A stretch of 55,779 nucleotides of DNA from Muribaculum sp. (GTDB lineage: Bacteria; Bacillota; Clostridia; Lachnospirales; Lachnospiraceae): positions 1 through 55,779 of the forward strand of contig JAMPGV010000008.1 in NCBI GenBank assembly GCA_023663735.1, written 5' to 3'. Both the position numbers and the translations under genes were made by a program. Below, in pieces: positions 1-55,779 of the stretch (position 1 is the first letter of the stretch; each line of letters opens with the position of its first letter). The notes beneath the pieces are model-generated. The model did not search any database and was not told where the DNA came from. It was given only the letters and a program-made list of their open reading frames with translations.

Positions 1-828
1 CTATACCGTCGAAAATAAAATGCGTTTCCCGTCTACCATAAAGTGCCGCGTTACAATATGCCGGCTGACCTGCACCAGATTTACCCCTGTTCTCTCAATG
101 TCGGCATCCATCATCTTCCCAGCCAGCTGATGAGCGCCTGTCCGTACAGCCAGTTTTACCGCGGTATCCAGCTGCATACTCCGCCCGCTTGCAAAATCAA
201 TGGTCCGCAGACCGCTCTTTGCAAGGGCATGTACCGTATCATACACTACTTTCTCCTTACTGAACGCCCCTGTGCAGATCTTAATCATTGCCTTGTCCAG
301 CTCCCGCTTGTAGAGGTTCTCCATCTTCTCAAAACCAAGCATATTCTTGAAGCCAGTGGTCTGTGTCAGGTTTGCCAGTTCCTCTGCCGTCTGTCGGTTG
401 ATTCCCTCTATAAGCTGTGGCAGATAGGAATGGTCTGTGATCACTTTCCCGCCCTCCTTCCAGAGATTCAGGTTGTCCAGCCGGGACAGCTCCCCCGCAT
501 TCTCCATTACCTCCCTGCCAGCGATCTGGGCAGACTTCAAAATGCCTTTTAATAAACGCTTGACCTCCCGCTTATGATCCAGCGTATTTTTAGCCACATT
601 TTTTCTGAATTCCGGCGTGGCGTTTAGGATCTTCATGGCTTCCCTGCGGATTCTGGCCGGACTGAATCCCAGCTTCTGTAACTTTGCCGCCTCCAGCTCC
701 GCGGTGCGTGAATAGGAAAGAGACTCCGATATTCGCTTTGCCACATCCACGATCACTTCCTGCTCTAAATATTGGAACAGCGGCACCAGTGCGTCAGAAA
801 TAACCTCCAGCTGCTCATCCGTCAGCAT
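1..828 (-). CDS. Phage minor capsid protein 2-like (possibly C-terminally truncated)
   Basis: A 275-residue helical protein starting LTDEQLEVI, directly downstream of the portal gene, which is the usual place of the minor capsid protein 2 family (head morphogenesis, inside or at the portal vertex). A ribosome site GGGTGG precedes the ATG. The C-terminal stretch VQVSRHIVTRHFMVDGK resembles the conserved His/Arg...GK segment seen near the middle of this family. The stop codon TAG occupies exactly the first three bases of the window, a few residues after that segment, whereas family members usually continue for a further 100 or so residues. It may be a genuine short form, a frameshifted gene, or one piece of a split gene; the bases left of the window are needed to decide. 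The family call is from memory and moderate. Confidence 0.6.
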   Translation of the reverse strand: MLTDEQLEVISDALVPLFQYLEQEVIVDVAKRISESLSYSRTAELEAAKLQKLGFSPARIRREAMKILNATPEFRKNVAKNTLDHKREVKRLLKGILKSAQIAGREVMENAGELSRLDNLNLWKEGGKVITDHSYLPQLIEGINRQTAEELANLTQTTGFKNMLGFEKMENLYKRELDKAMIKICTGAFSKEKVVYDTVHALAKSGLRTIDFASGRSMQLDTAVKLAVRTGAHQLAGKMMDADIERTGVNLVQVSRHIVTRHFMVDGKRILFSTV

Positions 829-857
829 CGCTCCACCCTATCCTTTCCTACTTGCGT

Positions 858-2249
858 TCAGTCTTCCGCTTCTCCGTCTGTGTCGGTCTTTTCCGTCTCC
901 TGCTGCCTAAGTACGATCTCTTTTGCTTCGTCCTCCGTCATCGTATAGGCATCCATCAAATACCAGATCAACAGCTCCGGAATGTCAAATGTGGTAGCGT
1001 CATTCCTCTTGCGCTCCAGTTCAGTCTCACGGTCGGAAATATAGCTGTCGTCAAATTCCACCAGAATCTCACTGTCCACATCAAATGCAGTGCCTTGATA
1101 AGTATTGGAAAACCACAGAACCGCGCGGCAGATGTCCCTGATATATTCAGTGGCCTCCTGTCTCTGGCGGTTCAGCTCCTGCATCTGATCCTGCCGTTCG
1201 CCGATGTACTGTGTGGCCGTGGTGATCTGACCATTCTCGAAGCTGTATTTCTTCGTCCCATACCCAAACATCATTGACAGCAGGGATAACGTCAGTTCAA
1301 AAGACTTTGTAATCTCATCGATCCGGATGATGGGATTGTATTCCTCTATCACATCTTTTCCTTCCGGCAGCTTCTCTCCCAGCATGACGAAAATCTTTTT
1401 GATCTGCTCATTGGGTGTGATGGGCTGCCCGTTTTCATCGAATTTGCACAGTGCCTCGTTTATAAGCACCAGCTTGTCCGCCTTGTCCAAATCCCCGAAC
1501 AAAACATGAAAGCACAGATCCAGCGCCTTAAACATGGGAATTGCGTTCCACAACTTGGGCAGACCGTAACCCAGCATATTGTCAAGGTTGTTCGTCTCCG
1601 CAATGCGCATGACGCCAAAAGGCTTCACGTCCCCCAGCTGCACCGTCACGGCCTCCGCCGGTATCTCTGTCCCCACTTTGTCAAACACATGCGTTTCCGC
1701 GGTGTAACGCCCCGCCTCATCCAAGGTGAACATCACCAGCGTAGTTCTCTTTTCTCCCTTTTGGAGTCCTGATCCGGAGAACGCTGCCTCGATTACCACA
1801 TCATCCTCCACAGTCAGCGGTAGGAAAGACTCCGCAGACACATAGTTCAGCCGAATTTTTCCGCCATGCGCCGTGCCGTCATCCATGATCGTTGCATTGT
1901 CTACCCTTATGTAACAGGCCACGGTTCCATGCGCTGACGTCTGCTCCAGCTGTTTCCGATACTGCGTCTGGAATCTGCTGGCCTTAAGAATCTCCTGTAC
2001 TTTGTCATTCTGACCGCCCGTCCCTGCATTGATCTCAATAATCTCACAGAGATTTGCATCATCGGCACAGCAGCGCTTCGCAAAGTTCAGGCGGTTCAGT
2101 TCATAAGGCGTTCCCTGTACCGTATGTCTGCAGTGAAACTCTGTCTCCCTGTTCGCGTACCAGTCATCACAAACCCGGATGATATCCATGGCTTTGTCGT
2201 TGACGGTATATCCTTTGGCCATCAAAAATGCCTTTACACAGTTTTCCAT
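858..2249 (-). CDS. Phage portal protein (SPP1 gp6-like)
   Basis: Portal protein of 463 residues forming the ring at one capsid vertex through which DNA is packaged and the tail attaches. The order terS-terL-portal-minor capsid and the internal pattern (N-terminal helix, AHGTVACYIRVDNA segment, long C-terminal helices with QMQELNRQRQEATEYI) fit the SPP1-type portal family (PF05133). I place the start at the ATG at 2249 because AAGGAGGAG lies directly upstream. The frame stays open to a TTG at 2276, but that codon overlaps the end of the terminase gene and has no ribosome site. It is followed after 29 bp by the minor capsid gene, so the two are probably co-transcribed. Confidence 0.85.
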   Translation of the reverse strand: MENCVKAFLMAKGYTVNDKAMDIIRVCDDWYANRETEFHCRHTVQGTPYELNRLNFAKRCCADDANLCEIIEINAGTGGQNDKVQEILKASRFQTQYRKQLEQTSAHGTVACYIRVDNATIMDDGTAHGGKIRLNYVSAESFLPLTVEDDVVIEAAFSGSGLQKGEKRTTLVMFTLDEAGRYTAETHVFDKVGTEIPAEAVTVQLGDVKPFGVMRIAETNNLDNMLGYGLPKLWNAIPMFKALDLCFHVLFGDLDKADKLVLINEALCKFDENGQPITPNEQIKKIFVMLGEKLPEGKDVIEEYNPIIRIDEITKSFELTLSLLSMMFGYGTKKYSFENGQITTATQYIGERQDQMQELNRQRQEATEYIRDICRAVLWFSNTYQGTAFDVDSEILVEFDDSYISDRETELERKRNDATTFDIPELLIWYLMDAYTMTEDEAKEIVLRQQETEKTDTDGEAED

Positions 2250-2265
2250 ACACTCCTCCTTGTTT

Positions 2266-3591
2266 TTATCTGTCAAGCTCTATGAAATCCTTAAAAGTCA
2301 ACATTGTATAACACAGACAGTCCCACCAGTCATTGCAGTTCCCGATATTTTTGTCCTCCGGCCGATCCGGATGATCCTCGTCCCACCGAAGGGATGCAAT
2401 GGCCTTCCGGATATTTGTACACCGCTGATTAATTTTTAACCTGCCTGTATTGAGCAGCAGGTCTATCATTTTGGGACGCTCCGCCACTTCATTCTTGGTG
2501 CATCCGGCTATATTGCGGTGTCGCAGTCCCGCCTCCTTGGCCGCGCTGATCAGGGAATTGATCATCGTAGGGCTTGCAGAATCCGGGAAAATCCAATCGA
2601 CGCGTCCATAACTTTTTACACACTTTATATAAAATTCTATAAACTTCCTGCAGATCGCCGCCGCGTCAATATCATCTGTCAGCGGCAGGGAATCCTCCTC
2701 CAGCACACGGATCAGGTGGTAGTTCTGTTGGTATCCTGACAGGCAAAACGTAGTCTTTGATCCGCTGCCGCCAAAATCAATTCCCATGACCAATTTGCTG
2801 AAGCCCTCACGCACTCTTCCATCCGGCGCGAAAACCTCCTCGTCTTTAAACAGATACGGAGCATCGTCCTCCGCAAAATACCTGAAGATCAGTCCGCTGG
2901 CCAGCACCCATAACCCCTGTATGAACCGATCATAGAACACGCCTTTGTACCTCCTCTCATACCGCTCCAAAACCTCCTTTGACAGCGACAAATTGTCAAG
3001 CATGGTAAAGTGGATGCGGATGAGATTCTTTTCTGCCAGACAGTCAATCCACTTTGTCTTGAAATAATGGTCCGGTCCTTCCGGATTGCAGTTGAACCAG
3101 ATCTTTGATCCTCTGACGGAACATCTTGCCGTTGCCTGATTGACAAAAGACTCCGGCATCAGCGCAACTTCGTCTAACAACAGCCCTGCAAGCGTGATTC
3201 CCTGAATTAAATCCTGTGACCCCTCATCCTTTCCTCCAAACAGGAAAAAGCAGTTTTTGTGTCGTCCGTCAAAAATTTCAAGATAGTTTTCTGAACGGTG
3301 TTCTACAATTCTATACCCTATACTCTGCAACTGCCGCTTGAGCGGCGCAATTATGTTACGCCTAGCTGACTGTACCGTCTTGCCGCATATGGCCAGATTT
3401 TCGCCATTAAAGGTCTCCATCGCCCACAGCACAAAAGACAATCCCATTGCGGTTGTCTTGCCGCTCCTGATGGCTCCGTCGCATATGATGCCGTCCTTGC
3501 CAGCATAGGGACTTTGGGGCATCCACCATTCCAGAACTATCCTTTGCTTTAAACTGAATTTGGAAAACTTGAACTCAGCTGCCCTCTTCAA
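2266..3591 (-). CDS. terL: Phage terminase large subunit
   Basis: ATP-driven DNA packaging motor and headful/site nuclease, 441 residues. Walker A is visible as GAIRSGKT (about residues 39-46) and Walker B as LLLDEVAL (about 136-143). The C-terminal nuclease region begins at MGIDFGGSG with its first acidic residue. This layout matches the PBSX/Terminase_3 type. The start is TTG at 3591, inside the 3' end of terS (17-bp overlap), with AAGGAGG 12 nt upstream; no ATG occurs before the ATPase domain, so TTG is needed. The overlap suggests translational coupling of the two terminase subunits. Confidence 0.92.
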   Translation of the reverse strand: MKRAAEFKFSKFSLKQRIVLEWWMPQSPYAGKDGIICDGAIRSGKTTAMGLSFVLWAMETFNGENLAICGKTVQSARRNIIAPLKRQLQSIGYRIVEHRSENYLEIFDGRHKNCFFLFGGKDEGSQDLIQGITLAGLLLDEVALMPESFVNQATARCSVRGSKIWFNCNPEGPDHYFKTKWIDCLAEKNLIRIHFTMLDNLSLSKEVLERYERRYKGVFYDRFIQGLWVLASGLIFRYFAEDDAPYLFKDEEVFAPDGRVREGFSKLVMGIDFGGSGSKTTFCLSGYQQNYHLIRVLEEDSLPLTDDIDAAAICRKFIEFYIKCVKSYGRVDWIFPDSASPTMINSLISAAKEAGLRHRNIAGCTKNEVAERPKMIDLLLNTGRLKINQRCTNIRKAIASLRWDEDHPDRPEDKNIGNCNDWWDCLCYTMLTFKDFIELDR

Positions 3592-4060
3592 TGATTCCTG
3601 ACGCCTCCTTAAACGTTTCCCCGGCCTGTTCTTTCAGAGCATCCATAAATCCAGATGATGCATATTCTATGGTGTCTTCTACCGTGCGTTTGTCGCGCCA
3701 ATCTTCCGCTTTCCGGTTCTTCAGCCAGAAGATCTGCGCCGTGGTGTCTGGCACCACATGCTTTATTGTCACCTTCCGCTTCACCAGAAAACCCTTTTCG
3801 TATTCTTCCGAAACCTCTTCATAGTCATATCCCAACGCTCTCTTCAACAGGGCATTCTCAACTTGCGTATCAACTACTTCTTTGCCCTTTTTTAGGGACT
3901 CCGAAATCTCCGGATATTTTTTCTTCCACTCGTACAGCGTGGATAGGGCAATTCCCATATTGTGGGCGATCTGCTCATCAGTCAGTCCGTTGCGCGCATA
4001 GGCTTCCAGCAGTATTAAATTGTCAGGTTCCAGCCACTTCCGGTATTTACCTGCTGCCAT
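3575..4060 (-). CDS. terS: Phage terminase small subunit
   Basis: DNA-recognition subunit of the packaging terminase, 161 residues. An N-terminal helix-turn-helix is visible (NGLTDEQIAHNMGIALSTLYEW, about 25-46), followed by an oligomerisation region with KRALGYDYEEV, typical of this family in Firmicute phages. The ATG at 4060 has AAGGAGG at a good distance. It is the first gene of the packaging operon and lies just after a strong transcription terminator. Confidence 0.88.
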   Translation of the reverse strand: MAAGKYRKWLEPDNLILLEAYARNGLTDEQIAHNMGIALSTLYEWKKKYPEISESLKKGKEVVDTQVENALLKRALGYDYEEVSEEYEKGFLVKRKVTIKHVVPDTTAQIFWLKNRKAEDWRDKRTVEDTIEYASSGFMDALKEQAGETFKEASGIIEEGS

Positions 4061-4080
4061 GCCGCCCTCCTTTATGGATT

Positions 4081-4122
4081 AAAAAAGAGCCTGTGTGCGG
4101 ATTGCTCCGCATATAGGCTCTT
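4081..4122 (-). terminator. Intrinsic terminator between early and late phage genes
   Basis: Arms AAGAGCCT...TGCGG (4085-4100) and CCGCA...AGGCTCTT (4107-4122) pair around a 6-nt loop with one internal three-base mismatch. On the minus strand the stem is followed by six U. It lies directly upstream of terS, so leftward transcription of the regulator genes should stop here unless antiterminated. Confidence 0.8.
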
Positions 4123-4185
4123 GGCTCTTTGGGTCTGTGTTATTTGATTTTATTATACCTATTGGTTTTGTGGCCGTCAAATGAT

Positions 4186-4515
4186 TTATGGCGGCAGCAG
4201 GGATAGAACCTGCTGCCGCTCCTCCAGCTCCTGAATCGTCACCACATTTTTAAACCGCTCCAACTCCCCCAGCATGTGGCTGATGATTGCCTCTCTTGAG
4301 GCTTCCGTGGGACGGTAGGTGCGGCTCAATACCTTGCCGCTGTGCGTGATGCCAGCCACTTCCACCAGCTTGGCTCGCAGGAGCTTTCTGAGTACGGCGG
4401 TTACGGTACTCTGGGTCAGGCCTGTTACTGCATCCACGATCTCCGTTGCCATCATGGGCTTGTCCGTACCCCACAGGATGTCTAATACATCTAATTCTCT
4501 TGCACTCATGCTCAT
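4186..4515 (-). CDS. BlaI/MecI-like winged-helix regulator (phage)
   Basis: A 109-residue protein with the penicillinase-repressor-type winged helix: LDVLDILWGTDKPMMATEI, then TQSTVTAVLRKLLRAKLV (recognition helix), then a wing ending in SRTYRPTEASREAI. No proteolytic sensor (BlaR-type) gene is nearby, so here it is probably a stand-alone phage regulator of unknown target. The start ATG has GGAGG upstream. It overlaps the preceding gene by 4 bp (ATGA), so the two are translationally coupled. Confidence 0.75.
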   Translation of the reverse strand: MSMSARELDVLDILWGTDKPMMATEIVDAVTGLTQSTVTAVLRKLLRAKLVEVAGITHSGKVLSRTYRPTEASREAIISHMLGELERFKNVVTIQELEERQQVLSLLPP

Positions 4516-4853
4516 ATGGTTTCCTCCTCTACTCCTGCTGCCGGGGCGCTGTCACGGCGCTTCAGCGGCTTTCCCGTCATGCATCCACAGACCATCCGGT
4601 CTGCTTTTCTGGTCTCACAATAATTTTTGAATGCGCAGTCAATACAATCTATATGCCGCGTCCTCTGCTGCTCCATTGCCGCCCTGCATTCCTCCACCGT
4701 GCCGATTTCCCGGTATTTCTGGATCTCCTCAAGGGCGGATATGGCCGCCTTCAGCATCTCCTCGTCGTCGCGGCTGGTGATCTGGTCTCCGTACTGGATC
4801 TGTCCCTCTGTAATCATGTCTTCCAAGTATTCTTTTGCTTCCTGTTCTGTCAT
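4512..4853 (-). CDS. Hypothetical phage protein with cysteine cluster
   Basis: A 113-residue protein. The N-terminal half is acidic and helical (MTEQEAKEYLEDMI), then comes IGTVEECRAAMEQQ, which I know as a recurrent stretch in Lachnospiraceae phage proteins. The C-terminal half holds Cys at CIDCAFKNYC and VCGC, which could bind a metal or an Fe-S cluster. GAAGGAG precedes the ATG. Function unknown; it is coupled to the BlaI-like gene. Confidence 0.6.
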   Translation of the reverse strand: MTEQEAKEYLEDMITEGQIQYGDQITSRDDEEMLKAAISALEEIQKYREIGTVEECRAAMEQQRTRHIDCIDCAFKNYCETRKADRMVCGCMTGKPLKRRDSAPAAGVEEETI

Positions 4854-4914
4854 GGCTTTTCTCCTTCTTTTTCAAAACAAACCCTGCATTTGCGGGTGAG
4901 CTACGCCCTCAGTT

Positions 4915-5529
4915 TTACAAAATTCTCGTCCCTTCCAGATATTTCCAAAAATCCGCTTCTTCCCCGTCGTTTTCTGTCGGTTTCCTGATTCCTGTCATAA
5001 GATAACAGACATTATTCCCCCAATACATAAACGGTGCCGTCGGGCAAGTCGTGACCGGACCGATCGGTTCAATTTCGCCGGCTTCGGCGTCAATCGCGTC
5101 CGGATCTATCAGGTCCATAAATATTTCATTAATGGCCACGACGTGCAGCGTCGCCGGCTCCTGAAGAAAACGGATCATCTTGCTGCCCTGCTGCCTTAAA
5201 AGCTTCGTAACGTGGAAATGACAGTTACACTTTTGGAAAGCTTCCGGAAGATTGACTATTTCCTTCTGCTCAATTTCGTACTGGTTCCCGCCGTCCTTGA
5301 ACGCTGTGAACACTTCAGACTCGGCAGGAAGATCGCCGCATAATTCGATGATCGCCGCTTTCGCTTCTTTTGCCATTTTCCCGGCATGGAACCACATCAC
5401 CCACCAGCCGGAGGAAACATAATAGCCTTCCGGATGCGTTTCGCTTTCTGCCGTGTGTCCTACCGTAAGCCCGAAGACTTTATAGGCGTCCTTAAACAGA
5501 CGCTTCAAAACCGTTTGTTTGAAAAACAT
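4915..5529 (-). CDS. Hypothetical phage protein
   Basis: A 204-residue soluble protein of mixed composition. I chose the second ATG (5529, MFFKQTVLKR) because GGGAG lies 9 nt upstream, whereas the first ATG (5538) abuts that same site. It contains GYYVSSGWWVMWFHAGK and a His/Cys-containing CNCHFHV segment; no catalytic motif is recognised. Its place among accessory genes of the leftward operon says only that it is phage-encoded. Confidence 0.6.
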   Translation of the reverse strand: MFFKQTVLKRLFKDAYKVFGLTVGHTAESETHPEGYYVSSGWWVMWFHAGKMAKEAKAAIIELCGDLPAESEVFTAFKDGGNQYEIEQKEIVNLPEAFQKCNCHFHVTKLLRQQGSKMIRFLQEPATLHVVAINEIFMDLIDPDAIDAEAGEIEPIGPVTTCPTAPFMYWGNNVCYLMTGIRKPTENDGEEADFWKYLEGTRIL

Positions 5530-5577
5530 GCCTTCCATCTCCCTTCTTTCTGTTTGCGTTACAAATTGCTGTTACTG

Positions 5578-6294
5578 TTACTCCGGCTTGCCGCACCGTT
5601 CAAACGATATGACCCAGACCCAAGGATTCCGTTCCCAGCCGAGTTCTCCAAGTTCTTCCGGTTTGAGCGTGGCGTCCCAAATGCCCTTAAACTGCTCTCT
5701 GGCCTGTCTATATGCGTTTTCCGGATCATTAAAGGCCTCCGGGCGCAGCGCCACGCCCTCCGCCAGAAAATCATCCAGCGTCATACTCTGCAGCCTCTCC
5801 ACCCGCACGTCTTTGACCCGCAGCCAGATCCGGGCGGCTTCTCTGGGCATATGGATCGACGGTCTCCACGTGATCCTTTCCGGATCCCTGCAGCCTGCCC
5901 GGTGTATAAAACAGCCCTCCGACAGGCTCTCCCCGTCGTCATACTCTATCGCCTGTGTGCCGCGGCATGGCGGATCGTTCTCCGGCCTCCTGTGGGGTCC
6001 GTCACAATCTATGCATGTCCGAAACGCCCATGTCTCCCGAACATACAGGATGTCCCCCGGCTTCCATGACGTGTTTGCGGCGCGCACTAATCTCATGGAC
6101 CATTCCTCCAGCTCCTTGGGGATGCTCTGCGGAGTGGCTCCCTCCTCCCCCAGCGCGGCCAGCACTGCGGCATCATAAAGGTCTTGGGGGCTGTATTTGA
6201 TACGCCGTCTCGTGGCCGTCTTGTTGTATGGCGGCTCCCGCAGGATTGCCTCCACCATGGCCGTGTTAAATAAAATGGGTAAAATTCTACTCAT
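5578..6294 (-). CDS. ASCH-like phage protein
   Basis: A 238-residue protein of a type common in phages: ILFNTAMVEAI near the start, TATRRRIKY, GDILYVRETW, and RPSIHMPREAARIWLRV, followed by a helical tail. This pattern is that of ASCH-like (PUA-fold) proteins, thought to bind RNA or modified nucleic acid; the exact role in phages is not known. Cys residues (CIDCDG) may bind metal. The start ATG has AGGAGGG upstream. The middle motifs make the family call fairly sure, the function not. Confidence 0.65.
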   Translation of the reverse strand: MSRILPILFNTAMVEAILREPPYNKTATRRRIKYSPQDLYDAAVLAALGEEGATPQSIPKELEEWSMRLVRAANTSWKPGDILYVRETWAFRTCIDCDGPHRRPENDPPCRGTQAIEYDDGESLSEGCFIHRAGCRDPERITWRPSIHMPREAARIWLRVKDVRVERLQSMTLDDFLAEGVALRPEAFNDPENAYRQAREQFKGIWDATLKPEELGELGWERNPWVWVISFERCGKPE

Positions 6295-6309
6295 AAGCCT
6301 GTTTCCTCC

Positions 6310-6477
6310 CTATAACTCCTTTCCTCTCCCGCACGGGATCTGTCCATGCTTCCGGATGTATTCCAGATGGTACGGCACCCGCCGACCGGCTGCTGCCGCC
6401 GCTTCGCTGATATTCTTGACATAATCTTCGTATCGGATCTCTTTCGCTGTCCTGATGTTTGCCTTGTGTGGTTCCAA
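6310..6477 (-). CDS. Small phage protein, TTG start
   Basis: A 55-residue ORF beginning TTG-GAA-CCA with AAAGGAG 6 nt upstream. The product starts MEPHKANIRTAKEIRYEDYV and ends in HGQIPCGRGKEL. The composition (charged helix, then short basic tail) looks like a real protein, and it fills the gap between the ASCH-like and HNH-like genes. The frame is open further upstream but no ribosome site supports a longer form. Function unknown. Confidence 0.5.
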   Translation of the reverse strand: MEPHKANIRTAKEIRYEDYVKNISEAAAAAGRRVPYHLEYIRKHGQIPCGRGKEL

Positions 6478-6559
6478 AATTCTCCTTTCCGGCGTCCGCG
6501 CACCTGCGGACGCCTGTCTGTTATTTCGTGATATACTAATCCCCTCCGGGACCGGAAGG

Positions 6560-6862
6560 TCAAAAATAACTGCGGCCGAAGATCCGCATCCACTCTTCGT
6601 GCGTATGAATCTGCTCAAAGGCTTCCTGCGCCTTGCGCTGAAGCAATCTGGCCAGCTCATGGTTGTTATGTACTGCCATGGGGCCGATCTCGTGATGCTG
6701 CAGACACAGGTACACTTTTAAACCGTACCGCTCCGAGAGTCTTCGTCCTGCCGTGCCAAATATGACGTGGTGTTCCTGCGTGGTGCGGCGGGCATGATCC
6801 TTGTTTAGTAACATGCATAGATAGCAGGTGCCGTCTCTTTTTTCATGAAGAATACTTTTCAT
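6560..6862 (-). CDS. HNH/treble-clef-like phage protein
   Basis: A 100-residue protein with CYLC near the N-terminus, then TQEHHVIFGTAGRR and LCLQHH...HNNHE. This Cys/His spacing is that of a small treble-clef (HNH-like) domain found beside phage replication genes; it may be a nuclease or a recombination accessory factor. The start overlaps the end of the next upstream gene by 20 bp. Domain call from pattern memory; activity not shown. Confidence 0.6.
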   Translation of the reverse strand: MKSILHEKRDGTCYLCMLLNKDHARRTTQEHHVIFGTAGRRLSERYGLKVYLCLQHHEIGPMAVHNNHELARLLQRKAQEAFEQIHTHEEWMRIFGRSYF

Positions 6863-8360
6863 TGAGCATCCTCTCCAGCGCTGCCGCCACGTTTACTGCG
6901 CTTTCATATGCAAGGCGCAAGGATTCTTCACCTACTTTGCCCGTCTCCAGATCTTCCGCTTCACATATTGCGTTGAAGAATGAATTCAGAAATGATGCAT
7001 CCTCTGCTGCATCATCCCACAGCAAGTGCCAATCGACTTCTGCTGCCGGATGCTCCTCCGGATCGTCCCCGGCGCCGCTCACCCCATGATTTGCTTCACG
7101 TCCTCCGCCCGCTGCAGCTCCAGCGCCCTCATGGTACTCTGATACCGTGTTCTCGGCCCCCGCATCCTGTCCGGGTTCCACATCATTTCCAAGATCTCCT
7201 GTTCCATCTGGCATTCCAGCGTGATCTGCGCTCTCCCCTGATTTTCCATTGCTTCCGTTTCCCTCCTCGTCTGCGTCTGCTGCATCCTGCGCCGTCTTCA
7301 CGGCTGCTGCCGCGGCTTCCTTTCCTTCTCCGTCTCCGGGACTTCCACCGTCCGTCTCATTCTTGTCCGGCAGATACTCCGGATAGTCCGCCACCTCCAT
7401 CTGGCCGGGGATCTCCGGTTCTTCCTGCGGTTTGAGCGCTTCCTTCGTATGTTCTGTCTCCTGTTCCTGCACCTCCGCCGTGCTGGTGTCCCCGTCTTTT
7501 TCCTCTTTCTGTTGCGACGTCGCAACAGAGTCCTCCAAGCCTTGATCTGTCAAAGCAGGAGCGGTTTTTTGTACAGTCTCTTCCGAAGTGATTTTTGCCT
7601 CGCTGTCAGTATTTCCGCCGCCGTAAAAGTCCCTCCATACATCCGGGTTCCTGCACGCTCCATAGATGCGGTAAACGTCGTTTAGAAGCTCCGGCCACGT
7701 CAGGCTTAGGGGTTCCGGCTGGGTCAGCAGTTTGTATTTGATTCCGGTGTTCCAGTCGTATAGGAAGAGGAACACGATGCCCTTTTTGTGGGATGCCTGT
7801 CCTGACGGATTCATCCGCTCCGCGGCCTCCTTGTATTTGGGCGGTTCCTGCTCCAGATCTTTCATGATCCCGTCCAGCATCTCTGCACGCGTCCGGAAAA
7901 AATCGATCAGGCATTTTTCCAACGGTGTCCGTTCTCCAGCTCCGGTCTCAGTCTCTTCCCGCGGTGCATCCTGTTTGACAAATTTTTTTAGTTCCCGGAT
8001 CTCCTTAATGGTTGTCTTATCTGTAATCATCCGGATATCGCTGTCAGACATCGTCAGCATCTCGGCCAGTTTTGAGGATGAAAAACCCTTATATTCTTCT
8101 TTCAGTTCCAGTGAATTGCCTCCCTCGCTGTATTTCTCGTTGATTGCGATAAATCGGCTCACGGTGCTTTCGCTGAGTCCGTATTCTTTCATGGCAAATT
8201 CAAAGATATCCGAAGCGCCGTCATACATGCCGGAGTCCCGGATCTGTTTCAGCCGGTATCCTATGTAGACAAAATTGCTGGCTGTTTCACTCAGTTTCCG
8301 CCGGATGTCTTCTTTCCATTGCATCCATTCGTCCAGTGTGATCTGTGTGTATTCGTCCAT
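6843..8360 (-). CDS. Phage HTH protein with long acidic tail
   Basis: A 505-residue protein. Residues 1-130 are helical and contain YGLSESTVSRFIAINEKYS, a helix-turn-helix of the ParB/KorB type, and FSSSKLAEMLTMSDSDI, a second HTH-like unit. The region about 260-430 is low complexity, rich in Glu, Asp, Gly and Ala, and probably disordered. The C-terminus is again helical. It likely binds DNA during replication or regulation; no catalytic motif is seen. GAGGAAA precedes the ATG. Confidence 0.6.
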   Translation of the reverse strand: MDEYTQITLDEWMQWKEDIRRKLSETASNFVYIGYRLKQIRDSGMYDGASDIFEFAMKEYGLSESTVSRFIAINEKYSEGGNSLELKEEYKGFSSSKLAEMLTMSDSDIRMITDKTTIKEIRELKKFVKQDAPREETETGAGERTPLEKCLIDFFRTRAEMLDGIMKDLEQEPPKYKEAAERMNPSGQASHKKGIVFLFLYDWNTGIKYKLLTQPEPLSLTWPELLNDVYRIYGACRNPDVWRDFYGGGNTDSEAKITSEETVQKTAPALTDQGLEDSVATSQQKEEKDGDTSTAEVQEQETEHTKEALKPQEEPEIPGQMEVADYPEYLPDKNETDGGSPGDGEGKEAAAAAVKTAQDAADADEEGNGSNGKSGESADHAGMPDGTGDLGNDVEPGQDAGAENTVSEYHEGAGAAAGGGREANHGVSGAGDDPEEHPAAEVDWHLLWDDAAEDASFLNSFFNAICEAEDLETGKVGEESLRLAYESAVNVAAALERMLNEKYSS

Positions 8361-8390
8361 ATTTCCTCACTTTCCGCCCAACGGGCATAT

Positions 8391-10544
8391 TTATGCGTAG
8401 ATTTCTATTAACTGTCCGTTGTCAGCGCCGGATATGCCTGCTGCCAAAACGCCGCATTTTAATCTGGTTTCATAAGCGTCCAGCCATTTCTGCATATTTT
8501 CCTTATCCGGTTTGCTGTCATTGACGCCATGCCATTGTATGATGTGGTTATCCCTGCCGATTTCTACCGTGATGTACGGATTTTCGGGATCTTTTGTGTG
8601 CCGCAGCAGAAGGATGTATGTTTTTCCGTCGTTATGCTTTTGAAGATATCTGTCACCGCCGACACAGTGATGCAGCAGCCGTCCCTCTATTACGATTTCC
8701 TTTGCCGATTTGGCCGGCCTGATCGTAAACTCCGCATCTTCAAAAAAATAATGCTTCCGGAGTTTCCTGTAGTGTTCTTTAATCAGAGGGAATCTCTCTT
8801 CCACTTCCGCAGCCCGCTTTTCTGTTTCCGACTTGATCGTTTCCATCACCATTTTGTTGTGCGCAAGGCCTAAATCCCTCGGATACTGGCATATGGTGTT
8901 ATTAAGCTCATAGCCGGCCTGCTGCCGCATCTCCAGATAATCGGTATAGGTCTGCGCTGTCTTCTGCAGCCGTGCCTGCGCATCGCTGCATCTGGCGCCA
9001 AAACAGCACCCCGCATACTTTTCCACCCGGTTCAGTAACTGTTGGATGCTCATGTATTGCAGCGGCAATTCCAGATCCAGCCCGGGCGTCCAAATTTCCG
9101 CCAAATGCTCCGTCTGCTCCTCTGTCCATATTTGTTCCAGCTGTTTTTCTTTCTGTAATACTTTGAGATATTTATAGCCGCCGCGCCGTTTTATCAGGAA
9201 CTTCACCTTTTCTTTGCGGATTCCCAGAAATTCGTCTACCCGGTTTGCATGTCGGTCTTTTATGATCGTGTCTTCGTATCTGTCCAGCATCCGCACGGTT
9301 TCAATCAGATTCATTTTTACCAGCATTTCGATCTGGGGCAGCCTCACGTAGATTCTCATATAATCAAAGACATTGATATCCTCCCTGACGGCATTCCGAT
9401 ACTCACGCAGTCCGCAGTATTGCAGGATCGTCCCGCGCATATTTGCAAATGTATCCGGCATGATTTTTCCTGCTTGGATATTGATCGGACACCAGCTGAT
9501 ATTGCAGTCGTCCCAGAAATCTTTGCCGCTGTAATTATTGTGTTTGTGATAATCAATCTGCACCTTCTTTCCCTCTTCAAAATAAGCTCTTGCCAGTTCA
9601 ATGCCTGACAGTTCCTCTCTGGAGCTGTACATCTCCGGTCCTTTTTCGCCGCTGATCATCTGCAGTTCATATCTTTTTTCTACCGCAATGTATCTGATGA
9701 CCATGCCTGAGGTTTTGTATTTCTGTCCGAGGAACACACAGCCCTTTTTGATATGGCTTGCTTTCATCCGCCCCTGCGGTTTATAGACGCCTCTTTCCCC
9801 GCACATGGAGCAGGCGCCGATCCGGTCCGCCACAGGCTCCTGTATCAGCGGCATGAACTGGCTTGCGTAGGTAATACCCGCTTTCCATCTCCGCTCCGCC
9901 ACGCCCCCGCAAGAACTGCACGCTATATGGACCCTGCTTCCATGCCTTTTGTAATACAGGTAGTGTTCGTGGTGGAAGATAGCTCCGTCGGCATATTGCA
10001 GGATATCAGCTTCCGGCAGTTCCGGCGTGGCTTCCCCTCGTTCCTTCAGCGCTTGATCTCTTCTCTCCTGTCTTCTGCTCCGCTTTTTCTCTGCCTCTGT
10101 CTTTTTAATACCTTGCTGCTGCCAGTAAATATAGCTCCACCATTCTTCGCCGTCCCAAATTCTGATGTCCCCGCTGATCTCTTTTATTCGTTGCCAGTCC
10201 TGCGGGGATGAGAGGATGTTTTCTTTCTTCAGGCACTCTTTAGTTTTATAATACCGTTCGTCCGGTTCGTGCCAGAGAAATCCGCATTCTGATTTGTTTT
10301 CAACGGTTTTCTTGGTCCATTTTCTCTCTTCCGGGAAGTAGCTCCCAAAATCATTCTTTGCCAGCACGATCCGTACCTGAGGTACTCTGGTGTGGTTCCT
10401 GCTGTTCTTATAAATCTCCAGCAAAAAAAGCCTTTCGTCCGCCACGTTCCTGAATGCCGTCACCCCTATGTATTTCGCGCCCTTTTTCCTGCTGGTTTTC
10501 GGAAGGGTCAGATAAGGGATCTTTTCAATGGATTTCTTTTTCAT
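8391..10544 (-). CDS. PcfJ-like protein
   Basis: A 717-residue protein whose C-terminal third has the PcfJ-like pattern (RLLHHCVGGDRYLQKH, YILLLRHTKDPENPYITVEI, HGVNDSKP). It also has Cys pairs (CSSCGG, CSMCGERG) suggesting a zinc ribbon around residues 185-235. PcfJ-like proteins accompany PcfK-like ones in Firmicute plasmids and phages; their biochemical role is unclear. The frame is open upstream to 10877 but that part is only a shadow of the preceding gene. The real ATG at 10544 overlaps the PcfK-like stop codon (ATGA), giving a coupled pair. Confidence 0.75.
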   Translation of the reverse strand: MKKKSIEKIPYLTLPKTSRKKGAKYIGVTAFRNVADERLFLLEIYKNSRNHTRVPQVRIVLAKNDFGSYFPEERKWTKKTVENKSECGFLWHEPDERYYKTKECLKKENILSSPQDWQRIKEISGDIRIWDGEEWWSYIYWQQQGIKKTEAEKKRSRRQERRDQALKERGEATPELPEADILQYADGAIFHHEHYLYYKRHGSRVHIACSSCGGVAERRWKAGITYASQFMPLIQEPVADRIGACSMCGERGVYKPQGRMKASHIKKGCVFLGQKYKTSGMVIRYIAVEKRYELQMISGEKGPEMYSSREELSGIELARAYFEEGKKVQIDYHKHNNYSGKDFWDDCNISWCPINIQAGKIMPDTFANMRGTILQYCGLREYRNAVREDINVFDYMRIYVRLPQIEMLVKMNLIETVRMLDRYEDTIIKDRHANRVDEFLGIRKEKVKFLIKRRGGYKYLKVLQKEKQLEQIWTEEQTEHLAEIWTPGLDLELPLQYMSIQQLLNRVEKYAGCCFGARCSDAQARLQKTAQTYTDYLEMRQQAGYELNNTICQYPRDLGLAHNKMVMETIKSETEKRAAEVEERFPLIKEHYRKLRKHYFFEDAEFTIRPAKSAKEIVIEGRLLHHCVGGDRYLQKHNDGKTYILLLRHTKDPENPYITVEIGRDNHIIQWHGVNDSKPDKENMQKWLDAYETRLKCGVLAAGISGADNGQLIEIYA

Positions 10545-11041
10545 CTTCTGCCGTTCCCCTTTCCCAAATAGTAGTCCGTGATGATCTGTTTTGCTCTGGC
10601 CATCCCCGGAATCCCCAAAGTGCATCTTGCCCCCTTGACGCCTGCTGCCTGCCTGATCTTGGCAGGTACATCGTGCTGGTTTTGGAAAGACCATTTCAGC
10701 AGCTCTGCGATGCATCCCACAAGACTTTTCCCTTTTTTCCTGACAGCTTGGGCCATCTCCGGTTTTTCGAAGCACTGTGTCTTGATGTATGAGACCCAGT
10801 CTTCCAGTATCTCTGTACAGTCTGTTTCCCGGCTCTCCACTTCGATTTTGCCAATGGCTGCGCTCATCTCGTCGCACAGGCAGAACAGGCCGCCGTCCAT
10901 GTATGCCTCCAATACATCCATGTCGATCCCGTTTTCTTCTGCCAGCACTTTTAGGCTGTCGAAGTCTTTTTCTTTTCTGAGGCTGGCCGCCGTTTCGTTG
11001 ATTTCACCCGCGTTGTCAAATTCTCCAAATCGTTCAAACAT
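10541..11041 (-). CDS. PcfK-like / AcrIIA9-family protein (candidate Cas9 inhibitor)
   Basis: A 166-residue protein beginning MFERFGEFDNAGEINETA, with a conserved core around LCDEMSAAIGKIEVE and a conserved end KGKSLVGCIAELLKWSF...KGARCTLGIPGMARAKQII. I recognise this as the Clostridial branch of the PcfK-like family (PF14058), the family containing the type II-A anti-CRISPR AcrIIA9. Family membership is well supported by pattern; inhibition of Cas9 by this member is an inference only, because PcfK homologues also serve on plasmids without a proven anti-CRISPR role. GGAAAGGAG precedes the ATG. Coupled to the PcfJ-like gene. Confidence 0.7.
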   Translation of the reverse strand: MFERFGEFDNAGEINETAASLRKEKDFDSLKVLAEENGIDMDVLEAYMDGGLFCLCDEMSAAIGKIEVESRETDCTEILEDWVSYIKTQCFEKPEMAQAVRKKGKSLVGCIAELLKWSFQNQHDVPAKIRQAAGVKGARCTLGIPGMARAKQIITDYYLGKGNGRR

Positions 11042-11121
11042 GTCCTCTCCTTTCCGGCTGCATGGTGCAGCCTGTCAAATCCCGCTTTACCCTTGCACTG
11101 TCAGGGTGCGGCGGAATTTTG

Positions 11122-11628
11122 TCACTCTTTGATTTCTGTAAAAATACCCCTGAGTGTCCGTTCCGTCCCAAACTTCCAGCGCATCCATTGCAGATAATCG
11201 TGGTGGTCTTTCACGGCGGCCAGCTCATGGCCGTTTTCCTGCACTATATTTAGGATGTCGCTCCACAAAACGGAATCTTCCGCTTCTTTTCCCCGGCTTG
11301 TCTTCCATCCGTTCTGCTGCCAGTCCCACGGCCACCGCCGCGTGATTGCTGAGACAATGTATCCGCATTCTGTGTGGACGACGATGCTGACAGCGTAGTT
11401 CATGCGCTGGACTGCATCCCTCAATGCATAGAGTACCAGCCGGGATTCGGTGGCGTCGTCATAGGCAGCTATGGCCGGGACACTTTCATAGTCCTCTTCT
11501 TGCCATTGGGCCGTCTGGCTGGTTCCTGTCTTCCGGTATATCTTTGTTTTGATGACGTAGCAGGTTTTGCCGCCGCCTCTTCCCGCCGCCCGGATGCTTG
11601 TCCCGATATAGATGTCCACTGTCCGCAT
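11122..11628 (-). CDS. RNase H-like phage protein
   Basis: A 168-residue protein with an RNase H-like fold pattern: VDIYIGTSI at the start (first strand with Asp), a middle strand SRLVLYALRDAVQRM, then IVVHTECGYIVSAITRRWPWDWQQNGW and a Trp-rich region as in RNase HI. The usual acidic residues are partly present (D4, E108 region, D138 region), so activity is plausible but not certain. A strong GGAAGGAGG site precedes the ATG inside the end of the HUH gene, with which it overlaps 143 bp in another frame. Confidence 0.6.
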   Translation of the reverse strand: MRTVDIYIGTSIRAAGRGGGKTCYVIKTKIYRKTGTSQTAQWQEEDYESVPAIAAYDDATESRLVLYALRDAVQRMNYAVSIVVHTECGYIVSAITRRWPWDWQQNGWKTSRGKEAEDSVLWSDILNIVQENGHELAAVKDHHDYLQWMRWKFGTERTLRGIFTEIKE

Positions 11629-12373
11629 CTCTTTCCTCCTTCCCCAGCCGCCGCAGGGTATAGTGCTGGTAGGGCAGCCCGCTGTATTTGTTGACGCCGT
11701 TCATCAGGGATCCCTTTACCAGCTCCCAGCCCTTGGGCGGCTTTGGTTCTTCCCGCCATCTGCGGGCGGGGATCTTCTCCCGTTTTTCCACAGGCCTCCT
11801 CAGGTTGCGGGACGGTATGTAGCTGAGTTTTTCGATCGTTCCATCCTTCGTGATCCGGTCCGCGGTTTCCTTGATGATGTACTCGGCCAGCACTCCGTAT
11901 TCGCCGGATTCGTCCAGCGGAGAAAAATAGGGTCGTCCCCTGATCCAGAGCCTCCGGATGATGGCCGCCGTGCTTTCCCTGTCATTGTGGCAGTCATTGA
12001 CGATCATGTGCCAGTGGACGGCTCCACGCTGTCCCGTCTCACAGGTGATGATGTATTTCAGTTCCCATCCCTGTCTTTTGAACGCGTTACGAAGCTTGTC
12101 CCGGAATTTCCGGATGACGGCGGGGGCGTCTTCGGGATCCGGCCTCTCCCCGGGGCGGCAGGTCAGCGTCACGTGCCAGTCCCCCGCTTCGAAGTTCAGC
12201 TCGATCAGCCGCCGCAGTTTCCGGGTGCGCTGCCACAGGTTCTGCCGTGCCATCTCCTCCGGGGTCTTTTTCCGCCGTGCCTGTCTCGGCATACCCGGCG
12301 CTCCGTATCTGATGTCATAGTATTTTAAAATCTCCATCCTGTTCCGGATACTGCAGCTCACTTTGGTGTACAT
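11486..12373 (-). CDS. HUH-type replication initiator (Rep-like)
   Basis: A 295-residue protein with the three motifs of rolling-circle initiators in order: WHVTLTCRPG (motif 1, about 66-75), AVHWHMIVN (H120-x-H122, metal-binding HUH motif), and EYIIKE (Tyr165 with Lys168, the nicking tyrosine). This is the layout of the G2P/REP_ORF2-type replication proteins. In a terminase-encoding phage it may start replication or act as a nickase. The last 47 residues run over the start of the RNase H-like gene and look unlike a designed tail, so the stop may have shifted by mutation. GAGAGAGG precedes the ATG. Confidence 0.7.
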   Translation of the reverse strand: MYTKVSCSIRNRMEILKYYDIRYGAPGMPRQARRKKTPEEMARQNLWQRTRKLRRLIELNFEAGDWHVTLTCRPGERPDPEDAPAVIRKFRDKLRNAFKRQGWELKYIITCETGQRGAVHWHMIVNDCHNDRESTAAIIRRLWIRGRPYFSPLDESGEYGVLAEYIIKETADRITKDGTIEKLSYIPSRNLRRPVEKREKIPARRWREEPKPPKGWELVKGSLMNGVNKYSGLPYQHYTLRRLGKEERDADSGHLYRDKHPGGGKRRRQNLLRHQNKDIPEDRNQPDGPMARRGL

Positions 12374-12509
12374 TTTTTTGTTCCTCTCTCTGGCCTATGT
12401 TTAATTCTCTGATTGTGGTAGAAAAGCCTTTTGAAATCCTGCTTTCCGGGTGGCGCCGGCGCGCCGCTTATTTGCATGACAGCCTCCGGTTGTGGTCTCC
12501 GCGGCTGAT

Positions 12510-12920
12510 CTATCCCCGGCGGGGGCGCACGTCAAGGATCTCGTCTACGGTATAGCCCTCTGGACAGCGTCTGGTGCAGATCCGGGTGACCAGATCGTTC
12601 TCATCGTGCAGGATGTTCGGCTTCCTCGGATGCAGGTGCAGCTCGTCCATGGTAAAGTGGCGTACCACGCATTCCCAAGAGGCCTTCTCCGCCCACTTGG
12701 CCGGAAAAATCCCTTCCTGCGCCTGTTCGTCCTCCCCGATGTAGGGCGCGTCCCCGAACAGCTCCGTCATCTCCGCTTGGCTGCATCCCACCGTCAGCGC
12801 CGCAGCGTGGGCGTCATGATAAATGTGCTTGGCCGCATCGTACTGGCCGTGGTTATAGTACCAGCGGAACCGTTCTCCCATATCCCGGAGCCGGTCCATG
12901 ATCTCGTCCGGATTAAGCAT
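12510..12920 (-). CDS. Hypothetical phage protein
   Basis: A 136-residue soluble protein with helical N-terminus (IMDRLRDMGERFRWYYNHGQYDAAKHIYHDA) and a C-terminal part containing CVVRHFTMDELHLHPRKPN. No family recognised. The ATG overlaps the stop region of the preceding small membrane gene, so they are coupled. The 136 bp that follow it (12374-12509) hold nothing I can identify. Confidence 0.55.
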   Translation of the reverse strand: MLNPDEIMDRLRDMGERFRWYYNHGQYDAAKHIYHDAHAAALTVGCSQAEMTELFGDAPYIGEDEQAQEGIFPAKWAEKASWECVVRHFTMDELHLHPRKPNILHDENDLVTRICTRRCPEGYTVDEILDVRPRRG

Positions 12921-13155
12921 CCTGTTCCTCCTTCCTGCCTTTCAGCCGTAGCAGCAGCTCCGTGATCTCCTGCACCCTCCCCCTGTATTTCCGCCATTTT
13001 TCCGCCATTTCCTCGCAAAAAAAGCAAAAAATAATAAGGGGTACGAAAATCCCTGCAAAAATGCCCGTCTGCTCCAAGGGCGACGTCTCCGCAAACCATG
13101 GTATGATCCTGATCGCAAGCGCCGCTCCCAGAGCCGATATGATGATGTTTTTCAC
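12913..13155 (-). CDS. Small phage membrane protein, GTG start
   Basis: An 80-residue protein starting GTG at 13155 with AAGGAGG and AAGGAG upstream; the start overlaps the previous stop (GTGA). Residues 2-22 and 31-48 are two hydrophobic stretches (IIISALGAALAIRII; TGIFAGIFVPLIIFCFF), followed by a basic cytoplasmic tail with coiled-coil character. It could be a holin-like or superinfection protein, but its position with regulatory genes rather than lysis genes makes that doubtful. The frame is open much further upstream, but that part is out of register with a better-supported gene. Confidence 0.6.
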   Translation of the reverse strand: MKNIIISALGAALAIRIIPWFAETSPLEQTGIFAGIFVPLIIFCFFCEEMAEKWRKYRGRVQEITELLLRLKGRKEEQDA

Positions 13156-13433
13156 TCCTTTTCCTCCTTCCTGTGCCGCCGGGACAGGACTTCCGCCACC
13201 TGCTCCGCCGCAAGGTGCATGTCCCACGCGATGGCCTCCGGCTGCCATCCGGCGCGCGCCAGCGCAAGGATTTTCGCCTCGTCGATGCCGTCCCGGATGT
13301 GGAACCCTTCTGCCCGGAGCGCCTTTTTGATGGTGAGTTCCGCGCATCCGGTCTCTGCCGCCAATTCCCTGACGCTCATTCCCGCCCGGTACAGGCCGGC
13401 GATCCGGCCTTTGTCCAGCTGTCTTTTCCTCAT
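13152..13433 (-). CDS. Double helix-turn-helix phage protein
   Basis: A 93-residue protein made of two HTH-like units: GRIAGLYRAGMSVRELAAET (about 9-28) with TIKKALRAEG, and AKILALARAGWQPEAIAWDM (about 53-72) with VAEVLSRR. The two halves resemble each other, so this is probably an internal duplication. Likely DNA-binding. AAAGGAG precedes the ATG; overlaps at both ends with neighbours by 4 bp. Confidence 0.6.
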   Translation of the reverse strand: MRKRQLDKGRIAGLYRAGMSVRELAAETGCAELTIKKALRAEGFHIRDGIDEAKILALARAGWQPEAIAWDMHLAAEQVAEVLSRRHRKEEKE

Positions 13434-13750
13434 GTCTGCTCCTTTCCGGGTGCGGCTTCCCCGCCGTCTGCCTCCTCTGCCGCCTTGGACACAGCGGCGT
13501 ATTCCGCAATGGCGGACGCAATCGCCCCCGCTGCCTTCTTGCTCTTTAACGCTCTGGCCAGCGCTTCCGTGTTCCAGAAGACGTCGTCAAAGCCTGCCAG
13601 ATCGCATCCGGTATTCCAGTTGGGGATCGCGCAAAAGCCCCCGTTCATGTAGCGGCCAAAGATCACGTCGTAGTGGTTGCCGTTGTAATCGACCCCGATG
13701 TGGTGCATGTCGCTCACGTCCTGATAAGATTTGTAGTTGTAGTTTTTCAT
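13430..13750 (-). CDS. DUF6618-like protein
   Basis: A 106-residue protein with the pattern YDVIFGRYMNGGFCAIPNWN, then GCDLAGFDDVFWNTEALARAL, which I recognise as the DUF6618 type found in Clostridial mobile elements. Function unknown. The C-terminus ends PGKEQT because the last codons are formed by the ribosome site of the next gene (AAAGGAGCA). Confidence 0.6.
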   Translation of the reverse strand: MKNYNYKSYQDVSDMHHIGVDYNGNHYDVIFGRYMNGGFCAIPNWNTGCDLAGFDDVFWNTEALARALKSKKAAGAIASAIAEYAAVSKAAEEADGGEAAPGKEQT

Positions 13751-13959
13751 TATGTTTGCTCCTTTCCGGGTGTGGGCTGTTCTCCGCCCGCCTCCCTCTC
13801 CCTCCGCTCCCTGCTCCGCCGCAGCTCTTCGGCTATCACGATCGCCGACACCCGGTCGATGATGGCGTCTACCTCTTCCTTTGACCGGTCCCGAAAGTAA
13901 TCGTCATGCACGATAATGCGGCAATGCCCGCCGTCTTGGTAATCCCTTACTATTGCCAT
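13750..13959 (-). CDS. Small hypothetical phage protein
   Basis: A 69-residue charged protein starting MAIVRDYQDGGHCRIIVHDD; the C-terminal half is a predicted charged helix. It also ends PGKEQT, the same junction as its neighbour. GGGGAGGTGG precedes the ATG. It is the first gene after direct-repeat copy A and probably is read from the promoter at 14339-14367. Confidence 0.5.
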   Translation of the reverse strand: MAIVRDYQDGGHCRIIVHDDYFRDRSKEEVDAIIDRVSAIVIAEELRRSRERREREAGGEQPTPGKEQT

Positions 13960-13985
13960 GCTTCCACCTCCCCGCCGTTCATTCT

Positions 13986-14283
13986 ATGTGATACTGGTTG
14001 TACTTGTTGCCTGCTATTCTTATACGCAATTTTTCCCATAGCTTCTTTTGATAAATGCTTTGCACGTCTCATCCGTCTTTCTATTCCTTGTTCTGTGGCC
14101 TGCTACACAATGTCCTGAATATGTCGGAGCGTACCCATTTCCACATTTGACATAATGCTGAATAAAATTGCTGCAGTATTCACAGTTTTTAGGCAGTCCC
14201 GCCCTGTTTCCGCAGATATTCTGTAATTCCTCCAGCTGGGATTTTAATGCAATGTTTTCCACTTCTAATTCCTTAACCTTGTC
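13986..14283. repeat. Direct repeat copy A (298 bp)
   Basis: Identical to 14790-15087 except for one base (14275 versus 15079), an offset of exactly 804 bp. It carries almost the whole cysteine-rich gene plus its 3' flank. The left boundary lies 26 bp before the next gene and the right boundary within the first codons of the gene, so the first few residues and the promoters differ between copies. Confidence 0.95.
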
Positions 14284-14295
14284 CGCTATCATCAT
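14020..14295 (-). CDS. Cysteine-rich coiled-coil phage protein, copy A
   Basis: A 91-residue protein. Residues 4-27 form a short coiled coil (DKVKELEVENIALKSQLEEL); the rest has Cys at 28, 38, 41, 51, 62, 78 and 90 with GHC...GHR, suggesting one or two zinc sites. No family name is known to me. It differs from copy B only in its first residues (MMIADK versus MLGDK). Preceded by a consensus promoter whose spacer is an operator dyad, so it should be strongly made when derepressed. Confidence 0.7.
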   Translation of the reverse strand: MMIADKVKELEVENIALKSQLEELQNICGNRAGLPKNCEYCSNFIQHYVKCGNGYAPTYSGHCVAGHRTRNRKTDETCKAFIKRSYGKNCV

Positions 14296-14308
14296 TCCAC
14301 CTCCATTT

Positions 14309-14367
14309 ACGCCATGTTATGGCGTATTATTAATTTTGATTATATGCCATAATATGGCATATGTCAA
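14309..14367 (-). promoter_or_regulatory. Consensus promoter with XRE-type operators for copy A
   Basis: Minus-strand -35 TTGACA (14362-14367) and -10 TATAAT (14339-14344), spacing 17. A perfect dyad with arms ATATGCCATA (14342-14351) and TATGGCATAT (14353-14362) fills the spacer. A second perfect dyad, ACGCCAT-GTT-ATGGCGT (14309-14325), lies just downstream. The shared half-site is GCCAT. The divergent XRE gene at 14387 is the natural binder, so both genes are probably controlled together. Confidence 0.85.
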
Positions 14368-14386
14368 CACTATTTGGAGGTGTCCC

Positions 14387-14662
14387 ATGTTCAATGACCG
14401 CTTACGCGCAACAAGAATCTCTCGTGGCTTTACTGCACAGGCATTGGCAGATAAACTTAATACCGGATTGAGAAATTATCAAAAATATGAGAGTGGTGAT
14501 GCGCGCCCAACTTTTGAGGGGCTGGTAGCCCTTGCTGATATATTAAATGTTCCTACTGATTTTCTTTTGGAACGGGATCTTTATCTGACATCTCTCGGAG
14601 TTTCCGTTGATGTATCCCTAGAATGTCCTCCAAGGCGTCCCAAACCTCAAAAGACCCCATAG
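14387..14662 (+). CDS. XRE-family repressor 1
   Basis: A 91-residue regulator with an HTH near the N-terminus (RGFTAQALADKLNTGLRNYQKYESGD, about 12-37) and ALADILNVPTDFLLERD. The start ATG at 14387 has TTGGAGG upstream; the longer open frame to the left is not coding. It faces the cysteine-rich gene A across the two GCCAT dyads. Its last 110 bp overlap, in the opposite direction, a second XRE gene that shares the GLR.YQK.E.GD motif. Confidence 0.85.
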   Translation: MFNDRLRATRISRGFTAQALADKLNTGLRNYQKYESGDARPTFEGLVALADILNVPTDFLLERDLYLTSLGVSVDVSLECPPRRPKPQKTP

Positions 14663-14774
14663 AATCACCTGCTTCAAGCTTTTGATAATGCCTAAGTCCT
14701 ATATCTAATCTGTCTGCCATCTGCTGCTGTGTCATGCCCGCCCTCTGGCGGGCTTCTTTTAAGTTTCTTCTCAT
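14553..14774 (-). CDS. XRE-family regulator 2, convergent with regulator 1
   Basis: A 73-residue HTH protein, RQRAGMTQQQMADRLDIGLRHYQKLEAGD (about 9-37), followed by LEDILGIHQRKLRE. The ATG at 14774 is the first supported start; upstream open frame is the shadow of gene B. It lies 49 bp downstream of cysteine-rich gene B and is probably co-transcribed with it from the promoter at 15123-15151. Its 3' end overlaps that of XRE 1 by 110 bp in antisense. Confidence 0.75.
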   Translation of the reverse strand: MRRNLKEARQRAGMTQQQMADRLDIGLRHYQKLEAGDSMGSFEVWDALEDILGIHQRKLREMSDKDPVPKENQ

Positions 14775-14789
14775 GCTATCTCTGCCTTG

Positions 14790-15087
14790 ATGTGATACTG
14801 GTTGTACTTGTTGCCTGCTATTCTTATACGCAATTTTTCCCATAGCTTCTTTTGATAAATGCTTTGCACGTCTCATCCGTCTTTCTATTCCTTGTTCTGT
14901 GGCCTGCTACACAATGTCCTGAATATGTCGGAGCGTACCCATTTCCACATTTGACATAATGCTGAATAAAATTGCTGCAGTATTCACAGTTTTTAGGCAG
15001 TCCCGCCCTGTTTCCGCAGATATTCTGTAATTCCTCCAGCTGGGATTTTAATGCAATGTTTTCCACTTCTAATTCCTTGACCTTGTC
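14790..15087. repeat. Direct repeat copy B (298 bp)
   Basis: Second copy of the 13986-14283 sequence with one base difference. The 506 bp between the copies contain only the control region and the two convergent XRE genes, so recombination between copies would delete exactly that switch. Confidence 0.95.
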
Positions 15088-15096
15088 TCCTAACAT
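14824..15096 (-). CDS. Cysteine-rich coiled-coil phage protein, copy B
   Basis: A 90-residue protein identical to copy A from its fifth residue on (DKVKELEVENIALK...), with the same Cys pattern. Its 5' end and promoter are different and are controlled by ribbon-helix-helix-type half-sites. AAAGGAGG precedes the ATG. Confidence 0.7.
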   Translation of the reverse strand: MLGDKVKELEVENIALKSQLEELQNICGNRAGLPKNCEYCSNFIQHYVKCGNGYAPTYSGHCVAGHRTRNRKTDETCKAFIKRSYGKNCV

Positions 15097-15177
15097 TTGT
15101 TCTACCTCCTTTTGTTAGCAATATACTAACATTTGTGAGTAGAATTGTCAATTTGTTTTTGATACAATGTGCTAACA
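15090..15177 (-). promoter_or_regulatory. Promoter and RHH-type half-sites for copy B
   Basis: Minus-strand -35 TTGACA (15146-15151), spacer 17, -10 TAGTAT (15123-15128). A dyad TGTTAG-7-CTAACA (15113-15131) covers the -10. Further CTAACA half-sites lie at 15090-15095 (over the start codon) and 15172-15177 (before the divergent gene). Spaced short half-sites fit a ribbon-helix-helix repressor, and the divergent gene encodes one. Confidence 0.8.
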
Positions 15178-15200
15178 ACAATAGCTAGGAGGTTATCATC

Positions 15201-15386
15201 ATGGCAGTATCAAAAATCCAAACGGGACTCCGCATTGACGAAACAACTTACGGTAAACTAAAAACCCTTTCTGAAACTGAAAACCGCTCCTTAAATAACT
15301 TAGTTGAATTTATAATCAAAAAGTATTTATCTGATTACGAAAAAGAAAGCGGCACTATTCCAATTGCTCCTTATCCAGAAAATTAA
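15201..15386 (+). CDS. Ribbon-helix-helix regulator 1 (Arc/MetJ type)
   Basis: A 61-residue protein. The N-terminal strand KIQTGLRI (5-12) is followed by two helices (DETTYGKLKTLSETEN; SLNNLVEFIIKKYL), the ribbon-helix-helix layout. TAGGAGG precedes the ATG. It diverges from cysteine-rich gene B across TGTTAG/CTAACA sites and converges with a second RHH gene carrying the same KIQTGLRI strand. Confidence 0.85.
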   Translation: MAVSKIQTGLRIDETTYGKLKTLSETENRSLNNLVEFIIKKYLSDYEKESGTIPIAPYPEN

Positions 15387-15513
15387 GACCAATATCCACC
15401 AAAATGAGTATAAGCTGATTAATTGACACACCCATTCTGTCAGCTTTCTCTTTTATTCTGTTGTACTGATTTCCCGGTATCCTTAATCCGGTCTGAATTT
15501 TATCATCTGCCAT
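15355..15513 (-). CDS. Ribbon-helix-helix regulator 2, convergent with regulator 1
   Basis: A 52-residue protein, MADDKIQTGLRIPGNQYNRI then KEKADRMGVSINQLILILVD. It has the same DNA-contacting strand KIQTGLRI as RHH 1 and similar helices, so the two may bind the same operators or form mixed dimers. It starts inside the end of the coiled-coil gene (11-bp overlap), and its 3' end overlaps RHH 1 by 32 bp in antisense. Confidence 0.75.
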   Translation of the reverse strand: MADDKIQTGLRIPGNQYNRIKEKADRMGVSINQLILILVDIGLNFLDKEQLE

Positions 15514-15895
15514 TTTTTACTCCTTCTATCTTCGGGACAAACGTTGGATCCAGCGGATGAAAATCAGCTTCGGCAAGTGCCTTTTTCACAGTCTGAAGAT
15601 CAAGAGATATATTGATGCCTACATTGGGTGGCTGACTACGAACTTCCTTTTCAAGGTCGGCCACCCTTTTTTCTAATTCCTGCAATTTCCGGCTATCCAA
15701 TTCCCTCACCTCCCCTTCCAATATCGCTAGCTTCTCTTTCTGGGTCATCTGGATATCTGTATTTTGACAAGCTTCCAGATAACTATCCAACCGATCCCAC
15801 AATTTTGACTCTTGAAGTGAGTACCAATCGTGGGCGGGCAAAGAAAATGAAATTGTCGGTTCCTTCTTGTTAATAATATTTGTAATTGTGTAAAT
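15503..15895 (-). CDS. Coiled-coil phage protein with probable ATT start
   Basis: About 130 residues. A helical coiled coil (about 55-90, EKLAILEGEVRELDSRKLQE then LEKRVADLEKEV) is followed by NVGINISLDLQTVKKAL. A TTG at 15841 opens a 112-residue form but has no ribosome site. In frame upstream, GGGGAGG lies 9 nt before an ATT (15895) and 6 nt before an ATC (15898). The intervening residues (YTITNIINKKEPTISFSLP) look coding, and a TGA closes the frame just before. I therefore favour ATT or ATC. Function unknown. Confidence 0.55.
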   Translation of the reverse strand: MYTITNIINKKEPTISFSLPAHDWYSLQESKLWDRLDSYLEACQNTDIQMTQKEKLAILEGEVRELDSRKLQELEKRVADLEKEVRSQPPNVGINISLDLQTVKKALAEADFHPLDPTFVPKIEGVKNGR

Positions 15896-15901
15896 GATCC
15901 G

Positions 15902-15947
15902 TCACCTCCCCTACTTTATTGACAATATTCTCTTGTTGCATTATTCT
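15902..15947 (+). promoter_or_regulatory. Promoter for the 62-residue gene; repeat block copy 1
   Basis: TTGACA (15919-15924), 17 nt, TATTCT (15942-15947) on the plus strand. Bases 15902-15938 are repeated at 16484-16520 with two differences. On the minus strand the same block supplies the GGAGGTGA ribosome site of the coiled-coil gene, so one block serves both directions. Confidence 0.7.
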
Positions 15948-16000
15948 GTTCGTACAGGCTGTTGCAGCAGCCGAGTACAAAAGAAAGGAAAAACATTAAA

Positions 16001-16189
16001 ATGACTGATAACGAAAAACGCGCTCATGATCTCGCTATCGCAATTACCATTGATGCGGCTCAAATGTACCGAGATGCTCCAATCGCTGACAACGAATCCC
16101 AAAGATCATTTGACTTTTTTGCGAGATACATGGAAGTTTACAATCAAATTCTTGAGTGCTTTAATGCACAATTTCCTAACTCAAACTAA
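16001..16189 (+). CDS. Small hypothetical phage protein
   Basis: A 62-residue acidic helical protein, MTDNEKRAHDLAIAITIDAA...EVYNQILECFNAQF. AGAAAGGAA precedes the ATG. It is a plus-strand island in the leftward early region with its own promoter, and its stop overlaps by 4 bp the end of a convergent minus gene. Family not recognised. Confidence 0.6.
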   Translation: MTDNEKRAHDLAIAITIDAAQMYRDAPIADNESQRSFDFFARYMEVYNQILECFNAQFPNSN

Positions 16190-16308
16190 CGTTTGATAGG
16201 TTCTGCGAAAATTTGTTTACCATTAATTAAACCAATGAATAAAAAAGGTTTCTTAGAGACTTCCTTTCTCTTTGAAGCCTTTTTCTGTCTATGCTTTTTC
16301 TTTGACAA
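16186..16308 (-). CDS. Very small basic phage protein, TTG start
   Basis: A 40-residue protein: a strongly basic head (SKKKHRQKKASKRKEVSKK) followed by FLFIGLINGKQIFAEPIKR. GGGGAGGTGA lies 5-8 nt before the TTG, the same context as its neighbours. It is too short for routine gene calling. The role is unknown; the basic head suggests nucleic-acid contact. Confidence 0.5.
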   Translation of the reverse strand: MSKKKHRQKKASKRKEVSKKPFLFIGLINGKQIFAEPIKR

Positions 16309-16313
16309 CTCTC

Positions 16314-16478
16314 TCACCTCCCCTCCAGCTCCGGAACCCTGTGATCCCGTTCACGGTATTGCTGCGCTTCCTGCTTCCCGGCCATATATCCGGCGATAAA
16401 CGCCTTGCCGCTCTCGTCCAGCGCAACAAATTTTTCCGCAATGCTTTCCATTAACGTTCTTCTCTCTTCTCTCGACAA
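16314..16478 (-). CDS. Small phage protein, TTG start
   Basis: A 54-residue protein containing MESIAEKFVALDESGKAFIA then GYMAGKQEA, a stretch I know from many Lachnospiraceae phages next to the repressor region. GGAGGTGA precedes the TTG by 8 nt. Function unknown, probably an early regulatory or accessory factor. Confidence 0.6.
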   Translation of the reverse strand: MSREERRTLMESIAEKFVALDESGKAFIAGYMAGKQEAQQYRERDHRVPELEGR

Positions 16479-16483
16479 AGAAC

Positions 16484-16529
16484 TCACCTCCTCTGCTTTA
16501 TTGACAATATTCTCTTGTTGTGCTAATTT
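16484..16529 (+). repeat. Second copy of the promoter/RBS block
   Basis: Bases 16484-16520 match 15902-15938 in 35 of 37 positions. On the plus strand it again reads TTGACA-17-TAATTT, but no plus-strand gene follows; any transcript would be antisense to the 42-residue gene. On the minus strand it gives the ribosome site of the 54-residue gene. Confidence 0.75.
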
Positions 16530-16651
16530 ATAAACTTTATATAGATTAGTAAAAAGATGCTAAATATGCCTGCTCCGGCTCCGAATCCTATATATCTTGT
16601 TGCATAATAGGTACATGCACCTGTAATAATTGAATAAATAATTATTCTCAA
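16523..16651 (-). CDS. Very small membrane peptide, TTG start
   Basis: A 42-residue, almost wholly hydrophobic product (MRIIIYSIITGACTYYATRY, then GAGAGIFSIFLLIYIKFIN), which should span the membrane once or twice. GGAGAGG lies 8 nt before the TTG. It may act in exclusion, or be toxic and be controlled by the antisense promoter copy beside it; this is inference. Confidence 0.5.
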   Translation of the reverse strand: MRIIIYSIITGACTYYATRYIGFGAGAGIFSIFLLIYIKFIN

Positions 16652-16666
16652 TTCCGTTACCTCTCC

Positions 16667-16825
16667 TTAAACATCGTGTCCTCGGTCATTGAGTCCTGCA
16701 CCCATGGTCTCCTTTGCTAAAACCATGCCCTCGGCTACTCCCAGAATATAATTTTGTTTGTTGTCATCCAATTTAGGGATTATTAATGCAATCTTTCTGA
16801 TGATTTCTTTCTCCATTTCTGACAT
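16667..16825 (-). CDS. First early phage protein (small)
   Basis: A 52-residue protein, MSEMEKEIIRKIALIIPKLD then NYILGVAEGMVLAKE. It is the first gene of the leftward operon. The ATG at 16825 has AAGGAGG upstream. An ATG at 16858 in the same frame lies within the promoter -10 and cannot be used. It resembles small proteins next to phage repressors in Clostridia; function unknown. Confidence 0.65.
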   Translation of the reverse strand: MSEMEKEIIRKIALIIPKLDDNKQNYILGVAEGMVLAKETMGAGLNDRGHDV

Positions 16826-16856
16826 AACAGAACCCTCCTTTTGTCGTTCTGCGATC

Positions 16857-16923
16857 ATTATATTTCATTTAGTGATTATTGTCAATATATATCATTGACA
16901 TTTTTGTCATTAAATGATATATT
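16857..16923. promoter_or_regulatory. Divergent phage control promoters
   Basis: Leftward: TTGACA (16880-16885), 17 nt, TATAAT (16857-16862), a perfect consensus. Rightward: TTGACA (16895-16900), 17 nt, TATATT (16918-16923), reading into the repressor. The stretch between contains inverted elements ATATCATT / AATGATAT and GACA / TGTC, likely operators of the XRE protein encoded at 16944. This is the presumed lysogeny switch. Confidence 0.85.
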
Positions 16924-16943
16924 TTTTCAAGGAGGTGTGAAAC

Positions 16944-17318
16944 GTGAATACTATAGGTGAACGCATTCGATATATAAGAAAAGAAAAATTGCATAAATCT
17001 CAAAAAGATTTTGGTCAAATCTTAGGGCTGAAATCAAATTCTATCAGTTGTATTGAGACAGGCACCAATACTCCTGCTGACCAAACTATAAAGGCGATCT
17101 GTCGCGAATTTGATATCAATGAAGATTGGCTTCGTAATGGGACTGAACCTATGCGCAATATACGCACCAGAAACCAAGAGATCGGTGCTTTTGCAAATGA
17201 GATCATGGATCTGCCGGATGATGCCTTTAAAAAACGTTTTGTCGAAGCCTTAAAGAAACTTGATACCAAAGACTGGGAGACGCTGGAGAAGATTGCAAGC
17301 ACAATAAAAGAGGGCTAA
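16944..17318 (+). CDS. Master XRE-family phage repressor
   Basis: A 124-residue protein. N-terminal HTH (KSQKDFGQILGLKSNSISCI, then ETGTNTPADQTI, about 18-50), NEDWLRNGTEP, then a C-terminal helical region with FVEALKKLDTKDWETLEKIA, probably for dimerisation. The GTG start at 16944 has AAGGAGG. No LexA-like cleavage domain is visible, so induction may need an antirepressor. It is the best candidate for the lysogeny repressor because of the divergent consensus promoters. Confidence 0.85.
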   Translation: MNTIGERIRYIRKEKLHKSQKDFGQILGLKSNSISCIETGTNTPADQTIKAICREFDINEDWLRNGTEPMRNIRTRNQEIGAFANEIMDLPDDAFKKRFVEALKKLDTKDWETLEKIASTIKEG

Positions 17319-17330
17319 TCGCCCTCTTTT
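17307..17330. terminator. Bidirectional terminator shared by two convergent genes
   Basis: AAAGAGGGC (17307-17315), loop TAATC, GCCCTCTTTT (17321-17330). On both strands the stem ends in a U-run. The stem also encodes the last codons (I-K-E-G) of the plus repressor and of the minus gene. Confidence 0.85.
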
Positions 17331-17473
17331 ATCATGTTGTTTATGTATTTCAAAATTTGATTCAATATCCAAATATCATCTATTGACCTGATTTTACTAA
17401 TCATTTTCCGCTTGATCTCATTGCCATAAGTAACTGTGTTCCTATCTGCTGATCCCCAAATTTGCTTTTGCAT
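17315..17473 (-). CDS. Small hypothetical phage protein
   Basis: A 52-residue protein, MQKQIWGSADRNTVTYGNEI...ILNQILKYINNMIKEGD. GGAGG lies 8 nt before the ATG. Similar WGSADR...VTYGN starts occur in other Lachnospiraceae phage proteins as I recall them. It ends in the shared terminator, convergent with the repressor (4-bp overlap). Function unknown. Confidence 0.6.
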   Translation of the reverse strand: MQKQIWGSADRNTVTYGNEIKRKMISKIRSIDDIWILNQILKYINNMIKEGD

Positions 17474-17637
17474 CTATCCCGCCTCCTGTCTTTCGTTTGT
17501 GTCGTAAATCATAATTGCCTTGTTTTGCTATATTAACATATATTTCCTCATTTGTGTCGATTTTCATGTCGATTTCCAGAAACATGGAAATATTTTTTTG
17601 CATCTATACTTTTTGATTATGATGTGATATAATCATG

Positions 17638-17835
17638 TTATTTGTATTCGGAGTCGAACAGATCCGTAATTCTGCATTCCAGAGCTTTGGCGATCTGCTC
17701 CATCTGGAGAAGCCTCGGCGATCCTTTCCCGTTCTCGAAGTTGTTGATCGTCGATCTCCCGATGCCGGATCTCTCGGCCAGCTCCTCCAGCGTTACGCCT
17801 TTCGACTTCCGGACGTCCCATATTTTAATTACCAT
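17638..17835 (-). CDS. XRE-family regulator
   Basis: A 65-residue HTH protein: MVIKIWDVRKSKGVTLEELA then ERSGIGRSTINNFENGKGSP, the typical XRE recognition helix, ending MEQIAKALECRITDLFDSEY. The ATG at 17835 with AGAGG is preferred over an upstream start. A small dyad GTTAC-AAGG-GTAAC (17848-17861) just upstream may be its operator. It could be a second lysogeny regulator or belong to the plus-strand cargo that follows. The 160 bp on its 3' side (17474-17637) carry repeated AAATCGACA-like words but no gene. Confidence 0.75.
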   Translation of the reverse strand: MVIKIWDVRKSKGVTLEELAERSGIGRSTINNFENGKGSPRLLQMEQIAKALECRITDLFDSEYK

Positions 17836-17949
17836 GCGCCTACCTCTGTTACAAGGGTAACCTTTTATACTGCCACTATTCAAGCAGCGGCGCACTTTTG
17901 GGATAGCTCAATGCTATAAAGCATCTAATAATACCAAGGAGGATTTTTT

Positions 17950-18489
17950 ATGACAACCAACACAACTAACTCAACAGGCAAATCACAAAGCGGACTCGGT
18001 ATTGCCGGTATGGTCTTGGGCATCATAGCCCTTCTGCTGTCCTGCATCCTAATCGGGGGCTTCATCGGCATTTTGGGTCTTATCCTGTCCTTAATCGGCA
18101 TGACCCAGAAAGACCGAAATCACGGCATGGCCATCGCCGGAATCGTGCTGAATGCCGTTGCCGTGATTATCATGATTTTGATTTTCGCCGCCGGCTCGTC
18201 CGTAGGCTCCTCACAGCCTGCAAACTCTGTACGGGAAGCAGTCGAAAGCGCGCAGGAGGAAGAAAAAGATTTCATTACCTATGAGGAATTTGACTCTATC
18301 GAAAACGGAATGACTTATGAACAGGTTGTTGATATCGTCGGCTATGACGGAACCGTTATGTCCAGCGTTGATCTTGCCAATATCAATACCACCATGTACT
18401 GCTGGTATGGCGTAGATGGCATCACCAATGCAAACGTTACCTTCCAGAATAATGCTGTGGTCAGCAAGGCGCAGTTCGGCCTTAAATAA
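17950..18489 (+). CDS. DUF4190-type membrane protein, lysogeny cargo
   Basis: A 179-residue protein. Residues about 15-95 hold two or three membrane helices separated by the TQKDRNHGMAIAG turn, the DUF4190 pattern. Residues about 115-179 (YEEFDSIENGMTYEQVVDIV...GITNANVTFQNN) resemble an SmpA/OmlA-like (DUF3862) domain, probably outside the membrane. The position between repressor and integrase and its own strong site (AAGGAGG) suggest expression in the lysogen, perhaps for superinfection exclusion (inference). Confidence 0.7.
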   Translation: MTTNTTNSTGKSQSGLGIAGMVLGIIALLLSCILIGGFIGILGLILSLIGMTQKDRNHGMAIAGIVLNAVAVIIMILIFAAGSSVGSSQPANSVREAVESAQEEEKDFITYEEFDSIENGMTYEQVVDIVGYDGTVMSSVDLANINTTMYCWYGVDGITNANVTFQNNAVVSKAQFGLK

Positions 18490-18511
18490 TGTTCTGTATG
18501 CACTGATTTTC

Positions 18512-18539
18512 ATTTAGTTTTGAACCTTCAAAACTAAAT
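18512..18539. repeat. Perfect 28-nt palindrome
   Basis: Arms ATTTAGTTTTGAA and TTCAAAACTAAAT around CC, 22 bp after the DUF4190 gene. There is no U-run after it, so it is not a typical terminator; it could be a protein site or a processing hairpin. The rest of 18490-18678 shows only a possible TATACT element before the next gene. Confidence 0.7.
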
Positions 18540-18678
18540 ACTTTACAAAACCGAACTTTTCGTATATTATGTCTTTAGGTGGCGATGCTTTTGTGCTGTA
18601 TTTACAATTTTTTCCAGTACATCAGTTTAGATTTTGTACATATGATATACTGGAGTCATTAATTAAGGGGTGATTTAT

Positions 18679-18852
18679 ATGGCAACAAAAAGTATTCTGA
18701 AAAATGTAGACATTAAGGATAAGAAACTTGGCAAGTCATTAGTAATCGCATTGGAACACGCTGCCGGAAAACATGCAAAGGACGTGCAGCTCAGCCGAAC
18801 CTATGAAGATGCCCGCGGGGATAGGCTGAATGCTATCTTCGATTATTCTTAG
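18679..18852 (+). CDS. Antitoxin-like small protein
   Basis: A 57-residue protein starting MATKSILKNVDIKDKKLGKS and LVIALEHAAGKHAKDVQLSR. This MATKSILKN pattern is known to me from small genes placed directly before a partner gene, probably toxin-antitoxin-like; the exact family is not certain. AAGGGGTG precedes the ATG. Here the partner that should follow is only a remnant. Confidence 0.55.
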   Translation: MATKSILKNVDIKDKKLGKSLVIALEHAAGKHAKDVQLSRTYEDARGDRLNAIFDYS

Positions 18853-18858
18853 AGAGGT

Positions 18859-18897
18859 ATGAACATCATGGGATTAGATCGTGACACATTGTTCTAA
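18859..18897 (+). pseudogene. Remnant of a partner gene (12 codons)
   Basis: After AGAGAGGT an ATG opens only twelve codons (MNIMGLDRDTLF) before TAA, then a terminator. The ribosome site and spacing look like the start of the usual second gene of the pair, of which the body appears deleted. Confidence 0.4.
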
Positions 18898-18906
18898 ACA
18901 TATTGG

Positions 18907-18942
18907 GAAAGGCATTTGGGCAGCCAAGTGCCTTTCTTTTTT
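18907..18942 (+). terminator. Strong intrinsic terminator
   Basis: GAAAGGCATTTGG / CCAAGTGCCTTTC with loop GCAG (13 pairs, one G-U), followed by six T. Confidence 0.9.
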
Positions 18943-18962
18943 GTATGCTCCGAAGTCAATCC

Positions 18963-19047
18963 GTTGCACCGGTGCAACTTGAGGGGAAAACACAACACGC
19001 ATTATGCGCATATAATAGTTGAAAATGCGCATAATGCGTGTTATAAT
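18963..19047 (+). promoter_or_regulatory. hicAB control region
   Basis: A 16-bp perfect palindrome GTTGCACCGGTGCAAC (18963-18978) is followed by an inverted repeat with 18-bp perfect arms, AACACGCATTATGCGCAT (18994-19011) and its complement (19025-19042), 13 nt apart. TTGAAA (19019-19024) and TATAAT (19042-19047) form a promoter with 17-nt spacing whose spacer is the right arm. HicB or the HicAB complex would be expected to bind here. Confidence 0.8.
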
Positions 19048-19080
19048 GAAATAACAATAAGGGAAGAGGTGATGCAATGA

Positions 19081-19260
19081 ATGCGGTTTCGCGAAGTTGT
19101 TAAAATAGTTACTGAAGATGGATGGTTTGAGGTGAAACAAAAAGGATCTCACCATCAATACAAACACCCGACAAAGCCCGGAAAAGTAACAATTCCGGAG
19201 CATGGCGGAGACCTAAATATGGATACTGTGAAGTCAATATTGAAACAGGCGGGGCTGTGA
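19081..19260 (+). CDS. hicA: HicA-family mRNA interferase toxin
   Basis: A 59-residue protein with the double-stranded-RNA-binding-like HicA fold: MRFREVVKIVTEDGWFEVKQ, KGSHHQYKHP with the catalytic His24, KVTIPEHGGDLNMDTVKSIL. It cleaves mRNA when free of HicB. AGAGGTG precedes the ATG at 19081. Confidence 0.9.
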   Translation: MRFREVVKIVTEDGWFEVKQKGSHHQYKHPTKPGKVTIPEHGGDLNMDTVKSILKQAGL

Positions 19261-19294
19261 ATTTCCGTCTGCATAACAGAAAAGGGAGATTTCA

Positions 19295-19717
19295 ATGGAA
19301 AAATCAGGAGGTAAATTAATATATCCGGCCATTTTCAAGCCGTTTAGCGATGGCAGCGGCGGATATGTAGTAGAATTTCCAGATTTGCCCGGGTGCGTTA
19401 CTGAAGGCAGGAATATGGAAGAGGCGATCGAGATGGGAATGGACGCAGCGTGCGGATGGATTTTGGGAGAACTGGAGGACGGCGAAAAGATTCCTCCAGC
19501 GTCAGAGTACAAGGATGTTCATACAACAGCAGAAGCAATGGTAAATATGTTGCTGCTTGACATTGATTCCTATGCGGAACAGTATGGCGAAAACGCAGTT
19601 CGCAAAAATTTAACCATTCCGGCATGGCTCAATAGTTTTGCCGAGAAAAATAATATTAACTTTTCTAAAGTATTGCAAGATGCGCTTTTAAGCATGGCAA
19701 AATCCCAGCAAGTATAG
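19295..19717 (+). CDS. hicB: HicB-family antitoxin
   Basis: A 140-residue protein. The N-terminal HicB domain reads YPAIFKPFSDGSGGYVVEFP then DLPGCVTEGRNMEEAIEMGM; the C-terminus IPAWLNSFAEKNNINFSKVL is a DNA-binding helix-rich (RHH/HTH-like) part. It neutralises HicA and represses the operon. It follows hicA by 34 bp. GGGAGATTTCA precedes the ATG. Confidence 0.92.
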   Translation: MEKSGGKLIYPAIFKPFSDGSGGYVVEFPDLPGCVTEGRNMEEAIEMGMDAACGWILGELEDGEKIPPASEYKDVHTTAEAMVNMLLLDIDSYAEQYGENAVRKNLTIPAWLNSFAEKNNINFSKVLQDALLSMAKSQQV

Positions 19718-19749
19718 ACACCCGCTAATTGCCAGAAGAGGAGAATCCC

Positions 19750-21336
19750 ATGTCTGATCCCAAATATTGCGCCTATCTCCGCAAGAGCCGCGCCGACAGG
19801 GACGCGGAGCTGCGCGGGGAAGGGGATGTGCTGGCGCGCCACCGCGCCATGCTGGAAGATCTGGCAGCCCGCATGGGCATCACACTGGACGAATGGTACT
19901 GCGAAGTAGTGTCCGGTGACACCATCGCAGACCGCCCTGAAATGCAGCGCCTGCTCTCCGATGTGGAGGCCGGGCACTTTCTTGGCGTGCTGGTGGTGGA
20001 AGTAGAGCGTCTTGCCCGCGGCAACACCAGAGATCAGGGCATCGTGGCCGACGCTTTCAAATACTCAGGCACCAAGATCATCACGCCGCTCAAGACCTAT
20101 GATCCCAACGATGAGTTTGATGAGGAATACTTTGAGTTCGGCCTGTATATGGCCAGACGGGAATACAAGACCATCAACCGCAGACTGCAGCGCGGCCGGA
20201 TCCGCTCCGTTATGGAGGGGCGTTTTGTCGGCGGTACCGCTCCTTATGGATACCGCAAGGTCAAGATTCCCAAAGAAAAGGGCTACACCCTTGAAATCGT
20301 GCCGGAGGAAGCCAAGATTGTCTCCTGCATCTATGAATGGTACTGCAGCGGTCTCCTGCTGCCAGACGGCTCTCTCCGCCGCCTCGGTCCTGACGGCATC
20401 GCCCGTCAGCTTGACCTGCTGGGTGTAAAGCCGCCCCGGCAGAACGTCTGGTCCAAAGCCACCATATCCGACATTCTGCGGAATATTGTCTATGCCGGTT
20501 ATGTCTATTTCGGCCGCCAGAAGGAAGTCAAATCCTCCGTCAACGGCCGGATTGTCAAAATGCGCAAAAGCAACCCTGACTATGAAATCTACAAGGGACT
20601 GCACCCGGCGATCATTCCGGAGGAAACCTTCCGTCTGGCACAGGAGATCCGCAGCGGCAACCGCAAAAACACGCTGCCCGCCATGCAGACTCTGCAGAAT
20701 CCGCTTGCGGGACTCGTCTACTGTAAAAAATGCGGCAGGCTCATGACTCGTCTGGCGCCAAACAGCCGCAACCGCTATTCCACGTTGAAATGCCCGAACC
20801 GATACTGCGACAACATCTCAGCTCCGCTGTTTCTGGTGGAGCAGGAGCTGCTGCGCTTTCTTCAGGCATGGCTTGCGGATTACGAACTGCACCACGCTGA
20901 CCGTGACGCAGTACCCTTCCGGGAAGAGATCGCCATCCAGACAGAATCCATTCGCCGTCTGGAGGAGCAGACCGCCGGGATCCGGAATCAGCTGAATAAA
21001 ACTTATGATCTGCTGGAGCAGGGTATTTATACCCCTCAGATCTTCAGGGAACGGCACGACACGCTTCAGGCGCAGATCGATGCCGCAGAAAAGACAAAGC
21101 GGCAGCTGATCCGCGACGTGGATAAGCTCAATGCACTCCGTATCGAACAAGAACAGCTCATCCCCAAAATACAAGGGCTGTTGGATGCCTATCAAGGGAA
21201 CTCTCCCGCCTCCAACAACCGGATCCTGAAAGAGATCATTGAGCGCATCACTTATCAAAAGAATGCGCCCAATCGCCGCGGCCAGCTCCACAATACCAAC
21301 TTCACGCTGGAGGTATTCCCTCGAATCCCCACATGA
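19750..21336 (+). CDS. Large serine recombinase (prophage integrase)
   Basis: A 528-residue site-specific recombinase. The resolvase domain has YLRKSR with the catalytic Ser13, VVSGDTIADRPEMQRLL and EVERLARGNTRDQG. A recombinase domain follows (GTAPYGYRK...LNNLG-like region LDLLGVKPPRQNVWSKATI), then a zinc ribbon (YCKKCGRLMTR...CPNRYCDN, about 325-355) and a coiled coil (about 385-470). I choose the ATG at 19750 with AGAGGAG; a TTG 21 bp upstream lacks a site. Serine integrases act at short attB/attP sites and need a separate directionality factor for excision; none is obvious nearby. Confidence 0.93.
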   Translation: MSDPKYCAYLRKSRADRDAELRGEGDVLARHRAMLEDLAARMGITLDEWYCEVVSGDTIADRPEMQRLLSDVEAGHFLGVLVVEVERLARGNTRDQGIVADAFKYSGTKIITPLKTYDPNDEFDEEYFEFGLYMARREYKTINRRLQRGRIRSVMEGRFVGGTAPYGYRKVKIPKEKGYTLEIVPEEAKIVSCIYEWYCSGLLLPDGSLRRLGPDGIARQLDLLGVKPPRQNVWSKATISDILRNIVYAGYVYFGRQKEVKSSVNGRIVKMRKSNPDYEIYKGLHPAIIPEETFRLAQEIRSGNRKNTLPAMQTLQNPLAGLVYCKKCGRLMTRLAPNSRNRYSTLKCPNRYCDNISAPLFLVEQELLRFLQAWLADYELHHADRDAVPFREEIAIQTESIRRLEEQTAGIRNQLNKTYDLLEQGIYTPQIFRERHDTLQAQIDAAEKTKRQLIRDVDKLNALRIEQEQLIPKIQGLLDAYQGNSPASNNRILKEIIERITYQKNAPNRRGQLHNTNFTLEVFPRIPT

Positions 21337-21338
21337 CA

Positions 21339-21364
21339 ACAGCCCTTGTATTCACAAGGGCTGT
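21339..21364. terminator. Hairpin after the integrase
   Basis: Perfect arms ACAGCCCTTGT / ACAAGGGCTGT with loop ATTC, starting 2 bp after the integrase stop and overlapping the end of the convergent DUF2442 gene. No long U-run on either strand, so termination is plausible but weaker. Confidence 0.55.
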
Positions 21365-21636
21365 GTAATCTCCTCTTCCGGTTTCATTTCCGTTGAAAAT
21401 TCATAGATTGCGTCACTTGGCAAATCTATATCTGCATTCCAAAAAATGCAGGTTCGGCTCTCGTCAAGCTGGACATTCTCAAACAATCCATCTATGCATT
21501 TTAAATCTTCATACCCCTTGATACTTTCTATGTCTTCTTTGACATCATAAAAACAATTTTTCCCGTCGTCAAAAACAACATGCAAAATATAATTTTCTAA
21601 AGGTTCCACACTCTTAATTCTCGGTATCATCCCCAC
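21352..21636 (-). CDS. DUF2442-family protein
   Basis: A 94-residue protein with MIPRIKSVEPLENYILHVVF, DDGKNCFYDVKEDIE and DLPSDAIYEF, the DUF2442 pattern (often found in toxin-antitoxin or mobile contexts, function unknown). The start is GTG at 21636 (GGAG 7 nt upstream) or ATG at 21630. It is convergent with the integrase and lies inside the prophage, next to its right end. Confidence 0.75.
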   Translation of the reverse strand: MGMIPRIKSVEPLENYILHVVFDDGKNCFYDVKEDIESIKGYEDLKCIDGLFENVQLDESRTCIFWNADIDLPSDAIYEFSTEMKPEEEITQPL

Positions 21637-21671
21637 GCCTGCGCTCCTCTCATTGCATTACGTGTATATCT

Positions 21672-21700
21672 ATTGTATACTTTACTCTAGATTTTATCAA
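21672..21700 (-). promoter_or_regulatory. Promoter of the DUF2442 gene
   Basis: TTGATA (21695-21700), 17 nt, TACAAT (21672-21677) on the minus strand, just upstream of the gene. Confidence 0.7.
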
Positions 21701-21750
21701 GTTTTTCCTTTCATCGTTTCTCCTGCATATTGCTTGTGACATCATTGGTA

Positions 21751-22479
21751 TTATGTATAGCCCCACTCATACGTCATCAGCAGCACATGATCCGCCGCCT
21801 CTCCCAAGGCTCGGTAATCTTTCCCCTCGTAGAGCAGCCCCTCCTGATCCGCGGAGGTCTTCGGCGCAAGCGCCACGGAAGTATGATAGCCGCTCTCCCG
21901 CATCCGCTCCGCCGTCTGCCGCACGAACGCCGTGAAAGCGTCTCTGTCGGAAGCCAGAATATATTCAAAGTCGATATCCACCCCCTGATATCCCTTCTCC
22001 CCCATCACATCCAGCAGATTTTGAATCAGATTCTCCGTATAGACCGGATTGTTGACCACGGAAGTGATCAAATTGTTGTTAAAATTGCCGTCTTCCCCCA
22101 AGGGCGTCAGCGTGAGAATGGGCTGCACACCCTGCCGCAGCGCAGCCGCGATCATCCACTCGTCGTCCCAATAGGGGGCCAGCAGCGCACCGTACTCGGT
22201 AAATCCATATGAAAAAATCGGAAGCTCCGACAAAAAAGGAAGCGTCTGCTCCAACACCCACGCCCCGATAAAGGGATAGGCGTAACCGCTGACCCGGACG
22301 CTCCGTGCGGGACTGCGCCCTCCCTCCGCAATCAAAAGAGCCTGCCCTATGGCAAGCTCATACGGATATAAGATTTGATTGTCCTGCGTAATCTGGGTGA
22401 CGGACACTCCGGTTTTCTCTGCAATCAGATCCACGGTATCTCCCGGCTGCACCACATAAATCTGCATAACGGCCACCAT
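21751..22479 (-). pseudogene. LysM-GH18 spore hydrolase (SleL/YaaH-like) cut by prophage
   Basis: A 242-residue N-terminal fragment. A LysM domain (IYVVQPGDTVDLIAEKTGVS...IGQALLI, about 7-50) is followed by a GH18 domain (VSGYAYPFIGAW...GVDIDFEYI with catalytic Glu172, SVALAPKTSADQEGLLYEG, HVLLMTYEWGYT). In intact SleL/YaaH-type enzymes (spore coat/cortex N-acetylglucosaminidases) MTYEWGY is followed by about 180 more residues; here TAA follows at once and the sequence beyond is prophage. The missing 3' part should lie at the far prophage end. MVAVM at 22479 is the preferred start. Whether it is reconstituted by excision is open. Confidence 0.8.
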
Positions 22480-22490
22480 GCCTTTCCACC

Positions 22491-22563
22491 GCCCGCGCCG
22501 TCTGCGCGGGCCGCATCTTGTTATAACATATTCATGATAAGATATGCATGATAACAGATGCGG
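22491..22563. repeat. Hairpins upstream of the interrupted GH18 gene
   Basis: GCCCGCGC (22491-22498) pairs with GCGCGGGC (22504-22511). An outer imperfect inverted repeat, CCGCATCTTGTTAT (22511-22524) with ATAACAGATGCGG (22551-22563), surrounds CATGATAA words. It may end the transporter operon and also lie in the GH18 leader. A minus-strand TGCATA-17-TATAAC pair is present; TGCATA resembles a forespore sigma -35, but the -10 does not clearly fit. Confidence 0.5.
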
Positions 22564-22582
22564 ATACCCCGGCGCGCCGCTC

Positions 22583-23254
22583 TCAGAATTCCTTTTTCTC
22601 CATGATATGCATACTGACGGCCATGGACAAAAGATAGGCCGCAACGGTAATCAGTCCCGCAAGCGTCAGACAGCCGCCTATTCCGATCAGTTCGTCCAGA
22701 CGGTTCAAGGTATCCGCCGCCAGCTCCATCGCTTTCCCGCCTGTATCGTTCTCCAGATGAACAGCCACCAAGAGGCACAATCCAAACAGGCATCCGAACA
22801 CAATGACCGTAAGTACCCGGCTCTTCTCCGCCCCGAATTTGAGTTGCAGCGGCATCATGACGATAGGCATCCAGAGAAACATGACCCAGATGATCCCACA
22901 GGTGACGCAGTGAATCCAAAGATCCACGCCGCCGTTTAGGAAAAGCGCAGCCACAGTGCCGGAAAGCAGACATGCTCCCGCGGAAAACAACAGCGACAGC
23001 ACATATTTTTCCGCCACATATAATCTGGGCGTCACCGGAAGCGTAAATAGAAACGCATAACCGTTCTCATGAGCATCCCAGCTGACGGTGTTAAAGGCAT
23101 AGATCATCCCCAGCAGAATGGCATAAGCCACGAAGCCTCCCCCATTTCCCGCGGAACGGTTCATGATGATTCCCAAGGCCGCCACCGCCATCAGGAACAT
23201 CACGATCCCTTGGTTTTTAATCGTCCGGATATCTTTGATTATCAGCCCTAACAT
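22583..23254 (-). CDS. ABC-2 transporter permease
   Basis: A 223-residue membrane protein with about six hydrophobic helices (QGIVMFLMAVAALGIIM; GFVAYAILLGMIYAFNTVSW; SLLFSAGACLLSGTVAALFL; others), and the FTLPVTPRLYVAEKYVLSLL loop typical of ABC-2 (ABC2_membrane_5) permeases. It starts within the 3' end of its ATPase gene (7-bp overlap), so they form one transporter. Substrate unknown; the GntR-controlled type often responds to cell-wall stress or antimicrobial peptides. Confidence 0.85.
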   Translation of the reverse strand: MLGLIIKDIRTIKNQGIVMFLMAVAALGIIMNRSAGNGGGFVAYAILLGMIYAFNTVSWDAHENGYAFLFTLPVTPRLYVAEKYVLSLLFSAGACLLSGTVAALFLNGGVDLWIHCVTCGIIWVMFLWMPIVMMPLQLKFGAEKSRVLTVIVFGCLFGLCLLVAVHLENDTGGKAMELAADTLNRLDELIGIGGCLTLAGLITVAAYLLSMAVSMHIMEKKEF

Positions 23255-24099
23255 ACCGCTTCCCCCTTTATCATCATATAGATCAAGTCGTCGATCCCGT
23301 TTTTCTCCACCACAATGTCCGGATAATTATCCAGATAAAACTGCCTCTGGTCGGTCAGGCACCGATAGCCGTAGGACTCCCGCTTTCTCCGCAGAAGATG
23401 CCGTTTCTCCAGCCTGCCATACTGTCTCTCATCCACTTTCAAGACGGCATACTGTCCAAGCAGCCTGTCTGTCTCCTCATGGAAAACAATTCCCCCTTCG
23501 TGAATCATATAGACTTCGTCGCAGAGATTCTCCAGATCCGTGGCGATATGCGAACTGATCAAAATTGCCCGTTCCTCTTCCTCCATAAATTCCCGCAGCA
23601 GCGTAAGCACCTCGTCCCGCGCCACCACATCCAGTCCCACCGTGGGTTCGTCCAGAATCAAAAGTCCGGCTCCGTGTGAGACCGCCGCAATGACTTTGAA
23701 TTTTGTCTGCATCCCCGTGGAAAACTCCTTGAGCTTTTTGTCTACGGGCAGCCGGAATCTCCGGCATTGCTCCAAAAACCTCTGTCTGTCAAAGTCCGGG
23801 TACAGTTTTGCCATGACTGCCGCCACATCCCGAATGCAGAGCCAGCCCGAAAACCCGGAATTGGACCAGACGACCCCTGTCTTCTGCTTATCTTTTGCGG
23901 AGAGCCGCTGCGCCTCTACGCCGAAGAGTTCCGCCCGGCCGCACTCCGGCCTGACCAGCCCCAGCGCCGCCTTGAAAACGGTTGTCTTACCCGCGCCGTT
24001 GGGTCCGATCAGTCCCACGATCCTGCCCTGCGGCACTTCCATAGTACAATTCAGGCAAAACTCCCCGTAAGTTTTCTGCAATCCTTCTATTTTGAGCAT
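23248..24099 (-). CDS. ABC transporter ATP-binding protein
   Basis: A 283-residue ATPase: Walker A GPNGAGKTT (about 32-40), signature-like KEFSTGMQTKFKV (about 125-137), Walker B LLILDEPTVGLD (about 146-157), and the H-loop SSHIATDLENLCDEVYMI. The signature is the degenerate form usual in ABC-2 exporters of this GntR-linked class. ATG at 24099 with GGAGGTG; the open frame further upstream is not coding. C-terminal extension contacts unknown. Confidence 0.9.
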   Translation of the reverse strand: MLKIEGLQKTYGEFCLNCTMEVPQGRIVGLIGPNGAGKTTVFKAALGLVRPECGRAELFGVEAQRLSAKDKQKTGVVWSNSGFSGWLCIRDVAAVMAKLYPDFDRQRFLEQCRRFRLPVDKKLKEFSTGMQTKFKVIAAVSHGAGLLILDEPTVGLDVVARDEVLTLLREFMEEEERAILISSHIATDLENLCDEVYMIHEGGIVFHEETDRLLGQYAVLKVDERQYGRLEKRHLLRRKRESYGYRCLTDQRQFYLDNYPDIVVEKNGIDDLIYMMIKGEAVC

Positions 24100-24142
24100 C
24101 TTGCACCTCCGATATACATTTGTCTGCCGGATGCGCCGGCGT

Positions 24143-24514
24143 TTATTTCTCCAGCTGAATTTCAAATATTTCCCGCAGTTCTTCCGGCGTAAGACCATAA
24201 AGACGTCCCTTCCGCAGAGCCTCCTCCAGAAGGTTCTCCACCTCTTTGATCCGTTCCTCGCGCATCCGGTTGGGATTGGCCTCTGCCACAAAGGTTCCCT
24301 TCCCGTGTACGGTCTTCACCAGACCGGTCTCCTCCAGCGCGTCGTAAGCTTTCTTCACAGTCAAGGCGCTGATTTTTAATTCTTTGGACAGGGCGCGCAC
24401 GGAGGGGAGGAGCGCACCGGTTCCCAGCTCCCCGCTCGCGATCATCTCCCCAATCTGCGCCACCAGCTGTTCATAGATCGGCACCATGGAAGAATTGTTG
24501 ATCATCAGCTTCAT
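24143..24514 (-). CDS. GntR-family regulator (YtrA type)
   Basis: A 123-residue regulator. Winged helix: PIYEQLVAQIGEMIASGELG, LLPSVRALSKELKISALTVK, KAYDALEETGLVKTVHGKGT; the short C-terminal dimerisation tail marks the YtrA subfamily, which controls adjacent ABC transporters. ATG at 24514 with GGAGGTGAAAGGA; a GTG at 24524-24526 is too close to that site. First gene of the GntR-ATPase-permease operon, controlled by the dyad at 24660-24704. Confidence 0.9.
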   Translation of the reverse strand: MKLMINNSSMVPIYEQLVAQIGEMIASGELGTGALLPSVRALSKELKISALTVKKAYDALEETGLVKTVHGKGTFVAEANPNRMREERIKEVENLLEEALRKGRLYGLTPEELREIFEIQLEK

Positions 24515-24622
24515 GTTTCCTTTCACCTCCCCTCTCTCAGATTTGGATCTGCAAATCAGCAGCTTTGTCGCAGCCTCTTTTCACAGCTTCGTTTTACAGC
24601 CTCGTTTCACAAAATAGAATAC

Positions 24623-24649
24623 AAAAAGCGGATGCGCTGCCGCATCCGC
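24623..24649 (-). terminator. Terminator-like hairpin in the GntR operon leader
   Basis: GCGGATGCG / CGCATCCGC with a 4-nt loop, followed on the minus strand by five U. It begins only about 6 nt after the expected transcription start and precedes the GntR gene, so it could attenuate or protect the leader. Confidence 0.6.
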
Positions 24650-24659
24650 CTCGCAATAA

Positions 24660-24704
24660 ACAGTATACAACAGTTTGTATCTGTTGTCAACTGTTATACA
24701 CTGT
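24660..24704 (-). promoter_or_regulatory. GntR operon promoter and operator
   Basis: TTGACA (24685-24690), 17 nt, TATACT (24662-24667). Inverted arms ACAGTATACAACAG (24660-24673) and CTGTTATACACTGT (24691-24704) (12 of 14 matching) embrace the whole promoter, and an inner pair CAACAG / CTGTTG also occurs. This fits self-repression by the YtrA-like protein. Confidence 0.85.
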
Positions 24705-24758
24705 TCATTTTCTATTTGTTTTCTAAAAAAGAAAATTCTCTCCTTTCCGCCTTCAATA

Positions 24759-24972
24759 GGGATAGGCGATTGCGAAACGCTTATTTCGGAAAGTGTTATT
24801 GTGCAAATTGCACATTCAACGCAGACACGCTTTCGCTCCAACCTCACCGTAATGGCACATAAGGCGCTAAAATACAGCGCCTAAGTGCCAACGGTTCGCT
24901 AGGGTCTGCTTATGAATATACAATCTGCACAATTTCGATTTCGAAAAATATTGTTTCGCAAACGTCTATTCA
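24759..24972. repeat. Palindromic interspersed repeat (MITE/REPIN-like)
   Basis: The two ends are inverted homologues: GGATAGGCGATTGCGAAAC at the left and GAATAGACGTTTGCGAAAC read inward from the right. Both continue into an ATTGTGCA.ATTG...ATTCA word and then GCAGAC. The centre folds as a hairpin (GGCGCT / AGCGCC). The right end reaches the stop codon of nth. Related cores occur at 40101-40140 and 53198-53266. No ORF inside, so if mobile it depends on another element. It fills the gene-free stretch between the GntR promoter and nth. Confidence 0.7.
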
Positions 24973-25611
24973 AGAGGAATAGGGATTCTTTTTACAGAGA
25001 TCCTGTAAACAGCACTTGTCACAATGCGGCGCTGTCCTTGCGGTACAAACCGCCCTCCCGTGATCTACCAGCCTGTGGCAGAAATCGTTTCCCTCCTCCG
25101 GCGGAATCAGTTTCCACAGCTCCTTCTCCACTTTTGCGGGTTCTTTAATCCCATCCACCAGCCCCATGCGGTTGACCAGCCGGATACAGTGGGTGTCGGT
25201 GACGATAGCCGGTTTGCCGAACACGTCTCCCATGATGAGATTGGCGCTCTTGCGCCCCACGCCGGGAAGCTTTAAAAGCTCCTCCATGCTGTCCGGCACC
25301 CTGCCGCCGTACTCGTCCCGCAGCATCTTCATACAGGCGCTGATGTCTCTGGCCTTGCTCTTTCCCAGACCGCAGGGATGGACGATCCGCTCGATCTCCT
25401 CCACCGGAGCCTCCGCCAGAGCGTCCACGTCGGGAAATTGCTCATACAATCCCTCCACCACCACATTGACTCTGGCGTCCGTGCATTGTGCCGCAAGCCG
25501 CACGCTGACCAAAAGCTTCCACGCCTGATCGTAGTCCAGCGTACAGTCCGAATGCGGATATTCTTCTTTCAACCGCTCTATGATGGCGAGCGCCCGCTGT
25601 TTTTTTGTCAT
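24970..25611 (-). CDS. nth: Endonuclease III
   Basis: DNA glycosylase/AP lyase for oxidised pyrimidines, 213 residues. Visible: helix-hairpin-helix LKLPGVGRKSANLIMGDVFG with the catalytic Lys, VDTHC-like VTDTHCIRLVNRMG with catalytic Asp, and the C-terminal 4Fe-4S loop C-x6-C-x2-C-x5-C (CTARTAPHCDKCCLQDLC). Start at 25611 (MTKKQRALAI) with GAGAGG; an ATG 12 bp upstream lacks a site. Confidence 0.95.
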   Translation of the reverse strand: MTKKQRALAIIERLKEEYPHSDCTLDYDQAWKLLVSVRLAAQCTDARVNVVVEGLYEQFPDVDALAEAPVEEIERIVHPCGLGKSKARDISACMKMLRDEYGGRVPDSMEELLKLPGVGRKSANLIMGDVFGKPAIVTDTHCIRLVNRMGLVDGIKEPAKVEKELWKLIPPEEGNDFCHRLVDHGRAVCTARTAPHCDKCCLQDLCKKNPYSS

Positions 25612-25653
25612 TTGTCCTCTCATTCCGCCGCCCGGGCGGCACTCTATGTACTT

Positions 25654-26538
25654 TTACAGGTACTTCTCAAACCGCTCGTCAATGGCATTTTCAAACACAA
25701 TTCCCGTAATGCCGGGACCTGTATGCGCCCCGATAGCGCATCCCACCTGTCCCAGCAAAATCTCTTTCACGCCGATCTCTTCCCGCAGCGCCCGCAGGAT
25801 CGGCTCCGCATCTGCCGGATCCGCGCCGTATACGGTTCCCACAATCTGCCGCTCCAGCGAAGCGCCCTTCTCTTTTGCCAGTTCTATACAGCGCCGGATC
25901 GTCCGTTTCATGCCGCGCACTTTCTCCACTGCCTCCAGCGCCCCCGCCTCGTTGACGATGATGATCGGCTTGATGTCCAGCACGCCGCCCACCGCTGCGG
26001 AAGTCTTGCTCAGACGGCCGCCTCTGGCCAGGTATTCCAGCGTATTGACGGTCACCACATGCTCCATATGCCCGCAGAAATGCTCCGCCGCCTCCAAGAT
26101 CAACTCCTTGGGCGCACCGTTTCGCTGCATCCGCAGGAGCTTATACACCACCAGACCGAACCCCAGAGACGCACACTTTGAGTCGATGATCGTGAGTTGA
26201 AAATCCGGATACTCCTCCAGCACATCCTCCTTGGCCAGACTCGCCGCCTGATACGTTCCCGCTATGCCCGTGGAAAAACAGATATAAAGCACCTCGTCTC
26301 CCCGTTCGGCAAACGGCTTAAAATGCTCATAGAACATATACTGGCTGATATGGTAGGTCTTGATATCCACCTTGTCTTCCTTCTGGATCCGGTAAAACTC
26401 ATCCGGCTGCAAGGTCTCTCCGTCAAAATAGTCTTCGCCGTCCAAAGTCACCGGCGTGGGAATCACGTGCAGCCCGTACTCCTTGATAACCTCCTTGGGG
26501 ATATCCGATGCAGAGTCCGTAATGATACAAAATGCCAT
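25654..26538 (-). CDS. DegV family protein
   Basis: A 294-residue fatty-acid-binding protein of the DegV/FakB family. ITDSASDIPKEVIKEYGLHV at the start, YHISQYMFYEHFKPF, then the conserved STGIAGTYQAA, and ARGGRLSKTSAAVGG. Such proteins present fatty acids to a kinase (FakA) elsewhere in the genome. Its exact lipid is unknown. GGAGAAG precedes the ATG. Confidence 0.93.
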   Translation of the reverse strand: MAFCIITDSASDIPKEVIKEYGLHVIPTPVTLDGEDYFDGETLQPDEFYRIQKEDKVDIKTYHISQYMFYEHFKPFAERGDEVLYICFSTGIAGTYQAASLAKEDVLEEYPDFQLTIIDSKCASLGFGLVVYKLLRMQRNGAPKELILEAAEHFCGHMEHVVTVNTLEYLARGGRLSKTSAAVGGVLDIKPIIIVNEAGALEAVEKVRGMKRTIRRCIELAKEKGASLERQIVGTVYGADPADAEPILRALREEIGVKEILLGQVGCAIGAHTGPGITGIVFENAIDERFEKYL

Positions 26539-26563
26539 TCACTCTTCTCCTTCCGATTCTGTC

Positions 26564-27256
26564 TCAGTCCACCACTTCCACGCGCTCGATCACCGGCCTG
26601 TTTTCCACCGGGACGATTCCCTGCGCGTCCTGCCCCGTAGTATTCTCGCAGATGTCATCCACAATCTCCATGCCCTCCGTCACATAGCCGAACGCTGCAT
26701 ACGCGCCGTCCAGAAAAACGCTGTCCTGATGAACGATAAAGAATTGGGAGCTGGCGCTATCCATGAGCTGGGAACGCGCCATGGAGACCGCCCCTCTGGT
26801 GTGGGACAGCGGATTCTCCACCCCGTTGTCTGCAAACTCTCCCTTGATCTGCTGTTCCGACCCGCCGGTTCCGTTTCCGAGGGGATCTCCGCCCTGCATC
26901 ATGAAATCCTTTATGATGCGGTGGAATGTCAGGCCGTCATAAAATCCCGACTCCGCCAGCCGGACAAAATTCGTCACCGTGATGGGTGCGCTGTCCGCAT
27001 CCAGCTCTACTGCGATCACGCCCTTATCCTTGATATGGATGTTGACATGATGCTTGCCCGCAAGCAGCTCCTCCTCGGCCGCGCTGCTCTCCGGCTCCTG
27101 TTCCCCGGACTGCTCCTGTTTTCCCGCGCCGCATCCGGCCAGCGCCAGCGTGCAGAGCATCCCGATCGCCACCGCTCTGATCCATGTTTTGGGGATACTA
27201 TTAGAGATACTATTCCGAACACTATTCCGGATACTGTTTTTGATGCGATTTCTCAT
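26564..27256 (-). CDS. Cyclophilin-type peptidyl-prolyl isomerase lipoprotein
   Basis: A 230-residue protein. A lipobox LALAGC (Cys about 42) puts it on the outer face of the membrane. The cyclophilin domain has FVRLAESGFYDGLTFHRIIK with catalytic Arg, DFMMQGGDPLGNGTGG, MARSQLMDSASSQFFIVHQD and FGYVTEGMEIVDDI. It helps fold exported proteins. The n-region of the signal peptide is oddly long and built from four near-copies of a 12-bp unit (AAT AGT ATC CGG-like), giving N-S-[IV]-x repeats. GGAAAGGAAA precedes the ATG. Confidence 0.93.
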   Translation of the reverse strand: MRNRIKNSIRNSVRNSISNSIPKTWIRAVAIGMLCTLALAGCGAGKQEQSGEQEPESSAAEEELLAGKHHVNIHIKDKGVIAVELDADSAPITVTNFVRLAESGFYDGLTFHRIIKDFMMQGGDPLGNGTGGSEQQIKGEFADNGVENPLSHTRGAVSMARSQLMDSASSQFFIVHQDSVFLDGAYAAFGYVTEGMEIVDDICENTTGQDAQGIVPVENRPVIERVEVVD

Positions 27257-27291
27257 ACCGTTTCCTTTCCGCGCGCTGTGCGCATACCATT

Positions 27292-27708
27292 TTAGATTTT
27301 CCGGTCAAAGACAGACGCCTGCTCATTATCTGCCAGACTCATAAACGTATCTTTATCATTGTGGGGGAACAACAATTCCATATACAGATTCCCCAGCAGG
27401 CTCTTTACTTTCTCATGATCGATGTGCATATCGGGAAAATCGTTGCGCTCCAGCCGCTTTAATCTCTCCAGAATCCTCTCTATGCTCTGCCACTCGGAAA
27501 GCTCCGGCAGCGCTTCTCCGCTTGGAACTTCCGGAGCCGCCGATTCCATAATGGGTTTCGCCTCGGGGATGTTATAGACCACATTTTTACAGGTTTTGGC
27601 AAAACACTCCGGGTCATAATCCGCCAGATACCCCAAATCGTCCATCGTCAGCGGCTTTTTGTTATGTATTTTGAGATAGATATTGACAAGACGAGTATTT
27701 TTTCCCAT
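27292..27708 (-). CDS. Hypothetical protein
   Basis: A 138-residue soluble acidic protein: RLVNIYLKIHNKKPLTMDDL near the start and a helical ERILERLKRLERNDFPDM segment. It resembles no family I can name. GGAGGGG precedes the ATG. It lies between the cyclophilin and DUF4253 genes on the same strand. Confidence 0.65.
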   Translation of the reverse strand: MGKNTRLVNIYLKIHNKKPLTMDDLGYLADYDPECFAKTCKNVVYNIPEAKPIMESAAPEVPSGEALPELSEWQSIERILERLKRLERNDFPDMHIDHEKVKSLLGNLYMELLFPHNDKDTFMSLADNEQASVFDRKI

Positions 27709-27762
27709 GGCGGCCCCTCCATCCTGTATTTAGGTCATCTTGGAAATTCGCGTCCTCTCTCC

Positions 27763-28569
27763 TTAGTCCCACCAGAAATACCAAATTTCAGATGCGGCCA
27801 CACATGCCGCCACTTCACTCAACGTCCCTGTCTTTGTGCATTGAAACACCCGATCCGGCGTGAAGGCAAAATGTTCCTTGGCAACGGTCATGGCGTCCCG
27901 CTCCGCAACCGGGGCAGGCACGCGCATTTCCATGACGTCGTGGGAAATCGTGACGGGTACCGCTCCGTATTTTTCAAACCAGTATTTGCAGACAGCCATC
28001 ATTTTTTCAACCTCGGGGCAATCGTTCCATCCGCCAAACGGCACATATGCCACCAGCTCCCACGGCTTACTCGTCGGCACTTTCAACAATATCGTTTCTA
28101 CAATTCCCTTAGAACGGTAATCCTGAAAGGCCGTATACCGGTCAACCACCTCCGGCTTCCCTTCAAATTGACCGATCAATTCTTCCATGTCCAGATCATC
28201 GATTGTGTCCTCCTCAAAGCGATCCTGAAGCCATTTCTCGCCGGATTCCAACTCGGTTTTTAAAATATCGTCCAAGGAATATCCATCGTCCTTCAAGATT
28301 CCAAAATACTCTTCCAGAACGTCGTCCGTAGGAACCAGTACCGGCGTAAAGCCCTCCTGTCTTCCCTGCAGCACAGCCTTTTCGTAGGCGTCCATCACGT
28401 CTTCATAACGGGCTTGTGAGGAAAAGATCTGACAGGGATAACCCAACTGTGCAACCATCCTTTGGGTAGTGGGTTGTGCCTGCTCCAAGGCCAGCTCACC
28501 GCTCCCATGCGTTCCATTCGCCGCAGAACTTTCCTGCCGGTTCCTTTTCCATCTGTCAAACATCCCCAT
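27763..28569 (-). CDS. DUF4253 domain protein
   Basis: A 268-residue protein; the C-terminal 100 residues carry the DUF4253 pattern: YVPFGGWNDCPEVEKMMAVC, KYWFEKYGAVPVTISHDVME, EHFAFTPDRVFQC. The N-terminus is charged. Function unknown; probably cytosolic. AAGGAGG precedes the ATG. Confidence 0.8.
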   Translation of the reverse strand: MGMFDRWKRNRQESSAANGTHGSGELALEQAQPTTQRMVAQLGYPCQIFSSQARYEDVMDAYEKAVLQGRQEGFTPVLVPTDDVLEEYFGILKDDGYSLDDILKTELESGEKWLQDRFEEDTIDDLDMEELIGQFEGKPEVVDRYTAFQDYRSKGIVETILLKVPTSKPWELVAYVPFGGWNDCPEVEKMMAVCKYWFEKYGAVPVTISHDVMEMRVPAPVAERDAMTVAKEHFAFTPDRVFQCTKTGTLSEVAACVAASEIWYFWWD

Positions 28570-28611
28570 CCTGACTTCCTCCTTTGCGCTTGATTTCTGC
28601 GCATCGCTTTC

Positions 28612-29091
28612 TCACTTATGATAGGGCTCTCCGTTGATAATCCGGAAAGCCCTATAGATCTGTTCGCTCAAAATCACCCGCATCAGTTGATGGGGGAATG
28701 TCATATTCGAAAAACTCAAATGAAAATCCGCCCGCTCCGTCACGGACCCATGCAGTCCCAGCGAACCGCCGATCACAAAACAGATTTCGCTGCGTCCTCT
28801 CAGCGCCGCCTGCTCCAGCCATTCTGCAAACTGCTCGGAATTCAGGCGCTTTCCCCCGATCTCCAAGGCGCAGACCAGCATATTTTCCCTGATTCTGGCA
28901 AGGATCCGCGCTGCTTCCCGCGCCTTAATCTGCTCTTCCAGCGCCGTCCCCGCCTTGTCCGGAGTCTGTTCGTCCGCCACCTCTATGATCTCGTATTTGC
29001 AATATTTTCCCAAACGCTTGGCATATTCTTCAATGGCGTCCCGAAAAAATTTTTCTTTGACTTTGCCCACGCTCAGGACGGTGATCTTCAT
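28612..29091 (-). CDS. rlmH: 23S rRNA (pseudouridine1915-N3)-methyltransferase
   Basis: SPOUT methyltransferase of 159 residues (normal length). MKITVLSVGKVKEKFFRDAI, CALEIGGKRLNSEQFAEWL, FVIGGSLGLHGSV (cofactor knot), FSNMTFPHQLMRVILSEQIY and the invariant end RIINGEPYHK. It modifies helix 69 of 23S rRNA in assembled ribosomes. Overlaps the previous gene by 4 bp. Confidence 0.97.
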   Translation of the reverse strand: MKITVLSVGKVKEKFFRDAIEEYAKRLGKYCKYEIIEVADEQTPDKAGTALEEQIKAREAARILARIRENMLVCALEIGGKRLNSEQFAEWLEQAALRGRSEICFVIGGSLGLHGSVTERADFHLSFSNMTFPHQLMRVILSEQIYRAFRIINGEPYHK

Positions 29092-29675
29092 TCCCCAAAT
29101 ATCCTTTCATATAAGCGCTCGTCAATAAAACGCTCCAACAGTCCCTGATCCAGATTCAGAAACTGCCGGTTAATCTGTTCTCTGAGGTATTCCACCCTGC
29201 GGAAATAGAGCATCTCCTGTCCGTCTTCTTCTGCGGTCTCCGCACTGTCCGCCCCGCCGGTCTCCGCATTGTCCGCCTCGCAGGATTCCACAATGTGATC
29301 GTGTGTAATCTCTCCGCTCAATTCCGGCGGGAGCTTCTCCGCCCGGAAAGCCTCCAGACACCACTTCTCCACGGTCTCTAACAGCGTGTTCTCCACTTCC
29401 GCCTTCTCCGCGAAGATTCTGGCATTTTTCATGGAGAGCGCTCCCATAACCACAAACAGCAGAAAAACCGCCATCATGACGCCGTAAAACAGATACGGAT
29501 TGCTCAACCGCAGGGGCAGTACTCCGGTCATGCCCAACAGTACGCCCACAAATCCCACTCCTCCCACAATGAGCAGCGCCCATGCGGAGGATCGGTTTTC
29601 TTTTGCTCTGGCTCCGTTGTCCAGATATGATTCCCGCCTGCGGTCCTCGCTTTGATCCTTCGGATATCGAGTCAT
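29088..29675 (-). CDS. Hypothetical membrane protein
   Basis: A 195-residue protein with two hydrophobic helices (about 29-50 LLIVGGVGFVGVLLGMTG; about 60-80 YGVMMAVFLLFVVMGAL) followed by an acidic cytoplasmic part and a helical end (GLLERFIDERLYERIF). It is coupled to rlmH (ATGA). In Lachnospiraceae this gene often sits before rlmH; function unknown. Confidence 0.7.
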   Translation of the reverse strand: MTRYPKDQSEDRRRESYLDNGARAKENRSSAWALLIVGGVGFVGVLLGMTGVLPLRLSNPYLFYGVMMAVFLLFVVMGALSMKNARIFAEKAEVENTLLETVEKWCLEAFRAEKLPPELSGEITHDHIVESCEADNAETGGADSAETAEEDGQEMLYFRRVEYLREQINRQFLNLDQGLLERFIDERLYERIFGE

Positions 29676-29747
29676 TTCTCTACCTCGTACTCAATTTGCA
29701 AACTTGTGAATTGATGAATTGACAAATTTGCAAACACATCCTTCTCA

Positions 29748-31133
29748 TCATTTGCCACTCAAATACTCGTCGATTCCCTTGGCTGCCGCCTTGCCCGCAC
29801 CCATGGCAAGAATCACCGTGGCCGCTCCGGTCACTGCGTCGCCGCCGGCGTAAACGCCCTCTTTCGTGGTCTTGCCGTTCGCCTCGTCCGCCACGATGCA
29901 TTTCCACTTGTTGGTCTCAAGTCCTTCCGTAGTGGAAGAGATCAGCGGATTCGGCGAAGTGCCGAGCGACATAATCACCGTATCCACCTCCATGGTGAAC
30001 TCGGAACCGGGAATCTCCACCGGCCTTCTTCTGCCGGATGCGTCCGGCTCGCCCAGTTCCATCCGGATACATTTCATGCCGGTCACCCAGCCCTTCTCGT
30101 CGGAGAGAATCTCCGTGGGGTTGGTGAGCAGGTCGAAGAGAATCCCCTCCTCTTTGGCATGATGCACTTCCTCCACTCTGGCGGGAAGCTCCTCCTCGCT
30201 TCTGCGGTATACGATGTGTACTTCAGCGCCCAGACGCAGAGCCGTTCTGGCCGCGTCCATGGCCACGTTGCCGCCGCCTACCACAGCCACCTTCCTGCCG
30301 CGCATAATCGGAGTGTTGGAATGCTCGTCGAAGGCCTTCATCAGATTGCTTCTGGTCAGATACTCGTTGGCGGAGAACACGCCGTTGGCGTTCTCCCCCG
30401 GAATCCCCATGAACTTGGGCAGCCCCGCGCCGGAACCGATGAATACGGCAGAGAAGCCCTCCTCGTCCATCAGCTCGTCTATGGTGACAGATTTGCCGAT
30501 GACCACATTGGTCTCGATCTTTACGCCCAGCGATTTCACGTTCTCAATCTCTTTGGCCACCACGGCCTCTTTGGGCAGACGAAATTCGGGAATGCCGTAC
30601 ACCAGCACGCCGCCGGGTTCATGCAGAGCCTCGAAAATGGTCACGTCGTATCCCATCTTGGCCAGATCTCCCGCACAGGTCAAGCCTGCGGGGCCGGAGC
30701 CGATCACAGCCACTTTCTTTCCTTTTTTCTCTTGGGCGCTCTGTGGCTTGACGCCGTTCTCTCCTGCCCAGTCGGCCACGAAACGCTCCAATTTGCCGAT
30801 GGAGATCGGCTCCCCCTTGATTCCCCGGATGCATTTTCCCTCGCACTGGCTCTCCTGCGGACATACGCGGCCGCATACCGCAGGCAGGGCGCTGGATGCG
30901 CTGATCACTTGATAGGCTGCCTCCACATCCCCGTTTTTCACCTGTTCAATAAAGCCGGGAATGTCGATCGCCACCGGACAGCCCTTGACGCACTGTGCAT
31001 TTTTGCAGTTGATGCATCTGGCCGCCTCCTCCATGGCCTCCTCTTTATTATATCCGAGGCACACTTCCTCGAAGTTTGCCGCGCGCACTTTCGCATCCTG
31101 CTCTCTCACAGGCACTTTCTTCAAAACGTCCAT
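29748..31133 (-). CDS. nfnB: NfnB subunit (glutamate synthase small-chain-like)
   Basis: A 461-residue iron-sulfur flavoprotein. N-terminal cysteine sets CINCKNAQCVKGCP and CGRVCPQESQCEGKCIRG bind 4Fe-4S clusters; GSGPAGLTCAGDLAKMGYDV is the FAD-binding loop; VVGGGNVAMDAARTALRLGA binds NADPH; VYAGGDAVTGAATVILAMG is the C-terminal FAD motif. Alone it would be called gltA, but its partner directly upstream (NfnA) shows it is the NADPH/ferredoxin subunit of the electron-bifurcating NADH-dependent ferredoxin:NADP oxidoreductase. Confidence 0.9.
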   Translation of the reverse strand: MDVLKKVPVREQDAKVRAANFEEVCLGYNKEEAMEEAARCINCKNAQCVKGCPVAIDIPGFIEQVKNGDVEAAYQVISASSALPAVCGRVCPQESQCEGKCIRGIKGEPISIGKLERFVADWAGENGVKPQSAQEKKGKKVAVIGSGPAGLTCAGDLAKMGYDVTIFEALHEPGGVLVYGIPEFRLPKEAVVAKEIENVKSLGVKIETNVVIGKSVTIDELMDEEGFSAVFIGSGAGLPKFMGIPGENANGVFSANEYLTRSNLMKAFDEHSNTPIMRGRKVAVVGGGNVAMDAARTALRLGAEVHIVYRRSEEELPARVEEVHHAKEEGILFDLLTNPTEILSDEKGWVTGMKCIRMELGEPDASGRRRPVEIPGSEFTMEVDTVIMSLGTSPNPLISSTTEGLETNKWKCIVADEANGKTTKEGVYAGGDAVTGAATVILAMGAGKAAAKGIDEYLSGK

Positions 31134-31147
31134 CGTCCTTCTCCTTT

Positions 31148-32023
31148 CTAGCAGTTGCCGCAGCCGCCGTGATGCGCGCTGCCTTCTTCCAAAGCGAGCA
31201 GAGCCTTGCCTTCCTGCGTCTTATAGAGCTGCTGACGCCGCATGGCCTCGTCAAAATTCACCGCATGGCCGTCGAACTCCGGCCCGTCCACACACGCAAA
31301 TTTGACCTGATCTCCCACCGTCACGCGGCAGGCGCCGCACATGCCCGTGCCGTCCACCATAATGGGATTGAGGCTGACAATGGTGGGAATGGCAAGCTCT
31401 TTGGTCAGGAGGCAGACGAATTTCATCATAATCATCGGCCCGATAGCCACGCACAGGTCGTACTGTTTTCCCTCGCCCACCAGATCTTTCAACGTCTGGG
31501 TGACCATCCCGCTCCTGCCATAGGAACCGTCGTCCGTGGTCACATAGAGATTGCCGGCCACGGCCTCCATCTCCTGCTCCAGAATCAGCAGATCTCTGGT
31601 TTTGCTGCCCACGATGACGTCCGCGTCCACGCCGTGTTCATGAAGCCATTTTACCTGCGGATACACGGGTGCGGCTCCCACGCCGCCCGCCACGAAAACG
31701 ATTTTCTTCTTTTTCAGGCTCTCCGGATCCTCGCCCACCAGCTCGGAAGCGCAGCCCAGCGGACCCACAAAGTCATGGAACGCGTCCCCCTCGTTCAGTT
31801 CCGCCATCATCTTGGTTCCCGCGCCCACCGTCTGGAAGACGATGGTGACCGTCCCCGCCTCTCTGTCATAGTCGCAGACGGTCAGGGGAATCCGCTCCCC
31901 CGCCTCATCCATTCTCACGATGACAAACTGTCCCGGCTGGCAGGCTCTCGCCACGCGTTTCGCCTCCACATCCATCAGATAGATGTTGGCGGCCAGTTCC
32001 TTTTTTTTCAAAATCCGATACAT
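31148..32023 (-). CDS. nfnA: NfnA subunit (ferredoxin-NADP reductase-like)
   Basis: A 291-residue FAD/NAD protein. N-terminal FAD barrel (ACQPGQFVIVRMDEAGERIP), then the NAD fold FVAGGVGAAPVYPQVKWLHE, and at the end the 2Fe-2S loop (MCGACRVTVGDQVKFACVDG). It also has a Cys-rich tail (HHGGCGNC). With NfnB it couples NADH and ferredoxin oxidation to NADP reduction in the cytosol. Gap of 14 bp, same operon. GGAGAGGTG precedes the ATG. Confidence 0.9.
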   Translation of the reverse strand: MYRILKKKELAANIYLMDVEAKRVARACQPGQFVIVRMDEAGERIPLTVCDYDREAGTVTIVFQTVGAGTKMMAELNEGDAFHDFVGPLGCASELVGEDPESLKKKKIVFVAGGVGAAPVYPQVKWLHEHGVDADVIVGSKTRDLLILEQEMEAVAGNLYVTTDDGSYGRSGMVTQTLKDLVGEGKQYDLCVAIGPMIMMKFVCLLTKELAIPTIVSLNPIMVDGTGMCGACRVTVGDQVKFACVDGPEFDGHAVNFDEAMRRQQLYKTQEGKALLALEEGSAHHGGCGNC

Positions 32024-32119
32024 AAACTCACCTCTCCGTATATTATTTTACAACATGATTCACAAACCTTCAATCCGGATAAAACTGCCAGCTCCGGCCG
32101 CGCGAAAAAGCCCTGTGCG

Positions 32120-33538
32120 CTACAGTTCGGCCAGCTGGTACTCCCCGTTCTCTTCCAGCAGTTTATACAGATACCCGGAATACGCATTGACCGCAAAATA
32201 ATTCCCCGTCCTCGCACCGATCCCCTGTACGTCCACAAACACCTCCGCCACCACGTAGAAGGCGTTGATGTCGCTGATATTGACCACATAGAGATACTGG
32301 TACTGGTAACAGGCGGCAGTGTCGTCAAAATGTCCTGAATGATCCCGGATTTTGCCGGAAGAAAGCATACTCTCCCGCACTTTGTCCACCGCCTGCTCCG
32401 GCGGGAAGTCCGTGTCCAGCTCCAAGGTGAACAGCTTCTCCACCACCGCGCTGCTGCGTCCGGGTTCCAGCCGCACAAACTTAAAATCACTCACTCCGAG
32501 GGGCATGGGAATCGGCCCCGTATACTGTGCGGAATCCATGGTCGGCATCGTGCCATCCGTGGTGTAATAAATATTTTCCGTATCGTTCAGCACCGTGATC
32601 AGCACAGGCGTGTCGTATTCCGCATCATCCACATTGAGTTCCGGAGCCTCCAGCTCCTCCACCAGAATATGGTATTTGGCCTCCGCAGCCTCGCTGGCTA
32701 CCCCGTTTTCGTTGATAAAGACGGCCCGCACATCATAATCGCCGTTTTCCAGCAGGATCGGCGCCGTATAACGCTCCGAGCGCTCATCGGGCAGACTGCC
32801 GTTCAAGGTGTAGTAGATCCCGCCTTTTCCCGTCACGGTAAGCTTCAAGGCCTTCACCTCGTCATACTCCCCCGCCGGCACGCTGAACTGCGGCGCTTCC
32901 GCCAGATAACTCTGATAGACAGCGCGGACGGAATCGCTGGAACAGGTCAGCAGCATGTCGTTGATGGTCTGATAGTCTTCCCGCGCCCGGTAAATGGCGA
33001 TAAGCTTGCCATATGCGCTCTCGAGCTGCTCCGCGTCCGTGACGGGATCCTCCACGATCTGCTGCAGGCAGCTCTCGTATGCCTCTTTGTCATTCTGCAG
33101 AAAATAAACCTCTGCCAAATCAAATCTCAGATCCACATTGAATCTGTCCAGCTCTATGGCTCTGGTATATAGACGGACTGCCCGTTCATACTGTCCGGCG
33201 GCCACGGCGCGCTTTGCCCGCTCCGCCTGATATCCGGGAGAATAGTATTGGAAAATCCGGATGCCGCCCACGATCAGCAGCAGCGTCAAGATCCCCAGCA
33301 CAATCCATCCGGCCAGAGGTCGAAACCTGCCGCCCTTGGGCTTTCCTTCCTGTCCGCCGCCCTCCGCCCGGTCCGCCTCTCCCTCCTGCGCCACATCCTC
33401 CAGAAGATGTTCCAGACTCTTCTCGATGCTGCGCTCCAGCTCCGGCTCAAAATCCGGAACAATATGAATGTCTTGCCCGCACTTCTCGCAGTAAAGACGG
33501 CCTTCGCCCATCTCCGCCCCGCAATTTGGACATTTCAT
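32120..33538 (-). CDS. Zinc-ribbon membrane protein with TPR and chitobiase-C-like domains
   Basis: A 472-residue protein. Zinc ribbon MKCPNCGAEMG...YCEKCGQD (1-24), an acidic linker, one membrane helix (LAGWIVLGILTLLLIVGGI, about 74-92), TPR-like helices (AVAAGQYERAVRLYTRAIEL...), then two chitobiase/beta-hexosaminidase C-terminal-like repeats (GIYYTLNGSLPDERSERYTA; NIYYTTDGTMPTMDSAQYTG), and a C-terminal beta domain. The zinc ribbon is inside, the rest outside. Binding partner unknown. Downstream of folD with 15 bp between. Confidence 0.8.
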   Translation of the reverse strand: MKCPNCGAEMGEGRLYCEKCGQDIHIVPDFEPELERSIEKSLEHLLEDVAQEGEADRAEGGGQEGKPKGGRFRPLAGWIVLGILTLLLIVGGIRIFQYYSPGYQAERAKRAVAAGQYERAVRLYTRAIELDRFNVDLRFDLAEVYFLQNDKEAYESCLQQIVEDPVTDAEQLESAYGKLIAIYRAREDYQTINDMLLTCSSDSVRAVYQSYLAEAPQFSVPAGEYDEVKALKLTVTGKGGIYYTLNGSLPDERSERYTAPILLENGDYDVRAVFINENGVASEAAEAKYHILVEELEAPELNVDDAEYDTPVLITVLNDTENIYYTTDGTMPTMDSAQYTGPIPMPLGVSDFKFVRLEPGRSSAVVEKLFTLELDTDFPPEQAVDKVRESMLSSGKIRDHSGHFDDTAACYQYQYLYVVNISDINAFYVVAEVFVDVQGIGARTGNYFAVNAYSGYLYKLLEENGEYQLAEL

Positions 33539-33553
33539 AGGCTGTATCCTCTC

Positions 33554-34399
33554 TTATTGCCGCAGTACGGCGGATTCCACGCAATTATTCATCAGCATGG
33601 CGATGGTCATGGGACCCACGCCGCCCGGCACCGGCGTGATCGCGCTGCAAAGCGGCTCCACGCTCTCAAAATCCACGTCCCCGCAGAGTTTATTGTTCTC
33701 ATTGCGGTGAATCCCCACGTCGATGACCACCGCGCCTTCCTTCACATAATCGGCCGTTATCATCCGCGGCCTGCCCACGGCGGCCACCAGAATATCCGCC
33801 CGCTTCGTCACTTCCTTTAAATCTTTTGTCTTGCTGTGCGCCACAGTGACAGTGCCGTTCTCCCTAAGCAGCAGAAGCGCCATGGGTTTGCCCACAATAT
33901 TGCTGCGCCCGACCACGACACACTCTTTCCCCGCGATCTCCACGCCGGAACGCTTGAGCAGCTGAATGATTCCGGCGGGCGTACAGGACACGAAACCGGG
34001 TTTGCCGATGCACAAGGCGCCCACGTTCTGCGGGTGAAAACCGTCCACGTCCTTTCCCGGATCGATGGCGTCCAAGACCTTCTCCTCATTGATCTGCGCG
34101 GGCAGGGGCAGCTGAACCAGAATCCCGTTCACATCCGCCCTGTCGTTGAGCTGCCCGATCAGCTCCAGAAGTTCCTGCTGTGTGGTCTCCTCCGGCAGTT
34201 CATATGCCAGCGAACGAATACCGATGTACTCGCAGGCCTTTTTCTTGTTGCCCACATAAACCGTCGAAGCCGGATCGTTTCCCACCTGAATGACGGCCAG
34301 CGTCACCTCGATCCCCTCCGCCTTCATCTTCGCCACTCTCTCCCGGCACTCGTCCTTGATCTGCGCCGAAATGGCTTTTCCGTCGATTAATTTTGCCAT
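33554..34399 (-). CDS. folD: Methylene-THF dehydrogenase/cyclohydrolase
   Basis: Bifunctional NADP-dependent 5,10-methylene-THF dehydrogenase and methenyl-THF cyclohydrolase, 281 residues. STVYVGNKKKACEYIGI (catalytic Lys), NGILVQLPLP, PGKDVDGFHPQNVG, GKECVVVGRSNIVGKP (dinucleotide site), and the end TPVPGGVGPMTIAMLMNN. It follows fhs with 38 bp between, giving consecutive steps of the formate-to-methylene-THF route. Confidence 0.97.
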   Translation of the reverse strand: MAKLIDGKAISAQIKDECRERVAKMKAEGIEVTLAVIQVGNDPASTVYVGNKKKACEYIGIRSLAYELPEETTQQELLELIGQLNDRADVNGILVQLPLPAQINEEKVLDAIDPGKDVDGFHPQNVGALCIGKPGFVSCTPAGIIQLLKRSGVEIAGKECVVVGRSNIVGKPMALLLLRENGTVTVAHSKTKDLKEVTKRADILVAAVGRPRMITADYVKEGAVVIDVGIHRNENNKLCGDVDFESVEPLCSAITPVPGGVGPMTIAMLMNNCVESAVLRQ

Positions 34400-34437
34400 G
34401 CTTTTTCTCCTATCTCATCTTTTCTCATCCGCTGTCT

Positions 34438-36108
34438 CTAAAACAGGCCGGTAATCCTGCCGCTGTCGTCCACATCAATGCGGTGCGCCGCCGGTTCCTT
34501 GGGCAGTCCCGGCATGGTCACCACCGCGCCCGTCAGCACGACCACAAACCCTGCGCCCGCCGCCGCATACAGCTCCCTCACATTGATCTCAAAGCCCTCG
34601 GGGCGTCCCAGAAGCGTGGGATCGTCAGACAACGAATACTGGTTTTTGGCCATGCACACGGGAAGTCTCCCGTATCCGAGCCGCTCCAGCCGCTCCATCT
34701 GTCTGCGCGCTGCGGGCGTAAAGGTCACGCCGTCCGCCCCGTAAATTTCCACCGCCACCGCTTCTATCTTCTCTTCAAGGCTCTGCGTGTCTTCGTAGAT
34801 CGCCTGAAAACGGCTCTCTCTGTTCTCCAGTGTCTCGATCACCTTCTCCGCCAGCGCAATACCGCCCCGGCCGCCTTTCTCCCACACCTCGGACAGTGCA
34901 AACGCACAACCCCTGCGCTCGCAGAACTCTTTCACAAACGCCAGCTCCGCCTCCGTGTCAGACACGAACACATTCAGGGTCACCACCACGGGAACCCCAT
35001 ATTTCTGCAGGTTTTCGATATGTTTCTCCAGATTGGCGATGCCTTTTTGCAAAGCCTCCGGATTCTCCCGGCCAAGGTCGGATTTCGCCACGCCGCCATT
35101 GTATTTCAGCGCGCGCACCGTCGCCACCAGCACCGCCGCATCCGGCTTCAATCCGGCGATCCGGCATTTGATGTCGAAAAATTTCTCGGCTCCCAGATCC
35201 GCCCCGAACCCGGCCTCCGTGATGCAGTAATCCGCCATCTTGAGCGCCGCCCGCGTGGCGCGGACGGAATTGCAGCCGTGGGCGATGTTGGCAAAAGGTC
35301 CTCCGTGTACCAGCGCCGGCGTATGCTCCAGCGTCTGGATCAGATTGGGCTTCATGGCGTCCTTCAACAGCGCCGCCATCGCGCCCACCGCCTGCAGGTC
35401 TCCCGCCGTCACGGGATCTCCCGCCAGATTATAAGCGACCACGATTCTGGAGAGACGTTCTTTCAGATCCCGCATGTCCTCCGCCAGACACAGAATCGCC
35501 ATGATCTCGCTGGCCACCGTAATCACAAAATGATCTTCTCTGGCAAAGCCGTCCGCCTTGCCGCCAAGCCCTGCCACGATATTGCGCAGCGCCCTGTCAT
35601 TCATATCCTCGCAGCGCTTCCACACGATCTGTCTGGTGTCGATTCCCAGCGCGTTGCCCTGATGAATATGGTTGTCCAAAAGCGCCGCCAGCAGATTGTT
35701 GGCGGAAGTGACCGCATGAAAATCCCCCGTAAAGTGAAGATTCAAATCCTCCATGGGAACCACCTGCGCGTAACCGCCGCCGGCCGCGCCGCCTTTGATG
35801 CCGAAACACGGGCCAAGCGACGGCTCCCGGAGAGTGATGACAGCTTTTTTCCCCAATTTTCCCAAAGCCTGACCCAGCCCTACTGTCGTGGTGGTCTTCC
35901 CTTCCCCCGCAGGGGTCGGGTTGATGGCCGTCATCAGCACCAGCTTCCCGTCCGGGCGACCCTCCAGCTCCTTCAAATATCTCTCGGACAGCTTGGCCTT
36001 ATAGCGGCCGTAAAGCTCCAGATCCTCCTCCGGAATCTCCAGAGCCGCGGCAATCTCCGCGATCGGCCTAAGCTCCGCCTCCTGCGCAATCTCTATATCC
36101 GTCTTCAT
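34438..36108 (-). CDS. fhs: Formate-tetrahydrofolate ligase
   Basis: ATP-dependent synthesis of 10-formyl-THF, 556 residues (usual length). The P-loop [20 protein letters not shown] (about 69-88), the [20 protein letters not shown] segment, [15 protein letters not shown], and the C-terminal [20 protein letters not shown]. Central to acetogenic, purine and formate metabolism in anaerobes. ATG at 36108 with GGAGGGG; 17 bp after ftsK. Confidence 0.97.
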
Positions 36109-36125
36109 CCATGCCCCTCCACTTG

Positions 36126-38921
36126 TCAGATTTCCTCCAGCAGCTGTTCAAACTGCTCCGGACTCATCAGCACTTTGCGCGGCTTGGTTCCTTCCTCCTC
36201 GCCCACGACGCCGTACTCGCAGAGCTGATCCATGATGCGGGCCGCCCTGTTAAATCCGATCTTTAAGACTCTCTGCAGCATACCGATGGAAGCTTTGTCC
36301 TTGTCGATGACAAAACGCCCCGCCTCCGCAAAGTATTCATCCCTGTCATTTCCGCCGGAAACGCCCGCGCTTCCCGCACCGGATCCGCTGTCGATATGAG
36401 CGATCTTCTCCTCCACATCCTCCGCATAAGTATTGCCCAGCGCTTGATTTCTCAAGAAATCCACCACGTCCGACACTTCCTTGTCGGACACGAACGCCCC
36501 TTGAATCCGGGCCGGTTTGGAATAGCCCTGCGGGTAAAACAGCATATCTCCCTTGCCCAGAAGCTTCTCCGCGCCCACCATGTCCAGAATGGTGCGGGAA
36601 TCCACGCCGCTGGACACCGCAAACGCCACGCGGCTGGGCATATTTGCCTTAATCAGCCCGGTGATGACGTCCACGCTGGGCCGCTGGGTGGCGATGATCA
36701 GATGGATGCCGCAGGCTCTGGCCAGCTGGGCCAGACGGCAGATGGACTCTTCCACCTCGCCGGGACACACCATCATCAGATCCGCCAGCTCGTCCACGAT
36801 AATCACAATCTGGGGAAGTTTGTCAGGTACGTCCTCCCCGCCTTTCTCCCGCATGGTCTCCAGTTTTTGATTGTATCCCTTTAAGTCGCGCACATTATAG
36901 TCCGCAAATTTCCGATATCGATCCTCCATCTCTGACACTGCCCAGTGCAGCGCGGCGGACGCCTTCTTCGGATCCGTCACCACGGGAATCAACAGATGGG
37001 GAATCCCGTTGTAAACCGACAGTTCCACCACCTTGGGATCCACCATGATCAGCTTCACATCGTCGGGATGCGCTTTATACAAAATACTCATAATCAGAGT
37101 GTTGATACACACGGATTTACCGGAACCGGTGGCTCCGGCGATCAACATATGGGGCATCTTGGCAATGTCCGCCACCACCGTCTTGCCCGCGATATCTTTG
37201 CCCACCGCAAACGCAATGTTGGAGGGGAACTCCTGAAATTCCCTGCTCTCGAAAAGATCCCTGAGCGCCACGGTCATATTCTCTTTGTTGGGTACTTCGA
37301 TCCCCACCGCCGCCTTGCCCGGAATGGGCGCTTCGATGCGGATGTCCGTTGCCGCCAGATTCAATTTAATATCATCGGAAAGTCCCACGATCTTGGATAC
37401 TTTCACGCCTTGCTCCGGCTGGAGTTCGTACCGTGTGACGCTGGGACCCTGACTGATATCCGTGACGGTCACCTTCACGCCGAACGTGCCGAGGGTCTGC
37501 TGGAGCCGCATGGCGGTCTCCTTTAACTCTCTGATGGAATCCCCCGCGGAAGCCTTGCCCTTCTGCAATCTGGATAAAGGCGGGAACATATACTTCTTCG
37601 GGACTTTTTTCTCCGCCGCGGTTCCTGCCTCCGGCGTCGGCCTGCTCTCCATAGGAGCCGCACCCTGCTCTGCGGATGCCGCGGGTACTGCTGCCGCCGG
37701 ACGCACCCGCGCGGAAACGGATGACGGTTCCTCCGCCACGTCCTCTTTATGTATGCGGATCTGCTCCGCCTCACGGGTGAGCGGCGCCTCGTCCGCCTCG
37801 TCCGCCTCGTCCCACTCCTCCGTCAGATTCACCTGATGGGCGGTGCGCACATTCCCCCCGTCGAATGCAAAGTCCTGCCGCCTGTCCTCCCCGGCGCTTT
37901 CGCCCGGGGGCATCCGCCCTGTCTGCGCAGCGCTTTCCTCCGTTTCCTGAAACGTGATCTCGTGGATGTCGCCCCGGCGTTTTGCCTCGTCCTTTTTCAG
38001 CGAGGTATCCGCCATGACGCCCGAGACCTTCCGCTCCATGCGGAGAATCTTCTCGTTTTCTTTCTCCTCCGCCTTGAGCCTGCGCTCTTCGCTCCTGCGC
38101 ATCCGCTCCTCGTTTCTGCGGCTGCGCTCCTCGTCTCTGCGGATTCGTCCGCTTTCCCACCGGCTTCTGGTTCCGCTTTCTCTCCGGCTTCCTGCTTCGT
38201 CTTCCCCCGCGCCTCGTCGTTCCACACGCTCTCCCCGCCCGTAGGGTTCCTCCGCTTCAAGCTCCGCTTCGTCCGCTTCCTCCCTGCGCAGTCTCGCCGC
38301 CTCGCGCACCAACTTCGCCCGTTCCTTCATGCCGCTTAAAAGAGAGCGCTCCGTCAGCAGAATCAGGCTGATGACAGAACACAAAAACACCACCAGAACG
38401 GTACCCACGGTCTCCAGACTGTGCTGCAGCAGATAGGCCAGACTGCCGGACAATACGCCGCCGCCCTTTCTTCCCTGACTGCAGCTCTCATACAGCTGCT
38501 TGATCTGATAGGATTCCATGGAGGAGACCGTCCCCGCGATCAATTCGCAGACAACGCCCGCCATGAGAAACAGAACCACCCCCGCGATCAGCTTGCGCAG
38601 CGCGGTAGGACTGCCTTCATTCGCAAACCAGAACGAAGCCGCCAGAAAAATCAGGATCGGCGTCACATACGCCTCAAATCCGAAAATGCCGAACATGATA
38701 TCCCGGATACCGTTTCCCACCGGCCCGATTACGCCGAAATTGCAGAAAAACAACAGCACCATCACCACAAAAAGGGCGATCAGCCCGATCTCGTGAAACA
38801 GCGCGCTGTCCTGCTCCGCCTGTCTTTCCTCTATCTGTTTTACATTGGAAGTCCGAGTGGTGGGGACACTTTTGCCCGAACTTGTTTTTCTCTGTGCCGG
38901 TCTATTTGATGAAGAAGCCAT
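36126..38921 (-). CDS. ftsK: FtsK/SpoIIIE DNA translocase
   Basis: A 931-residue translocase. Four membrane helices (about 45-195), a long charged, Arg/Glu-rich linker (about 210-440), then the alpha/beta motor with Walker [20 protein letters not shown] and Walker [15 protein letters not shown], and the C-terminal gamma winged helix ([20 protein letters not shown]) that reads KOPS/SRS signals. It clears DNA from the septum at division and moves DNA into the forespore; which role dominates cannot be told from sequence. Preceded by a clear promoter. Confidence 0.95.
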
Positions 38922-38965
38922 CTCGCTTCATACCTCTCTGTTCCTCGTATCTTTTCTAAAGTATC

Positions 38966-38994
38966 AGTATACCATTTTTCTCGCCGCTTGTCAC
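38966..38994 (-). promoter_or_regulatory. Promoter of the ftsK-fhs-folD cluster
   Basis: GTGACA (38989-38994), 17 nt, TATACT (38966-38971), minus strand, 45 bp before the ftsK start. Confidence 0.7.
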
Positions 38995-39026
38995 CATGTA
39001 TATCCTCTTTTGTTTGGTCTTTTTTG

Positions 39027-39812
39027 CTATTCCGTTTTGCCGCCGTCCCGTTCCCCGATCAGCTCGTGCAGTTTGCGGATCGCCTTGTCGATTCCGCCCA
39101 CTTCGTCGATAATCCCGTATTTTACGGCCTCTTCTCCCACCAGAATCGTCCCCACATCCTTGGTCAGCACCCCGGTCTCCATCATCAGTTCCTCAAAGCG
39201 GCTCCGGTCCACTTGACAGTGTCTGCACACGAACCCCGTGATGCGATCCTGAATCAGCTTGAAATAGTCAAAGGTCTGCGGCACCCCGATCACCGTTCCG
39301 TTCATGCGCACCGGATGGATCACCATGGTACCCGTAGGTACAATAAAAGAATAATCCGTACTCACGGCAATGGGTACGCCGATGGAATGGCTTCCGCCGA
39401 GTACCAGCGAAACCGTGGGCTTGCTCAGGGACGCGAGCATCTCCGCGATGGCAAGCCCCGCCTCCACATCTCCGCCCATGGTATTCAGGATCACCAGAAC
39501 CCCCTGAATCTCCCTGCTGTCCTCGATGGCCGCCAGTCTGGGCAGCACATGCTCATACTTGGTCGTCTTGGAATTGCCGGACAAATTGTCATGTCCCTCG
39601 ATCTCCCCGATAATGGATAGGAGATGAATATCCTGCTGTTCCTTGTTGTCCTCTAACGTGATCTGCCCCAGCTTCTCAATCCGCTCGTCCTGATGTTCCT
39701 CCTTCTGCTGTTTCTTCTCCTCCTCGTCCGGGTTGCCCGAACGGTTTGGATTATCCTGCACATTACGATTTTTATCCCTTATCTTTTTTTCGTCCTCTTG
39801 CTTACCAGCCAT
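39027..39812 (-). CDS. tepA: ClpP-like protease, TepA type
   Basis: A 261-residue ClpP-fold protein (translocation-enhancing family). After a charged, disordered head come [46 protein letters not shown] with the nucleophile Ser, and [10 protein letters not shown] with the catalytic His. Position directly upstream of ftsK/spoIIIE is the same as in Bacillus. ATG at 39812 with GGAGGGG; the earlier start at 39848 lacks a site. Confidence 0.85.
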
Positions 39813-39898
39813 ATGCCCCTCCATTCCGCCGCTTGAACGGCTCGTCATGATCTATTCCGGATCTGTTTCGGATCTATTCCGCCGCTTCCCAAAACAAC

Positions 39899-39963
39899 GG
39901 ATGTCAGGCTCCGCCAGACATCCTTATGTTAAACAAAAAGACTATGTCTTTATGACACAGTCT
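39899..39963 (-). terminator. Tandem hairpins after the membrane-protein gene
   Basis: AGACTATGTC / GACACAGTCT (39939-39963, one mismatch) ends on the minus strand in a U-rich run; GGATGTC...GACATCC (39899-39923) follows. They should end leftward transcription from the 40164-43895 genes. The surrounding gene-free 39813-40163 also holds a repeat core at 40101-40140 and nothing else recognised. Confidence 0.7.
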
Positions 39964-40100
39964 CTTTTGATTCCATCCTTCTGGTTTCATTTTTGGAATC
40001 CGGATTTTGAATCCAGCTTTTGATGTGGACGCTTCTCTTACACAGTATTGCCGATTTGCGGAAATTTATCCCGATCCCTTGATATCTCATATCTAGAATT

Positions 40101-40140
40101 AGACGATTGCAAAACGCTCACTTCGGAATCCGAACTGCGC
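40101..40140. repeat. Interspersed repeat core
   Basis: GACGATTGCAAAACGCTCAC then TTCGGAATCC matches the left arm of the 24759-24972 element (GGCGATTGCGAAACGCTTAT, TTCGGAA) with four differences over 26 bases. It lies just after the end of the 40164 gene. Confidence 0.6.
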
Positions 40141-40163
40141 AGCGGCGATCCGCCGCCTGCCTG

Positions 40164-41633
40164 TCATTGAATATCAAAATCATCGTCATCCGCCACTTCG
40201 TAATCGTAATCCATGGCCTTATGCTCGCGCTTTTTCGGCAGCGGCAGGGGATTTTCTATGTAATTGACGCCGGTCTCCCGATAGGGAGGCCTCTCCTCCG
40301 TCTCCACGAAAACCATCTCGTCGTCATCCGTTCCGGACAGCTCTTCCGGCATGTCATCCGGCTCGCCGGCCGCTCTCTCGGCACTCCACAGATCGTCCAC
40401 GCTGCATCCCGCCATGGCGGCGCACAACAGATACAAAAGGGCATAGCCGTTCAAATGCTCCGTACTGCCCATTCCGAAGCAGTACATCACCAGCAGCAAA
40501 ACCGCCGCAAAAAGCCAGAACGCCTTGTCCCGGATCTCCTGACAGCACCAGAATCCGAAAATTCCCACCGTCATGCCTATGAGCAGCACCGGTATGTCCC
40601 ATCCGAAACCGCCCGAAGCCGTCGTCACCGGAAGGCCGAACCGCCCCGGCTGATACAACTCCATCTGTCCGCCAATCGAAGCGGCCAGCGAACCGCCGCC
40701 GAGCCGAAAGAACCCGTGGCTGAGTACATAGCCCAGAACCGAAGCGCCGACACATTCCGCAAAAACCGTCACCGCGTTATATTCCCGCCGCTCTTCTCTC
40801 TCTCCGCCAAAGCAGATCACGCCCGTCAGAATCACTAGAAGCGCAATCCCCGCCATATCCAGATAACAGCAGAATCCGATCAAGATCCCCACGGCGGCAC
40901 AATAGATCGTCGTATATTTCTTGTCGAAATTCCGTATGATACCACTGATTCTCCGGGGCAGCGCCGCAATACATCCCACGGCCGCTCCAAATACAGCCAG
41001 AAACAGAAGCAGGGGCGTAAGTCTGCGCGCCTCCCCCGTCATATACGAGCCAAATCCCAGAAACACCAAAGTCACCAGCGCAGATGCGGTTCCGGACAGT
41101 CTGCGGACGCCCAGATAAAGCCCCAGCGCCGCGCATACCAGAAGAACCGTCTGCAGAAAGACCGCCGCTCCCGCCTTGTTGCCGATCAGAAGCATCACAC
41201 CGTGCAGCAGCTTGAGATACAGATGCATCCCGCCGTGCGCGGCCGTGTTCTCCAATCCCTCCGCCGTCACCTGCGCCTGCAGGAACACGGGGTCGCCCGC
41301 CACATCCCACGAGGCGGACAACTGCACGGCGGTCATGCCCGCCACACAGGCCGTCACAAACAGACTCTCCGCAATGATCCGAATCAGTCTCATCCGCCCA
41401 TTTTCGTCCGTCGGCCGGAATTGGGATTGGACTCGAAAACGTCCCATCGCCCTGTGCAGCCCCCACACGGCCGCCCCGGTTAGAACCAGCAGGGCGACGC
41501 CCGCCACAAGCCCCGGCACCGCGCCGTATCCTTGGTCTGCTGCAAACGACATTGCCGTCAGGAACAGAGCGCTGCCCGCCGCGGCTCCGTACAAAAACCA
41601 TATCAAAATTGCCCCTATGCTACTTTTCTTCAT
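40164..41633 (-). CDS. Polytopic membrane protein
   Basis: A 489-residue protein with roughly eleven hydrophobic helices up to about residue 390, then an acidic cytoplasmic tail ending in DYDYEVADDDDFDIQ. A short extracytoplasmic HGGMHLYLKLLHG loop after the third helix recalls GT-C-type glycosyltransferases, but no clear DD/DE motif can be assigned. It overlaps the GT2 gene by 14 bp and is coupled to it, so a role in surface glycan or lipid-linked sugar transfer is likely (inference). Confidence 0.7.
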   Translation of the reverse strand: MKKSSIGAILIWFLYGAAAGSALFLTAMSFAADQGYGAVPGLVAGVALLVLTGAAVWGLHRAMGRFRVQSQFRPTDENGRMRLIRIIAESLFVTACVAGMTAVQLSASWDVAGDPVFLQAQVTAEGLENTAAHGGMHLYLKLLHGVMLLIGNKAGAAVFLQTVLLVCAALGLYLGVRRLSGTASALVTLVFLGFGSYMTGEARRLTPLLLFLAVFGAAVGCIAALPRRISGIIRNFDKKYTTIYCAAVGILIGFCCYLDMAGIALLVILTGVICFGGEREERREYNAVTVFAECVGASVLGYVLSHGFFRLGGGSLAASIGGQMELYQPGRFGLPVTTASGGFGWDIPVLLIGMTVGIFGFWCCQEIRDKAFWLFAAVLLLVMYCFGMGSTEHLNGYALLYLLCAAMAGCSVDDLWSAERAAGEPDDMPEELSGTDDDEMVFVETEERPPYRETGVNYIENPLPLPKKREHKAMDYDYEVADDDDFDIQ

Positions 41634-42576
41634 TCGTCAAAACCTTTTCGATATTATAGCGAGGCCTGTGTTTCACCTCAATGTAAATCTTTCCGATATA
41701 CTGTCCCACAAGTCCGATGGCCAGAAGCTGTACGCCGCCCAGAAACCAGATCGAGAGAATCAGGGATGTCCAGCCCGCCACCACATGTCCCGTGAAGTAC
41801 GAGATCAGCGCATAGACCGCCGCCAGAATCGAGGCGCAGATGATCGCTATGCCCAGCCCCAGAATCATGCTGATGGGTTTTACGCTAAACGAGGAAATCC
41901 CGTTAAACGCCAGCGCCAGCATTTTCTTCAAAGGATATTTGGACTCCCCCGCCACACGCTCCTTGCGGTCGTAATAGACGCAGTCCGTCTGGTATCCGAT
42001 GAGCGGCATCATACCCCGCAGAAACAGATTGGTCTCTTTGTACTGGGAGAACTGTTCTACCGCCCGTCTGCTCATGAGACGAAAGTCCGCATGATTGTAT
42101 ACGGTCTTGACGCCCATCATCCCCATGACCTTATAAAATCCCTGCGCGGTGGTACGCTTGAAAAAGGTGTCTGTCTTCCGCTCCTTGCGCACGCCGTATA
42201 CGATGTCGTTCCCCGCATGGAACTTATCAATCATCTCCTCGATGACGTCCACGTCGTCCTGCAGATCCGCATCAATGGAAACCGTCACGTCGCTCATGTC
42301 CTTCGCCGTGATCAGGCCTGCGGTGAGCGCAAACTGATGTCCCACATTGCCCGCAAGCTTCACGCCGAAGACCTGTTCCGGATACGCTTTATGCTCCTCC
42401 TCGATCAGCTCCCATGTGCGGTCCTTGCTGCCGTCGTTCACAAACAAAATAAAGCTGTCCGACCCGATTTTCCCCTTGTTTACAAGATCCTTCAACACGC
42501 CCCGCAGCGCCTCGGAAGCAATTTTCAGCACTTCCTCCTCATTGTAGCAGGGTACTACGATTGCCAGTCTGTCCAT
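41620..42576 (-). CDS. GT2 glycosyltransferase, membrane-bound (GtrB/DPM1-like)
   Basis: A 318-residue protein: LAIVVPCYNEEEVLKIASEA, DSFILFVNDGSKDRTWELIE, SIDADLQDDVDVIEEMIDKF (metal-binding DAD), and ADFRLMSRRAVEQFSQYKET; then two C-terminal helices (ILGLGIAIICASILAAVYAL; LILSIWFLGGVQLLAIGLVG). Such enzymes load a sugar onto undecaprenyl phosphate at the inner membrane face. The ATG at 42576 with GAGAGGAA is preferred to an earlier frame start. Confidence 0.92.
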   Translation of the reverse strand: MDRLAIVVPCYNEEEVLKIASEALRGVLKDLVNKGKIGSDSFILFVNDGSKDRTWELIEEEHKAYPEQVFGVKLAGNVGHQFALTAGLITAKDMSDVTVSIDADLQDDVDVIEEMIDKFHAGNDIVYGVRKERKTDTFFKRTTAQGFYKVMGMMGVKTVYNHADFRLMSRRAVEQFSQYKETNLFLRGMMPLIGYQTDCVYYDRKERVAGESKYPLKKMLALAFNGISSFSVKPISMILGLGIAIICASILAAVYALISYFTGHVVAGWTSLILSIWFLGGVQLLAIGLVGQYIGKIYIEVKHRPRYNIEKVLTNEEK

Positions 42577-42602
42577 ATTTCCTCTCATTCCGACGCGCAG
42601 CG

Positions 42603-43895
42603 TCACAAATTCTCTTCGATGGCCTGCCGCAGATCTTCGATGATATCGTCCACATGCTCGATTCCCACGGACAGCCGGATCAAATCCGGCGCAACGCCCG
42701 CCTCCTTAAGCTGTTCGTCGTTCATCTGGCGGTGCGTATGACTTGCGGGATGCAGCACGCAGGTTCTGGCGTCCGCCACATGGGTCACAATGGCCGCGAG
42801 CTTCAGCCTGTCCATCATCCGCTCCGCAGCGGCTCTGCCGCCCTTCAAGCCGAACGAGACCACACCGCTGCTGCCCTTGGGCAGATACTTCTGTCCCAGC
42901 TCATAATAACGGCTGCTCTTTAAACCGGGGTAATTGACCCACGCCACCTGTTCGTGCGCTTCCAGAAATTCCGCCACGGCCTGCGCGTTGGCGCAATGCC
43001 GCTCCATCCGCAGAGGCAGCGTCTCCAGTCCCACATTCAGCAAAAAGGCGTTCTGAGGAGACTGCACGGAACCCAGATCCCGCATGAGCTGCACGGTGGC
43101 TTTCGTGATATAGGCGGCCTTCCCGAACTTCTCGGTATAAGTCACCCCGTGATAGGACTCGTCCGGCGTCGTCAGGCCGTGGAATTTATCCCCGTAGGCG
43201 TCCCATTCGAAATTGCCGGAATCCACGATGGCTCCGCCCACGCACATGGCGTGTCCGTCCATATATTTTGTGGTGGAATGAGTGACAATATCCGCACCGA
43301 ACCGGAAAGGATTGCAGTTGATCGGCGTGGCAAAGGTATTGTCCACGATCAGCGGCACGCCGTGGCCGTGGGCAAGGCGCGCAAATTTCTCGATATCTAA
43401 CACCACCAGCGCCGGGTTGGCGATGGTCTCCGCCACCACGCATTTGGTATTGTCCCGGAAAGCCTTCCAGATCTCCTCCTCCGGAGCGTCCGGATCCACC
43501 ACCGTGGTCTCGATTCCCATCTTTTTCATGGTGACGGTGAGCAGATTAAACGTTCCCCCATAGACGGTGGAGGACATCACCACATGGTCTCCCGCCTCGC
43601 AGATATTAAACACCGCATAATAATTGGCCGCCTGTCCGGAGCTTGTGAGCATGGCTGCCACGCCGCCCTCCAGCTCGCAGATTTTCTGCGCCACATAGTC
43701 GTTGGTGGGATTCTGGAGCCTTGTGTAGAAATACCCGCTCTCCTCCAGATCGAACAGCCTTCCCATCTGCTCGGACGTGTCGTATTTATATGTGGTACTC
43801 TGCACAATGGGCATCACCCGTGGCTGGCCGTTTGTGGGCTGCCAGCCGGACTGTACGCAGATCGTCTCTTTCCTGAAATTGGGGTTTTGTGCCAT
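42603..43895 (-). CDS. metY: O-acetylhomoserine sulfhydrylase
   Basis: PLP enzyme of 430 residues making homocysteine (or cysteine) from O-acetylhomoserine and sulfide. RKETICVQSGWQPTNGQPRV at the start, ALTSSGQ-like LTSSGQAANYYAVFNI, PLIVDNTFATPINCNPF, DIVTHSTTKYMDGH with the PLP Lys, and the C-terminal HPASHTHRQMNDEQLKEAGV. ATG at 43895 with AGGAGGA. No SAM riboswitch or T-box is visible in the short upstream region. Confidence 0.95.
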   Translation of the reverse strand: MAQNPNFRKETICVQSGWQPTNGQPRVMPIVQSTTYKYDTSEQMGRLFDLEESGYFYTRLQNPTNDYVAQKICELEGGVAAMLTSSGQAANYYAVFNICEAGDHVVMSSTVYGGTFNLLTVTMKKMGIETTVVDPDAPEEEIWKAFRDNTKCVVAETIANPALVVLDIEKFARLAHGHGVPLIVDNTFATPINCNPFRFGADIVTHSTTKYMDGHAMCVGGAIVDSGNFEWDAYGDKFHGLTTPDESYHGVTYTEKFGKAAYITKATVQLMRDLGSVQSPQNAFLLNVGLETLPLRMERHCANAQAVAEFLEAHEQVAWVNYPGLKSSRYYELGQKYLPKGSSGVVSFGLKGGRAAAERMMDRLKLAAIVTHVADARTCVLHPASHTHRQMNDEQLKEAGVAPDLIRLSVGIEHVDDIIEDLRQAIEENL

Positions 43896-43932
43896 GCCGC
43901 TTCCTCCTGTACCGCTTGTCTGATATAGCAAA

Positions 43933-43957
43933 CACCACCTTCTTGACTCAGGTGGTG
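43933..43957 (-). terminator. Hairpin between yebC and metY
   Basis: CACCACCT / AGGTGGTG with a 9-nt loop, followed on the minus strand by a short UUU. Likely end of yebC transcription, but weak. Confidence 0.45.
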
Positions 43958-44006
43958 CGCTGTGTTCTCGTCGTCAATCTGTCCTCATGCAAAAACCTGT
44001 CCGCCG

Positions 44007-44735
44007 CTACTCGTCCCAGTTGTGGTAAACCGCCTGCACATCGTCATCCTCGTCCAGCATGTCCAACGTCCGCTGCAGGTTCTTCACAGCCGTCTCATCG
44101 GTCAGTTCCACATAGTTCTGCGGAATCATGGTGACCTCCGCACTGAGCATGGCGATGCCGCCCTCCTCCAGCGCTTTTCTCACTTCCTCAAAAGCGTCGG
44201 GATCCGTGAGTACCTCGTAGCTGTCCTCTTCCTCCGCAAAATCCTCCGCGCCAGCATCCAGCGCCAGCATCATCAGATCGTCCGCCGCCAGATCGCACTC
44301 TTCCTTGTCGATGATAATCTGTCCCTTTTTGTCGAACATAAAGGACACGCAGCCGGGCGTCCCGATATTGCCCTGCCCCTTGGTGAAAGCGCTCCGCACA
44401 TTGGCGGCCGTGCGGTTCTTATTGTCCGTCAGAGCGTCCACGATGATTGCGATGCCGCTTGGCCCGTATCCCTCATAGGTCACATATTCGTAGTTGACAT
44501 TGCCCACGTCGCCCGCAGCCTTCTTGATGCCGCGCTCGATGGTGTCGTTGGGCATATTGTTGGCTTTCGCCTTGGCGATGACGGTGGCCAATTTAAAATT
44601 ATTGTTCGGGTCGGGTCCGCCCTCTTTCACCGCAACGGCGATCTCGCGCCCGATAATCGTAAAAATCTTGCCCTTGGCAGCGTCGTTTTTTTCCTTCTTG
44701 TGCTTTATATTGGCAAACTTGGAATGTCCTGACAT
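44007..44735 (-). CDS. yebC: YebC/PmpR family protein
   Basis: A 242-residue protein of the YebC family (translation/transcription modulator): [94 protein letters not shown], and the C-terminal [10 protein letters not shown]. Recent work links one branch to relief of ribosome stalling; which branch this is cannot be said. ATG with GGAGAAG. Confidence 0.95.
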
Positions 44736-44780
44736 TTTTTCTTCTCCTTTATTCTACCGATTTTTCCACATACATTTTGT

Positions 44781-44809
44781 ATCATACCATTATTTACCGT
44801 TTTCTTCAA
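44781..44809 (-). promoter_or_regulatory. Promoter of yebC
   Basis: TTGAAG (44804-44809), 17 nt, TATGAT (44781-44786), overlapping the end of the preceding gene. Confidence 0.7.
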
Positions 44810-46202
44810 GGGGAGAATCCCCCGTTTCTTCGGAAGCCCCCTCTTGTGCCTCCGGAAGTTTCGTCACCAGCACGCTCTGAACCATTTTATTTTCCACGGA
44901 CAGAATCTTGAAATTGTAGCCTTGGTAATCCACCTCGAACTCTTCCCCCGGCTCCGGGATATGATCCAGACGATAGATCATAAATCCGTTTAAAGTCTCG
45001 AACTCCTCCCCGTCAAACCGAATACCGAAACGCTCCGTCAGATCCTCCAGCGGAGTCTTGCCCTCCATGACGTACTCGTCGTTCCCCTTGTCTTCGATAT
45101 ATGCCGTATCCTCGTCGTACTCGTCCAGAATATTGCCCACGATCTCCTCGAGAATATCTTCCATAGCCACCAGCCCGTCCATCTGGCCGTACTCGTCCAC
45201 CACGATGACCATCTGCAGTTTGCGGGACTGCATCTCCTCGAACAGCTCGTCGATATTCTTGGTCTGCGGCACGAAGCAGGCCTCTCTGAGAAGCCCGTCC
45301 AGATCTTTGATACAGCCGTCTGCGGAATCGTCGCGCCGATGATAGCGCATGGCGTCCTTCAAATGGAGGATGCCGATGATATGGTCGATGTTTTCCTCAT
45401 AAACCGGATATCGGCTGTTCGTCCCCGCCAACATAAAGTCGATGGCGTCCTTCAAGTGCATATTGCCGTCCACAGCCACCACATTGCTCCGGTGCGTCAT
45501 GATGTCCTGCGCTTCCTTGTCGCCGTAGGCAAAAATATTAGAGATCATCTCCGCCTCGCTGTCCTCGATGACGCCCTGCTCAAACCCCTCCTGCACCATA
45601 TTGATGATCTCTTCCTCGGTGACGTCGGTTTCATTCTCGCCGCCGCGGACGCCGAACAGGAACAAAATCCCCTGCACCGTGGCGCTCACAAGTCCCGTAA
45701 ACGGCGCAAACAGCCGTATGAGTACCGCCACCGGCCCGATGCAGAGATAGGCCCATTTCTCCGGAATCCGCTCCGCCACCCGCTTGGGCAGGAGTACGCC
45801 GAAAGTCAAAAATATGTAGAGCAGCGCCAGCGCGGCGAGAACCGCCGCCAGCACGCCCAGCGCCACCGTCACAACCCCCGCCGGAACGCTCATGGAAAGG
45901 AGCTGCTCCTCCGCAAGGCTCCTAAGTCCCTCCTCCAGAAGATGCATCCAGAGATTCAGATACACCGCGCCTGCCACCACGTTGATCAGCGTGGCTGCCA
46001 GCTGCACCATATTTCGGTAGCGCGCGGGGTGGCCGATCATTTTCAGAAGCTTGACGCTTTTCGCATCCTTGTCCTCCTGCGCGCGTCTCTCCACTTCTTT
46101 CTCATTGAGTCCTGAAATCGCCGCATCGAAGCCGTACAAGAACATATCCGCCAACAATAAGATTACGAAGATAATACTGACGCCGGGTCCGGGGTCTCCC
46201 AT
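44790..46202 (-). CDS. CNNM/CBS-domain membrane protein (HlyC/CorC family)
   Basis: A 470-residue protein. CNNM (DUF21) domain with four helices (about 8-185), two CBS domains (IMTHRSNVVAVDGNMHLKDA...; ...NIDELFEEMQSRKLQMVIVV DEYG), and the C-terminal CorC_HlyC domain (FGIRFDGEEFETLNGFMIYR...). Probably Mg2+ or Na+ export-related at the membrane; old 'hemolysin' names are misleading. AAAGGAG precedes the ATG. Confidence 0.9.
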   Translation of the reverse strand: MGDPGPGVSIIFVILLLADMFLYGFDAAISGLNEKEVERRAQEDKDAKSVKLLKMIGHPARYRNMVQLAATLINVVAGAVYLNLWMHLLEEGLRSLAEEQLLSMSVPAGVVTVALGVLAAVLAALALLYIFLTFGVLLPKRVAERIPEKWAYLCIGPVAVLIRLFAPFTGLVSATVQGILFLFGVRGGENETDVTEEEIINMVQEGFEQGVIEDSEAEMISNIFAYGDKEAQDIMTHRSNVVAVDGNMHLKDAIDFMLAGTNSRYPVYEENIDHIIGILHLKDAMRYHRRDDSADGCIKDLDGLLREACFVPQTKNIDELFEEMQSRKLQMVIVVDEYGQMDGLVAMEDILEEIVGNILDEYDEDTAYIEDKGNDEYVMEGKTPLEDLTERFGIRFDGEEFETLNGFMIYRLDHIPEPGEEFEVDYQGYNFKILSVENKMVQSVLVTKLPEAQEGASEETGDSPLEENGK

Positions 46203-46246
46203 CTGTGAAATTTCTCCTTTATCCTGTGTTTTTTACTTCTCATCAA

Positions 46247-46276
46247 ATCATATACCATCCGCACGGTTTTCGTCAA
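46247..46276 (-). promoter_or_regulatory. Promoter of the CNNM/CBS gene
   Basis: TTGACG (46271-46276), 18 nt, TATGAT (46247-46252), minus strand. Confidence 0.55.
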
Positions 46277-46305
46277 GACCGCCGTTTCCGGGTCTTTCTG
46301 CCAGC

Positions 46306-46647
46306 CTATGTATCCAGCTCCAGACTGATCTTCAGCGCGTGGTTTACTTTCCGCATGATCTCGCCGTCCAGATGACACACTTTATCCTTCAAACGCTTCT
46401 TGTCGATGGTGCGCAGCTGCTCAAGCAGCACCACCGAATCCTTATCCATATCATACCGATCTGCCCGCAGCTCGATATGGGTCGGCAGTTTCGCCTTGTT
46501 CATCTTTGAGGTAATTGCGGCGCAGATGACCGTGGGACTGTGGCGGTTGCCCACATCGTTCTGAATGATCAGCACCGGACGGATGCCGCCCTGTTCCGAT
46601 CCTACCACCGGTCTCAAATCTGCGTAATACACATCGCCTCTTCTCAT
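46306..46647 (-). CDS. mazF: MazF/PemK-type mRNA interferase
   Basis: A 113-residue endoribonuclease: [77 protein letters not shown], the ndoA/EndoA pattern cutting mRNA at short motifs. In Bacillus the antitoxin gene sits between alr and ndoA; here only a 20-codon minigene lies there. GGGGGTAGGAAA precedes the ATG. Confidence 0.95.
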
Positions 46648-46706
46648 TTTCCTACCCCCTGCAGATAGTATTGCCTGTTTTTCCGGAGGTATTCCAATCT
46701 TTTCAT
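46644..46706 (-). CDS. Possible 20-residue leader peptide before mazF
   Basis: [20 protein letters not shown], basic, with its stop overlapping the mazF start (ATGA). Only a weak GGGA site precedes it. It may couple mazF translation, or be the relic of the antitoxin gene; it is too short to act as a MazE. Confidence 0.35.
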
Positions 46707-46731
46707 TTTTATCCCAAAAATGGTATGTAGC

Positions 46732-47946
46732 CTAATCCGCCCTGTGGATTCCTTCCAGATCCTGTATGGCGGCGATCCGTCCGTCCCTGTAAAACACTCT
46801 GGGTACGCGCATCCCCAGATTGCAGACAAATTCATAATTGAACCGCCCGGACAGATCCCCCAGCTCCTCGACGCTGATACGTTCCCCGCCGTCCTCACCG
46901 ATTAACGTCACCGGATCTCCCTGCGCCGCCCCGGGAATCCCGCTCACATCCACCATAAACTGATCCATGCACACGCGTCCTAAAATGGGCGCCCTGCGTC
47001 CTCGTATCAGCACATATCCCCTCCCGCCCGAGAGCGACCGGGGATACCCGTCTCCGTATCCCACCGGGATCGTCGCCACCCGCATCGTCTCTTCTGCGGT
47101 AAAGGTGCCGCCGTAACTGATCCGCTGTCCGGGGCGGACCGTCTTCACATAAACGATATGGCTGTAGAGGGAGAGCGCCGGCTGCAGTTCATAGGAAGCC
47201 CGCGGCACTTCCGGCGAGGGGCGAAGCCCATAGAGCGCAATCCCGGCCCGCACCGCATCCATGGCCGCCTCCGGCATCTCCAGAAGGGCGGCGCTGTTGG
47301 CACAGTGGCGTATGGGAATCCGAAATCCCAGCGTCTCCTCCGCCCGAGCGGTAAATTCCGCAAACCGGGCGAGCTGCCCCTGCGCATCCGTCTTATCCCG
47401 TTCGTCCGCACAGGCAAAATGCGTAAAAATCCCCTCCAGCTCAAGCCTGCCCGACTGCACATAGCCGGAAAGCAGCCTGACAAAGGCCAGTCCCTCCTCA
47501 TCCGGCGTGATCCCGATGCGCCCCATGCCGGTGTCCACCTTCACATGCACTTTCAAAGGCTTTCCGGCTACGTCCGCCGCCTCGGCGAGTGCGGGGAGCG
47601 CCTCTTCGGTAAAGACGGTTGCGCAGATTTCCTCCTCCGCCATGCGCCCGTAGGCGTCGGGAAAGGTATATCCCAGAATCAGAATCGGTTTGCGGATACC
47701 GTTTTCCCGCAGAATATAAGCCTCCTCCGGAGCCGCCACCGCAAACGCGCGCAGAAACTCCATGGGTTCCAGACATTGCGCGATCGGTACGCTGCCATGT
47801 CCGTAGCCGTCCGTCTTCAACACCGCAATCATGCCGGTCTGTGCGGGAAGCCCCTCCATCATGCGCGCGGCGTTCCCGCATACCGCATCCAGATCAACCG
47901 TTGCAAAAACCCGTTTGAGGGTCTGAAACTCCTTCTCCAAATCCAT
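46732..47946 (-). CDS. alr: Alanine racemase
   Basis: PLP enzyme supplying D-alanine for peptidoglycan, 404 residues. MIAVLKTDGYGHGSVPIAQC carries the PLP Lys; VDTGMGRIG, FTHFACADE, and ISYGGTFTAEETMRVATIPV with the second catalytic Tyr; C-terminal CMDQFMVDVSG. The N-terminus is normal. Between nnr upstream (13 bp) and mazF downstream, the usual Clostridial alr-mazF order. Confidence 0.97.
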   Translation of the reverse strand: MDLEKEFQTLKRVFATVDLDAVCGNAARMMEGLPAQTGMIAVLKTDGYGHGSVPIAQCLEPMEFLRAFAVAAPEEAYILRENGIRKPILILGYTFPDAYGRMAEEEICATVFTEEALPALAEAADVAGKPLKVHVKVDTGMGRIGITPDEEGLAFVRLLSGYVQSGRLELEGIFTHFACADERDKTDAQGQLARFAEFTARAEETLGFRIPIRHCANSAALLEMPEAAMDAVRAGIALYGLRPSPEVPRASYELQPALSLYSHIVYVKTVRPGQRISYGGTFTAEETMRVATIPVGYGDGYPRSLSGGRGYVLIRGRRAPILGRVCMDQFMVDVSGIPGAAQGDPVTLIGEDGGERISVEELGDLSGRFNYEFVCNLGMRVPRVFYRDGRIAAIQDLEGIHRAD

Positions 47947-47959
47947 GTGTCTTCCTCCG

Positions 47960-49549
47960 TCAAATCCGCGTGTCCGCCGGAACGTCCCGCAGCACCCGCG
48001 CTGCCGCCTCCGCCAGATCTCCCGCCATACAGCCGTACTCGCCCCGCTCCGCCGCGGCCAGATCTCCCGCCGCGGCGTGCAGACGCACCCCCAGACAGGC
48101 CGCCCGGAATGCGGTGGAAAATGCGGGCGGACGGACGTCTCGGCTTCCGCTGTCCATGCGCTGCCCGTCCCCGTCTCGCAGAAGCTGAGCCCAGATCCCC
48201 GCTATCATACCCGCCAGCACATCTCCGCTGCCCGCCGTGGCCATCCCGCTGTTGCCGTGGATATTCATGCAGACCGGATGACCCGGCGCACAGACAAAGG
48301 TTCTGGCGTCCTTTGCCACCACCACGGCGTGAAACCGCCCGGCCAGCGACTTACCATGCCGCCAGAGCGCCTCTTTCAGTTCGTCTGCGGACAGTCCCGT
48401 CAGACGTGACAACTCCCCCACATGCGGAGTGAGGACGACCTCCCGCTCGGACTCCGCCAACAGATTCCGCAGCCGCTCCCGCTCCGCCAGCAGATTCAGC
48501 CCGTCCGCATCAATCAAAAGCGGCTTATCCGTCCGTCCGAACACCGTTTCCAGACACGCACAGGCAGCGTCCGATCTGCCAAGTCCGGGGCCTGCGACGA
48601 TCACATCCGCCCAGCGGGCGCTCTCCTCCACCTCTTCATAAGTTCCGTACAGCGCCTCCGGCACCGCGCTCTGCACAATCGTCCGGTTACATGCGTCGGT
48701 CACCACCTTGACCATCCCCGCGCCGCTCCGGCAGGCCGCCTTCGCCCCCAGCACGGCCGCTCCTGCCATGCCCTCGCTGCCCGCCACAAACAGCACTTTC
48801 CCGAAAGTGCCTTTATTTCCGTCTGCCGCCCTGCCAGGAAGCCACCTTGCCGCATCCTCCATTTGGTCCAGACAGAACAATTCCGGCCCGCCGTCCCCGA
48901 AAACGCTCTCCGGAATGCCGATATCCGCCACCTGTATCTCCCCCGCATAGCGGCGTCCGGGATACAGATAAAGCCCCCGCTTGGCGAACCCAAACGTGAC
49001 GGTGGCGTCCGCCTGCACCGCGCAGCCCAGCACCCTGCCCGTGTCGCTGCAGATTCCGCTGGGAATGTCCAACGCAATCTTAAATCCCCTAAGCGCGTTA
49101 AAACGGCTCACGGCCTCCCCGTAAGCTCCCTCGACGCTGCGGGAAAGCCCCACGCCGAACAGAGCGTCCACCAAAACCGCATAGCGCTCCCTGTCAGGCG
49201 TATCGCAGAATCGGATCTGATAATGTTCTAATATATGCTTCTGCCATGTCCATTGTTCGGATGCTTTCCGGGCGTCTCCCACGCACCAGACCGTGACCGG
49301 CAGTCCCTCATCGGAAAGGAGCCGCGCCAGCGCCAGACCGTCGCCTCCGTTGTTGCCCATGCCCGCCATGACCAGCACTTCCGCACCCGCATCCGGAGCC
49401 TGTGTTTCCTCCCTCCGCAGGGCTGCAAGCACCCGGTCTCTGGCCGTTAGCGCCGCCCGCTCCATGAGTACCATGCCCGGAATCCCGATTTTGTCTATTG
49501 TATGGGAATCATAACGGCGCATCTCCTCCGCCGATACCAGATATTTCAT
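47960..49549 (-). CDS. nnr: Bifunctional NAD(P)HX epimerase/dehydratase
   Basis: A 529-residue repair enzyme. N-terminal epimerase (YjeF_N) with VLVMAGMGNNGGDGLALARL and DIPSGI; C-terminal ADP-dependent dehydratase with VAGPGLGRSDAACACLETVF, LLIDADGLNLLAE, TPHVGELSRLTG and MNIHGNSGMATAGSGDVLAG. It restores damaged NAD(P)H hydrates. Overlaps the preceding gene by 4 bp. Confidence 0.95.
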   Translation of the reverse strand: MKYLVSAEEMRRYDSHTIDKIGIPGMVLMERAALTARDRVLAALRREETQAPDAGAEVLVMAGMGNNGGDGLALARLLSDEGLPVTVWCVGDARKASEQWTWQKHILEHYQIRFCDTPDRERYAVLVDALFGVGLSRSVEGAYGEAVSRFNALRGFKIALDIPSGICSDTGRVLGCAVQADATVTFGFAKRGLYLYPGRRYAGEIQVADIGIPESVFGDGGPELFCLDQMEDAARWLPGRAADGNKGTFGKVLFVAGSEGMAGAAVLGAKAACRSGAGMVKVVTDACNRTIVQSAVPEALYGTYEEVEESARWADVIVAGPGLGRSDAACACLETVFGRTDKPLLIDADGLNLLAERERLRNLLAESEREVVLTPHVGELSRLTGLSADELKEALWRHGKSLAGRFHAVVVAKDARTFVCAPGHPVCMNIHGNSGMATAGSGDVLAGMIAGIWAQLLRDGDGQRMDSGSRDVRPPAFSTAFRAACLGVRLHAAAGDLAAAERGEYGCMAGDLAEAAARVLRDVPADTRI

Positions 49550-50205
49550 CCGTCTGACCTCCGCGTATCCGAATCTTTGGGAAGCCTCGGGCGCCGCTCC
49601 TCCGGATCGTACTCCAGATCAAAGAGATTCATCACATCCGCCCCGAAGACATCGTTCATATAACTGTAGATCGTATGGTTTCTCTGCTCCATCTCCTGCT
49701 TGCGGATCAGGTTCTTCTTGAGTTCAATGCGGACCTGCGTGACCCAGTCCTCGATCTGGCGGATGCGCTCCGTGTTGTCCTGCATGGTATCATAACAGCA
49801 TTCCATGGTGGTGAGCATGAGCTGCAAATTCACGCGGTCGATCTCCTTGGGCAGATCCGCAAGCTCCTCTTTGTACCCCTCCAGCTTCTCGCTGCACTCC
49901 TCGATCAAGCGCTTGTGTTCCTCGATCTCCTTCTCCACCTTTTTGCCGCCGCCCTGCTCCATCTGATCCACCATGGGGACGATCTCGTTCATCAGTTTTT
50001 TCTTGAGTTTCCGGATCTCCTTGGTCTCTGTGGTGAGTTTCCCCTGACGTTTGATGAGCTTGTTCAGCTGTCCCTCCAGATCCTTCACCGCTTCCTTGCC
50101 CACCTCGTCCAGCAAGCGGTACCACTTGCTGTCCAAAGTCAGCACCGGTATGTTTTTGCCGATCAACGCTTCCGAAAATGCATCCCGCTTATTCTTTCCC
50201 GCCAT
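49546..50205 (-). CDS. Coiled-coil hypothetical protein
   Basis: A 219-residue soluble protein that starts MAGKNKRDAFSEALIGKNIP and VLTLDSKWYRLLDE; about residues 30-175 are almost all charged helix (coiled coil). No family known to me. It is co-oriented with nnr and coupled by ATGA. A role as a scaffold is only a guess. Confidence 0.7.
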   Translation of the reverse strand: MAGKNKRDAFSEALIGKNIPVLTLDSKWYRLLDEVGKEAVKDLEGQLNKLIKRQGKLTTETKEIRKLKKKLMNEIVPMVDQMEQGGGKKVEKEIEEHKRLIEECSEKLEGYKEELADLPKEIDRVNLQLMLTTMECCYDTMQDNTERIRQIEDWVTQVRIELKKNLIRKQEMEQRNHTIYSYMNDVFGADVMNLFDLEYDPEERRPRLPKDSDTRRSDG

Positions 50206-50277
50206 AGCCGCCTCCTATGCATACCTTCTCATGACATCCCTTCTCATAAGGAGCAGACGCTGTCAAACCAACCGCAT

Positions 50278-50916
50278 CTACTCCTCCCGCATTTTACAGT
50301 TAATATTGTAGGACAACCGCATCAGGCTGTCGGAGAGATGGACATTTTCCACCAGAATCCCCTCCGGCACATTCAGATCCACATGTGCAAAATTCCAGAT
50401 GGCGCGGATTCCGTTCCCCACCAGAATATCGACAATGTCCGCCGCGCTGGTCTTCGGGATGGTGAGTACGGCGATATCGACGTCGTTCTGCCGCAGGAAA
50501 CGCTCCAGCTCCTCCACATGCATCACCTTCACGCCGCGCACATCCTCGCCCACCAGCGCAGGGTTTTTGTCAAAAATTCCCTTGAAAATAAAGCCCCTGC
50601 GCTCAAAATTCAAATAGTTCCCCAGCGCGCGGCCCAGATTGCCCGCACCGATGATGATGAAATTGTGCTTGCGGTCCAGCCCTAAGATCTTGCTGATCTC
50701 CTCATACAGATACCCCACATTGTATCCGTATCCCTGCTGCCCGAACCCGCCGAAGTTATTGAAATCCTGACGGATCTGGGAGGCAGTCACTTTCATCAGT
50801 CCGCTCAGTTCCTGAGAGGAAATGCGCTCCACCCCTGCGTCCCGCAGATCGCCTAAATATCTCAAATATCTGGGAAGCCGCCCGATGACGGCCTGTGAAA
50901 TTTCTTTTGTCTCCAA
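50278..50916 (-). CDS. rex: Redox-sensing repressor Rex
   Basis: NADH/NAD-responsive repressor of fermentation and redox genes, 212 residues. Winged helix KEISQAVIGRLPRYLRYLGD with SSQELSGLMKVTASQIRQDF, then the Rossmann domain FIIIGAGNLGRALGNYLNFE and a C-terminal swap helix. I set the start at TTG 50916 (GGAGGGG 8 nt upstream). The ATG-frame extension to 50985 begins inside the promoter -10 and would add a repetitive Lys/Ile head not found in Rex. Confidence 0.93.
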   Translation of the reverse strand: METKEISQAVIGRLPRYLRYLGDLRDAGVERISSQELSGLMKVTASQIRQDFNNFGGFGQQGYGYNVGYLYEEISKILGLDRKHNFIIIGAGNLGRALGNYLNFERRGFIFKGIFDKNPALVGEDVRGVKVMHVEELERFLRQNDVDIAVLTIPKTSAADIVDILVGNGIRAIWNFAHVDLNVPEGILVENVHLSDSLMRLSYNINCKMREE

Positions 50917-50980
50917 AGGAATCCCCTCCAGTGCTTTTCTCGCATTGATTATCTTTTTTATTATCTTTATTATTGTCTTT

Positions 50981-51009
50981 ATCATACCACTTTGTTAAAA
51001 GCTTGTCAA
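50981..51009 (-). promoter_or_regulatory. rex: rex promoter with a probable Rex operator
   Basis: TTGACA (51004-51009), 17 nt, TATGAT (50981-50986). The spacer and -35 contain TTGTTAA-AAGC-TTGTCAA (50992-51009), 12 of 14 positions of the Clostridial Rex site TTGTTAA-N4-TTAACAA, so rex should repress itself. Confidence 0.75.
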
Positions 51010-51069
51010 TGCGTGCATATCCGCCGCTTCGAAACGGCTCCGAAAAGGATTTCACCCGCCCCGGAAATG

Positions 51070-51098
51070 TTGACAGACTTTCCAAAATCTCTTATAGT
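51070..51098 (+). promoter_or_regulatory. Promoter of the ABC-F gene
   Basis: TTGACA (51070-51075), 17 nt, TATAGT (51093-51098), divergent from rex with about 60 bp between the two -35 boxes. Confidence 0.8.
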
Positions 51099-51164
51099 GA
51101 TGTATGTCGGATTGATTTCAGATAAAAATCAGGTAATAAACACTACGGAGGCGGATTTCCTGTC

Positions 51165-53144
<1,980 letters not shown>

Positions 53145-53197
53145 CCGGAGTCTCCCGTTTTTGACCCGTAGACTTGACTCATTTCCCGTGGAAATCA

Positions 53198-53266
53198 AAT
53201 TGAATTCATTAGATATTTGCGAAACGCACTAATTTGCATAGAGTCATTGTGCTAATTGAATTCATT
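53198..53266. repeat. Interspersed repeat copy with flanking direct repeats
   Basis: TTTGCGAAACGCACTAATTT and ATTGTGCTAATTG match the internal words of the 24759-24972 element. The copy is bracketed by two AATTGAATTCATT direct repeats (53198-53210 and 53254-53266). The right one contains the stop codon of the anti-sigma gene. The shortness suggests a degraded or minimal copy. Confidence 0.65.
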
Positions 53267-54503
53267 CCTGCGAGGACAAATCCTCCTTGGGAATATAAGC
53301 CACAAAGGTCACCGTGCCGTCCTGATTGAGGGTGAAGATTTCAATCACCATGCTGTCCAAGGTGCCGCTGCTATCACATCCGCCAATCACCATGGGATTC
53401 TCCGAATCGGCGTGCTTAAAGAGCCAATCCGCCTTGACCATACCGCCCTCGTGGCTGCTGCGTCCCTCGACCGCATAGTTCCAATTGCAGATATACCCCT
53501 CTGCGTCTATGACGAGCGTTTGTCTGGTACTCTCCACGGGAACCGCATACTCGTCAATATTCTCGGGAGTCAGCTTCGCATACAGCTCCTCCGCCTCGTT
53601 CATCGTCTCGTCCGACAGCCCCTCCGCCGCTTTCTCGGCGGCAGCTTTCTCTGCTTTCTCTACTTCCTCTGCTTCCTCTGCCTCCTGCAGACTCTCCAGA
53701 TACGCCTTCGCAGCCTCCGGATTCCCCTTGGCGGGGTCTATGGGAATGGAAAATAACGCATTCAGCCCCTCATAGCTCTCATTGCGGGAGATCCTGCCGC
53801 TCTCCTCGTCATAGAGATAGGCGGCATTGGCGTAAAAGGTGCTGTCCGACACGCACAGGTACAATTCCCTGTCCGCAAACAGCTCGATATTGCCGCATTC
53901 CATGACGCGATAGCGAACCCCGTCCACCACGTCCTCCGTCGTGGCGGCGCCGCCTAGGGTGACCGCATTGTACCATGCGGGGTCATAGCCCTGAATCAGC
54001 GGCGACACGAAGAAATCCCCTATATTATATTCGTCCGAGGAGTTGTTGTCGGGCATGGGCGAACCGTCGGAATTGGCGATGGATACTACCATATAGCTTC
54101 TGTCGTCCATAAGCTCCCCCCCATGGTAAAAGCTTCCGTCCGAAATCCCCTTCCCCGACGCAATCCCCATAAAGGTCACGTCATACCCGCCAATGCTCTG
54201 GGTCTCATTTACAACCACGCCGCCCTCCTCGAGAAAAGCGTGCGTCAGCTTCTGATCCCCCATGCTTTCCGTGACCTCGGCAGGCATGGAGAACCTCACC
54301 GCCGCCACGCCGACCACTCCCATCCCCAACACCATCACCGCGATCAGGGCGGCTGCGGGAATATGCCTGTAATGCTTAAAATCCTTCATATTCTGTTCTT
54401 CCTCCTTTATCAGACCGAGGATTCGCTGATTGAGCTCCTCCGTCGGTTCTTCCTTGGGAGCAAGGGCTTGTTTTAAAATGCCGTCTAACCTGTCACTCAT
54501 CAT
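53262..54503 (-). CDS. Anti-sigma factor (DUF4179-like)
   Basis: A 413-residue single-pass protein. The first 45 residues are cytosolic (RLDGILKQALAPKEEPTEEL), one helix (about 50-72, IPAAALIAVMVLGMGVVGVA), then a large outer domain with a Glu/Ala-rich helix (about 270-300). It overlaps the ECF sigma gene by 11 bp and is the expected membrane anti-sigma partner, with the outer part as sensor. Signal unknown. Confidence 0.8.
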   Translation of the reverse strand: MMSDRLDGILKQALAPKEEPTEELNQRILGLIKEEEQNMKDFKHYRHIPAAALIAVMVLGMGVVGVAAVRFSMPAEVTESMGDQKLTHAFLEEGGVVVNETQSIGGYDVTFMGIASGKGISDGSFYHGGELMDDRSYMVVSIANSDGSPMPDNNSSDEYNIGDFFVSPLIQGYDPAWYNAVTLGGAATTEDVVDGVRYRVMECGNIELFADRELYLCVSDSTFYANAAYLYDEESGRISRNESYEGLNALFSIPIDPAKGNPEAAKAYLESLQEAEEAEEVEKAEKAAAEKAAEGLSDETMNEAEELYAKLTPENIDEYAVPVESTRQTLVIDAEGYICNWNYAVEGRSSHEGGMVKADWLFKHADSENPMVIGGCDSSGTLDSMVIEIFTLNQDGTVTFVAYIPKEDLSSQE

Positions 54504-55050
54504 AAATACACTCCAATTTCTGTTTTAACCGCTTTCTGGCTTGGAATAATCTGCTCTTTACCGTTCCCTCCGGAACCTTCAGTATACGCGCGATCTGCGG
54601 GATATCCAGCTCCTCCATATAGTACAAAAGCACCACGGTTCGGTATTTCTCGGGAAGCTCTCCCACCGCCTGCCGCACCTGCGCTCGCAGCTCTCTCTGC
54701 AGGAGAAGCGTCTCCGGCGAAGCCATATCACTCAGGGCAAGGCTCTCCCGCCCCGCCTCCTGTTCGCAGACATCGCCTTCCCACCCCTCCACATAAGTTT
54801 GACTGGGTGCGATGCGCTGTCTCCTCGCAAGCTTTCGCTGCCTGTCCTTCCAGAGACGAAGCGCCATGGATAAGAGATACCCCTTCGGGTTCTCCCTGAT
54901 CTTCATGCGCTCCTGATGCATCGTGGCGCGCAGGAACACCTCTTGGTATAGCTCCTCCGTCTCATGCCGGTTCCTTGTCAGGAAGCTGCAAAAAGAATAA
55001 ATATCCCTGCCATATTCCGCTATAAAACTTTCCAGCTCTTGTCTTGTCAT
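54493..55050 (-). CDS. ECF-type RNA polymerase sigma factor
   Basis: A 185-residue sigma-70 family protein of the ECF kind. Region 2: YSFCSFLTRNRHETEELYQE then VFLRATMHQERMKIRENPKG. Region 4: AVGELPEKYRTVVLLYYMEE, LDIPQIARILKVPEGTVKSR with the HTH. No region 1 or 3. It directs RNA polymerase to a small regulon under control of the adjoining anti-sigma gene. AGGTGGAAAG precedes the ATG. Confidence 0.95.
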   Translation of the reverse strand: MTRQELESFIAEYGRDIYSFCSFLTRNRHETEELYQEVFLRATMHQERMKIRENPKGYLLSMALRLWKDRQRKLARRQRIAPSQTYVEGWEGDVCEQEAGRESLALSDMASPETLLLQRELRAQVRQAVGELPEKYRTVVLLYYMEELDIPQIARILKVPEGTVKSRLFQARKRLKQKLECIYDE

Positions 55051-55421
55051 GTACTTTCCACCTAAAAGACGTCTCTCGGGGTTGGTATCATCACGACACG
55101 CCTCGCTGTGCTGTGACTCCCTTGCCCTCCACTGATATATTGTCCCGAATAAAGATTTGGTTCATTTTTTTGACGAAAAAAGGGGCAGACCCTCGTCCGC
55201 ACCCGTTTTGTATTTTTGCGATATATTTTGCATTTTATCATGATTACAGTTCAATCATGATGCTTATGTCCATTCGACCGTTTCCTACCTTGAATATGGA
55301 CTTATTTTATCATAGTAGCACGCTCAAGTAAAGACATAGAGCTTGAGCTAATACATTCTTGCATAAAAGTGAGGGATACAGCCCCCGATGCGGATATTGC
55401 ACTGCACCGGGGGCTGCTTTC
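55051..55421. other. Gene-free stretch with dyads
   Basis: 371 bp between the sigma gene and the surface-protein gene. It contains a perfect dyad ATCATGATT-7-AATCATGAT (55237-55261), GCTCAAG / CTTGAGC (55322-55348) and CAGCCCCCG / CGGGGGCTG (55379-55416). The last may end the surface-protein gene, although no U-run follows. No ORF of good quality was seen here. Confidence 0.6.
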
Positions 55422-55779
55422 TCATTTCTTGAACAGATTAAAAAATAAAAATTCTGTAAGCGTTCTCGCCGTGATTTTAAACTTGGCCGTCTTGCTTCCA
55501 CCGTAGTTATTGATTCCCTTTACGGTCACGGTCGCGCTGCCTTTCTTCACGTTGTTTTTATAGCTGTCTTCAACGACAGTGTAGTCTTCACCATAGGTAA
55601 GGGTTTCCCCGCCAAGCGTCACCTTGATGTCTTCCTTGCCCAACACAACGTGACCTCCTGTATATGCCTTTGACTTTATTGTAATCTTCGCCTTGGAGAA
55701 GGACGCCTGCGTAATGCGGTAGGTTGCGGATATGCTGCCCGTATAGCTGCCCTTTCCCGTAACCGTAACCTTCACGCGG
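55422..55779 (-). CDS. Surface protein with Ig-like/MBG-type repeats (partial)
   Basis: The C-terminal 119 residues of a gene continuing past the right edge. Repeating beta units: VTVTGKGSYTGSISATYRIT, KAYTGGHVVLGKEDIKVTLG, SATVTVKGINNYGGSKTAKF, typical of bacterial Ig-like domains in surface or secreted proteins of gut Firmicutes. No LPXTG is present at the end (FFNLFKK), so anchoring is by other means. An apparent start at 55775 is internal to the frame. Confidence 0.7.
   Translation of the reverse strand, partial: RVKVTVTGKGSYTGSISATYRITQASFSKAKITIKSKAYTGGHVVLGKEDIKVTLGGETLTYGEDYTVVEDSYKNNVKKGSATVTVKGINNYGGSKTAKFKITARTLTEFLFFNLFKK

What the first reader, a model, noticed from the sequence alone, without database searches (positions are those of the whole stretch)
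13986..15513. Duplicated switch: one cysteine-rich gene in two copies under two different repressor types
Two units have the same layout: cysteine-rich gene (-), operator with consensus promoter, regulator (+), and a minus-strand paralogue of that regulator converging on it. In unit A the regulators are XRE proteins sharing GLR.YQK.E.GD; in unit B they are ribbon-helix-helix proteins sharing KIQTGLRI. The cysteine-rich genes are 297/298 bp identical but start under different promoters. The same architecture with swapped DNA-binding folds looks like a modular regulatory cassette, perhaps for escape from superinfection immunity or for dosage of one effector. I know of no described system of this kind.
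Basis: partly seen in the sequence, partly recalled or inferred. Interest (0 to 1): 0.85.

Follow-up and report, generated by a model that had tools for sequence, protein, structure and literature searches.

The report
Tandem phage repressor cassettes with private operators
A gut-bacterium prophage carries two copies of one small gene, each locked by its own matched pair of DNA-binding proteins, and related phages carry rows of such locks with changing keys, which looks like a modular, swappable genetic switch.

Summary
In detail: the copies match at 297 of 298 bases, with different promoters and regulators. Relatives show the layout is a recurrent cassette: "sense" regulator, convergent tail-overlapping "anti" paralogue, operators in a near-consensus promoter, small effector. 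Of distinct sense genes, 40 of 41 and later 21 of 21, two already seen, have the convergent partner.

Four results explain the design. (1) The paralogues covary most strongly at recognition-helix/loop positions (held-out p=0.00045). (2) The sense helix tracks the operator, the sense background does not; one residue (Lys) goes with AGTG-N11-CACT, 9/9 against 0/25. (3) The repressor transcript's terminator is embedded in the sense gene's first codons. (4) Tandem arrays in other loci repeat near-identical effectors under divergent regulators.

The ribbon-helix-helix unit follows the same plan but rests on two loci. Best reading: a CI/Cro-like two-reader switch rebuilt as a convergent, swappable specificity block, chained in the early operon. 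Binding, relay and the effector's role are inferred. The ten paper searches made found no description. New variant of a known kind.

The parts
14020..14295 (-). Effector copy A: 91-aa protein, coiled-coil N-terminus plus four-cysteine C-terminus (C38xxC41..GxC63..C78)
   Evidence: four Cys invariant in 19 aligned relatives; AlphaFold helix 3-28 then beta hairpin, mean pLDDT 68, low
14824..15096 (-). Effector copy B, 90 aa
13986..14283 (.). Repeat copy A (298 nt)
14790..15087 (.). Repeat copy B (297/298 identical to A)
14387..14662 (+). Unit A 'anti' XRE regulator, divergent from effector A; proposed local repressor
   Evidence: HTH_3 8e-11; conserved in relatives
14553..14774 (-). Unit A 'sense' XRE regulator, convergent with the anti gene, 49 nt after effector B
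14339..14367 (-). Promoter of effector A, TTGACA-17-TATAAT (12/12)
14342..14362 (.). Operator O1 of unit A, perfect palindrome ATATGCCATAATATGGCATAT in the -35/-10 spacer
   Evidence: motif found only here and at O2 in the window (9 of 100 shuffles reach two matches)
14308..14326 (.). Operator O2 of unit A, TACGCCATgttATGGCGTA; the pattern scan also reads it as terminator-like on the + strand
14736..14763 (+). Intrinsic terminator of the anti (+) transcript, lying inside the first codons of the sense gene
   Evidence: hairpin -15.5 kcal/mol, z -3.8
15201..15386 (+). Unit B 'anti' ribbon-helix-helix regulator
   Evidence: relative L021 87%
15355..15513 (-). Unit B 'sense' ribbon-helix-helix regulator, same beta-strand KIQTGLRI
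   Evidence: (L021 88%)
15123..15151 (-). Promoter of effector B, TTGACA-17-TAGTAT (10/12)
15113..15131 (.). Candidate RHH operator TGTTAGcaatataCTAACA over the -10; further CTAACA half-sites at 15090 and 15172
   Evidence: one match at up to 2 mismatches; 51 of 100 shuffles have one, but this one is exact; CTAACA half-sites recur in L021
15412..15457 (+). Candidate terminator of the RHH anti transcript inside the RHH sense gene (8-bp stem, long loop, U-rich tail)
   Evidence: z -3.3; L021 equivalent z -5.0; reverse strand also folds, z -2.8; not listed by the scan, whose loops are limited to 8

Best explanation
Each unit is a self-contained switch cassette in the early operon of a temperate phage. 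The anti protein is the local repressor: it reads a private palindromic operator placed inside the effector promoter (O1) and a second copy downstream (O2). The sense protein is a paralogue that reads the same operators, like Cro beside CI, but its gene lies tail-to-tail behind the repressor gene and is made from the upstream transcript. The repressor transcript ends at a terminator written into the first codons of the sense gene, so the two messages are antisense to each other over nearly the whole sense gene, a second, transcript-level mutual exclusion. The convergent layout keeps sense helix, repressor and operators in one contiguous block of about 0.4-0.5 kb between conserved DNA (sense 5' end and effector gene), so a whole lock and key can be exchanged in one recombination. 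In tandem arrays promoter n makes effector n plus the sense protein of cassette n+1: a relay of gates, with the same effector behind different locks. Shown by sequence: layout, covariation, operator code, terminator signals, arrays. Inferred: binding, repression, antagonism by the sense protein, the actual transcripts, relay, role of the effector.
For: Convergent partner in 40 of 41 distinct sense genes and 21 of 21 in a later search, two of them seen before. Helix covariation: of 3721 column pairs the top four by corrected mutual information are the homologous positions 27, 37, 31, 30; 28 non-redundant of 40 pairs. Held-out on 7 non-redundant of 21 new pairs, positions fixed beforehand: 0.786 identical against 0.480 expected, p=0.00045; other tested columns 0.298 against 0.289. 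Operator similarity follows the sense helix (r=0.45, p=0.0002) and not the sense background (r=0.04, p=0.29), 25 of 28 cassettes; by segment the peak is the helix, 0.48, against 0.08 for aa 42-54 and 0.20 for the C-terminus. Lys at position 30 of sense: AGTG-N11-CACT in 9 of 9, otherwise 0 of 25 (independent held-out part 2 of 2 and 0 of 5). Effector promoter mean 11.1/12 against 8.0 in mononucleotide shuffles; O1 palindrome 5.4 against 4.0; O1 recurs in its own downstream zone, p=1e-4, best or tied-best there in 15 of 25. Upstream of the sense gene the best promoter score is 7-10, with 2 of 28 at 10. Terminator: T-rich tail in 38 of 45 elements on the anti strand, 0 of 45 on the sense strand. 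In nine adjacent pairs from six arrays a sense helix matches its own anti (18 of 36 positions) better than the preceding one (11 of 36). In L020 the first cassette's promoter leads directly into the next sense gene.
Against: No transcription or binding data. A promoter for the anti gene could not be found above chance (8.2 against 8.0 shuffled, 25 cassettes). Weaker covariation also appears at positions 16, 20, 26 and 41, and in the held-out set position 27 alone is not significant (p=0.14). The anti background correlates with the operator better than its helix (0.60 against 0.37), as linked inheritance would give, so for the anti protein the code is not separated from ancestry. The AGTG rule was noticed on the training set. 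Held-out operator test has only 5 cassettes (r=0.81, p=0.02). In 4 of 9 array comparisons own and previous anti tie. The RHH version rests on two loci; a third convergent RHH pair (L103) does not share the strand. Some members deviate: L089 has no anti, L012 has a Cys gene without the pair, L173 has one cassette with a repressor-like gene on the same strand.
Confidence: 0.62

Rival explanations
1. Redundant locks for escape from superinfection immunity: each anti protein silences the effector of an incoming phage with the same operator; a phage with the same effector behind two different locks still makes it in a lysogen that blocks one. (Compatible with the best explanation.)
For: Near-identical effectors under divergent regulators in the window, L007, L173, and partial copies in L020, L028/L042, L004; operators differ between cassettes and in the window the XRE operator occurs only in unit A.
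Against: No immunity data; near-identity of effectors is also expected if the effector gene is just the recombination joint; other tandem effectors are only 72-77% identical.
Confidence: 0.4
2. The sense proteins are not functional regulators but decaying duplicates kept because their first codons are the terminator of the anti gene.
For: Codons 8-13 are strongly fixed at DNA level; element copies without the rest of the gene sit 9-29 nt behind unrelated convergent genes in four loci; the sense frame of L009 appears broken within the element.
Against: The sense recognition helix tracks the operator and the anti helix while the rest of the protein does not, which decay would not produce. (Open frames are no evidence: they were a selection criterion.)
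Confidence: 0.08
3. Toxin-antitoxin-like module: the small Cys protein is toxic and the XRE/RHH proteins are antitoxins.
For: Small divergent gene; XRE and RHH folds are common in antitoxins; sub-cutoff NCBIfam hits to antitoxin families for the regulators; PADLOC hits of the XRE proteins to HTH-bearing defence regulators, best RmrA 1.5e-10.
Against: The Cys protein matches no toxin family in Pfam, NCBIfam or PADLOC; it is divergent from its regulator, not in an operon with it; two paralogous readers are not a TA feature (recalled).
Confidence: 0.07
4. TF-smORF-type induction module: the divergent regulator activates the small protein, which inactivates the main repressor.
For: Same divergent TF/small-protein layout and recognition-helix specificity as in PMC10432266 (abstract and passages seen).
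Against: O1 lies between -35 and -10 of a near-consensus promoter, which fits repression rather than activation; no second reader appears in the passages seen.
Confidence: 0.15
5. Assembly artefact: two phage variants merged through the 298-bp repeat.
For: Fragmented metagenome assembly; the L020 and L028 contigs end inside such repeats.
Against: Both junctions are needed and both fit the array plan; arrays lie inside contigs in L007 and L173.
Confidence: 0.07

Closest known systems
CI/Cro switch of lambdoid phages (434, P22, lambda; recalled)
   Same: Two small HTH proteins that appear to read the same palindromic operators at an early promoter; anti family matches P22 C2 repressor chain 1adr (7e-8), and both families match the ICEBs1 XRE regulator 7t8i best
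   Different: Second reader is convergent and overlapping, upstream rather than the first gene of the controlled promoter; partner-embedded terminator; tandem arrays; RHH version
TF-smORF prophage modules (Silpe et al. 2023, PMC10432266; abstract and passages seen)
   Same: Divergent TF and small protein; promoter specificity in a few recognition-helix residues; modules unlike in sequence share one logic
   Different: There the TF activates; no convergent paralogue and no arrays with repeated effector in the passages seen; studied in Vibrio and Aeromonas phages
P22 immI (mnt-arc-ant; passages of PMC8022706 seen)
   Same: Two regulators (RHH by recall) at a secondary immunity locus inside another operon
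   Different: Ant is an antirepressor; neither effector here matches a Pfam family above cut-off
Noncontiguous operon / excludon (PMC7154746; passages seen)
   Same: Gene of opposite direction inside an operon with overlapping, mutually antisense messages
   Different: Here both overlapping genes encode apparent readers of one operator, and the terminator is coding sequence
RstR repressors and CTX arrays (NF041951; CTX papers seen only as a listing)
   Same: Small XRE repressors; phage arrays (recalled)
   Different: Matches below the curated cut-off (55.8 and 72.4 against 80); in CTX whole prophages are tandem (recalled)

Membership tests
CI/Cro switch | two proteins reading one operator set | tested here: inconclusive
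   strong covariation and operator tracking, no binding assay
CI/Cro switch | the two genes divergent, operators between them | tested here: not met
   convergent with coding overlap in 40 of 41 and 21 of 21
CI/Cro switch | Cro is first gene of the controlled early promoter | tested here: not met
   the sense gene lies upstream of the controlled promoter
TF-smORF module | TF divergent from a small-protein gene | tested here: met
   (a few cassettes cut by contig ends or without a clear small gene)
TF-smORF module | TF activates the small gene | not testable with these tools
   operator position suggests repression
TF-smORF module | small protein inactivates cI | not testable with these tools
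   no assay
P22 immI | effector is an antirepressor | tested here: not met
   no Pfam family above cut-off for the two main effector families; a remote antirepressor is not excluded
Type II toxin-antitoxin | toxin gene of a known family beside an antitoxin | tested here: not met
RstR repressors | score above the NCBIfam cut-off | tested here: not met
   two anti proteins tested
Noncontiguous operon | overlapping transcripts, reciprocally regulated | not testable with these tools
   layout and terminator signals fit

The most novel reading that the evidence does not exclude
A fold-independent phage cassette class: any paired paralogous DNA-binding proteins placed tail-to-tail, with the terminator of one written in the coding sequence of the other, form an exchangeable lock-and-key block, and phages chain these blocks as a relay that fires the same effector repeatedly under orthogonal controls.
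Probability: 0.35. Interest if true: 0.88.

Novelty: new variant of a known kind. Interest (0 to 1): 0.74.

Why it matters
It gives a natural library of matched repressor/antagonist/operator sets with a readable helix-to-operator relation, a concrete case where coding sequence doubles as an opposing gene's terminator, and a testable account of how phages could change immunity specificity in one step while keeping all matching parts together. If the relay holds, it is a multi-gate early programme that the paper searches made here did not turn up.

Tried and rejected
Searches of 50,697 phage records with the Cys protein, the sense protein and the DNA and of 72,556 plasmids with a sense protein gave nothing. 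The conserved hairpin was first taken for a recombination or attC-like site because of orphan copies; the strand-specific T tract and the convergent genes behind four orphans pointed to a terminator. Other orphan-like copies (L006, L054, L056, L007 1347) have no convincing convergent gene. A promoter for the anti gene: not above chance. More RHH pairs: 54 of 392 genomes matched; of the 30 loci fetched one was the window, and among the other 29 only L103 held a convergent RHH pair, without shared strand. Effector function: coiled coil and a low-confidence beta hairpin (pLDDT 68); second effector a two-helix hairpin (pLDDT 90); no fold search was run, because such simple shapes match at random. 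Solved structures: the Cys profile matched only coiled coils at E 0.17 or worse. Ten paper searches listed no description of convergent overlapping repressor pairs of one specificity, nor of such arrays; only the best rows of each were seen and most subscription papers are not held.
Full report
The finding. The window is a whole contig (C72) of a 2.6-Mb assembly of 73 contigs. Named relatives of the locus are assemblies titled Lachnospiraceae or Acetatifactor (5 of 7) and, by their titles, Bacillus and Bacteroides (1 each). Bases 1 to about 21.4 kb look like a prophage: terminase (2266-3591, Terminase_6N 1e-14) and serine recombinase (19729-21336), replication initiator (11486-12373, PHROG 3584, 4e-41), and a portal-like ORF (858-2276, judged by eye). 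The two units lie in the minus-strand early region, between a likely main immunity switch (XRE 16944-17318 with back-to-back promoters at 16885-16857 and 16895-16923; inferred) and the replication genes.

Recurrence. Searching the Cys protein and its alignment found 12 further distinct loci (L014, L018, L011, L013, L016 and L017 repeat others). In 10 of them, and in the window, the gene stands beside a sense/anti XRE pair; L019 has the anti gene and is cut by the contig end; L012 has no pair beside it. A search with the sense protein brought the set to 41 distinct sense genes scoring 85 bits or more; 40 have a convergent anti gene with coding overlap of 4 to 134 nt, L089 has none. A later search of 397 genomes of the family found 15 with matches, the window's included; 21 of 21 distinct sense genes had the partner, two of them already in the first set. 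Strong matches are uncommon among close relatives: at E 1e-8, 12 of 146 genomes, of which 5 score above 100 bits, the window's included.

Effectors. In 20 of the 40 cassettes a hit of the Cys profile follows the operators; five more (L023, L026, L027, L030, second of L042) carry a helical family of 77-98 aa, aligned with the effector of L021; the rest are looser Cys-rich proteins (for example L024, L045, L087, by eye), other small genes, or cut by contig ends. The Cys family has seven invariant residues including four cysteines in 19 aligned members. The RHH pair of L021 (87% and 88% identical to the window's) drives the helical family, the window's drives the Cys family. So both regulator folds occur with both effector families.

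Paired specificity. On 28 non-redundant pairs, residues at the same position of sense and anti agree more than in shuffled pairs at positions 27, 30, 31 and 37 (p 0.0004 or less, 5000 shuffles), weaker at 16, 20, 26 and 41; 27, 37, 31 and 30 are the top four of 3721 column pairs after background correction. By recalled alignment with 434 repressor they correspond to Gln29, Glu32, Gln33 and Thr39, at or next to the DNA. On 7 held-out pairs the four positions, fixed beforehand, agree 0.786 against 0.480 expected (p=0.00045; singly p 0.14, 0.045, 0.002 and 0.027 for 27, 30, 31, 37); the other tested columns, ten near the helix left out, agree 0.298 against 0.289.

Operators. In 25 of 28 cassettes the effector promoter scores 10 or more of 12, all with a 17-base spacer; mean over 28 is 11.1 against 8.0 in mononucleotide shuffles. 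A palindrome fills the spacer (5.4 against 4.0 with shuffled spacers). The spacer sequence recurs in the 54 bases downstream in the same cassette (13.8 of 17 against 9.7 in other cassettes, p=1e-4; own zone best or tied-best for 15 of 25). Operator similarity follows the sense helix (r=0.45) but not the sense background (r=0.04); segment by segment the helix gives 0.48, the loop after it 0.31, the N-terminus -0.16, helix 2 0.04, aa 42-54 0.08, the C-terminus 0.20 (p=0.04). Because the half of the sense gene nearest the anti gene is lower than the helix, linkage alone does not explain the peak. For the anti protein every segment correlates (0.30-0.50), as expected of linked inheritance. A simple rule holds: Lys at position 30 of sense goes with AGTG-N11-CACT in the operator region, 9 of 9; with Gln or Arg, 0 of 25 (p=2e-8; one further cassette, L009, not classifiable). 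The rule was noticed on the training set; its held-out part is 2 of 2 and 0 of 5. In the window the XRE operator occurs only twice, both in unit A.

Embedded terminator. Codons 8, 9, 12 and 13 of the sense gene use one codon each in 96, 92, 87 and 88%, although the same amino acids later in the gene vary (Ala20 36%, Gly36 68%, Gly40 36%) (26 genes). The DNA forms a 7-bp G+C hairpin; on the anti strand it is followed by a T-rich stretch in 38 of 45 elements, on the sense strand in 0 of 45 (the 45 include two, L146 and L149, that look unrelated). The window copy is listed as terminator-like on the + strand, by a scan that finds 7 sites against 4.8 in shuffles, and folds at z -3.8. Of 16 elements flagged as lacking the full sense motif, some are real sense genes missed by that test (L009, L040, L045, L048, L140); four others lie 9-29 nt behind the stop of an unrelated convergent gene (L004, L007, L062, L142), the remainder not clearly. 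A further copy in L004 near 3572 lies beside the stop of ORF 3602-4006. The RHH unit has its own version: a hairpin with U-rich tail inside the RHH sense gene (z -3.3; -5.0 in L021).

Arrays. L007 has three cassettes in 2.4 kb, effectors 1 and 2 98.5% identical while their anti proteins are 43% identical; the 97% repeat runs from just before the effector start through the effector into the first 23 codons of the next sense gene, stopping before the recognition helix. L020, L028/L042 (two ends of one contig) and L004 hold partial near-identical copies (94.7, 98.3 and 96.5% over 170, 118 and 170 nt). Not all copies are homogeneous: L007 2/3 72.5%, L173 a/b 77%, L024 75.7%. The sense gene follows the previous effector by 12-49 nt in the window, L007, L020 and L173, and in L020 the first cassette's promoter leads straight into the next sense gene. 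Upstream of sense genes no strong promoter was seen: best scores 7-10, 2 of 28 at 10, one of these being that L020 promoter (these regions were not shuffled). In nine adjacent pairs from six arrays, sense helices match their own anti (18 of 36 positions) better than the anti of the preceding cassette (11 of 36); own is never worse, 4 of 9 tie.

Mechanism. I take the anti protein as repressor of the effector promoter, the sense protein as a second reader supplied by the upstream transcript, and overlapping messages as an added exclusion. Whether sense relieves or deepens repression is not decided by sequence. The relay and the backup-lock ideas are compatible; both are inference. The effector may be a small metal-binding early regulator, judged only from four invariant cysteines and a coiled coil. 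Some effector operons seem to continue into antirepressor-like genes (Rha, BRO or ORF6N type), recognised by eye and not searched.

Comparison. It works like CI/Cro but fails two defining layout features, so I do not file it there. TF-smORF modules are the closest in idea. The ten paper searches listed no description of this arrangement; they cover open-licence papers only.

Noticed in passing
window 16857-16923: Back-to-back near-consensus promoters (12/12 minus, 11/12 plus) beside XRE 16944-17318: likely the main immunity switch of the prophage.
   Followed up: no
window 15902-15938 and 16484-16520: A second, 37-bp direct repeat (95%) in the early region.
   Followed up: no
L173 (reverse complement 6530-7021): A variant cassette in which a longer repressor-like gene lies on the same strand as the effector.
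   Followed up: partly
L007 1347-1398: Orphan copy of the sense 5' element for which no convergent gene was identified.
   Followed up: no
L006 1807-2277: Sense-like N-terminus fused to an unrelated sequence of over 100 aa, with no convergent XRE partner.
   Followed up: no
L106 613-1137: A single RHH gene divergent from a different Cys-rich small protein, perhaps a reduced cassette.
   Followed up: no
L127: Four RHH genes in a row on one strand, three nearly identical.
   Followed up: no
L004 4675-5556: Protein with many near-identical ANNPAVQMAQQL repeats next to a truncated second Cys copy.
   Followed up: no
L021 2832-3692: ORF resembling an HNH/homing endonuclease (by eye) directly behind the effector of the RHH cassette.
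   Followed up: no
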